DNA of 64,000 nucleotides from Cepaea nemoralis (Eukaryota; Mollusca; Gastropoda; Stylommatophora; Helicidae), in the NCBI GenBank assembly GCA_014155875.1, contig JACEFZ010028301.1, forward strand, positions 103,501 through 167,500, in the 5' to 3' direction. A program made the translations under genes and the position numbers. Positions 1 through 64,000 of the stretch are shown here, in pieces; the first letter of the stretch is position 1, and each line of letters opens with the position of its first letter. The notes beneath the pieces were generated by a model, which worked only from the letters and a program-made list of their open reading frames with translations, had not been told where the DNA came from and did no database searches.

Positions 1-1879
1 AAATGAGTGGACTAACACCATACTACCCAAGCAACAGTTGAAACCATCAAAGTCCTCCACTTTCTGTGTATACCACATGTGCTGTACTCATGGAAAGTGA
101 TTTCCACCTGTTTGGACAACTCTTTGGGAGGGAAAGGTTTTCATTTGAAGCCCCAAATGTGGGCCTGACAACATAGTTCCAGCTGACCTGAACTCTTGTT
201 GCTACAAACAGCTGTTACTTTATTTCTAGGCAACTGTTACTTTAAGACATGATTTCATTGATTGGGACTAGATGTCTTCACAGATCAAACATACATAGTT
301 GGGTACATGTAGAGACACTGTTCTGGTGATTGCTAACAATTGTGTGCTTTTAGTGTTTACAGTGTGCTAGTAATTGCTAACAAACCATTTTGCACTTTCA
401 GCATGCACATTGTACTTAGTTTAGCTGCACACATTTAGTGATCTTAGTCATAGCTTCTCTAAAGTTGCTGTTGAGTGTTGTAATAACAGAAGACTGTCTT
501 ACAGCACAATATTGTCAATTTTAGTTTTTGCTATTGAAAACGTAATTGTGATATTTTAGTCACTTTGATAAACTTCATTCCAGTGTTTTCTTTTTATATT
601 AACATGTACATAACATCTGTATACTAAAGACTTTTGTTTTCTTTGTATCCGGTGGATATGTTTCTACACTAATTGATTTTGTGTCATTACAGGTGATGTG
701 AGAATACCTCACTGAAATGATTTTTGACTTTATCTGAAGTGAATTTATGGATTTTATGTTTGATTACTTCCCTTTTCATGTTGTTGTAATAACATTTCTT
801 GTCCCTGGAAAATGCCTTTTTGTTTTTGTTTTAACACTTTTTTTCAAGTGTAGATCTGATAAGAAGCACTATAATGAAATGTGTGTACTTGTGAAGATAC
901 AATTAGGAAATATATTCCAATTAGTTTGTGTTTGTTGGATTTTGAGCTGATGTATTAACACTCTTGCTGTGGTGTGATCATGTTCTGTGCAGATTTCTAA
1001 AGATGTACAAATGGTCATGTTACATCGTACATGTAAACAGATGCCTTCATCAGATTTGTTAGCCTTCATAGCCAGATTTTTAAAATATCCTATGCTGAAC
1101 TATGGAAGAAGACAAACTGACCACCTGTGTGTTATAGCTGCTGTGATTCAGCTTTGCTGCATGTGAATCTCACGTCTGCAGTGTGCGGAGGCAGACTTGC
1201 TACAAACTTCCTGCCAAAAACACCTGCATATATACTGCTTGTCAATTGTTGAAAACAAATACTTTTAAGAGTTATAGATTGCTGAGAAAATATTATTTTA
1301 TATTTGTTTGCCAAGTGTATCAGAGTATTATTGAACACTATGTTGAATTGTATTATTTCATGTGAATTATTACATTACTTTGCTGCTTTTTTTCCCAGCT
1401 TCCTTTTTCTCAGAAATTATGTAATAAGCAAAATGTATTGGCTTTAATGTATTTATTTATTTGTTTTGAATTAATGTGGGTGCATTAGTGTTTTCATGTT
1501 ATATTAATGGGCTTCACTTGTTAAATTGCATCATTTCCTAAATTGCATCAATTGTTGCTTAACCTTTACAAATTGTACTTACGATAGGCAGGCGGTCTGC
1601 AGTTTAATGTCTTTATTGTAGGGATACCATTAAAAATGAAATCTAAAGCCCGGATGTATTATTTAGATGTTACTATCACAAACAGCTTATAAATGTAGGA
1701 GTTGATTGCAACTTCCTGTGAAGGACATGCAGTTATGATATGAGTCTTCGGTTTTCTCTGGAGGTTTGGGTCTTTGGTTGTCCCTAGAGGTTTGGGCCTT
1801 TGGTCTTTAGTCTTCAACAATCTTCTTGACTGCTTGTATTCTGGATTTTTGCAGACAGGACCCAATGCTTCTGACTGAG
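1..1879. other. AT-rich non-coding DNA, possible intron/3' UTR
   Basis: No reading frame here has recognisable protein similarity. An acceptor-like pyrimidine tract ending in cattacag occurs at about 685-692 and is followed by stop codons in the next 30 bases. This could be a terminal exon with a long 3' UTR, but nothing confirms it. A small direct repeat built on gaggtttgggtctttggt lies at 1,755-1,805. I see no promoter, RNA gene or transposon ends. Confidence 0.35.
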
Positions 1880-2180
1880 CTCACACCCCAGTGTGACCCA
1901 TTTCCTTATGGGCATCTTGGATGGCTTGTCTTGACTGAATCTTGTATTTGCCAGTTGTTGCCAATGTAGGATTGTAATAAGTTGAATATCCTTGTCATCA
2001 CGATTTTTATCTTGAAGACATTTATTAACTGGTCATGTCTTACTTCATCAAATGCTTGGGTGTAATCTGTGAAGTTGTCACATTTGCTACCACCATGGGT
2101 TGTGCTTATTATGCCTTTTTTGAAGCACAATGTAACCAACTATCTTCTGTCAAGACAGCAAAGTGCCAGCACAATCTACG
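1880..2180 (-). pseudogene. Reverse-transcriptase relic of a non-LTR retrotransposon
   Basis: The minus strand reads FTDYTQAFDEVRHDQLINVF, which matches RT motif A of LINEs (F-I-D-Y-x-K-A-F-D-x-V-R-H); the catalytic Asp of the DYTQAFD block is present. After a frameshift, a segment resembling the V-R-Q-G-C-x-L-S-P block appears as VTLGCELSQK near 1,880-1,900. It belongs to the same broad group as LINE A at 12-15.5 kb. Frameshifts and the short length show it is dead. Both element ends are unrecognisable. Confidence 0.7.
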
Positions 2181-5100
2181 AAGTAAGATTATGTTTTTTG
2201 TTTTTGCAGCTTTAAGTATTTACCTATTAGTATTCTTATGCAGAAAAATCTCTCTTGTTGCAGTAGTCTAAAATCAAATGGTTCTTCATAAATTTGATGA
2301 TTGAATTTCATGTTTGCTTCTATCTTGTTTAATGTTCAGCATTACTCTGGTGATGTAACTCATCAAACATGTTTTAAAGTCTGTGCAGTCTGTCGCCAAT
2401 ACTTTCTGGAATGGTAGAACATAGTGAAGAAGAGAACCAAACTCTTGGCATGTCACAAGCTACTTGAGTAGCGTGCTGTGCTAGCTTGAATACTAGAAGG
2501 CTTTCCCTGTTGAGTTTTTATATTTGAACTTGTAATAGTTTTGGTGGTGATTTCCCTTGTACATTATTTCACATGGTCTCATAGCATTATAGTATTGCAC
2601 CAGCGTGACCAATGTAGTCATGTCATTAATTCAAGACTCAACAAAACTTGGGTGCTTTTGCTAGTCCATTCAACAACACCTTGTTTTCTTCGTATTAATC
2701 CTGAAAGATGTGATCCATGAGCAACTTAGCAAGCTCAACATGCGTGCAAGGAGTCCTGGGCACCAACCTTACTGATAGATGCATGTCCTATTCCAGGCTT
2801 AGACAATCTCAAATCCATTGAATCAGACCTTAGACGTAAAACACCAAGTCTTCCAGAATCTTAAGAGGTGTGTTCCAAGAACAGCAAATCAAGCAGCCTT
2901 TCCATGTACTGAGGAATCCAGGGTGCCAACCTCTTTATGATAGTTGCCAGCCCATTTCTGGGCTTACACAACTTTGCATCTATAGCATCAGATCTAAGGG
3001 GTAAAATCTCAAGTCTTCATTGGGATTCACACACAAGCAACCAGCCATCCACATGCTGATCCAAATCCACATCCTTTAAATGTACTACATAAACAGTGAT
3101 GATTAAATTTTGGTTTGTATACAAAGAGATGACAGTTGTATGCTATTATATATTCCGGTCAAGAAGACAGATAGCAATGTTTAATTCTGGTCAAATCTAG
3201 CCATGTTTTCCCCTCAGTCAAATCAGTCGTCGTCAGAATCTCTTGATCTGACCTGGATATATGGTATACAATATATATACATATTTATACATCTCACCTT
3301 ACTGCTGCCTTAACTAATAGGTCATTATTGTTGTGGTTAGAGTGCAACAGGATATGTTTTCATACATGCAAGCTGTACCACTGATTTGTATTGTTGTAGA
3401 TACATTTGTTTATCCCCATACAATTAGTTTGGTTGAATTGTGTACAGTGTAGTGGGTTTGCAACTGGTGGCATTAGTGAAAGTAGCTTTTCCCAATAAAA
3501 TTAGCAGAGATAGTTTATAAATGAATAGTTAATTGCTTAGCTAATGTGGTATTATGGAGGCATTCAAGATGTGGTGTTGATGAAAAATGAAATGTCAAGA
3601 ACTAGCTGAGTTGAAACACTGAGAAAAACATGTTCTGGAAAATACAACAGAATGAAGAAAACATCTTCGAAGTAATCACAAAGGGAAAAGTCTATGGGTT
3701 GGTTGCACCCTAAGACATGAAGACACACCAAAGAGGACCAAGTGTGGGGGGGGGGGGGAAGAGGCACAGTACAGACAATGGTGGAATTGAACGATTAGGA
3801 ATCTTCACGACCAGCCCAGGGACTGAAATACTTGATGATTATAGTAACATAATATGTTGATCATTATGTTAGATGATAAAGGACAGATGGAAGTGGTAGT
3901 AGTAGGTTCTGTTGTAAGTATTTCAGCAGTGAAAGTGGGCTAGTCAGCTCAGAGATAAAATAAGATAACAGAAGTAAATATTGTTATTTATTAAATTACC
4001 CTCAACCTCTAACCTGGGAAGTAATATACGTTTCATTGGGGATGATGTTTACATTTGAAAGAACCTGTGGATGTTACTCTTGGTCACTGGATTGGAAAGC
4101 TCATCCTATTCTGATGAAGGCAAAAAAAATAAATGCTTCTGTGTGCCCATTGCACATATTAAAAAACCCCTTAGCAGTTGTTAATTCATAAGTAAGCAAC
4201 CCACATTGGCCACTACTCTGGCTAAATTTCAAAACTAGAAAACATACCCACAAATATTTATAGTGTGTATTTATGCTATCTATATTTCCCGTGTTTTACT
4301 AGAGCCCTTAAGGAAATCATCACTGGAGCTACCGACTTCAGGCTTTACGCGTGCTCTCGGCAGGCAGATTTTTGTTCTGCAGAAGGAGACTAAAGCAAAT
4401 GAGTAAAATCCGGTGTAATTAAATGGATCCTCTCACATTTTAACTGTTAACATTTAAGTATCTTCAAGAATAACAGCATATGGGATTTAATGATAGCTTG
4501 AGCATGTTAGACGGAGGTAGTGGAGTTCACAGTATAAGATACTAATAACTAGGGCTTCCACACCAGCTGCTTCCTGTGGGAAAAACTAGGTCATATTTTC
4601 TATTGCTTTTTTGCTTTTTGTGTATGTAATGCTTGTGCATTGTGTTTATGATGACTTGTCCTGCAGTTTGGTATGAGTGTATCAGTTGGCCCTGTGGTGT
4701 AATCTGATTCTTTGGAACAATTCAAGGTAACATTTGGCCAACTTACAACTGGAATATTTATGCACCATTTAATTTAGAAATAATTTAAACTTGGCCTTGA
4801 TTTTGCAAAATGAGAGCTTTTATATGTGCTTGTTTGTGTTTTTGTTAAAATTTGTCCGAAAGCAAAATGTCCAACTAAAATTTTCCCAGAAGTAATGTCC
4901 AGCTAAAATCTGTGTATGAATACTTTCTGTAGTTTGAATACTTTCTGTAGTTTGTGACATTTAGTGCATTGTGTTGCACTGTTTCGTCAAGCCTTGACTC
5001 AGTACATGCTACTTTGATAAGCATTTTTTGAGGTTTGCTTTCTCTAGTGTTAGATTGACCTCAGTCTACCTACAAGGCAGCAGGTTTGTATCTCTATTCA

Positions 5101-5265
5101 TCTGGTTTCTATCCATTAACCTGTCAGACATAGGAAACCCTACCAGTAGCTGCGCTACATATAGCTTTTGGGATCATTGGACACACAAATCCCTCTAGCT
5201 CTGTAATGCGGGAACACGCCAGAGCAGCTTTCTGTAGTGTCCATGGCAGCTCAGAAAGAGCTAAC
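2181..5265. other. AT-rich non-coding DNA
   Basis: No coding similarity was found. The stretch includes a diverged tandem duplication (listed separately), an 11-base G run near 3,747 and a 20-bp direct repeat of gaatactttctgtagttt at about 4,918-4,956. Possible polyadenylation hexamers such as aataaa occur near 3,495 but are not informative in AT-rich DNA. Confidence 0.35.
2748..3018. repeat. Diverged tandem duplication, about 163-bp spacing
   Basis: Copy 1 (2,748-2,853) and copy 2 (2,911-3,018) align by eye over about 105 bp. Shared blocks are gggcaccaacc/gggtgccaacc, ctgggcttacacaa versus caggcttagacaa, gcatcagatctaagg versus gaatcagaccttaga, and caagtcttc at both ends. Substitutions and small indels are frequent, so the duplication is old. 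I do not recognise the unit. Confidence 0.6.
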
Positions 5266-5269
5266 AGAC

Positions 5270-5575
5270 AGGAGAACACAAAATAAAATGATTTATTGCC
5301 TGACATATTTCTCTGCATCTCGTCAGGTGCATGCATACTGCAGAGTTATATATCATATGAAGTGATTAAATGAATAATAGTTAAGCTGAAACAGTTAAAA
5401 CACTTAGTCGCAGGTATTGTTCGAATTGGAACATCTTTTATTCCCACCACAGTAATTTAAAATTTGACGAACTCTTTCAGTTTGCACAAAACTGGCAATA
5501 ACCGTAATAAATCGTGGTTTGTAGTTTCTGCGTTGACATTCACCAAGGGAATGCATTGTTTTGAAAATGTTTGGT
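5270..5575 (-). repeat. Dispersed repeat R1, copy 1
   Basis: R1 is an unclassified family found six times in this window. This copy carries the signature tgcatctcgtcagg followed by tgcagagttatatatcatatgaagtgattaaatgaataa (5,320-5,380) and aagctgaaac. The far part (5,512-5,570) has gtttctgcgttgacattcaccaagggaatgcattgttttgaa, which recurs in the other copies. Family members contain a stretch that can pair with itself (gacgagatgcagcgaaatat against its reverse complement), so it may be a small DNA transposon. That is inference. Confidence 0.6.
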
Positions 5576-6229
5576 ACCAATTACCAACAGCAGCTGTGCT
5601 TTGACTTCCAATCACGAATGCTTAGCTCATTATTCCGACGCACCCACCGATCTGTAATAGTTGGTCAATCAATAGGGTAGTCCATGCAAGGGATGTAATT
5701 AATGATAATAACTGTCGGTGTCATGTCGGATGGTGTGCAACTTGTTAAATTACTAGTCTTCCTCATAACTATTGTGTTTGTACTGTAGATCGGAATTTAT
5801 TTGTGTGTGTGTGTTTTAAAAAAAAAATAAACATCCACCAGGTAATGCATTACTTTAGATCAGGTCCATAGGTATCACATATTTTAGGTATCAGGTTTTT
5901 GTAATAAAAGATAGTTTAAGATGAAATTCTCTGTGTGGTCTTGTGTTTGATTGTTCTGATGCATGGCTGTATGGGATGAAATGTCTTGTAGAAAGTGATG
6001 TTCATGTTAATTGTATGTTCTTTGCAAGACCTTCGCAACCAACCCCAGACTTTATTGGCTGTATATAATTTTCTAGACAGTTTTATGTTCACTGGGTTGC
6101 GATTGATTTCTGAGCAGCTGATGCTCGTCTAAAAACAAGAGACCTGCTGTGAGTGAATGAAGTGCTAGGACCATCACATTTTGTAGGCCTGAGTGCACGG
6201 GCCAGAGCTGCCATCGAATATTTGGCTGG

Positions 6230-6370
6230 CCATGTTCATGCCTTCAGTGTCACGTCCTAACCGTTACACAGACGCTAATACCATTATGACATTTAATACA
6301 AAGAGATCTGCTGCCAAATTGCCCGCGGCTGACTACGGACCTGGGTTATCGGGATTGTGGAACCGTCTGT
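6230..6370 (-). mobile_element. SINE A fragment
   Basis: The segment tacaaagagatctgctgccaaattgcccgcggctg, followed by a cgggattg stretch, matches the tRNA-proximal half of the SINE A family (see 29,885-30,105 for the best copy). The 3' core with the agtaatggcaaac motif is missing. Read on the minus strand, the head lies to the right. Confidence 0.55.
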
Positions 6371-6480
6371 ACTGCCGCTAAGCTCCACATGTTTGACAGA
6401 AGGTGATGATATTTGTACAGTTAACCTCGTAAATAGAATGTACCTCGTAAGTAATTGCATTTTCTAATGCATGGAACAGC

Positions 6481-6574
6481 CACAGTGGTTAGTACTGGCC
6501 TGCCCAAACAGGGGTCTGGGGTCAAGCCACAGTGGTTAGTACTGGCCTGTCCAAACAGGGGTCTGGGGTCAATC
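6481..6574. repeat. 47-bp tandem duplication
   Basis: The unit beginning cacagtggttagtactggcc occurs twice in a row, at 6,481 and 6,528, with only one or two differences (gcccaaac versus gtccaaac). The short period and high identity indicate a recent slippage-type duplication within a repeat related to SINE B. Confidence 0.85.
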
Positions 6575-7017
6575 CACAGTTCAGGCGGGATCACTTTTTG
6601 TGACCAGTGTAGCTCTGTTGTCGACCCATCCTCATAAAAATGGCCAACTGGCAATTTTCATTTTGGGAAGAAAGGTGACTTAGAAAGGCACTGGCGAGCC
6701 CACCTCATATGCCCTGGCCGAGAATATTTGGAATAATAATAATAATGATAATTCAAACTTTAATGACATTATTTACGATGCGATTTCTTACTCCAAAATG
6801 ATACAAAATGGGCGGAACACATTTGCTTCATAGAACGCTGTTGGACCTTTTCATAATGGACTAATGAAGTAGACAACAGAGAGGTCTATTTTATTCATTC
6901 ATTCCCTCGGCAGGAAGTCCCAGAGTAAATCATAGTCAACAACAAACGTTAGACAGGCTTATTATTAATTTTTTTTTTTTTTATATCTGGTGGTAGCATA
7001 TTTTTAAACCAGTCATT

Positions 7018-7205
7018 CACGGGGTGATGTGGTTAGTATCACTTTTGACTTCATTACCCAGGACATTTTCTAGTACAGATTGTAGCGGGGTCGACATGGA
7101 AGTCCAGGTAAATAGAAGATTCCTGTCTGGAAGGGTATTGAAACACATTACGACCGGGCCGGCAGACAAACACGCTAGCCCAGTTTCTCCGACCTTTTGC
7201 ACAAA
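7018..7205 (-). mobile_element. SINE B copy
   Basis: SINE B is recognised by gatgtggttagtatcac, followed by cccaggacattttc, a ggtcgacatgg block and a terminal ccggcaga(c)aaacacgctagcc, which is the reverse complement of a tRNA-like A box. Related copies lie at 30,195, 31,110, 46,590, 47,320, 53,750 and 58,440. Read on the minus strand, the tRNA-like head is on the right. It is non-autonomous and has no ORF. Confidence 0.6.
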
Positions 7206-7276
7206 CTTAATTTGGGTATATTGACCCAATATTTAGATATAGGCTTGTTGACAACTTTCTAGTAGTTCATGAAATA

Positions 7277-8812
7277 TATACTGTTAAAAAAAAAAAAAAA
7301 AAGAAACGCATAGCTATCCGATGGTGTGTTTTTATGGGGTTGTAAGTAAAATTTGTTGCTAGGGTAATTAAAAACCAGCCTCAAATTTCTTTAGTGTCAA
7401 ATGCATGTGTTGACCTGAATTGCTTTCGTTTTTGTAATCGTTACAATGCAGTGGTCAATAGTGTTTATGACCAAATTGTTACATTAACTAATGATGCGCG
7501 CATGTGAAAGCTACAATATTTGGAGTGAACACTATTCACTGACTACGCAACTGAAACTCTGAAAAGGATAATGCTACACAAAACAATTCAGTTCATTTTT
7601 AAGCAAACATCTATGGCGTCTCTTTCGATAAATTTAAGGAACATTGCTATTGGCCGACTGCATGCAGGCGAAGTCAAAGTTAAGTTGCCAGGCATCTAAA
7701 CGTGCATCAGAGTACCATCAGTCGATTTTGTCACCGGTTCCAAGCCTCTGTCTCAGTTGAAGACCGGCATCGCAGTGGCCGACCCGGAGTGACAACAGCA
7801 GCGGATGATCGCTTTATTCGACTTCATCACATAAGAGACAGGTTTGCAACATCTTCCTCAACTGCCCGGCCATTGCCTGCAGAGTGGGTCTGATCAAACT
7901 GTCCGGAATAGACTGCATGAAGCTGGACTTCGGGCAGAACGCCTCATCGTGGACCTATCCTTACACGCCGCCATCGCCAAAATCGACTTTTTTGGGCTAA
8001 CCAGCATCGTCCCTGGGCAGCAGACAACCAATGGAGATGTGTCTGTTTTAGTGGTGAATCTTTCTCTTTGTTGCAGCGTCATGATAGTCAGAGAAGGGTC
8101 TACCGTGGGTGAAATGAACGTTTTGCCCACAATTGCGGTAATGAAGCCCCGCCGTACGGTGGTAGAGGTGCAATGGTGTGGGGAATGAAAAGTTACCGCG
8201 GAAGGAGTCAATTGGTTCACACTGAAGGAGGCTTTAATGCGCCACGATATGTCAATAAAATTCTTCGACCCCATGCCTTCCACTTTTGGCTACCCAAAGG
8301 TCTGTGTTTCAACAGGACAATGCCAGACTCCATTGTGCACGGTTGACCACACTGTTCCTGACTGCCAACAACATTCTCACCCTTCCCTGGCCATCCCTGT
8401 CTCCAGACACGAGTCCGATTGAACACCTGTGGGTTGAGCTTCATGAACGTGCTTGTCGCCGAGACGTTGCTCCAGCCAATCGTCGTGATCTGTTCAAGGC
8501 ACTCCAAGAAGAGTCGGCAGCCATCCCACAGGCCCACATCAGATGGCTGATCGCATCCATGCCCAGGAGATGCCAGTCACTAATCGATGGAAGAGGAGGC
8601 CACACACCATACTAACAGGAAAGCTCATACGTCTAAAAACTCTCTTGGCCCAGATGCGAAACAACTGTCAATTGATTATCTGAACCCTAAGATATTCTTA
8701 TGTGCAATTTGAACAATTAACTCATTACATTAAAAAAAGTTACTGGATATCAGAATTATGGCTATGTGTGTGCCTTCGATATCTATGCGTTTCTTTTTTT
8801 TGAACAGTATAC
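7277..8812 (+). mobile_element. Tc1/mariner-superfamily element, inactive
   Basis: Terminal inverted repeats are visible: the left end starts tatactgttaaaa and continues aagaaacgcatag, and the right end is its reverse complement (ctatgcgtttc... gaacagtata). Both ends abut TA, the target site of this superfamily. The left repeat holds an A run expanded to 18. The 1.54-kb length matches a complete Tc1-type element with one transposase gene. The interior encodes a frameshifted transposase, so the copy is dead. Confidence 0.88.
7613..8615 (+). pseudogene. Tc1-type transposase, frameshifted
   Basis: Pieces in different frames line up with a Tc1-like DDE transposase of about 340 residues. In order they are: an N-terminal helix-turn-helix (IAIGRLHAGEVKVKL, then HQSTISRFCHRFQ at 7,703), the RSGRPGVTTAADDRFIRLHH linker, DQTVRNRLHEAGLRAERL near 7,893, then FSGESFSLLQRHD near 8,049, MVWGM, and FQQDNARLH at 8,306. 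The final block is SPIEHLWVELHERACRR through GRGGHTPY, ending at 8,615. In a functional family member the first motif reads F-S-D-E-S; here the catalytic Asp is Gly (GGT). The Asp of QQDNARLH and the Glu of SPIEHLW remain. At least three frameshifts separate the blocks. Confidence 0.85.
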
Positions 8813-8954
8813 ATTCTGCTGACCTGTCGCCACAATGTGGAGGGAATATTGGTTCAATAACGTAACAGCGGAAGTGGCGCTAGCGTAGTGGCTAGACGCG
8901 CAACTGCCTGCACTGTGGTCAGAGGATCAGGGGGTATTTTTACAATTACAGGCC

Positions 8955-9175
8955 GTTAAAGTTACTTGCATATCATTTACAGGACGTCGCAGTCAACGCC
9001 GTTATTTTTTGCTGTTGTGATCTCTTGGCAAGTTTACGTTCAATAGTTTGCCTTTGCTTTCTGAACGATCGGCACCCATGCAATTTCGTAAAAAAAAAGA
9101 AAAAAAAAAAAACAACGCAAGACGGTTTGCTGTCAAACCGTCTGCAGCTGTGTTTCCAAACGGGTACCAGGAAAT
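8955..9175 (-). mobile_element. SINE A copy
   Basis: It begins tcatttacaggacgtcgcag and continues through gcaagtttacgttcaatagtttgcctttgctttctgaacga, the conserved core, to acggtttgctgtcaaaccg and gcagctgtgtttcc. An A-rich expansion interrupts it at 9,090-9,112. Read on the minus strand, the tRNA-like head lies to the right and is degraded. Confidence 0.7.
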
Positions 9176-9501
9176 GACTTGGGAAGTTGATGAGATCGGA
9201 TTGATCGATACTGAATGCCAATTGGTTGATACAAATATGGGTCTTGCACCATATGTCAAATGTGCGTTAAGGTGGTCCTGTACTTAAATGTAATACTAAT
9301 AACACCTGCAATTGTATCCAAGTCAATTCAATCTGCTAGCGTTTTTTTCCCCCCCAGTGGTTCTCAAAATGGGCAGTTACATTCCCCTTCACGTGGGGGA
9401 AGTAGTTGTGATACATAATTATATGGCAGCAACAGGGGCAGGACATCGGTTTTATGATAGTGAGTAATTTCGAAAGCTAGAAATGAGAACGGCGAAGCAA
9501 A

Positions 9502-9503
<2 letters not shown>

Positions 9504-9598
<95 letters not shown>

Positions 9599-9652
9599 CG
9601 CTCTGTGTGTGTGTACGTGGGGGTGGGTGGGTGGGTGGGGGGTGTTGTGCAC
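9504..9652. repeat. (TC)n microsatellite with (GT)n/(GGGT)n tail
   Basis: A nearly pure TC run covers 9,504-9,594. It is followed by ctcgctcgctctgtgtgtgtgt and then tgggtgggtgggtgggg to 9,645. Reading frames across it on either strand are compositional artefacts. Confidence 0.95.
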
Positions 9653-10004
9653 GTTTCTTCTGTTGTCAATGATGAGTTTCCCATAAGCCTTAACCCATTC
9701 ATGAATATCATCATAAGTCATGTTGGCTTTCGATTTAATTCCCACTCCATTCTGTTAACTTCATTTCTCTGGCTTCACTGGTTTGTCTGGTCTGTTTACA
9801 ACCATCTGTCATTGTATATTGAAATCTGTTCTATACAACATCTCAGAAATGTTCTAACTCCAGATCTCCTATGATCAGTGATTTATTGCAAATTACTTTC
9901 ATCTTTATTGCGTATCTGTCAAGCAATGTTTTTTTTTTTTTAATTTTATTTCTGTGGAGCCGGCAAGGGATTTTCATATTGCTCGTAGAAAAAACTAAGA
10001 AATA

Positions 10005-10170
10005 TGTACAGACCAGATGGAAGCAGAGGAAGAGCGGATTACGTAAACGATGGACAGAGAGAATAGCAGTGTACATGGGAATATCGATACATGAAACCCA
10101 TAAACGGACACTCTCCCACTGTTTATACTTCACCTCAACACCGCAAGGTATAAGAGGGACAAGATGAGAT
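10005..10170 (+). pseudogene. LINE B C-terminal fragment
   Basis: The plus strand reads RKRWTERIAVYMGISIHETH, then KRTLSHCLYFTSTPQGIRGT and a stop near 10,167. The same ending recurs at 23,665-23,945 (plus) and 58,190-58,325 (minus), which defines a family here called LINE B. The G-R-x-x-K-R-W pattern is typical of the basic C-terminus that follows the RT domain in RTE/CR1-like LINEs. Upstream sequence is not alignable, so the copy is strongly 5'-truncated. Confidence 0.65.
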
Positions 10171-10245
10171 GCGATGTGGATCTTTGTTTAAGCCGAGGGT
10201 ATCTTAAACCCCAACGTTAACATTTCTAGAAATCCTACAAATATT

Positions 10246-10330
10246 TATCCTTCTCCTTCTTCTTCCTTTTCTTCTCTCTCTCCTCCTCCTCCTCTTCCTC
10301 CTCCTTCTCCTCCTCCTTCTCTTCCCATCT
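10246..10330. repeat. Pyrimidine-rich (CTT/CTC) microsatellite
   Basis: This is an uninterrupted pyrimidine run of mixed ttc, ctt and cct triplets. It has mirror-repeat character and no coding meaning. Confidence 0.9.
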
Positions 10331-10639
10331 TTATACTCTTAATGCCTAAATAAGCACAAGAGAATGACTTGGGAAGTAAAGGTGTCCATCTGATCAGATT
10401 ATCAAATACCTTTATAAAATCTACACAATACCTTTTATGTTGTATGAACTCCACAGAGGGTGAATACAAAACTTGGAACGGCAATATTTTCAAAAACCCT
10501 ACAGTCATTAAAAATACACCCTATACTTCTGCTTTTCATTTCCAAATGGAGATTAGGACCCCAGGCAACTGTAACCAAACCCTTTGTTAAGTTAGGTGCA
10601 TATCCTTTAGGTGTCAGGTCTTAGTCAGATATGACTGAG

Positions 10640-10962
10640 CTACCGTATGACTGTAGACGGTACTACCTGCTTTCTGTTAGCGCCGAATGTTGGGCGGCGC
10701 TTACTAAACCCGACACCCCACATTGTGCCAACAGCTTCGGGCGGAGGAGCGCAATTGGGATGGTACAAGCCTTACCCTAGTGCGAGGAAATGCAACCTAA
10801 AGACAAAGTATCATGGCAGGGCAGACCAGGCCCTAAGCCTTGGTTGGCAGCTGGTCTAGGATCGAAGCTCCGACAGGCGGACAGTTAGAACATTGCTTTG
10901 CTGATCCGGCAGCTTCTGCAGCTTGTCTTGTTCCAGATGTATCGGTGTTACCTTTCCTCTGG
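10640..10962. other. GC-richer unclassified segment ahead of the 58-bp array
   Basis: This segment is less AT-rich than its surroundings. It contains landmarks such as cttggttggcagctggtcta and gttgggcggcgcttac but no protein-like frame. Its composition suggests part of a retroelement UTR, but I cannot assign a family. The last bases, ctctggagtgaactaggc, run straight into the minisatellite, so the unit probably derives from its right edge. Confidence 0.35.
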
Positions 10963-10963
10963 A

Positions 10964-11598
10964 GTGAACTAGGCAGGCCGAGAGAGGGATCATGCTGCAT
11001 GGGCAACACATTGTCTCTGGTGTGAACTAGGCAGGCCGAGAGAGGGATCATGCTGCATGGGCAACACATTGTCTCTGGTGTGAACTAGGCAGGCCGAGAG
11101 AGGGATCATGCTGCATGGGCAACACATTGTCTCTGGTGTGAACTAGGCAGGCCGAGAGAGGGATCATGCTGCATGGGCAACACATTGTCTCTGGTGTGAA
11201 CTAGGCAGGCCGAGAGAGGGATCATGCTGCATGGGCAACACATTGTCTCTGGTGTGAACTAGGCAGGCCGAGAGAGGGATCATGCTGCATGGGCAACACA
11301 TTGTCTCTGGTGTGAACTAGGCAGGCCGAGAGAGGGATCATGCTGCATGGGCAACACATTGTCTCTGGTGTGAACTAGGCAGGCCGAGAGAGGGATCATG
11401 CTGCATGGGCAACACATTGTCTCTGGTGTGAACTAGGCAGGCCGAGAGAGGGATCATGCTGCATGGGCAACACATTGTCTTTGGTGTGAACTAGGCAGGC
11501 CGAGAGAGGGATCATGCTGCATGGGCAACACATTGTCTCTGGTGTGAACTAGGCAGGCCGAGAGAGGGATCATGCTGCATGGGCAACACATGGTCTCT
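10964..11598. repeat. 58-bp minisatellite, 11 copies
   Basis: The unit contains gtgaactaggcaggccgaga, then gggatcatgctgcatgggca and acacattgtctctgg. Spacing is exactly 58 bp between successive copies of gctgcatggg. Copies are almost identical, with one c-to-t change near 11,481 and differences only in the edge copies, which points to recent expansion or continuing homogenisation. Unit length is not a multiple of three. Confidence 0.95.
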
Positions 11599-11635
11599 AT
11601 ATTTCAGCCCAGGCTTTGTGCTATGGAGAGGTGCA

Positions 11636-11890
11636 ACTCCATCCCTGCATATACTTTACAGGACGTCGCAGTCAACCCAAGCATTTCTTTGCTGTTGGTG
11701 ATTTCTTAGCAAGTTTACGCCCAGTAGTTTGCAATTGTTTTTTGAACGACCGGAACTCATACCTGTGTGAAACCAGCGAAATTGGGTCTGCATCCAAATC
11801 GACAGCAGCTTCGAATGCGGTATGCGGATTTACGAATTGCGCACATAACCCCTTGGCCAGAGCCCTTTGTAGACTTGCCAATAATTGGTT
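11636..11890 (-). mobile_element. SINE A copy
   Basis: It carries tttacaggacgtcgcagtca, gcaagtttacgcccagtagtttgcaattg and tttttgaacgaccgg, followed by a head region with gcggatttacgaattgcgca. The core agrees with other SINE A copies. It immediately follows the 58-bp array. Confidence 0.7.
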
Positions 11891-12099
11891 CATTTGTAGC
11901 GTAGCTAAAGGTGTGTGTGAGATGAAGTAGCCAGCCTCACATCAACTCTACTTAGATGCCTCTTACGACACGCATGGTAGATTGGAATGTTATTTTTCCT
12001 TCTTACCTTATGGCCCAGGTGACATCCAGATTTGCGGCCCGGTGTGTCTAGTATCTCCCATCAGATGTTGTTATGACTGTTCCAAGATAATAGTATCGA

Positions 12100-12903
12100 T
12101 TCACTTGTTTAAGAATATGCCCATTTACTCATATATCATCACACTGTGGTATTTTCTTCTTCCTTCAGTTCTAACCCTAATTGTTCACTGTGTGCAACAA
12201 CCGCATCTACTAAATTTAGCAAGTCCTGTTCATTGTCTACAATCAAGACTTTATCATCTGCATATCTAATGTTATTGATGTATCGTCCCCCAATGTTGAT
12301 TCCTTCTATATCTTCTATATTTCTGAAAATATTTTCACTGTACACGGGAAAAAAAACATCTGGAGACATTACACATCCCTGCCTCACACTTCTTTTAATA
12401 GGCTGATATCGACTTACATCGTTATCTATTCTGATGGCAGCTTGTTGTTTCCAATATATGTTTTTTTACAAGTCTAAGGTCTCTTCCATCAATTTGTAGA
12501 TCTTCAAGCATTCTTATCATGTATACATGTCTCACTTTATCGAAAGCCTTTGTGTGGTCAATAAAGCAAAGATATAGATCTTTGTTTACTTCTATAGAAC
12601 GTTCAATTACTGTTCTCAGTATACACACAGCATTTACTGTGCCCTAGCCTTCTACAAACCCACATTGTTCTTCTCCTATTTTGGGTTGTATTTTCTTCCC
12701 AACTCTTTGCATGATAATTCTCAGCAGAATCTTCGTGATGTGGCTCATTTTACTAATTGCTCGATGTTGATCGCATTCCAAGGCTCCTGATTTCTTCGGG
12801 ATTGCAATAAATATAGAATTACATAATTCAGGAGGTATATCTCCAGTATCGTATATTGCGTTCAGCAGTCTGGTGACTTGGTCTATTCCATATTCTTCTA
12901 AGG
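12100..12903 (-). pseudogene. LINE A reverse-transcriptase domain, 3' half
   Basis: Successive minus-strand frames give: GDIPPELCNSIFIAIPKKSG with the following ECDQHRAIS (RT motifs 1-2, near 12,770-12,850), IGEEQCGFVEG (12,650), YLCFIDHTKAFDKVRH (motif A with catalytic Asp, about 12,530-12,580), RQGCVMSP (12,365-12,387) and IRYADDKVLIV (motif C, YADD intact, about 12,240-12,275). Several frameshifts and stops separate the blocks. Catalytic Asp residues are still encoded, which suggests moderate age. Confidence 0.85.
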
Positions 12904-13367
12904 CAGTGTTTCTCAACCTTTTTTGGCCTATGCCCCCCTTCACCATATTTTAAGAGCGTCATCCCCCCCTTCCTATCAAAAATTTGGTCCGTGCCCCCCC
13001 CCCCCTCCCCCTTCACCGTATTTTCAGAACGTCACCCCCACCTTTCATATTTCCTATCTAAAAATCCCCCCACTCCTACACAGTATACGTAAAAATGTAA
13101 GGTAAATTTAATAGCACATACTAAAACAAGTCTAGACATCCACATAAAACATGATTTGTGGGTCTACTGACTTTATAAAATGAATTTTAGAAGGATGAGA
13201 CGTACTTAAGTGTAAAGTATGAAGGGAAAAACAATATCAAGTAATCGGTTCTTGTATTAACGCGATCTTGAAATGGTCTTCATTCCCCCCCCCCCCCCCC
13301 CCCCCCCCCCCTGGAAACCCTAAAATTCCCCCCTGGGGGGAATTTCCCCACCGGTTGAGAACCACTG
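12904..13367. mobile_element. hAT MITE with 8-bp target duplication, inserted in LINE A
   Basis: The element starts cagtgtttctcaacc and ends ggttgagaaccactg, an imperfect 15-bp terminal inverted repeat. It is flanked by the exact duplication ttctaagg (12,896-12,903 and 13,368-13,375). An 8-bp target duplication with CAGTG termini is diagnostic of the hAT superfamily. The 464-bp interior has no ORF but holds C runs, one about 28 bases long (13,284-13,311). Removing the element rejoins the LINE A reading context, so it inserted later. A related copy lies at 43,794-44,290. Confidence 0.93.
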
Positions 13368-13499
13368 TTCTAAGGCATTGATAATTTTAATTGTGAATTG
13401 TGATATTATCTGTACCCGAGGTCTTGCCAGTTTTCATATGGTTAAGAACATTCTGAGCTTCCATCTTGAAAATTGATGGTCCTTCATTATTATTCCGAT

Positions 13500-13918
13500 G
13501 ATCATATTGTTCTTATCTTGTATCATAATAATGATCTTTCACATAATTTGATCACGCATATAAAATCTGATCTTTTTCTATTATTATTTTGCCATCTTTG
13601 GTTATTAGGCAACCCGTTGATGTGTGTGTTCCTTTGTTAGTGATGTTATTAATTCTTTTGTGCATTAATTTGGTATTCCGGGTGTTGTGTTGGTTTTCAA
13701 TTTCTTTGTAATTTTCCTCAAACCATGTTTCTTTTGCCTCTTTGCATAGCATCCTAATTTTCCTGTGAATGTCTTCATATTTTTCCTTGTTATTTTTGTT
13801 ATTTCTTCTTATTTCCATGAGTTTTAAGATGTCGTCCGTCATCCATTTCTTGCGTCCTACTATCTTTATTTTTGGGATGGTTATTTCTGCAGCTCTGTTG
13901 ATTAATTTCTTTCTTTTA
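13500..13918 (-). pseudogene. LINE A linker between EN and RT
   Basis: The frame from 13,842 to 13,552 encodes a charged helical segment (MTDDILKLMEIRRNNKNNK, then KEAKETWFEENYKEIENQHN). This resembles the linker between endonuclease and RT in this LINE group. The segment to 13,918 reads LKRKKLINRAAEITIPKIKI, continuing upstream in the same family order. The reading frame breaks near 13,550. Confidence 0.7.
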
Positions 13919-13919
13919 A

Positions 13920-14285
13920 GGCTTTAACATCGAAAAGCTTCTACGGGCTATACACAAAAAAGGTGGCAAAAAGACCTTAAAAAAAGTCCTTATAAGGACT
14001 GCAACCAGAAGAGCCAGAAACCGCCACTAACAAAAGAAACCAACAGGAGACGGGTACAAAGAAAAGCCGCCACCAACCCCCCAGCTGACGTCACAGACAT
14101 AAACCAACATATCCGAAAATCCGAGATAGGCCTCACTCGTAAGAGCGCACAAGACAAGAATTAGGGTGAATGAACCCACAAAACCACGGACCTCAACAAT
14201 AACCACAGCTGAAGAGGCAGGTTGAACCAGGCCGAATTTGGAAATTTTGTTTTGAAAATTGGAATTAGAATTGGAATTCATTTCG
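13920..14285 (+). mobile_element. Unclassified insertion, perhaps a 5'-truncated retroelement
   Basis: LINE A sequence stops at about 13,918 and resumes at about 14,285, so the segment between is an insertion. On the plus strand it opens with a 37-codon basic frame (FNIEKLLRAIHKKGGKKTLK, then arginine-rich) ending in TAA at about 14,029. About 250 bp without coding potential follow, with an AT-rich repetitive right end (attggaattagaattggaat). That layout fits a truncated LINE: last codons, 3' UTR and repetitive tail. I could not identify a clear target duplication. Confidence 0.45.
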
Positions 14286-14459
14286 TTAATATTTCCCATT
14301 GGTCACTGCAGTCTTGAAATACTATTTCCATATCGGACAATGCATCGAATCTGTTCTTTACCTCTACGTTTAATTTATCTTTTATTTCCTCACTCTTTAG
14401 TGCCTGTAGATCAAATTTTGTTTTTCTTGGTGAATATTTGACTTTCTTTAATGTTATAT

Positions 14460-15172
14460 GTAAATTGCTTTAGATTAATCTATGGTCATTGTAGCAGTCT
14501 GCGCTTGGTATTGTTTTTGAGACTTTTAAGGCATTTCGAAATCTTCTGTTGATATGAATGTAATCAATCTGATTTCTGATCATGGACTCCTCCATGTCCA
14601 TAATCTCCTTGGGTGCTGTTGATACCAGGTGTTTCCAATAATCAAATCATGCTCTTTTCCCCACTGTACAAGTCTGCAACCTCTTTCATACTGTTTCCCT
14701 AGTCCATACTTGCCTACTATGCATCCGTTCTGTTGATTTCCAACTTTGGCATTCAAGTCACCCATTATGATATTTACTTCAGAAGGCTTTCTCTAAATCA
14801 TTATAAAATTCATCGATGCTGTCATCACTACTGTCTGCTGTTGGTGCATAAACTTGTATGACGTTGACATCAAAAGGTCTTCCACCCAACTTCACCAGTA
14901 ACACTCGGTCTGATACAGTCCAATATCCTTTGATCGATTTTGATCTCTCTGTATCCATTATAATTGCTACTCCTCGCTGTTGTTTCTCTCCACCAGAATA
15001 GATTATTCTATATTCCTCAGATGTTATAATGCCCATTCCTGTCCATCTGATCTCATATATGCCTAACCGGTTAATGTTTAATATTCTCATTTCAGTCGTA
15101 ATGTTATCAAATTTCTCATCCATCCCCACTCATAGTTCTTACAATCCAAGTTCCTACTTTCAATGTTGACAT
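14460..15172 (-). pseudogene. LINE A AP-like endonuclease domain
   Basis: The apparent start reads MSTLKVGTWIVRTMSGDG, like the G-T-W-N-V-R-T-M opening of EEP-type LINE endonucleases; the usual Asn is Ile here. IYEIRWTGMG (the catalytic Glu block, canonically E-T-R-W), YAPTADSSDDSIDEFYNDLE, IIMGDLNAKVGNQQNG and NQIDYIHINRR follow in order. The G-D-L-N-A-K-V-G block carries catalytic Asp and Asn. Frameshifts occur near 15,120 and 14,770. In an active element this domain nicks target DNA to prime reverse transcription. Confidence 0.85.
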
Positions 15173-15540
15173 TCTTTTGCACTCATTCGCTTGCTGACGG
15201 TCTGGAGTCACCTGGTGCACATGACTACCCCTACCGGTCGAGGCTGCTCCTATGGAGCACCCATTTATGCCGTTTCTCTGATTATCGATAAGACTGCAGT
15301 ACATGATATTAATGGCATCTGTAAAGAAGGTAGTTTGCCATTGCTTTCCTTCCTAACAGGGACCATACTGGTCGATGACCGTAGCCATTGTCTCTCAAAA
15401 AAAAAAAGAAAGAAAGAAGATCCTCTGCCAATCGTCGTGAAGCTGGAGACCATAACCTACAACTATGTGTTGGCTGCTCTTCAACTTCATCCACCACCTG
15501 CACCCATGGCTTCACGTAACCTTGATTGAGGGGCTAAACG

Positions 15541-16270
15541 GTATACCAAACGGGTATGCCAAACATTTACGCAGCTTAATAGTCTGACTGGTTTACAGCT
15601 ACTGGAGCCTGCGCTGTCTTTGTCTTATTTGACACAAGTGTCAGGATCTTGCATTCAGCAAGATCTCAGGCTCGTTGGCTGACAAGTGAGATACTAAATA
15701 CTGTCACTAAATAACTCAACGTGACACACGGTAACAACAATTCAAACACTTTATTCTCGCAACGCGCACTTCACAATCAATGCATGTATCGCGCAATCAC
15801 AATTCATCATACAATCAATACATGCAATCAATCAATACATAAATGTAATACACTTACAAGTGAATAACACAGGCGCTCGGTCTCTTACACTCGTACAGGC
15901 TAGCTATCGATTCACGCTCAAACATTCAATTCATTGCAAGCCCCATTCAAACCGTCTGTCCGCTACGACATCCCAAGCCTGTCTGCCGAGCCGTTCAGCA
16001 TTCTCGTCAGTCGGAGTAGAGTCCCCCTGCGTGACCCACAAGTTTCACGCTTGTACAGACTGACCAGCAACGGGCTTAGCGTTGCTCAGAGTTTAGCCTG
16101 GCTGGACTTCCATGGCGCCGTCGAAGACTAGAGTGTTTAACATCGCTCAGAGTTGAGCCCGGTTGCATTTGCCTAGCGTTGGTAAAGACGACGCGTTGCA
16201 ACTATGGGTGAGAATCTGACAACAAGGTAATTAATACTAATTATTGGGGAATTTTACGTCACTGAAGTGG
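15541..16270. other. Unclassified segment with a caatcaatacatg repeat
   Basis: I see no coding similarity. At 15,770-15,845 the motif caatcaatgcatg/caatcaatacatg recurs four times. A moderately GC-rich part (15,930-16,200) shows two diverged copies of a gttgctcagagttt/catcgctcagagttg block around 16,080 and 16,143. It may be part of a retroelement LTR or UTR, but no ends are visible. Confidence 0.3.
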
Positions 16271-16274
16271 GCTC

Positions 16275-16800
16275 TATAAAATGCTCTATCTAGAACAACA
16301 AGCAGCAGTTAGAATAGACAGCGAGACATCAGACTGGTTTGACATCAAGCAAGAAGTTCGTCAGGGCTGTGAGCTGAACCCCCTATTTGTTTAACCTGCT
16401 CGCCGAAAATATTATGAGAAATGTCAGAGATGATATGATGTCCTAAATATCGGTGGTCATGACATACCAGAGATTCGATATGCTGATGAAACAGTATTGC
16501 TATCCACAACACAGAATGGTATAGAAAACCTAATAACCTCAACTCAATTGAATAGTGAAAATCACAACTTATATCTTACATAGCAAAAACAAAGATAATG
16601 CGCACAGATAAAAAAATTATGGAGTAAGAAGTATATGTTAATGCCTGGGAAGAGAGAAAGAGGAAGGCCAAAGAGAAGATGGATACAGGATGTGTCGGCT
16701 GATCTTCAGATGTGTGTATCGGACGCGGGATATCTTGCTTAAGATCGAGAGGTTTTCCAGAAGGTTGTTTTGGAAGCGAGGTTCTGCAAACTGCATGCTA
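16275..16800 (+). pseudogene. Heavily decayed LINE RT fragment
   Basis: The plus strand encodes DIKQEVRQGCELNPLFV (V-R-Q-G-C block, about 16,345) then IPEIRYADETVLLSTTQNG (the YADD-type motif C with the second Asp changed to Glu, about 16,470). After a deletion comes GKRERGRPKRRWIQDVSADL (about 16,650), the basic C-terminal segment. The pieces follow LINE order but are far closer together than in an intact RT, so internal sequence is lost. Confidence 0.75.
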
Positions 16801-16811
16801 CTGAATGAATT

Positions 16812-17431
16812 AATGAATTAGGCTCCAAGGTTAGTCAGTATTTATTGGCGTCACAACTTACTGAGTTGGCGGCGATAGTGGATGTAGCCAGAATGCAGGC
16901 GAACAAAGGGGACAGGCCAAGGCCGGTGGGTATTTCCTTCGTCCGAGCCGGGCAACAACGCAGAGACAACGAAGGCAGCGCTGCCGATTTGCCGCTTCCG
17001 ACCATTTTCTATAGTGCGGAGGCCAGGGAACTGATTGTGGATCTAAAGGGCCGTGGCAAATATTCTGAGGTGATCCAAAAGTTTGGCTTGCGACCTGACA
17101 TCGTACTTAGCTCCTCGTCAGCTAAGCAGCTAACGTTGATTGAGCTGACCGTCCCTTACCAGTCGAATATTAAGGAGAAGCACGCGTACAAGATAGAGAA
17201 GTACAATGAAGTACGTTGGTCTTAAACTGGAAGGGTACACTGTAAGATTATTCGCCGTAGAGGTAGGCGCAAGAGGTCTAGTCTCCCACTCCGTGTATGA
17301 TGTGCTAAAGCAAATGCACATTAAAGGACAAGCAAGAACTCGGGCACAAAAACAACTGGGTGAGACAGCCGAAAAGGCCTCCTGATGGCTGTGGAATTGT
17401 CGGAACCTGAAGTGGGATGAGACTCGAAATT
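16812..17431 (+). pseudogene. PD-(D/E)XK-like nuclease domain, retroelement-associated
   Basis: A 126-codon frame (from about 16,845) contains LRPDIVLSSSSAKQLTLIEL followed by TVPYQSNIKEKHAYKIEKYN. The R-P-D-I-V-L ... I-E-L-T-V-P pattern is the signature of a PD-(D/E)XK-like domain found next to reverse transcriptases in fish and invertebrate genomes (from memory). The frame then stops at TAA, but the next frame, from about 17,207, continues the family pattern: KYVGLKLEGYTVRLFAVEVG, ARGLV, then GETAEKAS and WLWN. A TGA sits where the family normally has Trp or Phe, in S-stop-W-L-W (about 17,383). One frameshift and one nonsense codon therefore break it. Neighbouring RT remnants at 16.3-16.8 kb may or may not be the same element. 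Confidence 0.65.
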
Positions 17432-17539
17432 AGTATGGTAAAAGCGGTAACTGCAGAATGCTTCACAATCTCTCAACTAAGAACACGAACATGCAACGTC
17501 TCATGTCAACTCTAAAGCTTCCCTCCGAGTGCTTGTATC

Positions 17540-17875
17540 GGGTTAGCCATGTCCCTCTTTGGACAAAAATCACCTTCAAATTAATATCCTATTTGTGAAT
17601 GACTCAGTTCATCCATCATGTGCCATGCCGGTAAGCGTGGGCGGTCATGATTCACCATTTCACTTGATCACCAGAGTTGTGGATCAGCTCAGTATTCTTA
17701 TACCAAGTGGTCAAATCATCCAGGTATTTACCTCTCTTGTTCTCTTCCCCTCGATCTTGCCAGTTGTCACTAAGTTCTCTAATTTATTATTTCTCATGAC
17801 ATGTCCAAAAAGTTTTGACTGTCTAGGTCTAATTTCTCTAATGAGTTTACGATTTTAATTTGTTTCTTGTAGGAC
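17540..17875 (-). pseudogene. LINE A C-terminal fragment
   Basis: Read on the minus strand, the segment encodes KLIREIRPRQSKLFGHVMRN then LENLVTTGKIEGKRTR. It ends with a diverged HDRPRLPAWHMMDE where the conserved 60.1-kb copy has TAHAYRHST. The order and wording match the C-terminus at 60,480-60,740. Several single-base indels break the frame. Confidence 0.75.
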
Positions 17876-17899
17876 TTGGTCGTGGGTTTATTAATCTGA

Positions 17900-18040
17900 G
17901 CCAAGGATGCACCCTAATATAATTTCTCTTTTGAGGTTCAACTGGGTAGGGATAATGGTATAATCGATTTATATCAGGATTCGAACACATAATCACCGGA
18001 GGCAAGTGCGCTTGATTTTGCGCTAGCAAGGAAAGTGTAC
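17900..18040 (-). mobile_element. tRNA-like SINE head fragment
   Basis: The minus strand carries gcgcacttgcctccggtgat followed by tatgtgttcgaatcctg. The gttcgaatcc block matches an RNA polymerase III B box, and spacing to the upstream gcgcacttgcct is tRNA-like. It resembles the SINE B head. The body is not clearly recognisable. Confidence 0.4.
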
Positions 18041-18196
18041 AGAGTGATACAAACTCTCCATAACACAGCACAGATGTTTCCACTCAACGGATCATTATTG
18101 GTTTTATTTGTTTTAAATAAGTAAGAAATAGAAGAAGTATGTAATGAGGGAAACAGACAGTCAGAAATTCAGACTGACCTACGAACATGAACACTG

Positions 18197-18198
18197 TC

Positions 18199-18238
<40 letters not shown>

Positions 18239-18334
18239 GGACAGATAGATGAATGAATGGATGGATGGATAGGATAGACAGACAGACAGACAAAAAGACA
18301 GATAGAAGATAGTCAGACAGACAGACATACAGAT

Positions 18335-18366
<32 letters not shown>

Positions 18367-18474
18367 GGACAGACAGACAGACGGACAGATAGATGAATGA
18401 ATGGATGGATAGGATAGACAGACAGACAGACAAAAAGACAGATAGAAGATAGTCAGACAGACAGACATACAGAT

Positions 18475-18506
<32 letters not shown>

Positions 18507-18660
18507 GGACAGACAGACAGACGGACAGATAGATGAATGAATGGATGGATAGGATAGACAGACAGACAGACAAAAAGACAGATAGAAGATAGTCAGACAG
18601 ACAGACATACAGATAGACAGACAGACAAACAGACAGACGGATAGATAGATAGGGAGGGAG
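18197..18660. repeat. (GACA)n array with 140-bp higher-order repeat
   Basis: The basic unit is gaca/gata, but markers such as acaaaaagacagatagaaga recur at 18,290, 18,430 and 18,570, exactly 140 bp apart. Slightly over three higher-order copies are present, each including gatgaatgaatggatggat. Serine/leucine/cysteine-rich minus-strand frames here are artefacts of the 4-bp unit. Confidence 0.95.
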
Positions 18661-18935
18661 GGAGGCAGAGTGACACACATTCGCACACGCAAACACACAC
18701 ATACACACAGAGTTAATGTCCTAATATAGTACAGAGACACAAAACACTTCCGAATTTTCATACAAACCTACATTAAATCAAACAACAAACTGGAAACAAT
18801 TGTTAAATAAAATAAGTGTTCATTAACAGAAAGACAATAAAAAAGCAATGGAACAACGCAGACTGTATTAATGTGAATATTATATTATTTAATATTGAGA
18901 GGATCACACAAGTAGACAACATATGGTTTTATGTC

Positions 18936-19350
18936 AATAGTTTATTTCATGCCAAATCGTGTACAATAGTTTATTTCATGGCTGTCATGCACAATAGTTT
19001 TTTTTTCATCCAAATTTTATACCATAGCTTATGTAATGTCAATCTTATACAATAGTGTATTTCATCCCAATCATACACAATAGTTTATTTCAGTCCAATC
19101 ATACACAATAATTTATTTCATAAAAATCTTATAAGATAGTTTATTTCATCTGAATCTTATACAATAGTTTATTTCAACCCAATCACATACAATAGTTTAT
19201 TTCATCCAAATCTTATACAATAGTTTGTTTCATCCCAGTCTTATAAAATAGTTTATTTCATTCCAATCTTATACAATAGTTTGTTTCATGTCAATCATAT
19301 ACAATAGTTTATTTAATCTCAATCTTATACATTAGTTTATTTCATGCCAA
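18936..19350. repeat. Degenerate 28-30-bp tandem repeat, about 14 copies
   Basis: The unit is close to acaatagtttatttcatccc followed by aatcttat. Individual copies differ at several positions and in length. It is much older or less homogenised than the 58-bp array. Confidence 0.85.
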
Positions 19351-19618
19351 TTATGCCCCAGTCATTACATACCAACCAAATTAGCACACGTAGGTCAGTT
19401 ATTGCCAAATGATCATAACATTGTCGGTTTTCATAAGCAATGTCCGTGCGTGTAGTTAAAGGTGATACTGATCATTATGGCAGCCATCTTGGCGAGGAAA
19501 GAGTTCAGGATACTTATATTGTTTGCTCATATTTATTGTCTGGAAAACGACAGTGCCTTAGCGGGAACATGCCGTGGGTGTGCGAATTGATAGGGCCATC
19601 ATATTTTGTAAGTCAGTC

Positions 19619-19619
<1 letters not shown>

Positions 19620-19652
<33 letters not shown>

Positions 19653-19653
19653 C

Positions 19654-19688
<35 letters not shown>
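19620..19688. repeat. (CAT)n-(ATG)n inverted microsatellite
   Basis: About ten cat triplets are followed by cctc and then about eleven atg/gat triplets, giving two complementary arms of about 30 bases with a minimal spacer. The sequence could form a hairpin or cruciform. It sits at the 3' side of a LINE A fragment, whose 3' ends carry GAT-type tails elsewhere in this window. Confidence 0.9.
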
Positions 19689-19689
<1 letters not shown>

Positions 19690-19890
19690 TCTCACAAGTT
19701 CACCAGGTTCTTAGATTAGTACTTTACCTTATCCCGATTATATCATATGGTCAAGCCATCCAGGCATTTATCTCTTTGCATTCTTCTGATTCTTTCCCTA
19801 TAAATTTAACCGTTTATCACTAAGTTTTCAGGTTTATTTCTCTTCAAAATGTGCCCACAAAATATTAATTTTCACGTACTTCTCGAACAA
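19690..19890 (-). pseudogene. LINE A C-terminal fragment
   Basis: On the minus strand, sequence such as gagataaatgcctggatgg and cttgaccatatgat matches the K-Y-L-D-G-L-A stretch of the LINE A C-terminus. The upstream ttttgtgggcacattttga matches F-x-G-H-x-M. It is frameshifted and short. The microsatellite on its left is the expected location of the element's 3' tail. Confidence 0.6.
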
Positions 19891-19964
19891 CAAAAGGATT
19901 CTTAAATCTGCTACAGCTTCCGTCTTTATGTGCTTCAAACACCTGATACGCATATGTAAAATTG

Positions 19965-20540
19965 AATCTACATTTAATGTGAGGTAACCAATTTTCTAAT
20001 CTGCATTTAACGTTTGGAAAACCAATGCTGTAATTTACATTTAAATGCAGGTAACCAATGTTCTAAACCACATTTAAGGTCTGGGTAACCAATCTTCTAA
20101 TCTCCATTTAACGTGTCGGTAACCAATGTTCTAATCTGTATTTAACATGTAGATAACCAATGTTCGAATCTACATTTAAGTGCAGGTAACGAATGTTCTA
20201 ATCTCCATTTAAGGTGTCCGTAACCAGTGTTCTAATCTCCATGTAACGTGTGGGTAACCAAAGTTCTAATCTCACTTTAACGTGTGGGTAACAAATGTTC
20301 TAATCTATATTTAATATGTGGGTAACCGATGTTCTAATCTTCGTGTTACGTGTTGGTAACTAAAGTTCTAATTTCACTTTAACGTGTGGGTAACAAATAT
20401 TCTAATCTATATTTAACATGTGGGTAACCGATGTTCTAATCTATATTTAATGTTTGGGTAACCAATATTCTAATCTATATTGAACGTATGAGTAATCAAT
20501 GTTCTAATCTGCTTTGAACGCAAGGGTAACTAATGTTCTA
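19965..20540. repeat. 34-bp tandem repeat, about 17 copies
   Basis: The unit is close to aatctacatttaacgtgtgg followed by gtaaccaatgttct. The 34-bp spacing holds for most copies and substitutions are common. I recognise no coding or transposon source. Confidence 0.88.
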
Positions 20541-20574
20541 CATTGAGCACTATCATTGACTTTGTGTGTGATGG

Positions 20575-21235
20575 AAACGGACAGTTAGCAGACAAGTGAG
20601 GAATGCAGTGGAATCTGTGGCGATGTGGTGTCATAGAAGAATGATGCGAACACTGCGGACAGATAGAAAGAGCAATGAAGATATCTTGAAAGAAGTTCAC
20701 TCACACAGAAAACTAGTTAATCATATCAGAAGGGAACTCACACAGAAAACTAGTTAATCATATCAGAAGTGAACTCACACAGAAAACTAGTTAATCATAT
20801 CAGAAGTTCACTCACACAGAAAACTAGTTACTCATATCAGAAGTTCACTCACACAGAAAACTAGTTTCTCATATCAGAAGTGAACTCACACAGAAAACTA
20901 GTTACTCATATCAGAAGTGAACTCACACAGAAAACTAGTTAATCATATCAGAAGTTCACTCACACAGAAAACTAATTACTCATATCAGAAGTTCACTCAC
21001 ACAGAAAACTAGTTACTCATATCAGAAGTGAACTCACACAGAAAACTAGTTAATCATATCAGAAGTGAACTCACACAGAAAACTAGTTAATCATATCAGA
21101 AGTGAACTCACACAGAAAACTAGTTACTCATATCAGAAGTGAACTCACACAGAAAACTAGTTACTCATATCAGAAGAAGACAGTTCACAATCTTTGGGCA
21201 TGACTTGACAATGGGAAAGCTATAGTATGTCGTCA
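20575..21235 (+). pseudogene. LINE RT C-terminus split by a 37-bp tandem array
   Basis: Before the array, the plus strand reads RRMMRTLRTDRKSNEDILKE, then VHSHRKLVNHIRR (20,638-20,735). This matches the M-W-F-x-R-R-M-x-R-I-P-W-T-x-R ... N-E-D-V-L-x-E pattern of LINE C-termini. After the array, the text resumes as IRRRQFTIFGHDLTMGKL (about 21,166-21,222), the R-R-x-x-x-F-x-G-H-x-x-R segment that normally follows directly. The coding region is therefore continuous except for the amplified segment. Confidence 0.75.
20692..21172. repeat. 37-bp minisatellite derived from LINE coding DNA, 13 copies
   Basis: The unit is close to gaactcacacagaaaactag followed by ttaatcatatcagaagt. Thirteen copies are countable by the cacacagaaaacta core. 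Variants are limited to tgaac/ttcac and aatcat/actcat alternatives. The first copy is colinear with codons for V-H-S-H-R-K-L-V-N-H-I-R-R of the surrounding LINE frame. A 37-bp period shifts the frame in each copy. Confidence 0.93.
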
Positions 21236-21249
21236 CAACGATGGAAGGT

Positions 21250-21473
21250 TGGATGGGCAGATAGAAAATGTTTTATTTTTTCGGGGGGGGGGGGGGGGGG
21301 GGTAAGAGAGATATTGGACAGTTTGACATCATGGCTTTGGGGGGTGGAGGGGGAGGGGAGATAGGTGTCAGAAATGATTGGAAGCATAAGAGACAAAAGA
21401 CTGGACAGAAATCATGTCCAGCACCACACGGCATGGATTATAAGAAAAAGGTGTATTTCATCCAGTAAACAAG
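21250..21473. other. G-rich stretch and unclassified DNA
   Basis: A run of about 20 G lies at 21,283-21,302, followed by another G-rich patch with ggggggtggagggggagggg at 21,339-21,358. No coding similarity is visible. Both stretches have G-quadruplex potential. Confidence 0.6.
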
Positions 21474-21570
21474 ATTGACGTACTCATTCCAAATAATAGC
21501 TAACTCTGCAGTATGCAGCTGCCGAGATGCAGCGAAATATACCACGCAACCTTTTATTTTTGGTTTCTTT
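21474..21570 (+). repeat. Dispersed repeat R1, copy 2 (fragment)
   Basis: The segment contains taactctgcagtatgcagctg and ccgagatgcagcgaaatata, the R1 signature, in the orientation opposite to copy 1. The remainder is diverged. Confidence 0.6.
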
Positions 21571-21714
21571 GCTTAAAATTCACAAAGTGAATACAATGCT
21601 TTGAATGCATGAAGCAACACATAGCAAGCTGGAGATCCACAACCTTCTACCTTTGATGCAACCATACTAATTGTAATGACCTGCTAATTTGATGAATGTT
21701 TCCTGAGACTTGTA

Positions 21715-21895
21715 TTCTTAGTGTATAACGTGTATAACACATCACCTTCAGAGAAAACATTGCAACAATGCGAAGGCCACAAATAGAGCAATATAGAGAA
21801 AATGTGCGAACAGGTACTGGCTACATCTTTTTGCTCAAATTCAAACTTGTGCAGACACTGGAAATATAAGAGGAATGTATGAGGGCATCAAGCAA
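21715..21895 (+). pseudogene. LINE C fragment in inverted orientation
   Basis: This plus-strand segment matches the reverse complement of 22,955-23,120 nearly base for base. Shared landmarks are gtataacacatcaccttcag, agaaaacattgcaaca and gagcaatatagagaaaatgt. The translation fits the same LINE C linker, with GTGYIFLLKFKLVQTLEI in place of the typical form. It stops abruptly at 21,895. Confidence 0.8.
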
Positions 21896-22042
21896 GCTGC
21901 ATGTCTGTTGCTCGCATTCAAAGAACTTCCTTCCAGTCTTCTAGTGTTGTATCGAACGCGGCGCTGTCGTGCAAAGTAGACTGTTGGCGCCACACGTGAG
22001 CTCGACAGGGCAAAAGGAAGCCAAGTAGGGTCCGGGCATCCA

Positions 22043-23028
22043 TTAAAGGTAAGACTGCCTCTCACAGTCAGTGGCAGTCCCAAATGCCTGCCGTAAGAGA
22101 ACGGCGAAGAAGATACTAAAAAGTGTAGGAGCAAGCACGCAGCCCTCCTTTACTCCACTGCTGATGCTGAATGACTGGGATGTTGAACCATCGAATAAAT
22201 CCGCCGCATATTTTCGTGAAATGATTTCACTAGACTTAGCAGGGTGGGTGGACATCCTATCTTCTCAAGGATCTTGAAAAAGCCGTCTCTGCTCACGAGG
22301 TCAAATGCCATTGTGAGGTCGATGAAAGCAATATATAATGGCTTCCTCTGTTCTCTGCATTTCACTTGGAGCTGCCTGAGTGAGGAAATCATGTCGATGG
22401 TGGACCTGTTGGGTCTCAATCCGCACTGTGATTCGGGGTAGATTCTTTCAGCAAGAACGTGTAGTCTTTTTAGGATTATTCGAACGAAAATCTTGCCTGT
22501 AATGCTGAGTAGGGAAATGCCGCGATAATTGTTGCAATTGTTTCTATCACCTTTGTTTTTATAAATGGTAACACTGTTTGCGTCCCTCATATCTTGTCGC
22601 ACTGATGTTTCTTTCCAGCAGAGCTGACATATTGCATACAGTTCTGGGATGATTGTTTCTTTGCCACGTTTTAAAATTTCAGGCGGAATACTATCTTTTC
22701 CTGGTGCCTTGCCGGATTTGAGAGTGTTTAGTGCTTCGCTGATTTCTGTGAGGCACGGTTTGTTATGCAGGGCATGCATGGTGGACTGTTGTTCAATGGC
22801 TTCCAGAGCTTCTTCTCCGACAGTGTTCTCTACTGAGTATAGCGCTACCCAGCGACCCATTTGTTTCGCTCGATCTTTTATGATTACTCCCTCTGTTGAT
22901 CGTAAAAGGGCCATCTTATGTTTTGATGGGCTGACAGCTTGCTTGATGCCCTTGTGCATTCCTCTTATATTTCCAGTGTCTGCACAAGTTTGAATTTGAG
23001 CAGAGAGCTGTAGCCAGTACCTGTTCAC
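22043..23028 (-). pseudogene. LINE C reverse transcriptase, frameshifted
   Basis: The 292-codon frame (23,028-22,150) contains LKSGKAPGKDSIPPEILKRG (RT entry), RDANSVTIYKNKGDRNNCNN followed by YRGISLL (motif 1-2), YPESQCGLRPNRSTIDMI and PLYIAFIDLTMAFDLVSRDG (motif A with catalytic Asp). It then shifts frame to GVKEGCVLAPTLFSIFFAVL (22,100-22,165), the Q-G-C-V-L-A-P block. Motif C is not present. The family resembles LINEs common in molluscs and cnidarians. RT copies the element RNA at the nicked target. Confidence 0.87.
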
Positions 23029-23201
23029 ACATTTTCTCTATATTGCTCTATTTCTGGCCGTTCGCAGTGTTGCAATGTTTTCTCTGAAGGTGATGTGTTA
23101 TACACTGAGAATGCATGTCTCTGAATCTCCAGGACTGGGAGCATCTCTTCAGAGTGTGCTACAAACCAGTAGGTTGACTTAGTTTGCTTCTTGCCAAATG
23201 T

Positions 23202-23543
23202 TTATAGTGCTATGTTGTAGATGGTGTCGCGCAAATGACTCCATCTCTCGGTGACAGTTCCATCTGTGGGGCCAGGCAGAGTCTCCGCCAGAGCCTGGGT
23301 GAATTTGTTGACCTTCTCTTTGTTTTGGGTGCCACTGGTGTCAATGCGTGGTCTTCCTTCTGTTCTGCTTCTGTAGATTCTCTCGGGCTTTATCTTCACC
23401 TTGCTGGAGACGAGTGAATGGTCAGTGTCGCAGTCAGCACTATGGTAACTAAGAGTCAGCCGTACATTTCGGAGATTGCTGCGTTTGGTGAGCACCAGGT
23501 CGAGTTGGTGCCAGTTCTTTGATCTGGGGTGCCTCCATGACAC
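23202..23543 (-). pseudogene. LINE C endonuclease C-terminal part
   Basis: The 113-codon frame reads HPRSKNWHQLDLVLTKRSNL then YHSADCDTDHSLVSSKVKIK, the last EEP endonuclease blocks. The D-x-D-H-S-L-V motif includes the catalytic Asp-His pair. RPRIDTSGTQNKEKVNKFTQ continues into the linker. N-terminal catalytic blocks are absent because the copy is 5'-truncated. Confidence 0.85.
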
Positions 23544-23659
23544 CCTGTGTTGTGGTTTTGTGTCATTACATAAATGTTAAATACGTCTGATGTGGAAGAA
23601 AATAACCTACCAACAACAATGGAACAATTCGACACGACAATAATCTGTATGAAATCACA

Positions 23660-23945
23660 ACTAAAGTGGAGGTAATAGCAGTTCTAGGGCTCATTAGAAA
23701 ACATCAAATGAAAAGGTTCGGCCACATAACTAGGCTACCAACTAACAGTATACCACAACAAGCAATACTGTACAGACAAAATGGGACCAGCAGAAGAGGC
23801 CGACCATGTAAACGACGGACAAGGGGAATAACAGAGTCCATGGGAATCTTCGGCATATGAAGCCCATAAACGAGCACTCTCCCACTATTTATGCCTAACC
23901 TCTTCAAATCAAGATGATATCAGATCATCACAACAAACTCTCTCT
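23660..23945 (+). pseudogene. LINE B C-terminal fragment
   Basis: The plus strand reads GLIRKHQMKRFGHITRLPTN then QAILYRQNGTSRRGRPCKRR and GITESMGIFGI. It ends with (TC)n at 23,939-23,953. The F-G-H-I-x-R and G-R-P-x-K-R motifs are the LINE C-terminal basic region. It is the same family as 10,005-10,170 and 58,190-58,325, where the ending S-M-G-I-S-I-H-E is better preserved. Confidence 0.75.
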
Positions 23946-24355
23946 CTCTCTCAAATATCAAAGATCCAGGGCTATTAGAGGATGCACCAGATCAAAGATC
24001 CAGGGATAGACGATACACCAGATCAAAGATCCACGGATAGACGATATGCGAGACGAACTCACCAAAGTGCTGGGAACATAATTACAGGAATGACAATTCC
24101 ATCACATGAATGCTGTCTGCCGAGAAAGAAACTGATCTGGGGATAGCCATACTTTAATCACACCACGTCTATAATTACACCTCGACCAACACAGTCAACT
24201 TGAATGAGTTGTTCTGAATACTAATCAATATTTGTGAATTTGTTTATGCGCTGTCTTAATGGTCTCAAAAAAGTCCCCAACAACTAATATTTCTGTGTAT
24301 TGAATATCATACGGCAAGCTAATATTCAGCGAGTCAAAACGGTTCTGTAATTAAT
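23946..24355. other. Unclassified DNA with a short direct repeat
   Basis: The phrase ccagatcaaagatccaggga/ccacgga is repeated at about 23,959, 23,988 and 24,018, roughly 30 bp apart. Nothing else is recognisable. Confidence 0.4.
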
Positions 24356-24359
24356 CAAA

Positions 24360-24610
24360 AGAGAAATGGAAAATAAGATTGATCTCGAGCTAAATGAAAA
24401 ACATTCACGGTTTGTCAAAGATAGAGGCACAGAGGATGTCATTCAAAGCTGAAAGCGTTTGCAGACAGAATGATTGAACAAACATAGACATCTTTGTATA
24501 TGATGTATTTACAATGACAAGGCATTTAACAGGGTGTAAAGGAACACTCTTTTGCCAATAGTGGAACCATTTTGAGTAGAAATGATACTTATTTAATTAG
24601 TTAAAACCTA
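24360..24610 (+). pseudogene. LINE RT fragment (motif A region)
   Basis: The frame reads RFVKDRGTEDVIQS, then after frameshifts CIYNDKAFNRV (about 24,505-24,540). This is the G-F-R-x-G-x-G-T-x-D-x-I ... F-x-D-Y-x-K-A-F-D-x-V order of LINE RTs. Stops and indels make it non-functional. Confidence 0.65.
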
Positions 24611-24719
24611 TATTCCTCTTCTTCTCCTCCGCCCACCTTCTGACGTCAGCGTAAAGTAGTCCAAAGAAAGCAGCATCATCTTAAGCTTGTTGATGTCTCA
24701 ATAAAATTTGTTCCCGAAA

Positions 24720-24885
24720 TGGAGCGAGTGCAGAGTCAAACTATTTTCTGTATTCTGCATATGTTGGATACTCCGGCAGCAAATGTTTAGCTGTCATTTT
24801 ACCAGTTCAACAGTTACATTCATCAGTATCTCCTATATTTAGTTTATTAAACATGCGAAATATCATCAGACTGTTCTGTCCTGTG
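24720..24885 (-). pseudogene. LINE C-terminal Cys-rich segment
   Basis: The minus strand reads RMFNKLNIGDTDECNC, then a stop, then TGKMTAKHLLPEYPTYAEY. This corresponds to the K-L-N-I-G-D-T-D-E-C-x-C-G-T-G-x-M-T-x-E-H-L-L-Q-x-C-P zinc-knuckle-like end of some LINE ORFs. The second half of 62,486-62,713 (minus strand) is related. The zinc pattern is damaged: Gly is replaced by a stop and the last Cys by Tyr. Confidence 0.65.
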
Positions 24886-24889
24886 CAGA

Positions 24890-25215
24890 CAACTGTTAGA
24901 AAAGAAATGGCAAAAATAGCATTCAGTAAAAGGAATTACTAGTTCACTTCAAATAAAAACAGGAGTGAGACAAGGCTATTCATTATACCAAGTGTAGTCA
25001 TTGCTTATTGAAAGAAGATGGGAGGAAGCGACTGTAAATCATCACGTATAGATTATACCACATGGAATCTAAACAAGCGAGATGAAAGAACTTGTGGTGT
25101 TACTGCAGGACACAAAAAAGTGATGATGCATATTGCCAACTCAACCGAAGTGAAGAAGTTGCAATCTTCAGACTCCGCACAGGACATAACAAGCTGAAAT
25201 AATACAGGGGATACT
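24890..25215 (+). pseudogene. LINE fragment, RT and RNase H-distal pieces
   Basis: A KNRSETRLFIIP stretch (about 24,960-24,995) resembles a frameshifted V-R-Q-G block. Near 25,138-25,199 the frame reads QLNRSEEVAIFRLRTGHNKL, the L-R-T-G-H-N-x-L motif that precedes the Cys-rich end in such LINEs. That Cys-rich end is found 260 bp away on the opposite strand, so the original element is rearranged. Confidence 0.55.
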
Positions 25216-25255
25216 GCTGAATGTAACCGTGACTTTAGTAAAACCTAATCCAGAC

Positions 25256-25496
25256 GGGAGTCTCTGTGGCGAAGTGGTCAAGCCGTTTGACTTGTGATCC
25301 GAAGGTTGTGGGTTCGATTCCGGGCCGCACCCTTCGGTTTACGAGTTAAATGTTTCGGAGACTCCTGTGGGTCGTCGCTAAAAGCTACGGAGCTCGTGCT
25401 TTGTGCGACGCTTTCCGCGCTGCGGAAAGAGACCGAGCCATATGGGATAAAACCCGGTGCGATGAAGTCGACCCTGTCGACTTTTAAGCGACTTTT
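25256..25496 (+). mobile_element. tRNA-Arg-like SINE with 10-bp target duplication
   Basis: The 241-bp element starts gggagtctctgtggcgaagtgg (A-box region) and has ggttgtgggttcgattccgg (B box). The head resembles tRNA-Arg(UCU) as remembered. The body includes tttcggagactcctgtgggt, gcgacgctttccgcgctgcg and ctgtcgacttttaagcgac. The exact duplication taatccagac flanks it at 25,246-25,255 and 25,497-25,506. A second copy is at 53,360-53,603. It depends on a LINE for mobility and on Pol III for transcription. Confidence 0.9.
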
Positions 25497-25605
25497 TAAT
25501 CCAGACATTGGTCGGATATTGATTCTGTCGTGTCCATAACTTTGACACGTTTCTGTAGCATATTGTGTTGCCTACTACCCTACTTCATCTCATCATTGTT
25601 TCCCT

Positions 25606-25722
<117 letters not shown>

Positions 25723-25755
25723 CATGAGCAAGCAGACCTACCGTTGACGCTTTCA

Positions 25756-26640
25756 AGAAACTTGCAATTCATACCTAATCAACCATCACCGCCAAATATA
25801 TGTCTTAGTAAAATCATTCTTCTTTCTTTCTGTTTCTTGTTGCTTTTACACCACACCCCCTTCCCCCAATCGGCCTCATAGCCTCTCAAGCAAACTCACA
25901 CCAAGACGACCTCACTTTTACAATCTCCTGCAGCCCTGTCTGTGGCTCCCGATATTATTCACCTGTCTTAGGTCCCCCGTTATTTTTTTCGCCTTGGGGG
26001 TTCCAGACAAGAAAGTATCAAGTTATACTATTCTCTGGTTTCCCCAATTTCTCTCATGCCCAGCACCAGCGACTTTTCCCCATGTCTTAGTTCCTTTGTG
26101 TTTTGTTTCGATTTCTCCATAGGCTCTTTATTGGCGATTCTGTCATAACATTTTAGTTCCACTATTTCGTCTATTTTGAGTAGACACGAATGAATGAATG
26201 CGGGTAGCTTATTAGTAATTCTTTAGTCATTCACAATGTTTCAGATAATTCAGAGTACTGATTTAATATTGGAGTTAACTATTCTAAGCATACTGAAATC
26301 TGTTACGAACCCAAAATAATATCTACAATTATAACCATAGCATATGTCCCAAAACTATACATATAGTGTTAGCACAGAACTACAGTCAAAATGTACATCA
26401 AAACCTGCAACTATAAACTAGACACAAGCAGGTTGAGGGATATCACATAATAACTGGTTGAAACAGAAGGAGATTAAAATAAAAACTAACTGAAACAATG
26501 GCATTATATATCATGTAGCTGAAACAGAAGAGATAAAGTAATAACTGGTTGAAACATAAGAGATAAAATAAGAACTGTTTGAAACAGAAGAGATTAAATA
26601 ACAACTGACTTAATAGAAAGTGTTATATTAGCAATACATT
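25756..26640. other. AT-rich unclassified DNA with gaaacagaag repeats
   Basis: No coding similarity was found. Around 26,455-26,620 the phrase taactggttgaaacagaaga/taaaataa recurs four to five times at irregular spacing. Another occurrence lies near 28,200-28,225, so this is a small dispersed motif. Confidence 0.4.
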
Positions 26641-26764
26641 AACCAGTTAACGCACACACATATTTGATGTGTATGTATGTGTGTTGGAAATAAAAATAAA
26701 GAAAGAGGGATGAGGGAGACAGACGGAAAGATAAATATATAGGTAAATAAATAGATAGAGAGGG

Positions 26765-26767
26765 AGG

Positions 26768-26845
<78 letters not shown>

Positions 26846-26945
26846 CAGAGAGAGAGACCGAGAGAGAGAGACCGAGAGAGTGACCGAGAGAGAGAGAAGA
26901 GAGAGAAAGAGTGGAAAGAGAGAGAGAGTTACAGAGAAAAATGAG

Positions 26946-27001
<56 letters not shown>

Positions 27002-27170
27002 TAGAGAAAGAGAGAGAGAAAGAGACTGAGAAACAGAGAGAGAAAGAGAGAGAGAGAGAGAGAGCTAGAGAGAAAAGAGAGAGGGAGAAAGAAAGAGAGA
27101 GAAAGAGAGAAAAAAGAGATAAAGAGAGGGACCTGGAGAGAGATAGAGAGAGATAGATAGATAGAGAGAG

Positions 27171-27211
<41 letters not shown>

Positions 27212-27212
27212 T
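26765..27212. repeat. (GA)n-rich low-complexity block 1
   Basis: Purine-rich GA repeats are interrupted by characteristic phrases such as agagttacagagaaaaatga and by gata repeats at the right end. The same phrases recur in block 2 (27,345-27,750), and the flank catagatgtaccaaa appears after both, 529 bp apart. The two blocks are therefore a segmental tandem duplication followed by slippage. Confidence 0.92.
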
Positions 27213-27344
27213 AATAGAAGGCATAGATGTACCAAATCATAGAATCAGAACTAACATTGTTTAGAATCCCAATACTCCACAGAACGAATAAAACACACGC
27301 ATATTTTCAACAAATACATATAAATATATGATGTATGAATGGGT

Positions 27345-27346
27345 GT

Positions 27347-27422
<76 letters not shown>

Positions 27423-27513
27423 CGAGAGAAAAAGAGAGAGAAAAAGAGAGAGAAAAAGAGAGAGAAGAGAGAGAAAGAGTGGAAAAAGAGAGAGAGTTAC
27501 AGAGAAAAAGGAG

Positions 27514-27583
<70 letters not shown>

Positions 27584-27750
27584 TAGAGAAAGAGAGAGAG
27601 AAAGAGATTGAGAAAGAGAGAGAGAAAGAGAGAGAGAGCTAGAGAGACAAGAGAGAGAGAGAGAGAAAGAAAGAGAGAGAAAGAGAGAAAAAAGAGATAA
27701 AGAGAGATAGACCTGGAGAGAGAGAGATAGATAGAGAGAGAGAGAGAGAG
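27345..27750. repeat. (GA)n-rich low-complexity block 2
   Basis: This is the second copy of the GA-rich duplication. It shares agagttacagagaaaaagga and the right flank catagatgtaccaaa with block 1. Long serine/leucine or arginine/glutamate frames on either strand are compositional. Confidence 0.92.
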
Positions 27751-27759
27751 CATAGATGT

Positions 27760-28235
27760 ACCAAAACTATTTACATAGAAGCAGAACTAACATTATGTAT
27801 AATTTTTGCATTCCAGAGAAAAAATAATCAAATGCGCTTACATTTTCATCACTCACAACTGTTAAACATGTAACACAGACGCACTTTGTGCATTGATATA
27901 TTTATCACACAAGGAAGCAAAATAAAGTTACAACGTACGATTAAAATAAGCATTTATATTTTAAAAAGTACACATATTAAATTAATTCATATTGTGTTCT
28001 CGAAAATGTCAGCGAAATTGTATTCATGTATGTGCACATGAAAACGAAAAACAAAATTACAGAATATGTTAGTTGTATTGCAATGCTTCTGAGGAACTTT
28101 TATTTTAAAAAAAAAAGATGCACGGTTAAGAGGAAGTTTTATATGAAACAAACAATTAAAAAATGATTACAGACTTACTGAAAACAGTCAAACAAAAGGA
28201 GATTAAATAACAACTGGTTGAACAGTTACACTTAT

Positions 28236-28287
<52 letters not shown>

Positions 28288-28370
28288 CCAAAGATAGAGT
28301 TACTGAAAATATTAAAAGAAAATCCAAGTAAATCAGTATCGTTACTTTAACACAGAAGACACAAACAATA
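27760..28370. other. AT-rich DNA with (TAA)n
   Basis: A 47-base taa/ata triplet run lies at 28,237-28,283. The rest is AT-rich with no coding or transposon signal that I can recognise. Confidence 0.6.
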
Positions 28371-28377
28371 GGTCGTC

Positions 28378-28640
28378 CAATTTAATGCCTGGCATATTTC
28401 GCTGCATCTCGTCAGACATACTGCCGAGTTATATATCATATGAATTAAATATATGAAGTATATTTTGGCTGAAAGATTAGTGATTGGCTGCAGCTGATGA
28501 GACGCAGAAAAACATGCCAGGCATTAAATTGGGAAACCTATGTTTTGTGGTTTCTGTGTTTGAATTCACTAAGGGAATACTTTGTTTTGACATACCTTCA
28601 TCACAAAAAGGCGAACAGTTAGTTCCGAAAAGTAATCGAA
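28378..28640 (-). repeat. Dispersed repeat R1, copy 3, palindromic
   Basis: It contains tttaatgcctggcatatttcgctgcatctcgtcag, and 100 bp later its imperfect inverse (gatgagacgcagaaaaacatgccaggcattaaa). The two arms can pair over about 35 bases. Continuing right is the R1 far part (gtttctgtgtttgaattcac, then taagggaatactttgttttga). This copy shows the palindromic organisation most clearly. Confidence 0.7.
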
Positions 28641-28734
28641 AAATGTACATTTCAACAGCACAGCAATAAAACAAACTAAGTTATGGAACAATGATTTTTA
28701 AATAACCGGAGGCCTGTTTTTGGGAACGATATTT

Positions 28735-28850
28735 CCCAGCTGTCACACGAACGAACCAACGAACAAACTTTGTTTTCAAAGCATCACACATTGGGTACGC
28801 AGGCCTGTTTAACATTCGGCTTTCCCGTCCAATCATCTCTCACACATCAT
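28735..28850 (-). mobile_element. SINE D copy with (TTCG)n-type tail
   Basis: The plus strand reads gaacgaaccaacgaac, then cacacattgggtacgcaggc and cattcggctttcccgtccaatca. The reverse complement gives tgattgga ... ggccgaat ... gcctgcgtacccaatgtg, ending in gttc repeats. Copies at 48,390-48,487 and 52,845-52,960 share this body and the gttcgttcgttc tail. Confidence 0.6.
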
Positions 28851-28854
28851 TTAT

Positions 28855-29410
28855 ATGTTCAATATGATACATGTTACATTTATTTAGCGGGAAACATAAA
28901 AAATATAAACACATAACATCTATATAATCGTAACGGGAAACATGCAGTGGCCAGTAACATTTGTATGTTTTGTTTCGTATTTCATGAATATAGTTTTTAG
29001 AGATATTCTACTTAGAAACAAGCACGCCATCTTTATCACCACCATCTTGACGTTTCATCTTCGTATTAACCGATTCAGTGACAAACAAAAAGTGTGGTTG
29101 GACCAGGCGTGGTACACAATCAAATGAAGAAGTATTATAATGTACATTTCCGTTCATTGAGCATAACAATTGCGAAAGGTACCACGAAACAAAACAAATA
29201 ACACAGTGACCCTAGTCTTGCAATATATCGTCCTTCTGGAGATATATTATCCTTCGAAATTGAATCAGTTCAGGTCGGTTGTAAAGGGTGACCAACATTC
29301 ACTGTCTACTGTCCCTCACACGAGCTTCTGGCAGCCAGTCTATGAATGGTGTCTACTCACATGCAACTTTATCAAATCAATCAATCAATCAATCATATGG
29401 CGTCTCCACA
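28855..29410. other. Unclassified AT-rich DNA
   Basis: I see no protein similarity, transposon ends or tandem array, except a caatcaatcaatcaat stretch at 29,379-29,394. Confidence 0.4.
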
Positions 29411-29419
29411 ATGAAGGTT

Positions 29420-29600
29420 GGGTGCAATGGATCTGAAACAACACTGTCTGTCTCTCTCCCTGACTGTACATTATGTCAGATTGATGTTTGTCCATCTCTT
29501 GAATTTTGTCTTCCCACTTGTATCGTTGTCTACCTCTTGCTCGCTTTCCCTCAACCTTGACCTCCAGTGTGGTATTATAACAGTATCATGTCTTTTGACG
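29420..29600 (-). pseudogene. LINE A-type C-terminal fragment
   Basis: The minus strand reads FGYVKRHDTVI (F-G-H-V-x-R-H block) and then, in another frame, GKRARGRQRYKWEDKIQEMD, the basic C-terminal segment of an RT-containing LINE. Sequence up to 29,790 may be related upstream material (M-E-T-K-T-I-K-Y-R-D stretch) but is less certain. Confidence 0.6.
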
Positions 29601-29884
29601 TAGCCGAAATATTTCACTTGCCGCTTCTTTTATTTCTTTCACCAAATATCTCTTTTCATTCTCAGCCGTTATAGAGTCTCTGTATTTGATTGTTTTTGTT
29701 TCCATGAAATACGACATATTATTCTGTATATCCAGATCTCCGGGGCCTCTATTCGACTTTCTAATTGCTTGTTCAATGATCAGCTTTATGTGCCATCTAG
29801 TAGTGTTAAATATAAATAAAATTGGACAATTCTCAATTTTTTAATGCGCTGTTAATCTCTCTAGATGGTAATTTAAAAAAAATT

Positions 29885-30105
29885 AAAATTTAGTTGCATG
29901 TCCTTCACAGGACGTAGCAGTCAACCCCAGCATTTTTGCTGTTCGTGAATCCTGGGTAAATTTTACGTTCAGTAGTTTGCCATTGCTTTCTGAAGACAGG
30001 CACCTATACCTTTTTCGAAAAACCAGCACCGTTGTGTTTCGAACCCGGGTATACGGGCCCACAAACCGCGTTCGCAAGACCTTAGCCACGGCTACCGGAT
30101 GTTAA
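29885..30105 (-). mobile_element. SINE A, best-preserved copy with tRNA-like head
   Basis: Read on the minus strand, the head is ggtagccgtggctaaggtct (A box tggctaagg) through acccgggttcgaaacac (B box gttcgaaac). The core follows: aagcaatggcaaactactga and acgtaaaatttacc. The end is ctggggttgactgctacgtcctgtgaaggacatgcaact. This order defines the family. About ten other copies in the window share the core. Confidence 0.82.
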
Positions 30106-30194
30106 TACTGATGTAACAAATAAGTAAAGGACCCTTTTAGACATCTCAAAGCGCATTTAGGCAAATGGTACCGGGTCCATGTTGTTAAAACCCC

Positions 30195-30385
30195 AACCGG
30201 TGCTTGGTGGGGGATGTGGTCAGTATTATATAGGCCGCCTTACCTTCCCAAGACAGTTGCCTGGACCCGCTTTCGATTGGGTTGACTTGGGAGACCAGGT
30301 CAATTTTCCGAAATGCGTCCTAATGCGGATTCGCACTTCTGACCATCTGAGCGGCAGGATACCGCGGCTGCCTAGATATCACGTC
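30195..30385 (-). mobile_element. SINE B copy
   Basis: It carries gatgtggtcagtattatata, tcccaagacagttgcctgg, gggttgacttgggagaccagg and then aatgcggattcgcacttctgaccatctgagcggcagga. The last part is the reverse complement of a tRNA-like head with a B box of the gttcgaatcc type. It lies just 90 bp from the SINE A copy. Confidence 0.7.
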
Positions 30386-30399
30386 TTCTTTCTCTTCAT

Positions 30400-31015
30400 G
30401 TCGTCTATCGACATGTAATTATGCGTCTCTCTTAATGTTGTCTATCGACATGTAATTATGCGTTTCTCTTCATGTCGTCTATCTCATGTTATTAATGCGT
30501 CTCCTAATGTTGTCTATCCGTTATCTTTCTCTTAATGTTGTCTACCCACATACAAAGTTATCTGTCCCTTTATGTTGTCTACCCACATACAAAGTTATCT
30601 GTCCCTTTATGTTGTCTACCCACATACAAAGTTATCTGTCCCTTTATGTTGTCTACCCACATACAAAGTTATCTGTCCCTTTATGTTGTCTACCCACATA
30701 CAAAGTTATCTGTCCCTTTATGTTGTCTACCACATACACAGTTATCTGTCCCTTTATGTTGTCTACCCACATACAAAGTTATCTGTCCCTTTATGTTGCC
30801 TCCCCACATACACAGTTATCTGTCCCTTTATGTTGTCTACCCACATACAAAGTTATCTGTCCCTTAATGTTGTCTACCCACATACACAGTTATCTGTCCC
30901 TTTATGTTGTCCATCCACATACAAACTTATCTTTCTCTTAATATTGTCTACCCACATACCAAGTTAACTTTCTCTTTATGTTTTCTTTATAGAACGTTAT
31001 CTTTCTCTAATTTTA
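30400..31015. repeat. 37-bp minisatellite, about 16 copies
   Basis: The central unit is gttatctgtccctttatgtt followed by gtctacccacatacaaa, exactly 37 bp. Central copies (30,540-30,900) are nearly identical. Copies toward both ends are diverged (tcgacatgtaattatgcg variants on the left, tctttctctaatttta on the right). This gradient is expected when unequal exchange homogenises the middle. Three-frame openness reflects a unit without stops in these frames. Confidence 0.93.
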
Positions 31016-31104
31016 TCTACACACACGCAGGTTTCTTTCTTTTGCATGTGTGCTATACTTTTCTTCCAGCCCCCCCCCCCCCCCCCTCTCTCTCCCAAAT
31101 ACAT

Positions 31105-31345
31105 CCATTAACAAGTGGATCCGGGGTAACAGATTATCTGGCATGTCTGCCTGCTTGCCCGGCGGCCAAGTGTTTGAATCCCCATCGAGGCGGATTTAAG
31201 AACAAAATGCTCTAGGCTCCCAACCCAACAGAGAAAATGGCGCGACCGGAAATGTTTCGGTAAGTAAAGGTGCTCGATATTATATTGACACCCCCATCCA
31301 TCGTGTGTCGATTGGTCTGCAAGAATGTGGGCCTAGCTTTATATA
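31105..31345 (+). mobile_element. SINE B-related copy with tRNA-like head
   Basis: The head includes tctggcatgtctgcctgctt and gtgtttgaatccccat (B-box-like). The body holds ctcccaacccaacagagaaaatgg, gaaatgtttcggtaa and acacccccatccatcgtgtgtcgattgg, which parallels 47,500-47,580 (caacccagcctaaaatgggt ... catcatgtgtcaactgg). The orientation is plus. Confidence 0.6.
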
Positions 31346-31410
31346 ATCAAGTATATTTACAAAGGCGACACACGCCTCTTAACTTGCTTGTTAATTTATC
31401 TACACACATA

Positions 31411-31413
31411 TGA

Positions 31414-31447
<34 letters not shown>

Positions 31448-31490
31448 TCTGTCTCTCTCTCTCTGTGTGTTTATGTGTGTGCTCACGTGT
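31411..31490. repeat. (CT)n/(GT)n microsatellite
   Basis: CT runs interrupted by gtct are followed by tgtgtgtttatgtgtgtgct. Confidence 0.85.
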
Positions 31491-31621
31491 GTGGTTTCAT
31501 TATTACAAAATGTAGAAATATGAACAATGAATGCGAGGGCAAAACTTACGCCGTTGAGATGTTATTATAATGACGATTAGAAGGAATCTCATGGCTGGAG
31601 TAAAAAACAAAAGTTAGTCAC

Positions 31622-32205
31622 ATGATCATCCATCCATCCATTCCCTTCGAAATTGCCAGTTGTCACCAGGCTCTCAAATTCATTTCTTTTCATAACATGC
31701 CCCCCCCCCCCCACCTCCAAGAAAAAAAAATTGACTGTCTACATCTAATGTCTCTGATCAGTTTATGATCTTCATTTGTTTCTTGAACGTTCATTGGTTT
31801 TTTCTGTCTGTCCATGGCATTCTTTGCAGTTTCCTCAGAAACCACATTTCCACAGCCATCAGACTTTTTTCAGCTTGTCTGCTCATTGTTCACTCTTCAC
31901 ATCCATACAAAAGTACAGGTTCTATGTAACACTTCAACACTATTTTCCTCGTTTCATTTGATATCTTTTTATTGGGCAGTATGTTTTTCATCTTGCAAAA
32001 GGCTACCTTCGCAATGACAATTCTTGTTCTAATCTCTTCAAGGCATCTCCCATCTGATGTTATGACTGTTCCGAGATAACTGTACCGATTCACTTGTTTA
32101 AGAATATGCCCATTTACTTGTATATTACATTGTGATATTTCCTTCTTCCCAGTGACCACCATGATCTGTGTTTCTTACAATTCAATTCTAACCCTAGTTG
32201 TCCAC
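31622..32205 (-). pseudogene. LINE A C-terminal third
   Basis: The best frame (32,162-31,890) reads NRYSYLGTVITSDGRCLEEI then KMKNILPNKKISNETRKIVL and YIEPVLLYGCEE. Downstream blocks (EMWFLRKLQRMPWTDRK and remnants of the basic tail) follow with frameshifts. A C run lies at 31,701-31,711 and a (GGAT)n 3' tail at 31,630-31,645. Wording is almost identical to 60,140-60,470. In active LINEs this thumb/C-terminal region supports RNA binding. Confidence 0.85.
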
Positions 32206-32206
32206 T

Positions 32207-32385
32207 TCACATGACGTCGCACTCAATCCCAGCATTTTTAGCTGTTTGTGATCAATGGCAAGTTTTCGTTCAGTAGTTTGCCTTTGATTTCTGAACGACT
32301 GGCACACATACCATTTCTTAAAAACCCACACCAGGCAGTCTGCTGCCAAATCGCCGGCAGCTTGTGTTTTGAACAATCAAATTAG
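32207..32385 (-). mobile_element. SINE A copy
   Basis: It contains cttcacatgacgtcgcactcaatcccagc, then ggcaagttttcgttcagtag and gcctttgatttctgaacgactgg. It ends with gcagtctgctgccaaatcgccggcagctt. It abuts the LINE A fragment directly, so one may have inserted into or beside the other. Confidence 0.72.
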
Positions 32386-32445
32386 TTTAACAATGATATC
32401 TCAATCGATTTTGTTTAACAGTGATATCTCAATCGAATCTCTTTC

Positions 32446-32580
32446 AGCTGAAGTAGTACTCATTTATTCACTTCATATGATAAACAACTCTGCTTTATGC
32501 ACCTGACGAGATGCAGCGAAATATGTGGCTTCCTTGTTTAGCTTCACTACGGGAATACATTGTTTTGAATATAATGTTTA
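32446..32580 (+). repeat. Dispersed repeat R1, copy 4
   Basis: Sequence order is cagctgaagtagtactcatttattcacttcatatgataa, then tgcacctgacgagatgcagcgaaatatg, then cttcactacgggaatacattgttttgaatat. This matches copies at 49.2 kb and 61.1 kb. Confidence 0.7.
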
Positions 32581-32589
32581 AACCAATTA

Positions 32590-32765
32590 AACACTTGGAG
32601 GGTGATTTGGTTAATATCACGGTGACAACTTATACTTCACAGAAAATTGTACGATTACCATTTTAGGCTGCGTCGACCTTGAGACCAGGTCTATGGAGTA
32701 TAAATCCCCTGTCGATGGGAGGGAAGGGAAGATCCAGCGCCACTGCCTCACCCTGGCTAGTTAAA
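32590..32765 (-). mobile_element. SINE B fragment
   Basis: It contains gggtgatttggttaatatca, ttttaggctgcgtcgacctt and gagaccaggtctatgga. The tRNA-like head is not clear, so this is a degraded body. Confidence 0.5.
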
Positions 32766-33034
32766 TACCAATTTCATTATAATTATAACACACAAATAGG
32801 TTTGACAACAACGGAAATGATAACTTTACTTTATAACAGACAGAGAAAGCTGATGGCGTGAGACATTAATTCCACGCTTTCATGTTCTTTCAGAGGTAAT
32901 ACTGACACGAAAGGGATGATTCAATAATAATAATTATAACAAAGAAATAAATAAAGTCTTCAATGTGTCTTCAATCTTCAAATGTGATGAAATTAACAGG
33001 AAAAAAAAAATCCGTCTTCATAGAAGGACTGGTG

Positions 33035-33335
33035 TTTGTGGAGAATACATTATTGGTTTCTGTAGAGAAGTAAATCATTGGCTTCTATAGAGAAGTAAAT
33101 CGTTGGCTTTGTAGAGAAGTAAATCATTTGTTTATGTGAAGACGTAAAGTACTGGTTGTTGTAAAGCAATAAATAAGTGGTTTTTTTTAAAGAATTAAAT
33201 CATAGGCTGTTGTAAAGCAATAAATAATTGGGTTTTGTAAAGAAGTAAATCATTGGTTTTTGAAAAGAAGTAAATCATTGCTTTTTAGGTAGCGAAATAA
33301 ACAATTTGTGTTTGTAAAGTAGTAAATCATGCGCG
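33035..33335. repeat. Degenerate 26-30-bp tandem repeat, about 11 copies
   Basis: Units resemble ttggtttttgtagagaagta followed by aatcat. They vary in length and sequence. No source element is recognised. Confidence 0.75.
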
Positions 33336-33477
33336 TGCGAAGAAATATTTGCAGAGAGAAATGTATTTTCGTATGTTTTTAATAATTTACTTCTTTCAGA
33401 TGCACCGAGTTCATATCTGAAGATATTAAAAGCAAGAAATTATAATCAATATATTTCATTAACTTTATGCCTTCTTC

Positions 33478-33665
33478 ACAAAGAATCCCCATCATGCCCT
33501 GTCCTCGCTCTTCTTGTGCACTCTGACAAACTGCTGTTTATCCAGCTCTTGATATTATCTTGCCACTTGTGTCGCTGTTTACCCATTGCTCGCCTGCCAT
33601 CGATATTTCTCTTCAGTGTGGTTTTCATAAGACTGTCGTATCCTTTAAACATGACCACAATTATA
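33478..33665 (-). pseudogene. LINE C-terminal fragment
   Basis: The minus strand reads GYDSLMKTTLKRNIDGRRAM then GKQRHKWQDNIKSWINSSLS, the G-R-R-x-x-G-x-x-R-x-K-W basic tail seen in LINE ORF C-termini. It abuts an oppositely oriented LINE A fragment at about 33,665. Confidence 0.65.
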
Positions 33666-33950
33666 TATGTACTACAAGAAACAAATGAAAACCGTATACT
33701 GATTAGAGAAATTAGACGTAGACAGTCACAGTTTTTGGGACACGCTATGAGAAGAAATAAATTGGAGAACTTTGTGACAACTGGCAAGAATGAGAGGAAG
33801 AGAACAAGGGGAAGGCAGAGAAGTAAATACCTGGATGGCCTGGCCACGTGGTATATTCGAGAGAAGAACTCTGAGCGGATCAACGATTCTGGTGATCGCG
33901 TGAGATGGCAAAACATGACTGTCCACGCTTACCGACGTGGCACGTGATGA
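33665..33950 (+). pseudogene. LINE A C-terminal fragment
   Basis: The frame reads LQETNENRILIREIRRRQSQ, FLGHAMRRNKLENFVTTGKN and RQRSKYLDGLATWYIREKNS. It ends SGDRVRWQNMTVHAYRRGT at 33,947, followed by tgatgatga. The last 94 codons are an almost perfect match in order to the 60.7-kb copy, which places the 3' end of the family at the same residue. Confidence 0.85.
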
Positions 33951-33959
33951 TGACTAAAG

Positions 33960-34155
33960 CAATAGATGTCGACGTGGTCTAAAGGATAGTAGCGTTCGCT
34001 CTTAAACTTCCGATTCGCTGATGGTGAAGTAAAGGGTTCAACCCTGGCATTAAGTTGGACTTAAACTGTGACTTCCCGATCAAAAAGTAATGGCAAACCA
34101 CTGAACGTAAAATTTCCTACAATATCAACTTGGGTTGCTGGCAACGTCCGGTAAA
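33960..34155 (+). mobile_element. SINE A copy with tRNA-Leu-like head
   Basis: The head runs cgacgtggtctaaaggatag (A-box-like) ... ctcttaaacttccgattcgctgatgg ... aaagggttcaaccctgg (B box). The core (aaaaagtaatggcaaaccactgaacgtaaaattt) and the end (gggttgctggcaacgtcc) follow. The head matches those of SINE C at 47.8, 52.2 and 62.2 kb, while the body is SINE A. It sits immediately behind the LINE A 3' end. Confidence 0.75.
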
Positions 34156-34159
34156 CGAC

Positions 34160-34650
34160 ATGCCACATTTTGACAATACCACAACCTTTTATATACAGTA
34201 TAGATATACTATACATACAAACAGGATCACATAACAGACAAGGGAGACAAATCTTCATAACTGTGAATGATGCAGAAAAGAAATCTCTTAGATTATCTCC
34301 CTGGTCCGGACATTCTCATCATCTCGGACCTGAATACTCTTCACTTCGCGGTAGACTGGGTACGTCACGTCTTGGATCCGGGACAACTGCGTTGACCTGT
34401 GGCTGCTGATGGTGCCGCTAGTCGGGTGTCGCGTCAAGCGCGAGCTGTACAGCCAAGTGCTTTCGCGGTGCAAAGGGGTGTTCTTTCGCGTGCGACAGGA
34501 AAACACGTTTCTGAATTCTTTCTTGAATTTCACTGAAAATGTATTAGAAATGTGTTATTGCCGGAGGGGTTAATTCTTCAAGATACAAGCGGTTATTACT
34601 TTAAAGTAATAAATAAATGGTTGATTGAGAAGTGGATAAAATCATGACTT
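34160..34650. other. Unclassified DNA
   Basis: No protein-like frame or repeat was recognised. The GC content rises at 34,300-34,510, but short frames there show no motif. Confidence 0.35.
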
Positions 34651-34653
34651 TCT

Positions 34654-34654
<1 letters not shown>

Positions 34655-34729
<75 letters not shown>
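34655..34729. repeat. (TTTC)n microsatellite
   Basis: About 18 uninterrupted ttct/tttc units. Confidence 0.95.
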
Positions 34730-34935
34730 ATTCTTCTAAAAACGAAGCATAATTCTCCAACCAACCCTCGCCAAGCCATTTGTAGATTTGTTCCTGACTA
34801 GATGGATGTTTTTTTCTAACACATTTTACTGCGTGCAGTGAGTGACCAATCTCAGGCCCTCATTAGCCGCCTTCTGTGGCATGTATGGTTAGCTACAGTG
34901 GTGCTATTCTTTGCTTGCTGTATGACCCCTTGTAA

Positions 34936-37900
34936 CACATGGGGGATGAAAATCACATGGGGGATGAAAATCACATGGGGGATGAGTCACGTGGGGGATG
35001 ACAGTCACATGGGGATGACAGTCACGTGGGGGATGACAGTCACATGGGGATGACAGTCACATTGGGGATGACAGTCACATGGGGAATGACAGTTACATGG
35101 GGGATGCCAGTTACATGGGGGATGCCAGTCACATGGGGGATGACAATCACATGGGCGATAACAGTCACATGGGGGATGACAATCACATAGGGGATGACAG
35201 TCACATGGGGGATGACAGTCACATGGGGGATGACAGTCAAATGGGGGATGACAGTCACATGGGGGATGACAATCTCATAGGGGATGACAGTCACATGGGG
35301 GATGACAGTCACATAGGGGATGACAGTCACATGGGAGATGACAATCTCATAGGGGATGACAGTCACATAGGGGATGACAGTCACATAGGGGATGACAGTC
35401 ACATGGGGGATGACAATCTCATAGGGGATGACAGTCACATGGGGGATGACAATCTCATAGGGGATGACAGTCACATGGGGGATGACAGTCACATAGGGGA
35501 TGACAGTCACATAGGGGATGACAATCTCATAGGGGATGACAGTCACATGGGGGATGACAATCTCATAGGGGATGACAGTCACATGGGGAATGACAGTCAC
35601 ATGGGAGATGACAATCACATAGGGGATGACAATCACATGGGGGATGACAGTCACATGGGGGATGACAGTCACATGGAGGATGACAATCTCATAGGGGATG
35701 ACAGTCACATGGGGGATGACAGTCACATGGGGGATGACAGTCACATGGGGGATGACAATCACATGGGCGATAACAGTCACATGGGGGATGACAATCACAT
35801 GGAGGATGACAGTCACATGGGGGATGACAGTCACATGAGAGATGACAGTCACATGGAGGATGACAGTCACATGGGAGATGACAATCACATGGAGGATGAC
35901 AGTCACATGGACGATGACAGTCACATGGGCGATGACAATCACATGGGAGATGACAATCACATGGAGGATGACAGTCACATGGGAGATGACAATCACATGG
36001 AGGATGACAGTCACATGGGAGATGACAGTCACATGGAGGATGACAGTCACATGGGGAATGACAGTCACATGGGGGATGACAATCACATAGGGGATGACAG
36101 TCACATGGGGGATGACAGTCACATAGGGGATGACAGTCACATGGGGGATGACAATCACATAGGGGATGACAGTCACATGGGGGATGACAATCTCATAGGG
36201 GATGACAGTCACATGGGGGATGGCAGTCACATGGGGGATGACAATCACATGGGGGATGACAATCTCATAGGGGATGACAGTCACATAGGGGATGACAGTC
36301 ACATAGGGGATGACAGTCACATGGGGGATGACAGTCACATAGGGGATGACAGTCACATGGGGGATGACAATCACATAGGGGATGACAGTCACATGGGGGA
36401 TGACAGTCACATGGGGGATGACAGTCACATGGGGGATGACAATCTCATAGGGGATGACAGTCACATGGGGAATGACAGTTACATGGGGGATGCCAGTCAC
36501 ATGGGGGATGACAATCACATGGGCGATAACAGTCACATGGGGGATGACAATCACATAGGGGATGACAGTCACATGGGGGATGACAGTCACATGGGGGATG
36601 ACAGTCAAATGGGGGATGACAGTCACATGGGGGATGACAATCTCATAGGGGATGACAGTCACATGGGGGATGACAGTCACATAGAGGATGACAGTCACAT
36701 GGGAGATGACAATCTCATAGGGGATGACAGTCACATAGGGGATGACAGTCACATAGGGGATGACAGTCACATGGGGGATGACAATCTCATAGGGGATGAC
36801 AGTCACATGGGGGATGACAATCTCATAGGGGATGACAGTCACATGGGGGATGACAGTCACATAGGGGATGACAGTCACATGGGGGATGACAATCTCATAG
36901 GGGTGACAGTCACATGGGGGATGACAATCTCATAGGGGATGACAGTCACATGGGGAATGACAGTCACATGGGAGATGACAATCACATAGGGGATGACAAT
37001 CACATGGGGGATGACAGTCACATGGGGGATGACAGTCACATGGAGGATGACAATCTCATAGGGGATGACAGTCACATGGGGGATGACAGTCACATGGGGG
37101 ATGACAGTCACATGGGGGATGACAATCACATGGGCGATAACAGTCACATGGGGGATGACAATCACATGGAGGATGACAGTCACATGGGGGATGACAGTCA
37201 CATGAGAGATGACAGTCACATGGAGGATGACAGTCACATGGGAGATGACAATCACATGGAGGATGACAGTCACATGGACGATGACAGTCACATGGGCGAT
37301 GACAATCACATGGGAGATGACAATCACATGGAGGATGACAGTCACATGGGAGATGACAATCACATGGAGGATGACAGTCACATGGGAGATGACAGTCACA
37401 TGGAGGATGACAGTCACATGGGGAATGACAGTCACATGGGGGATGACAATCACATAGGGGATGACAGTCACATGGGGGATGACAATCTCATAGGGGATGA
37501 CAGTCACATGGGGGATGACAGTCACATGGGGGATGACAATCACATGGGGGATGACAATCTCATAGGGGATGACAGTCACATAGGGGATGACAGTCACATA
37601 GGGGATGACAGTCACATGGGGGATGACAGTCACATGGGGATGACAGTCACATGGGGGATGACAATCACATAGGGGATGACAGTCACATGGGGGATGACAG
37701 TCACATGGGGGATGACAGTCACATGGGGGATGACAATCTCATAGGGGATGACAGTCACATGGGGAATGACAGTCACATGGGGGTTGACAGTCACATGGGG
37801 GATGACAATCTCATAGGGGATGACAGTCACATGGGAGATGACAGTCACATGGAGGATGACAGTCACATGGGAGATGACAGTCACATGGAGGATGACAGTC

Positions 37901-40900
37901 ACATGGGGAATGACAGTCACATGGAGGATGACAATCACATAGGGGATGACAGTCACATGGGGGATGACAGTCACATAGGGGATGACAGTCACACGGGGGA
38001 TGACAATCACATAGGGGATGACAGTCACATGGGGGATGACAATCTCATAGGGGATGACAGTCACATGGGGGATGACAGTCACATAGGGGATGACAGTCAC
38101 ATGGGGGATGACAGTCAGATGGAGGATGACAATAACATGGGTGACGACAATCACATAGGGGATGACAATCTCATAGGGGATGACAGTCACATGGGGAATG
38201 ACAGTCACATGGGAGATGACAATCACATAGGGGATGACAGTCACATAGGGGATGACAGTCACATGGGGGATGACAGTCACATGGGTGACGACAATCACAT
38301 AGGGGATGACAATCTAATAGGGGATAACAGTCACATGGGGAATGACAGTCACATGGGAGATGACAATCACATAGGGGATGACAATCACATGGGGGATGAC
38401 AATCTCATAGGGGATGACAGTCACATGGGGGATGACAGTCACATAGGGAATGACAGTCACATGGGGGATGACAGTCACATGGGGGATGACAGTCACATGG
38501 GGGATGACAATCACATGGGGGATGACAATCTCATAGGGGATGACAGTTTCATGGGGGATGACAATCACATAGGGGTTGACAGTCACATGGGGGATGACAG
38601 TCACATGGGGGATGACAATCACATGGGGGATGACAATCTCATAGGGGATGACAGTCACATGGGGGATGACAATCACATAGGGGATGACAATCTCGTAGGG
38701 GATGACAGTCACATGGGGGATGACAATCACATAGGGGTTGACAGTCACATGGGGGATGACAGTCACATGGGGGATGACAATCTCATAGGGGATGACAGTC
38801 ACATGGGGGATGACAATCACATAGGGGTTGACAGTCACATGGGGGATGACAATCTCATAGGGGATGACAGTCACATGGGGGATGACAATCACATAGGGGA
38901 TGACAATCACATAGGGGATGACAGTCACATAGGGGATGACAGTCACATGGGGGATGACAATCACATAGGGGATGACAATCACATGGGGGATGACAATCTC
39001 ATAGGGGATGACAGTCACATAGGGGATGACAATCACATAGGGGATGACAATCACATGGGGGATGACAATCTCATAGGGGATGACAGTCACATGGGGGATG
39101 ACAATCTCATAGGGGATGACAGTCACATGGGGGATGACAATCTCATAGGGGATGACAGTCACATGGGGGATGACAATCACATAGGAAATGACAATCACAT
39201 AGGGGATGACAATCACATGGGGGATGACAATCACATAGGGGATGACAGTCACATGGGGGATGACAATCTCATAGGGGATGACAGTCACATGAGGGATGAC
39301 AATCACATAGGGGATGACAATCACATAGGGGATGACAATCACATGGGGGATGACAATCACATAGGGGATGACAGTCACATGGGGGATGACAGTCACATGG
39401 GGGATGACAGTCACATGGGGGATGACAATCTCATAGGGGATGACAGTCACATAGGGGATGACAGTCACATGGGGGATGACAATCTCATAGGGGATGACAG
39501 TCACATGGGAGATGACAGTCACATGGAGGATGACAGTCACATGGGAGATGACAGTCACATGGAGGATGACAGTCTCATGGGGAATGACAGTCACATGGGG
39601 GATGACAATCACATAGGGGATGACAGTCACATGGGGGATGACAGTCACATAGGGGATGACAGTCACATGGGGGATGACAATCACATAGGGGATGACAGTC
39701 ACATGGGGGATGACAATCTCATAGGGGATGACAGTCACATGGGGGATGACAGTCACATAGGGGATGACAGTCACATGAGGGATGACAGTCAGATGGAGGA
39801 TGACAATAACATGGGTGACGACAATCACATAGGGGATGACAATCTCATAGGGGATGACAGTCACATGGGGAATGACAGTCACATGGGAGATGACAATCAC
39901 ATAGGGGATGACAGTCACATAGGGGATGACAGTCACATGGGGGATGATAGTCACATAGGGGATGACAATCACATAGGGGTTGACAGTCACATAGGGGTTG
40001 ACAGTCACATGGGGGATGACAGTCACATGGGGGATGACAATTACATGGGGGATGACAATCTCATAGGGGATGACAGTCACATGGGGGATGACAATCTCAT
40101 AGGGGTTGACAGTGACATGGGGGATGACAATCACATAGGGGATGACAATCTCATAGGGGATGACAGTCACATGGGGATGACAATCCATAGGGGTTGACAG
40201 TCACATGGGGGATGACAGTCACATGGGGGATGACAATCTCATAGGGGATGACAGTCACATGGGGGATGACAATCACATAGGGGTTGACAGTCACATGGGG
40301 GATGACAATCTCATAGGGGATGACAGTCACATGGGGGGTGATAATCACATAGGGGTTGACAGTCACATGGGGGATGACAGTCACATAGGGGATGACAGTC
40401 ACATGGGGGATGACAATCACATAGGGGATGACAGTCACATGGGGATGACAGTCACATGGGGGATGACAATCACATAGGGGATGACAGTCACATAGGGGAT
40501 GACAGTCACATGGGGGATGACAGTCACATGGGGGATGACAATCTCATAGGGGATGACAGTCACATGGGGGATGACAATCACATAGGGGATGACAATCACA
40601 TAGGGGATGACAGTCACATAGAAGATGACAGTCACATGGGGGATGACAATCACATAGGGGATGACAATCACATGGGGGATGACAATCTCATAGGGGATGA
40701 CAGTCACATAGGGGATGACAATCACATAGGGGATGACAATCACATGGGGGATGACAATCTCATAGGGGATGACAGTCACATGGGGGATGACAATCTCATA
40801 GGGGATGACAGTCACATGGGGGATGACAATCACATAGGGGATGAAAATCACATAGGGGATGACAATCACATGGGGGATGACAATCACATAGGGGATGACA

Positions 40901-43768
40901 GTCACTTGGGGGATGACAATCTCATAGGGGATGACAGTCACATGGGGGATGACAATCACATAGGGGATGACAATCACATAGGGGATGACAATCACATGGG
41001 GGATGACAATCACATAGGGGATGACAGTCACATGGGGGATGACAGTCACATGGGGGATGACAGTCACATGGGGGATGACAATCTCATAGGGGATGACAGT
41101 CACATAGGGGATGACAGTCACATGAGGGATGACAGTCACATGGGGGATGACAATCTCATAGGGGATGACAGTCACATGGGAGATGACAGTCACATGGAGG
41201 ATGACAGTCACATGGGGAGATGACAGTCACATGGAGGATGACAGTCTCATGGGGGAATGACAGTCACATGGGGATGACAATCACATAGGGGATGACAGTC
41301 ACATGGGGGATGACAGTCACATAGGGGATGACAGTCACATGGGGGATGACAATCACATAGGGGATGACAGTCACATGGGGGATGACAATCTCATAGGGGA
41401 TGACAGTCACATTGGGGGATGACAGTCACATAGGGGATGACAGTCACATGGGGGATGACAGTCAGATGGAGGATGACAATAACATGGGTGACGACAATCC
41501 ACATAGGGGATGACAATCTCATAGGGGATGGACAGTCACATGGGGAATGACAGTCACATGGGAGATGAGAATCACATAGGGGATGACAGTCACATAGGGG
41601 ATGACAGTCACATGGGGGATGACAGTCACATGGGTGACGACAATCACATAGAGGATGACAATCTCATATGGGATGACAGTCACATGGGGAATGACAGTCA
41701 CATGGGAGATGACAATCACATAGGGGATGACAATCACATGGGGGATGACAATCTCATAGGGGATGACAGTCACATGGGGGATGACAATCACATGGGGGAT
41801 GACAGTCACATAGGGGATGACAGTCACATGGGGGATGACAGTCACATGGGGGATGACAGTCACATAGGAGATAACAATCACATAGGGGTTGACAGTCACA
41901 TAGGGGTTGACAGTCACATGGGGGATGACAGTCACATGGGGGATGACAATCACATGGGGGATGACAATCTCATAGGGGATGACAGTCACATGGGGGATGA
42001 CAATCTCATAGGGGTTGACAGTCACATGGGGGATGACAATCACATAGGGGATGACAATCTCATAGGGGATGACAGTCACATGGGGGATGACAATCACATA
42101 GGGGTTGACAGTCACATGGGGGATGACAGTCACATGGGGGATGACAATCTCATAGGGGATGACAGTCACATGGGGGATGACAATCACATAGGGGTTGACA
42201 GTCACATGGGGGATGACAATCTCATAGGGGATGACAGTCACATGGGGGATGATAATCACATAGGGGTTGACAGTCACATGGGGGATGACAGTCACATAGG
42301 GGATGACAGTCACATGGGGGATGACAATCACATAGGGGATGACAGTCACATGGGAGATGACAATCTCATAGGGGATGACAGTCACATGGGGGATGACAAT
42401 CACATAGGGGATGACAATCACATAGGGGATGACAGTCACATGGGGGATGACAATCACATAGGGGATGACAATCACATGGGGGATGACAATCTCGTAGGGG
42501 ATGACAGTCACATGGGGGATGACAATCACATAGGGGATGACAATCACATGGGGGATGACAATCTCATAGGTGATGACAGTCACATGGGGGATGACAATCT
42601 CATAGGGGATGACATTCACATCGGGGATGACAATCTCATAGGGGATGACAGTCACATGGGGGATGACAATCACATAGGGGATGACAATCACATAGGGGAT
42701 GACAATCACATGGGGGATGATAATCACATAGGGGATGACAGTCACATGGGGGATGACAATCTCATAGGGGATGACAGTCACATGGGGGATGACAATCACA
42801 TAGGGGATGACAATCACATAGTGGATGACAATCACATGGGGGATGACAATCACATAGGGGTTGACAGTCACATAGGGGATGACAGTCACATGGGGGATGA
42901 CAATCACATAGGGGATGACAATCACATGGGGATGACAATCACATAGGGGATGACAGTCACATAGGGAATGACAATCACATAGGGGATGACAATCACATAG
43001 GGGATGACAGTCACATGGGAATGAAAGTCACATGGGGGATGACAATCACATAAGGGATGACAATCACATAGGGGATGACAGTTACATAGGGGATGACAAT
43101 CACATGGGGGATGACAGTTACACTGTCTCTTATACACATCTGTCACATGGGGGATGACAGTCACATGGGGGATGACAGTCACATGGGGGATGACAGTCAC
43201 ATGGGGGATGACAGTCCCATGGGGGCTGACAATCACATGGTGATGACAATCACATGGGGGATGACAGTCACATGGGGGATGACAGTCACATGGGCGATGA
43301 CAGTCTCATGGGGGATGACAGTCACATGGGGATGACACTCACATGGTGGATGACAGTCACATGGGGATGACAGTCACATGGGGGATGACAGTCACATGGG
43401 CGATGACAGTCACATGGGGGATGACAGTCACATGGGAGATGACAATCACATGGGGGATGACAGTCACATGGGGAATGACAGTCACATGGGGGATGACAAT
43501 CACATAGGGGATGACAGTCACATGGGGGATGACAGTCACATGGGGGATGACAGTCACATGGGAGATGACAGTCACATGGGGGATGACAGTCACATGGGCG
43601 ATAACAGTCACATGGTGATGACAATCACATGGGGGATGACAATCACATGGGGGATAACAATCACATGGTGATGACAATCACATAGGGAATGACAATCACG
43701 TGGGGGATGACAATCACGTGGGGATGACAATCACATGGGGGATGACAATCACATGGGCGATGACAGTA
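34936..43768. repeat. Giant 18-bp satellite array, about 490 units
   Basis: The consensus unit is catgggggatgacagtca (18 bp). Limited variants include cagt/caat, cacat/ctcat, ggggg/agggg/gagg and rare gggtt. The array spans about 8.8 kb. Because 18 is a multiple of three and the unit lacks stops in several frames, both strands stay open for hundreds of codons: H-M-G-D-D-S on plus, H-V-T-V-I-P on minus. Marker variants show longer periods: gtcaaatggg recurs 1,368 bp apart (76 units) at about 35.23 and 36.60 kb, and gtcagatggaggatgacaat recurs 1,674 and 1,673 bp apart (93 units) at about 38.11, 39.79 and 41.46 kb. No promoter, start context or flanking exon supports a gene. Confidence 0.97.
43123..43141. 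other. Tn5/Nextera mosaic-end sequence (assembly artefact)
   Basis: The 19 bases ctgtctcttatacacatct equal the transposase mosaic end used in Nextera libraries, as I remember it. They interrupt the 18-bp array between gacagttaca and gtcacatggg, and nothing similar occurs in the other array units. Natural origin is very unlikely. This is almost certainly untrimmed adapter or a mate-pair junction carried into the assembly, so array length and continuity at this point are not reliable. Confidence 0.93.
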
Positions 43769-43793
43769 CAGTCTTTGAGAGAAGGATCTAAAG

Positions 43794-44290
43794 CAGTGTT
43801 TCCCAACGTGGGGCCCACGCCCCACAGGGGGGCAATTTGACTGTTAAGGGGGGCAATTCGAAAATGGAAGGAATCGGCTGAATATAACAAAACGGGGAGA
43901 CTTGAGACTGAAGTTAACTAAATTGGAACCTGACATAAGATCTCTTTGCAACAAGCATCAAGCGCAAGGATCTCACTAAATTTAAATAATAAATAATTAC
44001 TAATAATTAAAATAATATAGAAAAATCTTTCATTAAAATTATTTTGTACTTGAATTTCAGTTCTCCATTATATGTTTTGAAAATTTACTTACTGTGTTTG
44101 CTCAATAATTACCTAGTGATTTCTTCCTAAAACCTATCATTCAAGTTTCTTTAGTGAACATTTCAATGTTTGAATATTAAAAATAATGTATATGTTGAGG
44201 GGGGGGGGGGCATGGGGCGGGGGAGGGGGGCAATATGAATTTTAGAAAGGCTTAAGTGGGGCATGGTACAAAAAAGTTTGGGAAACACTG
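43794..44290. mobile_element. hAT MITE with 8-bp target duplication
   Basis: It starts cagtgtttcccaacg and ends gtttgggaaacactg, flanked by exact atctaaag on both sides (43,786-43,793 and 44,291-44,298). The 497-bp interior is AT-rich in the middle and has G runs near the ends (44,199-44,230). The right terminus on the minus strand (cagtgtttcccaaacttttt, then tgtaccatgcccca) parallels the left end of the 12.9-kb MITE (cagtgtttctcaaccttttt, then tggcctatgccccc), so they are one family. It encodes nothing and would need a hAT transposase in trans. Confidence 0.92.
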
Positions 44291-44299
44291 ATCTAAAGA

Positions 44300-44680
44300 G
44301 ACAACGGGATGGGGGGCCTCTTAAATTTAATAAACAGATGTTTGTAACAAAAACAGCAAAATTAACAATTCAAATCTGGTTAATGTTCTTCGGCGAAATT
44401 GCAATGAATGAATCACCGAAAAACGAGAATTTGATATTGTGAACTTTACTAGAGCACGATTACAAGAGATAAAATGGACGTTGCGGCCAAAGCCTTCATC
44501 AGCAAGAGAACAAACAAATAAAACTAGACAAACAAATACACGAAAGACGCTACATGAAAGTATTATGGGTACTCATTTGTATCCTAGCTTGAGCGCGTGG
44601 ATGGAATAAACCGGATGTAGTGGTTAAAGGGTCAACTGACTAAAGGTCACTAAAGCGAGAAGCTCGGGGATTGGCTCAGA
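44300..44680. other. Unclassified DNA between MITE and exon relic
   Basis: A phrase ggacgttgcggccaaagcct followed by tcatcagcaa at 44,474-44,504 looks like part of a dispersed repeat, but there is no second copy in this window. No coding similarity was found. Confidence 0.35.
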
Positions 44681-44686
44681 CGACCG

Positions 44687-44778
44687 GTTGACAGCGTTGT
44701 TGAAGCAGTACAGCAAGTGGGCGAACATGAACATGATCAGCACATAGAAATTTTGTGTAGAAGCCTGAGAATAGAGTA
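44687..44778 (-). pseudogene. Decayed duplicate of the GPCR TM7 exon
   Basis: On the minus strand, 44,749-44,687 encodes FYVLIMFMFAHLLYCFNNAV then N-R, which parallels FYVPIMFMFAHLLCYFNSAV then N-P of the exon at 45,545-45,666. The NPxxY proline is replaced by Arg (aaccgg) and the sequence then diverges. The adjoining 44,750-44,778 matches the intron flank at 45,701-45,730 (ttttgtgtagaagc ... tagagta). About 68 bp of exon start and splice acceptor are deleted between the two parts. This was a genomic duplication, because intron sequence was copied too. It cannot be spliced as the original is. Confidence 0.8.
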
Positions 44779-44789
44779 TTACATCGCAC

Positions 44790-45510
44790 ATAACGCTAAG
44801 GTTCTATACATCATTTCATATCAAAGAAACAGATAGTGCCTAAATGTGTAATTCAAGTAAATGATGCTATTTTGGGGCAAGTGCAGAAATTCAGATATAT
44901 AGGCATATAGATAACATCAGATGGAAGATGCATTACAGAGATAAAGAACAGAATAGTACAAGCAAAAACTGCATTCTATGAAATGAAGAACATTTTGTGC
45001 AATAATTCCTTGTCCTTGAACGTTAGAAAACGAGTTCTTGCATGTTACATATAACCAATGTTAACCTATGGCTGCAAATCCCGGACAATTAGTAAACAAG
45101 CGAAAAAATCAATGGAAACATCGGAGATGTGGTTTATAGAAGAATGATGAAAATTAATTGGACAGCCAAAATGAGCAATCTGGACATTTTGAAGAAAGCT
45201 GAGTCGCAAAGACAACTTATCACAAACGTCAGAAAGAAGCAGTCATATTTTTTTGTCACATGTTTTTTTTTGAAGACAAAAACTGTTGTGACAAAAAAAA
45301 ATTGTTGTGACAACCGGAAAAAATTGTGGAAAGAGAGATAAAGGAAGACAACGTGAGCAAATTTTTGATAGCCTTGTGTCAAGGCTCGGAAGGGAGTCAG
45401 CACACGAATTGATCCAGGTCGTAGGAGATTGCAAATTGTGGGGGGGGGGGGGGGGGGCAGGATCGTCCACGCCAGCCTCAAGTCAGTAGATGAGATGATG
45501 ATATCATTTT
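44790..45510 (+). pseudogene. LINE RT C-terminal region, decayed
   Basis: Plus-strand pieces in order: VIQVNDAILGQVQKFRYIGI, ITSDGRCITEIKNRIVQAKT then AFYEMKNILCNNSLSLNVRK, YGCKSRTISKQAKKSMETSE and MWFIEE, ending RIVHASLKSVDEMMISF with a gatgatgat tail at 45,490-45,501. The order equals the LINE A C-terminus at 60.1-60.7 kb. Stops, indels and a G run (45,440-45,456) disrupt it. It lies in what would be the intron next to the GPCR exon, on the opposite strand. Confidence 0.8.
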
Positions 45511-45544
45511 AACACTTGTTTCTCACTCAACATAGGCCACCTAC

Positions 45545-45666
45545 CGCTCATGAAGTTGTAGATAAGCGGGTTGACAGCGCTGTTGAAGTAGCACAGCAGG
45601 TGGGCGAACATGAACATGATCGGCACGTAGAAGGAGTCATTCAGCGAGTTCAACGAGTCAAGTTGT
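45545..45666 (-). CDS. Class A GPCR exon, transmembrane helix 7 (partial gene)
   Basis: This 122-bp exon on the minus strand encodes 40 complete codons with one base over on each side: QLDSLNSLNDSFYVPIMFMF then AHLLCYFNSAVNPLIYNFMS. NPLIY is the NPxxY motif closing TM7 of rhodopsin-like receptors, and N-S-A-x-N-P-x-I-Y-N-F-M-S is typical of peptide receptors (orexin-, TRH- or allatotropin-like; not resolved). Splice signals fit: tttgttttcag just before the exon and gcg|gtaggt after it. Reading through the donor meets a stop 13 codons later. Composition is GC-richer than the flanks and codons are undamaged, so the exon looks functional. The other exons are not in this window as far as I can tell. 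The product would be a plasma-membrane receptor coupling to G proteins. Confidence 0.88.
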
Positions 45667-45784
45667 CTGAAAACAAACAAAAAAGAACAATAAGAATATA
45701 CGTTTTGTGTAGAAGCGAAAGCTTAGAGTAGTCTCTAGGCCTCTATCTGTCTTGGATGTGTGATGTTGTTGGACTGGGCATTAT

Positions 45785-45970
45785 TGCCAATAATACAATC
45801 ATCATCATTATGTGTCACGCCAATTAGTGTGGCCGATCATGATTCGAAATATTACATGATCACCAAGATCCCAGATTAGGTCTGTGTAGGTGTCCCGATT
45901 GCATCTAGCGTCTAGCCCACACAGATCTGTACATCTCTTCCTCCTCTTGTTCCTTTCTCACCCAGTTTAC
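45785..45970 (-). pseudogene. LINE A 3' end fragment
   Basis: The minus strand carries cttggtgatcatgtaatatt, then cgaatcatgatcggccac and ggcgtgacacataatgatga, corresponding to S-G-D-R-V-R-W-Q-I-M-T-A-H-A-Y-R-H at the LINE A C-terminus followed by a GAT tail. Upstream basic codons (G-R-x-R) are degraded. It lies beside the GPCR exon. Confidence 0.6.
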
Positions 45971-46079
45971 CATTGTCACATAATGTTCGTGTCTATCAAA
46001 CTGACATAGCATACCCACACATCTGGACTTTCTACAATCTGGAGATGGCATGCAAATAAAGTAGTTAAACAGTTAACCG

Positions 46080-46260
46080 CATATCATTTACAGGACATCG
46101 CAATCAACAACATCAGTGTTTGGTTGTTTGTCATTTTATATGCAGTTTTACGTTGAGCAGTTAGCTATTGCTTTGTGTACCACCGACGCTCATACCATTG
46201 TGAAAATCAACGTAATGCGGTCTACTTCCAGATTGCATGGTAAAGTAGTACAGACTCATT
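46080..46260 (-). mobile_element. SINE A copy, diverged
   Basis: It starts atcatttacaggacatcgca and continues agttttacgttgagcagtta, gctattgctttgtg and cgctcataccattgtgaaaatcaacg. The head is lost beyond 46,230. Confidence 0.6.
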
Positions 46261-46289
46261 TGACACAATTTCAGGTGTATTGGGTATCT

Positions 46290-46430
46290 AGTAAGACCAT
46301 AAAATATAACAGAACTTCAGTGACTACAGTAAAAATTGGAATGATGTGATGCAGTAAATCGCAGCTGAAGCAGGGCATTCTCTAGCATGCTTGCCTCGTC
46401 GGTAGTGGGTTTCTATGTTCACATCAGCTT
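46290..46430. repeat. Duplicated segment, partner at 47,278-47,412
   Basis: About 135 bp starting ccataaaatataacagaact and running through agtgactacagtaaaa, gatgcagtaaatcgcagctg and gcttgcctcgtcggtagtgg recurs at 47,281-47,412 with few differences. The second half is the SINE B-type tRNA-like head, and the first half is flanking sequence. A local duplication of about 1 kb spacing is therefore more likely than two independent insertions. Confidence 0.8.
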
Positions 46431-46433
46431 TGA

Positions 46434-46525
46434 GTTGAAAAGTGAGGCAGTCATCTTTAAACTGTTCTGATGACGTCACCGCGTTCGTCAGCACCATGAT
46501 ATCACATGCTTAACACTAAATGCGA
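46434..46525 (-). mobile_element. Mariner 5' end fragment
   Basis: The phrase aaaagtgaggcagtcatctt, then tgatgacgtcaccgcgttcg and cacatgcttaacact, matches 49,706-49,785, the leading end of the deleted mariner copy. Only this end is present here. Confidence 0.6.
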
Positions 46526-46589
46526 ACCCTCCTGTTTGTGGCCCATTCCGGAATAGACGCTGATGTTTGAAGGAGAAGAAGAAGCTGTT

Positions 46590-46775
46590 GTGGTGGTCAG
46601 TTCCCTTACTCGCCGCCTTTATGTCGCAGACAAAATCGGTCAGTATCTGGTATAATTTTATTTGCCTGGATCGACCCCAGGGCTATATATAGAGCCCCTA
46701 TCGAGACCCCAATCCAGCCACTGCTGGGTTTTGAGCCGGAACTATGTGTGGTTTGCAAACGCACCAACCAATAAG
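46590..46775 (-). mobile_element. SINE B copy
   Basis: It holds gtggtggtcagttcccttac, gccgcctttatgtcgcagac, ggatcgaccccagggc and a tRNA-like right end (ccactgctgggttttgagccgg). It is diverged from the other copies. Confidence 0.5.
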
Positions 46776-47084
46776 GCCTCGCAATTCATCTTTTTTATGA
46801 CACTAGTTTTGTGTATACTTTTGTTTTTTCTTATAGCGGTAATGTTTTTCAGCAGATTTCAATTTAGATTACAAATTGAATTTCTAAAAAAAAAAAAAAA
46901 AACCCACCTGCCAGAAAACAAAAATGTAGCAAGATGCCGAAGCATTGCTGGAATGTTTTAAACAGGGCATTCCACTAGGGAGTTAGGATATTTGGTAGTT
47001 GGACAGGATAGCTGCAAACAGATTGCATTGCTGTATAATAATAACAAAAAAATGTTGCATGTTGTTTGCAAGGCGTGTCCGGAC

Positions 47085-47230
47085 AACCCCCCGCCCCAGG
47101 TGAATATTTTAGACAATGTTACGTTCAGTAGTTTGCCATTGCTTGTCGAACGAGAAGTCGGCATTGAAGTCCAACTTAATGTCCGTGAAGTGACTGAACC
47201 TCCTGCCCCGCAACAGCGCATTGGAAGATT
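47085..47230 (-). mobile_element. SINE A fragment
   Basis: It contains caatgttacgttcagtagtttgccattgcttgtcgaacgag, the SINE A core. The flanks are diverged. Confidence 0.5.
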
Positions 47231-47319
47231 AAGAGTGAAGGCTCTCATTCTGTAGGCTACATTGGCAGCTGAATAATAAGATTATAAAATATAACAGGAC
47301 TTCAGTGACTACAGTAAAA

Positions 47320-47585
47320 TTGGAATGACGTGATGCAGTATCTCGCAGCTGAAGCAACGCATTCTATAGCATAGTTGCCTCGACGGCCGTGGGTTTCTGT
47401 GTTCAAATCAGCATTGAGGTAGGGATTCACCCAATAATCGGGGTAGGGGTGGGGTGAGGGGGTGGGGGGGGGGAGTGGGGTGACGACTCTTAGGTCAACC
47501 CAGCCTAAAATGGGTACCTGGGAGTTTTCTGTAAAATAAAGGCTACCGCATGGTACTGACCACACCGGCCATCATGTGTCAACTG
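47320..47585 (+). mobile_element. SINE B copy with head
   Basis: The head is ctcgcagctgaagcaacgca through gtgggtttctgtgttcaaatcagc (B-box-like gttcaaatc). After a G-rich patch the body reads gtcaacccagcctaaaatgg, gtacctgggagttttctgta and accacaccggccatcatgtg. It ends right before the TA-flanked element at 47,592. Confidence 0.65.
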
Positions 47586-47804
47586 GTGTAATACGGGGTG
47601 TTTGTAAAGACTCACTACGCTTTCTATGTAGAACAAATTTGAAAAATGAAGTACATGATGTCATCAATAAATGTGCTAAGAAATTCATTATAACACGTGT
47701 TGGGAATGTCCACCACGGATTTCAAGGTCAAATACCTTCTGCAACGTATCTGTGGTTGTTTCTTGAATGGTAATTCTGATTGCGTCTTTCAGGTCCTCTA
47801 TTGC

Positions 47805-47885
47805 AGGTCCGCATGGCCGAACGGATAAGGACGGTGTTCTTAAACATCCGGTGTCCTGATGCCGAGGCTAGCGGTTCATCCCGCT
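47805..47885 (+). mobile_element. SINE C tRNA-Leu-like head
   Basis: The sequence gcatggccgaacggataagg, tcttaaacatccggtgtcct and gatgccgaggctagcggttc gives A-box-like tggccgaacgg and B-box-like ggttcatccc. The corresponding body occurs only at 48,488, past GT-rich DNA and SINE D. Heads of the same type are at 33,960, 52,199 (minus) and 62,185. Confidence 0.7.
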
Positions 47886-47889
47886 TCAT

Positions 47890-48310
47890 GTGTTTGGTTG
47901 AGTGGTTGGGGGTGTGTGGGTGGGTGGTGGAGGATATGTAGGTGGGTGAGTGTTGGTAGGTTATGGGATCGGTGGAGGATGTGTGCGTGTGGATGGGGAG
48001 ATGTATGAAGGTGGGGGGATGTGTGGGTGGGTATGGATGGGTGGATGCATGCATGTGTGCCTGGGTTTGTGGGTGGGTGGGTGGGGGATGTGTGTGGGGG
48101 ATGTGTGGTGGGTGGAAGATATTTGTGTGGGGGTGTGTGTGTAGGATGTGTGGGTTGGGGGATGGTTTGGATGGATGGGGACATGTATGTGCCTCTGGGT
48201 ATGTGTGTGGTTTGGTGATAGATGTGTGTGTGTGTGTGTGTGTGTGTGTGGTGGACACGCGGATGGATAAGGGATGGGTGGGTGGGTGGGTGGGGATTTG
48301 TCTCATAACA
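47890..48310. repeat. GT/GGGT-rich low-complexity DNA
   Basis: It consists of irregular gtgggtgg, ggatgtgt and tgtgtg runs. His/Pro/Thr-rich frames on the minus strand and Gly/Val/Cys-rich frames on plus are compositional. It separates the SINE C head from its body. Confidence 0.9.
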
Positions 48311-48389
48311 TGGTAACAGGCATTGTTTATGTTTACAACATTCATTTGACAATGTTTTTTTTCCTATGTGAATGCACTATGCACTGATG

Positions 48390-48487
48390 AACGAAAGATG
48401 AGTGATTGGAAGGGCCGAATGTAAGACGGGCCTGCGTGCCCAATTTGTTACCCTTCGAAAAAAAATTCCTTCGTTCGTTCGTTCCCC
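48390..48487 (+). mobile_element. SINE D copy with (TTCG)n tail
   Basis: It reads agatgagtgattggaagggc, cgaatgtaagacgggcctgc and gtgcccaatttgttaccctt, ending ttcgttcgttcgttc. The same body is at 28,735-28,850 and 52,845-52,960, both on minus. Confidence 0.7.
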
Positions 48488-48702
48488 TACACCCGGACAG
48501 CTGGACTAAAATGTTGACCTGTCGTCCTTGACTTGGGGAAGTTAATTACAAGTACCTCTGAAGTCGGAGTGGGTTCGCCTGATGGCGAGGGACACTGTTA
48601 ATAGGGAAAGCTAACCCACAAGCACAATTCAGTCCATCACTACTATAAAAATAGTGTGTATGGACTACAGTTGAGTTCAAAGCGAGCGAGCGCAAAAAAA
48701 AA
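48488..48702 (+). mobile_element. SINE C body
   Basis: It reads cacccggacagctggactaa, atgttgacctgtcgtccttg, gttaattacaagtacctctg and later gggaaagctaacccacaagc, ending at gagcgagcgc and an A run. It is colinear with 62,265-62,435, where it directly follows the head. Here the head is 600 bp upstream. Confidence 0.75.
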
Positions 48703-49099
48703 AAAAAAAGATCCTCAATTGTGTGAACATTATCTTTGTAAACATTATGTTTGTAAACATTATCTTTGTAAACATGATCTTTTAAGAAACTCCATATAAT
48801 TACGCCAGCAGACGACAGCCATTCGCTGCATATTTCTTCACGATGGACTGTGAAGAACATTAATTGATGAACGTCATATACTTCATTTTTCAAACTTGTT
48901 CTACATAAAAAAGTGTAGGGAGACTTTACAAACACTCTGTACTATGGGGCTGGCACCCTATATCCAATTTGCCTCATGACAGAATAGCTCCTTTAATTGT
49001 TTATTTTAATGTAGCAACAATGGTGGTTCAGAAGAGTGTAGAGAAGTTCAAAGCAATGCATTCTCTTAGTGAATGTAAACATGGAAGCCGCAAAGCACA

Positions 49100-49322
49100 A
49101 TTACACGATTTACTGCCTGGCATATTTCGCGGCATCTCGTCACGTGCATTCTGCAGAGATGTCCCCCATTCGAACAATACCTTAACTATGTGTTTTAATT
49201 GTTTCAGCTCAAGTATTATTCATTTATTCCCTTCATATGATGTATCACATACCTGACGAGATGCAGCTGAAATATGTCAAATCGTGCAATATATTGCCTT
49301 GTGGTTTCTGTGTTTCAATGTT
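49100..49322 (+). repeat. Dispersed repeat R1, copy 5, two-armed
   Basis: The left arm ttactgcctggcatatttcg, then cggcatctcgtcacgtgcat, is followed by tcagctcaagtattattcat and the right arm acctgacgagatgcagctga followed by aatatgtcaaatcgtgcaat. The arms are inverted relative to each other, as in copy 3. Confidence 0.7.
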
Positions 49323-49324
49323 GA

Positions 49325-49800
49325 TACGAGGTGGCTTCAAATTAAAACCTTACATTTTTTTATATTGTTTGTGAATATTATCTGAAAAAGTAAAGAATAA
49401 ATGTATCATTTTTCGATGTAGTCTCCACGGCGTTCAATGCAAGGTCTTCAGCGCCGATAAAATACTTGGATTCCTGTGGAATAAAATTATCTTGGTGGCG
49501 TATGTAACCACTCATGCAACACTTGCTGTACCTCGTCATCGGACCGAACCGTTTTGAAACTTCCTTACTCCACTCATACACTTGCTGCACTGACAGGCAT
49601 GCATCACCATATCGGACCTTTATTCGCCGATGAATCTCTATAGGTTTCACCCATTTCCTGATCAAACAACGGATAACAGAACGCTGCTCTTCTTTTGTGC
49701 ATGTCAAAAGTGAGGCGGTCATATTTGAAATGTCATGATGACATCACCGCGTTCGTCTGCACCGTGATGTCACGTGCTTAACACTCTTGACACCCTTAAC
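49325..49800 (-). mobile_element. Mariner element, internally deleted
   Basis: On the minus strand an ORF (49,722-49,378) encodes a mariner transposase start: TKEEQRSVIRCLIRKWVKPI then EIHRRIKVRYGDACLSVQQV-Y-E-W. After a frameshift it encodes the extreme C-terminus (SDDEVQQVLHEWLHTPPR then CIERRGDYIEK). The catalytic core with the DD34D residues is deleted. The ends run from about 49,325 (gatacgaggtggcttcaaat) to about 49,800, but exact inverted repeats were not resolved. The N-terminal helix-turn-helix is intact, so the peptide could in principle bind element ends without cutting them. It is a non-autonomous derivative. Confidence 0.8.
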
Positions 49801-49924
49801 AACAATATTGACAGGTTACAAGACAATGCCATGGCTATTGTAATTTCTATCACACTTTTAAGGTTTTCATTTGAAGGTCAATCGTAATTTCGTTGGCAAA
49901 GAAGAAATCGGGGGCTAAAGTATT

Positions 49925-50200
49925 GAGAGATCACACATCAAAACCACACGAAGAAGACACATGCAATTTATGGGACATATCAACAGAAGAGGCGAAGCAG
50001 AGAAATTAGTCGTATGTTGCGGGGGATCCAAGAACTAGACAATAGAGACAGAGGAAGACAGAGACAGATGATTGTGGAAAGGTTAAACAACTGCACATCA
50101 AATAAGACTATGAACAACACCAATTTAATCGGAACGTCATACGCATCAAATAATACTATGAGCAGCACCAACGTAATCGGAACATCAGATTGGAGAGTCA
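49925..50200 (+). pseudogene. LINE C-terminal fragment ahead of the 60-bp array
   Basis: The frame reads TRRRHMQFMGHINRRGEAEK-L-V (M-x-F-x-G-H-I-x-R-R block, 49,949-50,010), then R-G-R-Q-R-Q-M-I-V-E-R-L-N after frameshifts. Two tandem 47-bp copies of catcaaataagactatgaac/catcaaataatactatgagc follow (50,097 and 50,144), then DWRVMIADVCSIPGIGKRRI. These are the usual C-terminal elements of a LINE ORF: basic tail, then D-W-R-x-M-I-A-D-V. Confidence 0.7.
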
Positions 50201-50740
50201 TGATCGCCGATGTTTGCTCAATTCCAGGCATTGGTAAAAGAAGAATACTGTAACAGGAACTGACCGCCGATGTTTGCTCAATTCCAGGCATTGGTAAAAG
50301 AAGAATAATGTAACAGGAACTGACCGCCGATGTTTACTCAATTCTAGGCATTGGTAAAAGAAGAATAATGTAATAGGAACTGACCGCCGATGTTTGCTCA
50401 ATTCCAGGCATTGGTAAAAGAAGAATACTGTAACAGGAACTGACCGCCGATGTTTGCTCAATTCCAGGCATTGGTAAAAGAAGAATAATGTAACAGGAAC
50501 TAACCGCCGATGTTTGCTCAATTCCAGGCATTGGTAAAAGAAGAATAATATAACAGGAACTGACCGCCGATGTTTGCTCAATTCCAGGCATTGGTAAAAG
50601 AAGAATAATGTAACAGGAACTGACAGCCGATGTTTGCTCAATTCCAGGCATTGGTAAAAGAAGAATAATATAACAGGAACTGACCGCCGATGTTTGCTCA
50701 ATTCCAGGCATTGGTAAAAGAAGAATAATGTAACAGCAAC
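50201..50740. repeat. 60-bp minisatellite seeded by a LINE 3' end, 9 copies
   Basis: The exactly 60-bp unit is aactgaccgccgatgtttgc, then tcaattccaggcattggtaa and aagaagaataatgtaacagg. The first copy is colinear with the LINE codons for I-A-D-V-C-S-I-P-G-I-G-K-R-R. Copies differ at only a few positions (taatg/tactg, ttgctc/ttactc). Because 60 is a multiple of three, a 20-residue repeat frame stays open on the minus strand for about 220 codons. This is not evidence of a gene. Confidence 0.95.
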
Positions 50741-50881
50741 AGCAATAACGACAGCAACAGCAGCAACAACAACATAGAAAGGAGAATTATACCATATGTG
50801 GTTTAACCAATAAACGTTGTTTGAGTTGCTTAATACAAAATGATTCAATACTGATATAGTCAACATGGAGTGAATGTCAAG

Positions 50882-51069
<188 letters not shown>

Positions 51070-51160
51070 GTGCTCTGCCAACTGTCTCTCGACAATCTCG
51101 TTCCTTGGTGTTCTGGATTGACTACCCTGATGATTGCCCTCCATGCCATCGCCTCAGTCC
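51070..51160 (-). pseudogene. LINE 3' terminal coding fragment
   Basis: The minus strand reads MEGNHQGSQSRTPRNEIVER then QLAEH, and runs directly into ATG triplets. Termination at a GAT/ATG microsatellite is the pattern seen at LINE A 3' ends. The upstream part of the element is missing. Confidence 0.5.
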
Positions 51161-51162
51161 AT

Positions 51163-51734
51163 CCAGCACCACTTCTCTCAATCTGTCTGTGTCTCTTCTC
51201 CCCCCAAAATGCACCTATGTATAAACATATACATTACGTTTCCATTCTCTCATGAATATTTATGTTATCAACACACGCTGATCTATGAATCAGCCAGGTG
51301 CTGTCTCACCTGAGAAGTTAACTGAAATGTGTCTATAAAATGTTTGTTTGTTCTTTAACACTGCATGCCTATGAATTATGGACTCTGCATGCACATATCA
51401 TTATTGAATCTATAGGCCACAGACAACGTGTTTCTTTGGAGAATAACATTTTTGGTTTTAATTGTCCTTTCTTCTTGTTTTATGCTTTATCTGATTCAGT
51501 GCCAAAGGATAAAATATCCAGACATGTGAGCTCCCATTTGGACAGAAGGACGATATATCGCCATACAAGGGTCATCGTGCTAGTTGTGTTGTTTCGAGTA
51601 TCTTCCATAATTTCAATGCCCAGTGAAGTCGCTGTAGTGTTTTACATCTGTTTATATATTGTGTTTGTTTTTTGTGATTGTTTCCTGATTAAGACTTGTC
51701 GCGGCAACGTCCTTTGTGTTCAGTAATTGTGTTT
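51163..51734. other. Unclassified DNA with an unassigned 128-codon frame
   Basis: An open frame at 51,340-51,726 on plus has no motif I recognise. It includes hydrophobic stretches (residues about 95-120) but the codon pattern is not convincing. I see no splice or TE signature. Confidence 0.3.
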
Positions 51735-52198
51735 TATAAACATGATCAAGAGGATAGAGGAGGGGTCGATCCGAAGAGAATGGTTGCGGCCTCTGGAGCG
51801 GTCGCGGCTGGCAAAGATTAATTTCATCTTCGTGCCAGGGCATGCGGGAGTACAAGGAAATGAGCGGGCTGACAAGCTCGCAGGTGAGGCTACTGTGGAG
51901 GGCGGACGCGCCATGGACCAGGCTGACATTCTGAATGCTCTACGAGAAGTAAGACTTTTGCGTGAACCAAGTGATGACTGTGAATCTACAACCATGGCCA
52001 GACTGCGAGAACAGCAAATTAAAAGAGGGGTGGCCAAACAAGAACACTACGCAGGAAGCCAAAGAAGATTGATAAACCAACACAGAACTGGTGTCGTTAG
52101 CCGCTATACGCTGCGGGATTTACTGAGGAGGGGATCCGAGCACTTATGGACTGAATGGTTCGATGTGCACTGAGGATGATCTGTCGACTAACTAACTA
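51735..52198 (+). CDS. RNase H C-terminal fragment of a non-LTR retrotransposon
   Basis: The frame ending at 52,173 is intact for about 145 codons. It contains RLAKINFIFVPGHAGVQGNE then RADKLAGEATVEGG (about residues 27-60 of the frame). The V-P-G-H-x-G-V-x-G-N-E-x-A-D-x-L-A block is the RNase H C-terminal signature with its His and catalytic Asp. The following charged segment and the stop fit the end of an I/Jockey-type ORF2. After the stop, ctaactaactaactaac (52,180-52,198) is a simple-sequence 3' tail. Everything upstream of the RNase H is missing, so this is a 5'-truncated and fairly young insertion. In a full element RNase H removes the RNA strand of the RNA-DNA hybrid. The fragment alone has no known role. 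Confidence 0.82.
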
Positions 52199-52300
52199 AC
52201 TAACTAACCGGTGTAGGGGTTGAACCTGCGACCTTGGCATCAGCACACCGGAAATTTAAGAGCAAACACCCCCACCCATTCGGCCATGCTGACCTCCCAA
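52199..52300 (-). mobile_element. SINE C head
   Basis: On the minus strand: gtcagcatggccgaatgggt, gctcttaaatttccggtgtg, ctgatgccaaggtcgcaggt and tcaacccctacaccgg. The first bases closely resemble the start of a tRNA-Leu gene and the long variable-arm-like segment is kept. It directly abuts the LINE tail. Confidence 0.72.
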
Positions 52301-52844
52301 GATAATGATGACGAGAACAATTGATATATGTCGTTGTTTGTGACTATGCAAATTACTTCATACCGTTTTCGGCGATATAGGAATGTCTACGGTACAAGCG
52401 ACTTTCAGTAATTTAATTCACTTCATATTAGTCCCCGCAGCCCATGTTTTGTTGTTGCTAAAAATAATTTTTAATCCCCCAATTCTGCCAGATCTGACAT
52501 CGTGCTGACTATAATATGTCAAAGAGATATTGTCTCTAGAAAAGATAATCAATAATTGTCTTGTATTTTTTCCTGTTTTTATGTTATTACATTAAAAAGT
52601 ATTATTACGAATCAACAGACGTTTCAGTGTTTCTAGCGAGAAGTTGTCCGACTTCTTCTACTGGCCTAAAACTATCGATCTGTACTTGCGGTCAACAATT
52701 TAGTTTCTGAAAATGGCTTCCGACGGAAAATCTCTCATGTAACTTTGTTGCTAGTGTCCGATTTCCGAAGGATATGAAATATGTCCCAGGGTGTGCATGA
52801 CATCCCAAGACCTCTCTTGCTCTTCAGCAGCTGTAGGATGAGAC
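52301..52844. other. Unclassified AT-rich DNA
   Basis: Nothing recognisable in coding, repeat or regulatory terms. Confidence 0.35.
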
Positions 52845-52960
52845 AGAACGAACAAACACATGAACGAACGAACGAACTTTACTTAGGGTCACAAATTGGG
52901 CACATAGGCCAGTCTTAAATTCGGCCTTTCCAATCACTCTTCTTTCGTACATCAGTCCCG
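52845..52960 (-). mobile_element. SINE D copy with (GAAC)n tail
   Basis: The plus strand reads gaacgaacgaacgaacttta, gggtcacaaattgggcacat, aggccagtcttaaattcggc and tttccaatcactcttctttcg, the exact reverse of the 48,390 copy. Confidence 0.72.
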
Positions 52961-53035
52961 GAGTTGTACCCCTTGTTGATGCAGTTTCCCGGTAAGAGAT
53001 AGGCGTCATTTTCAATTTTAGATTTTTCTAGATGT

Positions 53036-53235
53036 CAGCGTGGCTAAACGATGTAACGCACTTAAACTTTCTCCCCTGACAGCTGGTTTAGTGGGTTCCT
53101 TTCACATGCCGGTTAGTTGGACTTAAATGTTGACGTCTCGTTCAGAAAGTAATGGCAAACTTCTGAAAATTATCTAATAAATCACAATCAGTCAACATGG
53201 GCTGGGGTTGAGTGAAACGTCCAGCGAAGGACGTG
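53036..53235 (+). mobile_element. SINE A copy with tRNA-Leu-like head
   Basis: The head starts gtcagcgtggctaaacgatg and includes agtgggttcctttcac. Core: tcagaaagtaatggcaaact. End: gctggggttgagtgaaacgt and ccagcgaaggacgtgcaa. As at 33,960, the SINE C-type head is joined to the SINE A body. Confidence 0.72.
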
Positions 53236-53350
53236 CAATTTTTGTGTACATTAATGTACTTGTTGGGTACATTAATGTGCTTGTTGTGTACATTAAAGTA
53301 CTTGTTGTGTACATTAATGCAATTTTTGTGTACATTAATGTACTAGTTGG
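53236..53350. repeat. 22-24-bp tandem repeat, 5 copies
   Basis: The unit is close to ttgtgtacattaatgtactt followed by g. It adjoins the SINE A 3' end, so it may be an expanded SINE tail. Each unit includes gtacattaatgtac, a perfect 14-bp palindrome. Confidence 0.85.
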
Positions 53351-53359
53351 AAGATAAAC

Positions 53360-53603
53360 TGGAGTCTCCGTGGCGAAGTAGTCAAGCCGTTTGACTCGGG
53401 CTCCAAAGGTTGTGGGTTCGATTCCGGGCCGCGTCCTTCGCCTCACGAGTGAAAACATTTCGGAGACTCCTGTGGGTCTTCGCTAGAAGGTCGTCGCTTT
53501 GTGCGACGCTTTCCGCGCTGCGGAAAGAGACCGAACCATATGTGATATAACACGGTGCAATGAAGTCGACCCTGTCGACTTTTAAGCGGTTGTTTTTTTT
53601 CCA
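53360..53603 (+). mobile_element. tRNA-Arg-like SINE, second copy, with target duplication
   Basis: It starts tggagtctccgtggcgaagtag, has the B box gggttcgattccgg, and a body with ctcctgtgggtcttcgctag and gcgacgctttccgcgctgcg. It ends cttttaagcggttg plus a T run. The exact duplication gaagataaac flanks it (53,350-53,359 and 53,604-53,613). It is closely similar to the copy at 25,256-25,496, so the family has been active fairly recently. Confidence 0.9.
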
Positions 53604-53749
53604 GAAGATAAACCAAATGCAGCACGCTTCTGAACTATCAATAAACTAAAACAAATAAACCTTTAAAATATGGCTCTAGCCTCATATACCGACCTGAGAC
53701 TCAGTGGATACATGGTGCTCTCCGTGTTTGATAGACTCACTTGAACTCG

Positions 53750-53905
53750 CTGGGTGTTGTAGTTAGTATCACCTTTACTTCCTCAGACATTTCCTGGTAC
53801 CCATGTAAGGTGGGTCGACTGGGATCGCAGATTAATTTTAATAATCCGTCTCTATGCGGATTGAAATCATAACCACTGAGCCGGCGCAGGTGAGCGTCTG
53901 GCTAT
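53750..53905 (-). mobile_element. SINE B copy
   Basis: It has gggtgttgtagttagtatca, cctttacttcctcagacatt, tcctggtacccatgtaaggt, gggtcgactgggatcgcaga and tctatgcggattgaaatcataaccactgagccggcgcagg. The right end is the tRNA-like head on minus. Confidence 0.72.
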
Positions 53906-54247
53906 TATGCCTTTGTGGTCTCCAAAATTTTAGAGAACGGGCTCAGAAGGCGCCTTTTAAAAGCTCATTTGTGGAAGTAAGATTTAGGCGAGGATTGGCG
54001 ACAATACTTTTTAATGTGTTACTTGTAACGTATTAAACTTATATAACCTATAAATATATAAACTTATAAACTTGGACAATTCACCACATGATAACACACA
54101 GATTACCGGAAATGACGTGTAGAAATACTGAAATGGAATATGAGCCTTAGATTTTTACTGGACTCTTTTCGTCACAGATGACGGTTCCGTTAAAATAGTC
54201 ACTTAATGATAATTTAGAGTTAAAGTAACACATGTACCGAACAGAGA

Positions 54248-54400
54248 GTTAGTTGCATGTCCATTGCAAGACGTTGCGGTCAACGCCAGCAATCATTGGC
54301 AACACCAGAATTATTAGCTGTTTGTAATTGTTTACGCTATTTGATGCCAAGTAGCTTGTCACTGCTTCTGAACGGCCAACGCTCACACCAAAAAATCTGT
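54248..54400 (-). mobile_element. SINE A copy
   Basis: It has agttgcatgtccattgcaag, acgttgcggtcaacgccagc, cagaattattagctgtttgt and gcttctgaacggccaacgct. The head is missing. It ends 40 bp before the hAT element. Confidence 0.65.
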
Positions 54401-54437
54401 AACAGTCCACTAAATGTATAAGCCGTGTCGTATATGT

Positions 54438-56764
54438 CAGGGGTGGGCAAACTACGGCCCGCGGGCCGCATGCGGCCCGCCAAGTGATTTTATGCGGCCC
54501 GCGAGGACATTTAGAAATAAAAATGTTTAATTCGTTTTTAAGTTATTTTGTTGAATTTTACAAAATTTCATGTACCGTTATGATGAGTGCCAATAACAAA
54601 CGTAAGATTGAAGATGAATGCTTTTTAATGATGAATGGACAACTAAGTACTGTTTTATAAAAGTTGGTAGCAAATCAGTTTGCTTGTTGTGTCGTGAGTC
54701 AGTGGCTGTCTTCAAGGAGTACAATTTAAAAAGGCATTATCAAACAAAACATTCCGATTTCGGATACAATTTAACGACCGAAGAGAAGTAAAGGAAATGC
54801 CTTGAATTGGTGAAAAATTTGGAGAAACAGCAAACTGTTTTCACTAAACAGTCTTAAATTCAAGATTCTGCAACTGAAGCTAGTCGTGTGCTGTCACACA
54901 AAATTTTAAAATAGAACAAGTCATTTTCTGATGGCGAGTTCATCAAGGAATGTTTGCTAGATGCAGCAAACATTATGTGTCCAGAACAAAAACAAAAAAA
55001 AAAAAAAAAAAAAAAAAGATTTGACAACATTACTTTATCAAGGAGAACTGTGGTCAGACGTGTTGGCAAGATCAGTGACAATTTGATGCATAAACTTCAA
55101 GATGCAAGTAAACAATTTTTGTGGTACTCTCTTGCATTGGATGAGTGTACCGATGTACATGATACTGGCCAATTATTGATATTTATACGTGGAATAAACA
55201 CTTCTTTCAAACTCACTGAAGAGTTACTGAGTGTTGATTCACTCAAAGATACAACCACAGGCCATGATATATTCAATGCTGTTACTAACTGTATTGAAAG
55301 AACTGGATTGGTTTGGAACAAGATGGCAAGTGTTACAACTGACGGAGCTCGAGCTTTGACTGGAAAAAATTTAGGTCTGGTTAAGTTGATAAGTGATAAG
55401 ATTAAAGCAGGATATCCAGATCACACATTATTACCACTTCACTGTGTGATCCACAAGAAAGTCTGTGTAAAACTGTTTTGAATATCAAGCATGTTATTGA
55501 CCCAGTTGTCAGTGTTATCAACCTCATCAGATCAAGAGGACTTAATCACAGACAGTTCAAGTCATTACTTGACGATTTGGAAACTGAACATTCCGATATC
55601 CTGAACCACACCAATGTTCGATGGCTGAGTCACGGCAAGGTGTTGAGGCGATTGTGGGAACTCAGAGAAGAAATAGTGATGTTCCTAGAGATGAAGGGCA
55701 TTGCATGTGACTTTAATACTAACATTGTCAATAAAGAGTGGCAGTTAGACTTTATGTTTGCCATTGAAATTATGGAAAAGTAAAATGAACTGAATGTCAA
55801 ACTTCAGGGCAATGGTGTGTTTGCACATGAATTGTATGTACATGTAAAATCATTTCAGGCAAAACTCTCACTGTTCTCCAGAAAAGCAACTGAAAAAATA
55901 TTTGGTCACTTCCATTTGCTGAAACAAGAAGCCATTTATGGTGAAATGACTGAAAAATACAAAGCCCAATTAGATGCATTGATTGAAGAATTTGGATGGA
56001 GATTCCAAGATTTCAAGAAATTAGAGCCATAGTTCAATATTCTCAGTTCACATTTTAGTGCAGAAGCTGATACAGCCATAGAGGACATACAGTGGGAGCT
56101 GCTTGACTTACAAGCAGATCATGACCTGAAAGAGAAATTCAAGACAGATGGTTTGCTGGATTTCTATGGATCTTTATCACAAGAATCATTTCCCAACTTG
56201 AACAACTTTGCAGCTAAACTTTTATCATTGTTTGGATCAACATACATTTGCGAACACGCATTCTCTTGCTTGAAGATCAACAAATCTAAGAATAGGTATT
56301 TATTATCGGACTGCAACTAGCATGCTGTCATGCGAATTTCAATAAGTAAACTAGCTCCAGATTTCAAGAATATTGTCAAAAATTGCAATCAGTTACATAC
56401 ATCGCATTAGAAATCAACAACTGTAGTGACAATGCAGTCGCTGTGTGTCTAAATTAAAGCCATTGATAGATAATAAAGAATATTTATTATGATAACAAGT
56501 TGTGAAATCGTGTTATCAAATTAGTAAAAGTGTTTGTCTATACTGTCAAATATAATGTTTAAGTGTATAAGTGAAATAAAATTGCAATAATTAGTTATTT
56601 ATGTTGCTTAATAATCTATAAATAATTATTAATTCTTATTGTGATAGGTTTCTGTAAACAAAATGGATATATATATATATATATCCATTTGACATACATG
56701 CGGCCCACCAATAGCTTTACATTTGTCAATGCGGCCCTCGGCCCGAAAAGTTTGCCCACCCCTG
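54438..56764 (+). mobile_element. hAT transposon, near full length, 8-bp target duplication
   Basis: The element starts caggggtgggcaaactacgg and ends with the reverse complement (gtttgcccacccctg). The exact duplication gtatatgt flanks it at 54,430-54,437 and 56,765-56,772. GC-rich subterminal repeats (cggcccgcgggccgcatgcg) lie inside the left end, and gcggcccacc and gcggccctcggcccg inside the right. Length 2.33 kb fits an autonomous hAT with a single-exon transposase. The coding region is broken, so this copy is now non-autonomous, but its ends may still be recognised. Confidence 0.95.
54577..56410 (+). pseudogene. hAT transposase (GTF2IRD2/ZBED-like), multiply broken
   Basis: Order of parts: KRKIEDECF, then after a one-base deletion in the T run near 54,620, KYCFIKVGSKSVCLLCRESV and KRHYQTKHSDFG, a BED-like zinc finger with C-x2-C ... 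H-x4-H. The RNase H-like core follows: ALDECTDVHDTGQLLIFIRG (first catalytic Asp block, about 55,137), then MASVTTDGARALTGKNLGLV (second Asp, about 55,327). A deletion near 55,452 shifts the frame. LNHRQFKSLLDDLETEHSDI and NVRWLSHGKVLRRLWELREE follow, and the C-terminal dimerisation part has CEHAFSCLKINKSKNRYLLS (about 56,250). In-frame stops include those near 54,789, 54,856 and 55,782. An A run of 24 (54,994-55,017) has expanded a Lys stretch. The family is related to the domesticated GTF2IRD2 and ZBED genes, from memory. Confidence 0.9.
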
Positions 56765-56779
56765 GTATATGTGGTTCAT

Positions 56780-58185
56780 CATTGGTCGTCACGTGACCTG
56801 CAGCACAACTGTAACCATAGACGACGTGTGTAACGCCGGTAACAATCAACACTTGTACCAGTCCCTCTCCTACCATCAGACCTAAAAATAAACACCGTGT
56901 TCACAAAATCAATTTAATAAGCACAATTCACCAATGTTTCCTTATAGACTATCTTCAATCACACACTGACCATTGTGGCACATAGTGAAAGTGACGCCCG
57001 AACTAACTTCTCTGGGCTATGCTGCTAAACTCTCGGGAGGACTGCCTACTATTGCACTTCCTGTACGCCCAAAAATCCATGAACTCTAAAAACTCGAAAT
57101 TACTCTAACAACTTTCGAACTTCAATTGCAAGCTGCTGAACTCTTGGCAGCACCCCCTTCCGCACTCTAGGCTGAACTCCTCGAGGCGTAAGCTCTGAAA
57201 CTGCACGGCATTTCTGCACTGCAACCTGCACGGCAATTCCGCACTGCACTTCATTTCAACTCTAAGCCAAAACTGCCTCAGGCCGAACTCGACTAAACTC
57301 TAAGCAGCAGCTCAACTCGGCATCTCTAGAGAAACCTAAACTTCGACTGTCAGGTCTCGGCGGGCAACTAACTCTAACTCCAGGCAGCACTCCCTAACCC
57401 ACAACTACTCGGCCCCCCCACCCCCAACTAATTTCCTCTAGTCTTCAACTGTCCCTGTGTAGCAATTCAACTCTAGTCTGCACTGTCCATCTATCTGTGC
57501 TCACTTGGGCAGAACCTCCTCATACACTCTGGGCTCACCATGTCTGTCCTATGTGTCCTATCTTGTCTTGTCTCTCGTGCATGGCCTCCCGAGGCCAACT
57601 CCCAGTTAACTAACTAAACTACGGGCAGCATCCCCTTCACCACTCTAAACTGAACTGCAGACTAACCGTGTTTGGACAGCACTCTAAGCTCAGCATGTCA
57701 GGGCAACACTCCCTTCAGGCCGAACTCTGCTACTGCGGAAGTACCCTTCTAATCTTAAACACGCCTTTCTCTTTAAATTAGAAGATTCACTACAGCACGC
57801 CTTTCTTGTTAAACATTCTAAACTCTAAATACTCTTCTTGGACCAGACATATTAAACCTGAATAATGCTCAAGGCTACCTCGTGCGACCTTATCTTCCAA
57901 GCAACAACTCTGACTTGTTTATCAGACACAACACAAAATACTAACCTTCCTACACTACACTCCCCGTGCCTTGCAATAAAACCCGACTTGTTTACTTTTT
58001 CACAACCAGACGCACAACCCAGATGACCTTCCTACACCAAGTTTCTTAAAAGCGTTCCTACTACACCTCCCTACCCCGGAACACTGACTTACTGGGTTTG
58101 GGTAACTATTGGGTACGTTGATCTTAGTTCGTCGATCTGTCATACTCAGTCTATCTCGTCTCATATCTTCTTGTTATTCTTGTAC
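56780..58185. other. C-rich, G-poor unclassified region
   Basis: Between about 57,000 and 57,850 the plus strand is strongly enriched in C over G. The phrases gaactctaa, actctaagc, gcagcac and ggccgaactc return at irregular spacing. No stable period, ORF or transposon end was found. It may be an old, scrambled minisatellite or a retroelement UTR. Confidence 0.4.
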
Positions 58186-58189
58186 CTTG

Positions 58190-58325
58190 CAGTGTCTAGG
58201 TGAAGTATAAGCAGCGGGAAAGTGCCCTCTTATAGCCTTCATGTATCGATATTCCCATGGACTCTGCTATTCCCTCCGTCCATCGTTTACGTGGTTGGCC
58301 TCTTCCTCTGCTTCCATCAGCCTGT
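58190..58325 (-). pseudogene. LINE B C-terminal fragment
   Basis: The minus strand reads the G-R-G-R-P-R-K-R-W-T-x-G-I stretch followed by AESMGISIHEGYKRALSRCL, matching 10,005-10,170 and 23,660-23,945 at protein and DNA level (tgggaatatcgatacatgaa). Confidence 0.7.
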
Positions 58326-58354
58326 TACAAATCACCTCAAAGGGTATCTCCTCC

Positions 58355-58615
58355 GAATCAGCCCCCGGTTGATTCGAGCCCGGTGTATGGGGTTCCTGGG
58401 CTGCTGTTCCATATTTGTGAAACCAGAATGCACTCGATGGATGACGTGGTCAGTATCTGGGTGGCCGCCTTTATTTCCCAGAACATTTCCTGGCACCCAC
58501 TTTAGGTTGGGCCGGGCTGGGAGTCCTGGTCAGTCTGACATGGCTTCATGCCTGGATGGAGATCCGAACTGATGAACGCCGGGCCGACAGGCAAGCTTTC
58601 TAACCATTACAACAC
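58355..58615 (-). mobile_element. SINE B copy
   Basis: It has gatgacgtggtcagtatctg, gtggccgcctttatttccca, gaacatttcctggcacccac, ggttgggccgggctgggagt and gccgggccgacaggcaagctttctaacca. The right end is the tRNA-like head on minus. The segment to the left (58,355-58,440) may be an additional tRNA-like piece (gattcgagcc). Confidence 0.75.
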
Positions 58616-58687
58616 CTTCATGAATTCTACTTTCGTAATGTTTCAGCTAAATATTCTCCAGAGAACCATAGTTCCTAACAAAATTTC

Positions 58688-58920
58688 CTTTACGGGACGT
58701 CGCAGTCAATCCCAGCATTGTTATTTTGCTGTGTGTGATTTATTTGCAAGTTTTCGCTTAATAGTTTGTCGTTGCTTTCTGAACGACGGCACTCATACCT
58801 TTATGAACACCAACGCCAGGCGGTCTGCTGCCAAATATCCCGCAGCTGTGCTTCGAACGTGGGTATGCGGGATTGCGAATTGCATTCTTAACCCTTTCGA
58901 AACAGAGCCGGCATTGTAAT
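58688..58920 (-). mobile_element. SINE A copy
   Basis: It has ttacgggacgtcgcagtcaa, tcccagcattgttattttgc, gcaagttttcgcttaatagt and cgttgctttctgaacgacgg, followed by aacaccaacgccaggcggtctgctgccaaat, cgcagctgtgcttcgaacgt and gggtatgcgggattgcgaatt. It is one of the most complete copies on the head side. Confidence 0.8.
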
Positions 58921-58929
58921 GAAGAAAGG

Positions 58930-59275
58930 AAAAAAAACACAACAAGACAGATTAAGAATCGTCAAAATAATGATCAACTGTAGGAAACAGCTTCTAATAG
59001 TACATGCATAGACACTCGAATAAGTGCATAGCTGTTCCTACTTATGACAATTAACAACAGATGATGGAAGCTGCAAAGAAGACATTAAAAAAAAGGAACA
59101 GAAATCGCCAAAATAATACAAGTAATTCACAACAATAGGAAACAGTTTCTCAAATCAAAACAGCAAAGTTACGGATTCAAATTAAGTGTGATAAAGTGTT
59201 AATTTGCTATTCACTATTGTATGTTGGGGAATGACCAGTAGAAAAAAAAAATGAGGGAAATACTAACACTTTCGA
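58930..59275. other. AT-rich unclassified DNA
   Basis: The words gaaacagcttct and gaaacagtttct return once (about 58,984 and 59,142) with similar flanks, hinting at an old duplication. Nothing else is seen. Confidence 0.35.
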
Positions 59276-59284
59276 AATGTGTCA

Positions 59285-59512
59285 TATAGAAGATAAAACA
59301 TGTAGTTTAGAAGAGAACACTTGAAGTATAGAAGAAGAAACGTGTAGTATAGAATAGAAAGCGTTTAGTATAGAAGAAAACGTAGAGCATAGAAGAGAAA
59401 ACGCGCAGTATATTCGTAGAAGAGAAAACGTGTAGTATAGAAGAGAAAAAGTGCAGTATAGAAGAGAAAACGTGTATTATAGAAGAAAACGTATGATATA
59501 GAAGAGAAAAAG
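59285..59512. repeat. Degenerate 19-27-bp tandem repeat, about 10 copies
   Basis: The unit is close to gtagtatagaagagaaaac. Lengths vary because gaga steps are gained or lost. Confidence 0.85.
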
Positions 59513-59803
59513 TCAGGTCTTCTGGACCACACAAAGGGAAGCATCTATATGAGTCATGTCTTCTGGACCGCACTAAGGGGAGCATCTATCTCAGTCAGGT
59601 CTTCTGGACCACACAAAATGGAGCATCCTATCGCAGTCAGGTCTTCTGGACCACACAAAGGGGAGCATATAACGGAGTCAGGTTGTTTGGACCGCACAAA
59701 GGGCAGTATCTGTCGGAGTCAAGTTGTCTAGTCCACACAAAGGGCAGCATCTATCTGAATCAGGTCGTATGGACCGCACAAAGGGCAGCATCTGTCGGAG
59801 CCA
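59513..59803. repeat. 41-bp tandem repeat, 7 copies
   Basis: The unit is close to gtcaggtcttctggaccaca followed by caaaggggagcatctatctga. All seven copies are 41 bp except the third (42 bp). Left copies resemble one another, as do right copies. It directly adjoins the previous array. Confidence 0.92.
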
Positions 59804-60113
59804 GGTTTCCTCCATCCCCGCCAGTATTAAAGTATCACTTCCCCAGGGACCGTGTGGTACGTTCATCTTTCCTTCCCCACGCTTAGAAATCAGTAGCGTG
59901 TGCAAAATTGGGACTGAAACTTCACATCAGTGAAGAGGCATATTGGAATGCATCAGGACTGGATTCAATTAGGCATAGGTTGGTAGTGTTTTATTATGAA
60001 GATTGAGGTATTTCATTGTGAATTAAGTCAAACCCAACGCACAGTGGGAAAATGTTTGACTACAATTCGTATAGTTAAAGGGAACATACTAACGCCTAGA
60101 TACTCGATTACTT

Positions 60114-60737
60114 ATGTTTAGAAATGTTCATATGCTTTATCGTCATCTTCAACAAGTGAATAGGTACAATTATCTCGGAACAGTAATAACATCTGATGGG
60201 AGATGCCTTGAAGAGATTAGAACAAGAATCGCCATGGCAAAAGTAGCCTTTAGCAAGATGAAAAACATACTGACCGATAAAAAGATGTCAATTGAAACAA
60301 GAAAAATAGTGTTGAGGGGATACATAGAGCCTGTTCTTTTGTATGGATGTGAAACTTGGACAATGTGCAGTCAAGCTGAAAAATATCTGATGGCTATAGA
60401 AATGTGGTTTCTGAGGAAAATGCAAAGAATACCATGGACAGCCAGAAAGACCAATGAACAAGTCCTTCAAGAAACAAATGAAGATCGTAAACTGATTAGA
60501 GACATTAGACGTAGACAGTCAAAATTTTTTGGGCATGTTATGCGAAGAAATGATTTGGAGAACTTGGTGACAACTGGTAAGATCGAGAGGAACACACCAA
60601 GGGGAAGACCTACAAGCAAGTACCTGGATGGCTTGGCCTCGTGGCATGGTCGAGACAGAAACACGGAGCTGATCCACGACTCTGGTGATCGAGTGAGATG
60701 GCAGATCATGACCGCCCACGCTTATCGGCATAGCACA
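60114..60737 (+). pseudogene. LINE A C-terminal third, best-preserved copy
   Basis: An uninterrupted frame of 208 codons reads LQQVNRYNYLGTVITSDGRC, KKMSIETRKIVLRGYIEPVL, LYGCETWTMCSQAEKYLMAI, EMWFLRKMQRIPWTARKTNE, DIRRRQSKFFGHVMRRNDLE and YLDGLASWHGRDRNTELIHD, and ends MTAHAYRHST. This is the thumb and basic C-terminal region that follows the YADD motif in this LINE group. The copy is 5'-truncated in the LINE manner. It ends at its stop with a gatggatggat tail (60,739-60,750). Lack of any frame break suggests a recent insertion and shows that the family was recently active. Confidence 0.88.
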
Positions 60738-60754
60738 TGATGGATGGATGGATA

Positions 60755-61024
60755 TCGTCATCTAGAATGCTTTGCGATGTATTTTTGGTGACCTTCGCGC
60801 AATTTTAATTGCCATATAGAATTCTGAAATGACACATCATAGTGACTCCAAAAGAACATCAATGGAAGGTATGATTATTGTATCAAGAGGCATGTGAACT
60901 TAAAGGTAGACACAATATATATAAACACTCTGGACACTACAATACATGAGGGAGAGGTCATGACGAAAGATCTAGCCTCTTTCCCGAGGGCGGTTATAAT
61001 GGAAGTGCTCTACAAAGTGACTGT
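60755..61024. other. Unclassified DNA
   Basis: No recognisable coding or repeat feature. Confidence 0.35.
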
Positions 61025-61215
61025 GCACTAAGTATTTCAGCCAAAGTATTATTATTATTTATTATATTTATTCACTTCATTTGATATATAACTCTGCATC
61101 ATTCATTCACCTGGCTAGATGCGGCGAAATATGTCAGGTATAAAATCGTGCAATGTACTGTTTAAGACGTTTTCGTTGAAATCTACTACGGGACTACATT
61201 GTTTTGAATATCTAC
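61025..61215 (+). repeat. Dispersed repeat R1, copy 6
   Basis: It has tatttcagccaaagtattat, atttattcacttcatttgat, ctagatgcggcgaaatatgt and aaaatcgtgcaatgtactgt, followed by tctactacgggactacattgttttgaatat. It is the most complete linear copy. Confidence 0.72.
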
Positions 61216-61620
61216 AAAGAACCTGCCACATAATGACGGTGACTTATTATTACAAAGACAAATAACACCATCACTTGGCTTCACAGATAGGGCGTCAACC
61301 CTCAACAAAAACTAAGCGCGGCTGTTTGTTTCTCATTAACTTCAAAGGTGATTACCATTGTTATATTTTATGGTATCATCTCTTAGGGAGAATAAATCAA
61401 CGAAAGATTCGCATTTTCAGGGCATTAAATGCCGGGCTTGCTAATGTGAATGCTTGTTGCAGGTGTAATTGATGCCCCTTAGTGTAGGATTTGTTGTTGT
61501 CAACCACCACAATATAACTTTCACCTGTTACTAAAATAATAAAAGAAAAAACACCGTAGTCACATCTTGAGACATATTGTGTATAAAAGTTAGTTGCATA
61601 TCCTCAACCTCATCTATTCT
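61216..61620. other. Unclassified DNA
   Basis: Nothing supportable. Weak resemblance to SINE ends (agttgcatatcctc at about 61,592) may mark a lost SINE A 3' end. Confidence 0.3.
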
Positions 61621-61624
61621 TGGC

Positions 61625-61945
61625 CTCTACTATATCAGTTTTACTGGTCACAACTGTAATACTAATGTTTATCTTCCAGTTCTACATTCTGTTCCTACAC
61701 GATATACTGGTCAACACCATTAACGTTATTTACCTTCCGGTTTCACATTCTTTTACTACCCGATATACTATCAGCACCTTTAATGTTATTTACCCCCGAT
61801 TTCAATTTCATTTACTACCCGTTATATTAGTTAACACCTTTAATGTTATTTACTTTCAGGCCCACATTCTGTTACTACCTGATGTATTGGTCAATACCTT
61901 TAATACTAATGTTTACTTTCCAAGCCCAAATTCTGTTACTACATT
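61625..61945. repeat. Degenerate 58-66-bp tandem repeat, 5 copies
   Basis: The unit is close to cacattctgttactacccga, tatactggtcaacaccttta and atgttatttactttccggcc. It stays open on plus for 183 codons because most units keep frame, giving repeated V-N-T-F-N-V-I-Y. I do not regard this as a gene. Confidence 0.82.
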
Positions 61946-62179
61946 TGTTTACGGTAGGCTAAATTTTTCTACCATTCCCTCACATTTTCACTTTCACCTC
62001 ATTAATTTTTGTGGCCTCTGGCGCAATTCTAATAACAGAACTAATGGTAGCTTTGTTCTTGTCGGTGCTAACCGAAATCTTGCCACCGATACCTGGCTGG
62101 ATCTGTTCACAGCCCGGAGGCTGCAACTGGGTTTTAATCTTCTTTCTACTTCGTTCATTTTCATACGTTAAAATTTAGG

Positions 62180-62437
62180 TTTGCGTGACTGAATGGATGA
62201 GAGGGTTCGTTCTTAAACATATGGTGTACTGATGCCGAGGTAGTGGGTTCAACCCCTACACTGGTCAGTAGGACTAACATGTTGACTTCTCGCCTTTGAC
62301 ATGGGGACGTAAATTACAAGTACCTCTGGTAGGGGGGAAAGCTAATCCACACGCAAAAATCAGTCGAGTACTACTAGAAGTAGTAGCATGTGTATCGACC
62401 ATGGTTGAGTTGACGGTGAGCGAGGAACACACAAACA
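62180..62437 (+). mobile_element. SINE C, complete copy (head plus body)
   Basis: The head is tgcgtgactgaatggatgag, gttcgttcttaaacatatgg, tgtactgatgccgaggtagt and gggttcaacccctacactgg (B box ggttcaaccc). The body is gtcagtaggactaacatgtt, gacttctcgcctttgacatg, gtaaattacaagtacctctg and gggaaagctaatccacacgc, ending gtgagcgagg. It establishes that head and body, which are separated at 47.8-48.7 kb, belong together. Confidence 0.8.
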
Positions 62438-62542
62438 CACACATCCAGATGAATATGTCATGTACAGCAAGTAACTTGGGCTTGTTTAAACACACATCCA
62501 GATGAATATGTCATGTACAGCAAGTAACTTGGGCTTGTTCAA
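62438..62542. repeat. 53-bp tandem duplication
   Basis: The sequence cacatccagatgaatatgtc, followed by atgtacagcaagtaacttgg and gcttgttt, occurs at 62,440 and again at 62,493 with at most one difference. It is a recent local duplication at the SINE C/LINE boundary. Confidence 0.92.
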
Positions 62543-62713
62543 ATCTCTGTACAGTTTTTCAATGATGGAGTCCGTGTGTGTCAAAACAGTTTTCACATTT
62601 TTACACATCTTGAATACTCTTGCAGCACCTGGTTTGTGTTTAAAATAAAAATCCGCTCCACAGTTACATTCACCGGTGTCGCCTATGTTTATTTTGTTGA
62701 ATATGTGGTCCAC
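62486..62713 (-). pseudogene. LINE C-terminal Cys-rich fragment
   Basis: The minus frame reads MDHIFNKINIGDTGECNCGA then a diverged tail with HTDSIIEKLYRDLNKPKLLA. The first 18 residues correspond to F-N-K-L-N-I-G-D-T-D-E-C-x-C-G of the segment at 24,720-24,885. The later part is not recognised and its 3' end overlaps the 53-bp duplication. Confidence 0.5.
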
Positions 62714-62790
62714 ATCCTGTTTCTTAGAAGATAATATGAAAATTGCTATTTGTTCACTTCGATACTTCGATTAAATTGGTAAATATTTTT

Positions 62791-62834
62791 TGGGGGGGGG
62801 GGGGGGGGGTGGGGGAGGGGGGGGGGGGGAGGGC
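62791..62834. repeat. G-run block
   Basis: G tracts interrupted only by single t or a residues over 44 bases. High G-quadruplex potential on plus. Confidence 0.92.
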
Positions 62835-62839
62835 TGCTC

Positions 62840-63380
62840 TATTTCTCACCTGGTTCTATTAAAGAAGACAAAGGGGTTCTTTTCCGAGGCTTTAGAGATG
62901 TTAGATATACCATTACTCTGTGGGTGATATGATGAATCATAGATTGGCTGAAATACATAATACACTTAATCATTTATACTATTCGAATGTGAAGCATATA
63001 TTATTCCCACGGCAATTGCAGAGTCACTATAAGGTCTTTCTGTCTGCACAATCAGGTGTTTGACCATCCCCGAGAAGGTTAACCCGGTAAACAAGCCCGC
63101 AGAAGTCGGAGTGCGCCTAACGGCGCAAGAACGCGCCCCGCTGAAAAGGGACACGCAATCACATCCGAAAAAAAAACTCCGGGTGAAAAGGGGAAAGACA
63201 ATAATCGCAGTGGCCTCGGTGTATTTGAGTAATCGTTTATTGTTCGTTGAATGCAGTATAAGAAACGCCTTTGCTTTATTCACTGTATGAGTCTAAGTTA
63301 GACGTCATGTAAAGGTGACACTTAAGTAGTTCGGATATTTATCCTGACGCAGTATTTTTCTGCTGATTACTAGCAGATAG
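62840..63380. other. Unclassified DNA with a short basic frame
   Basis: The segment 63,060-63,290 is GC-richer and open for 76 codons on plus (Lys/Arg-rich middle) without a motif. An agaagtcggagtgcgcctaa stretch recalls SINE C body sequence at 48,558. I see nothing firm. Confidence 0.3.
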
Positions 63381-63384
63381 TGGT

Positions 63385-63895
63385 GTACTTAATTTGAGAG
63401 TGAGAACACTGTGCATGTTGTTTTATCTTTACTTATCTTCTCTAGCCATATCTTTGACCATTCCTCTAACACCGATAAGGCCTGCTGCATCCTTGTGTTT
63501 GCTGCATCCTTGTGTTTGCGGTTCTAATATATTGTTATCCATATAGCTCTGTCGTCTACAAATGGGAGAGTATGTTCTCTGGCTGGAAAATGTTCTGTAA
63601 TATCATTTATAAATGCCAGAAGCAATGTTGGTGACAGAACTCCCAATTGGAGACACTATGCTCAATCATCATCTTCTTTCTAGTTTGTCCTTTCTACCTT
63701 TGTCCTTTTGCAGTTCTGTTCTCAAAGTAGCGGCTGATCTATCTGTATATTTCCCCACACATCCAGAATATTTACAATTTTACTTTCAGTCTCTCATTCC
63801 ATACTTTCTCAAATATTGTTGTCTAAATCTACACAGACCCCTAGTGTTTGATCCTTCCCTCTGAAAGGTGTCCACGAAATTGGAACTTAAATTTG
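63385..63895 (-). pseudogene. I/Jockey-like LINE reverse-transcriptase fragment
   Basis: On minus, in order with frameshifts: FEKVWNERLKVKL near motif A (about 63,790-63,830), GSSVTNIASG in place of the G-S-V-L-S-P block (about 63,640), LAFINDITEHFPAREHTLPF, then VDDRAIWIT (motif C, F-V-D-D in place of Y-A-D-D, about 63,540-63,560). LSVLEEWSKIWLEKISKDKT then TCTVFSLSN follow before the stop near 63,390. This block order is typical of I/Jockey-type RT (L-x-x-W-x-x-x-W-x-L-x-x-x-x-x-K-T). A duplicated ctgcatccttgtgtttg at 63,483-63,516 breaks it. Confidence 0.75.
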
Positions 63896-63930
63896 TCTTT
63901 TGTGCCACCGAGCCATACCAGAGTCGAAAC

Positions 63931-63951
63931 ACCCCCCCCCCCCCCCCCCCT
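63931..63951. repeat. C run
   Basis: About 21 consecutive C residues flanked by aaca and ttcc. It is part of a set of C/G homopolymers scattered through the window. Confidence 0.95.
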
Positions 63952-64000
63952 TCCGCTAAGTTGAAGATCTAGTTACTACACCCTTTTCTCTCCAGCCGTA

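What the first reader, a model, noticed from the sequence alone, without database searches (positions are those of the whole stretch)
43100..43160. Nextera mosaic-end sequence embedded in the array
The 19-base ctgtctcttatacacatct is the Tn5 mosaic end and is present once, exactly, between array units. This is strong evidence of adapter carry-over and possibly a false join. The true array size and the link between the array and the GPCR side of the window are thus uncertain. It also creates the well-known V-Y-K-R-Q artefact in the minus-strand translation.
Basis: partly seen in the sequence, partly recalled or inferred. Interest (0 to 1): 0.75.

Follow-up and report, generated by a model that had tools for sequence, protein, structure and literature searches.

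The report
Sequencing-adapter scar in repeat array
A 19-base piece of a laboratory sequencing adapter sits inside a repeat array in this animal-like genome assembly and most likely marks a place where two stretches of array were wrongly or uncertainly joined, so it is an assembly error and not biology.

Summary
Confirmed and ordinary: an assembly artefact. The exact 19-mer CTGTCTCTTATACACATCT, the synthetic Tn5 mosaic end (ME) of Nextera-type libraries, lies once in the window at 43123-43141, inside an 18-bp minisatellite of about 491 copies (34936-43767). An order-2 Markov model expects 4e-6 exact hits. It is not a clean insertion: the flanks share 0 of 9 bases where Tn5 would leave a duplication, there is no second ME, and 12 bases (mod 18) of array phase are missing. 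As a yardstick, 246 of 260 ME copies in 239 public loci have their tail side within 100 bases of a locus end, and 0 of 260 their genomic side. The array's make-up changes at the ME: in 8 of 8 right-hand sub-windows the best change point lies within one unit of it, though over the whole array a point near 38152 scores best. Array length and the left-right link are unproven. No GPCR domain was found in 43 of 128 ORFs scanned. No reads were available, and the own-genome search did not complete.

The parts
43123..43141 (+). Exact Tn5 mosaic end (19 bp); in read-through orientation genomic DNA would be on the left and the adapter tail on the right. Read on the minus strand it gives the spurious DVYKRQ and MCIRDS peptides
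34936..43122 (+). Left array tract, 18-bp minisatellite with higher-order duplications, ending mid-unit at the ME (454 units counted)
43142..43767 (+). Right array tract, 35 units counted, different variant make-up and out of 18-bp phase with the left tract

Best explanation
The 19 bases are leftover Nextera-type (Tn5 tagmentation) adapter in the assembly. A library fragment ended at 43122; a read ran through it into the ME; the adapter tail was lost or trimmed; and the assembler, gap-filler or polisher joined the end to another stretch of the same kind of array, leaving the bare ME at the seam. The ME is therefore most likely the mark of a false or collapsed join between two array tracts. Shown: the exact ME, the phase break, the absence of a target duplication, and the change of unit variants at that spot. 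Inferred: the read-through and joining steps, the kind of library, and that units are missing or that another locus was joined in.
For: Exact 19-mer, unique in the window, identical to the ME letters in PMC3046479 (passages). The ME is a laboratory hybrid of the natural outside and inside ends (PMC6201506, passages). The flanking 9-mers match at 0 of 9 positions and 12 bases mod 18 are missing, so this is not a clean insertion. Of 260 ME copies in 239 public loci, 246 have the tail side within 100 bases of a locus end and 0 have the genomic side there. 7 of the 14 other (internal) copies meet an N gap within 4 bases, that is, lie at joins; L072 is an internal ME followed directly by other sequence without N. 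In 8 of 8 sub-windows (the last 70 to 300 units) the change point lies within one unit of the ME, with 0 of 200 shuffles reaching it each time, and the ME boundary ranks 1 of 350 in a sliding 105|35-unit scan. ATAG-type units: 186 of 454 left, 2 of 35 right (Fisher 7.5e-6); units one G short: 8 of 454 left, 6 of 35 right (1.7e-4). 23 of 35 right-tract units have an identical unit left of the ME, against 30-35 of 35 in 12 left-tract blocks (420 of 454 left units) compared with the rest of the left tract.
Against: No Nextera tail follows the ME: the next bases GTCACATGG match neither tail beyond the first G of the i5 tail, while 220 of 260 public copies start an i5 or i7 tail (193 with 8 or more tail bases; 25 end at the ME, 15 go on otherwise). 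Over the whole array the strongest change point is near 38152 and the ME is not among the 15 best. Array ends can diverge naturally: the left edge shows a weaker shift (log-likelihood gain 10.1 against 26.9 for a 35|105 split). The one-G-short units do not differ in a 35-against-35 comparison (2 against 6, p 0.26), and the p16A feature does not differ over the whole left tract (p 0.48). The right tract shares exact stretches of up to 88 bp with the left tract, so both belong to the same repeat family and perhaps the same locus. No reads were available.
Confidence: 0.85

Rival explanations
1. Adapter sequence was put in locally by short-read polishing or gap-filling, at a spot where the array order and length are otherwise right.
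For: The right tract shares the repeat unit and exact stretches of up to 88 bp with the left tract; edge units of arrays can diverge naturally (left edge).
Against: It needs the ME to fall by coincidence on the highest-ranking of 350 boundaries in the sliding 105|35-unit scan, and a loss of 12 bases mod 18 in addition.
Confidence: 0.13
2. A real Tn5-type element, or a scar of one, in the source genome or in a cloning host.
For: Only that the 19-mer is a functional Tn5 end.
Against: The ME is a laboratory hybrid (PMC6201506, PMC4248319, passages); single end in the window, no inverted partner, 0 of 9 target duplication, phase not kept; the natural outside and inside ends (letters recalled) match nowhere in the window with fewer than 3 and 4 mismatches.
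Confidence: 0.01
3. Chance occurrence of the 19-mer.
For: None.
Against: About 4e-6 exact hits expected in the window, and the array unit has no similar sequence.
Confidence: 0.005

Closest known systems
Nextera/Tn5 mosaic-end read-through left in assemblies
   Different: 246 of 260 public copies sit within 100 bases of a locus end and 220 of 260 start an i5 or i7 tail; this one is internal, bare, and gapless.
Internal ME at scaffold joins (e.g. L010, L042, L063) or in a gapless contig (L072)
   Same: ME inside a contig or scaffold, with a gap or other sequence on its tail side.
   Different: Seven of 14 internal copies meet N within 4 bases; here there is no N in the window. L072 is the closest match, but there the first three bases after the ME still fit the i5 tail.

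Membership tests
Tn5 mosaic end from a tagmentation library | Exact 19-bp ME | tested here: met
Tn5 mosaic end from a tagmentation library | Genomic DNA on the CTGTCTC side, tail side outward | tested here: inconclusive
   The left side is array as expected, but the right side is array too; yardstick
Tn5 mosaic end from a tagmentation library | Adapter tail (i5 or i7) after the ME | tested here: not met
   Next bases GTCACATGG; tail letters also in PMC11575248 (passage). The tail is usual (220 of 260 public copies), not universal: 25 of 260 end at the ME
Tn5 mosaic end from a tagmentation library | Absent from reads of a non-Tn5 library | not testable with these tools
   no reads held
Genuine Tn5/IS50 insertion | 9-bp target duplication | tested here: not met
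   0 of 9 matches; 9 bp stated in PMC4248319 (passage)
Genuine Tn5/IS50 insertion | Two inverted ends around an element | tested here: not met
   single ME in the window, none on the minus strand
Assembly false join | Change of array make-up and phase at the seam | tested here: met
   but the whole-array change point is elsewhere
Assembly false join | Read coverage or read-spanning break at the seam | not testable with these tools
   no reads; own-genome search unanswered

The most novel reading that the evidence does not exclude
The 19 bases are truly in the organism's DNA, for example a laboratory-derived or horizontally acquired ME scar at a real change of array type.
Probability: 0.005. 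Interest if true: 0.4.

Novelty: not a real feature. Interest (0 to 1): 0.06.

Why it matters
It warns that the length of this minisatellite and the continuity of the contig between its left and right sides should not be trusted, and that peptides holding DVYKRQ or MCIRDS from here are spurious. It also shows that a phase and variant-composition test can help to tell a join from an insertion when an adapter lies inside a tandem array. It says nothing new about biology.

Tried and rejected
Real Tn5 insertion: rejected (no target duplication, no second end, phase broken). Chance: rejected. Other adapters (Nextera tails, P5, P7, TruSeq, SMRTbell and a second PacBio sequence, nanopore, Mu end; letters recalled): no convincing match, best hits at 2 or more mismatches. 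A coding array: judged unlikely; open stretches in the array run up to 856 aa but are broken several times and occur on both strands. Nextera mate-pair junction (two inverted MEs, recalled): the second ME is absent, so not supported in its simple form. Naming the organism: reverse-transcriptase searches gave mixed animals (best named hit Penaeus vannamei, 66%; Bradybaena similaris, 70% over 53% of the query, and Plakobranchus ocellatus, 43%, where the best hit of all, 87%, has no name), so a gastropod-like mollusc is only a guess; a third query gave nothing. A search of plasmid records with 501 bases around the site found nothing (simple repeats are filtered), nor did a viral-contig search with the reverse transcriptase. 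Literature: searches for reports of ME-caused false joins (listings only: 1, 3, 1 and 2 papers) gave nothing that I used.

Full report
Observation. The window holds one copy of CTGTCTCTTATACACATCT, at 43123-43141 on the + strand, exact and without a second hit on either strand up to 3 mismatches (exact check). Shuffled sequence gives 0.03 hits at that tolerance, and an order-2 Markov model expects about 4e-6 exact hits. Adey et al. 2010 (PMC3046479; passages seen) print the same letters as the reverse complement of the 19-bp mosaic end. PMC6201506 and PMC4248319 (passages) describe the mosaic end as a hyperactive replacement for the natural ends, a mosaic of the outside and inside ends.

Setting. 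The site lies in an 18-bp minisatellite, unit CACATGGGGGATGACAGT, 34936-43767, about 491 copies. The window has no N. The array has long internal duplications, such as 581 identical bases at 35537 and 36904 and other copies at offsets of about 1.65-1.69 kb. Open frames in it are interrupted and present on both strands, so it looks non-coding. Peptides with DVYKRQ and MCIRDS come from the ME on the minus strand.

Insertion or join? If the 19 bases had been inserted into an intact array, the 18-bp phase outside them would be unchanged, or shifted by 9 for a Tn5 target duplication. Instead the left side stops after TACA and the right side starts at GT, with 12 bases mod 18 missing, the same for flank lengths of 18, 24, 36 and 54. 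The two 9-mers next to the ME match at 0 of 9 positions, and the window holds no second ME. This argues against a clean insertion and fits two independent ends brought together.

Does the array change there? Units were parsed with a cyclic alignment and scored for eight variant features; the two parsed units holding the ME were dropped before the counts. In eight sub-windows, the last 70 to 300 units, the best change point put the break just before unit 43101, the unit directly left of the ME, each time; the ME boundary itself scored almost as well, and 0 of 200 shuffles reached the value. In a sliding 105|35-unit scan the ME boundary ranked 1 of 350. ATAG-type units fall from 186 of 454 to 2 of 35 (from 21 of 35 to 2 of 35 next to the site), and units one G short rise from 8 of 454 to 6 of 35, though 35 against 35 the latter is 2 against 6, p 0.26. 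Of the right tract's 35 units, 23 have an identical unit to the left, against 30-35 of 35 for 12 left-tract blocks compared with the rest of the left tract. A unit-level local alignment found no match above its threshold for the right tract, while 7 of 8 full 45-unit left blocks matched upstream sequence; the eighth, and a last block of 4 units, did not, and the first two blocks were skipped for lack of upstream sequence. Against this reading: the strongest change point of the whole array is near 38152, with the ME not among the 15 best; array edges may diverge naturally (the left edge shows a smaller shift, 10.1 against 26.9); and exact stretches of up to 88 bp are shared across the ME.

Yardstick. 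In these 239 loci there are 260 copies. 246 have the tail side within 100 bases of a locus end (taken to be the contig end) and 0 of 260 have the genomic side there. 220 of 260 go on with the start of the i5 or i7 Nextera tail, 193 of these with 8 or more tail bases; 25 end at the ME and 15 go on otherwise (tail letters also in PMC11575248, passage). Of the 14 copies further in, three lie only 101-171 bases from the end, seven meet an N gap within 4 bases, and one (L072) runs into other sequence without a gap or a full tail, as here. The ME in these public sequences is thus mainly an end mark, and inside a sequence it often sits at a join.

Verdict. The finding is right in substance. The ME is adapter carry-over (my estimate 0.98), and most likely at a false or collapsed join (0.85). 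What is in doubt is the length of the array and the link between the left tract of about 454 units and the 35-unit right tract with its flank. The own-genome search, which could have shown other MEs or other arrays, did not complete.

Noticed in passing
43794-44290: A short hAT-like non-autonomous element right of the array: inverted ends CAGTGTTTCCCAA / TTGGGAAACACTG and an 8-bp duplication ATCTAAAG on both sides. The hAT assignment is by recall of these features.
   Followed up: partly
35108-37484: Higher-order duplication in the array: 581 identical bases at an offset of 1367, with further copies elsewhere in the array at about 1.65-1.69 kb; could be real or an assembly duplication.
   Followed up: partly
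22153-23037 (-), 12142-12465 (-), 51727-52170 (+), 56033-56317 (+), 49381-49743 (-), 8259-8612 (+): Remains of mobile elements: two reverse transcriptases, RNase H, hAT dimerisation region, Mos1-like HTH, DDE_3 (the hAT, Mos1-like and DDE_3 matches are below the curated cut-off).
   Followed up: partly
L010, L042, L063, L079, L095, L108, L119: Public prokaryote records with an internal ME within 4 bases of an N gap, that is, adapter left at joins.
   Followed up: no
L072:3073-3091: ME inside an uncultured Myxococcales contig running into other sequence without a gap; a likely chimaeric join.
   Followed up: no
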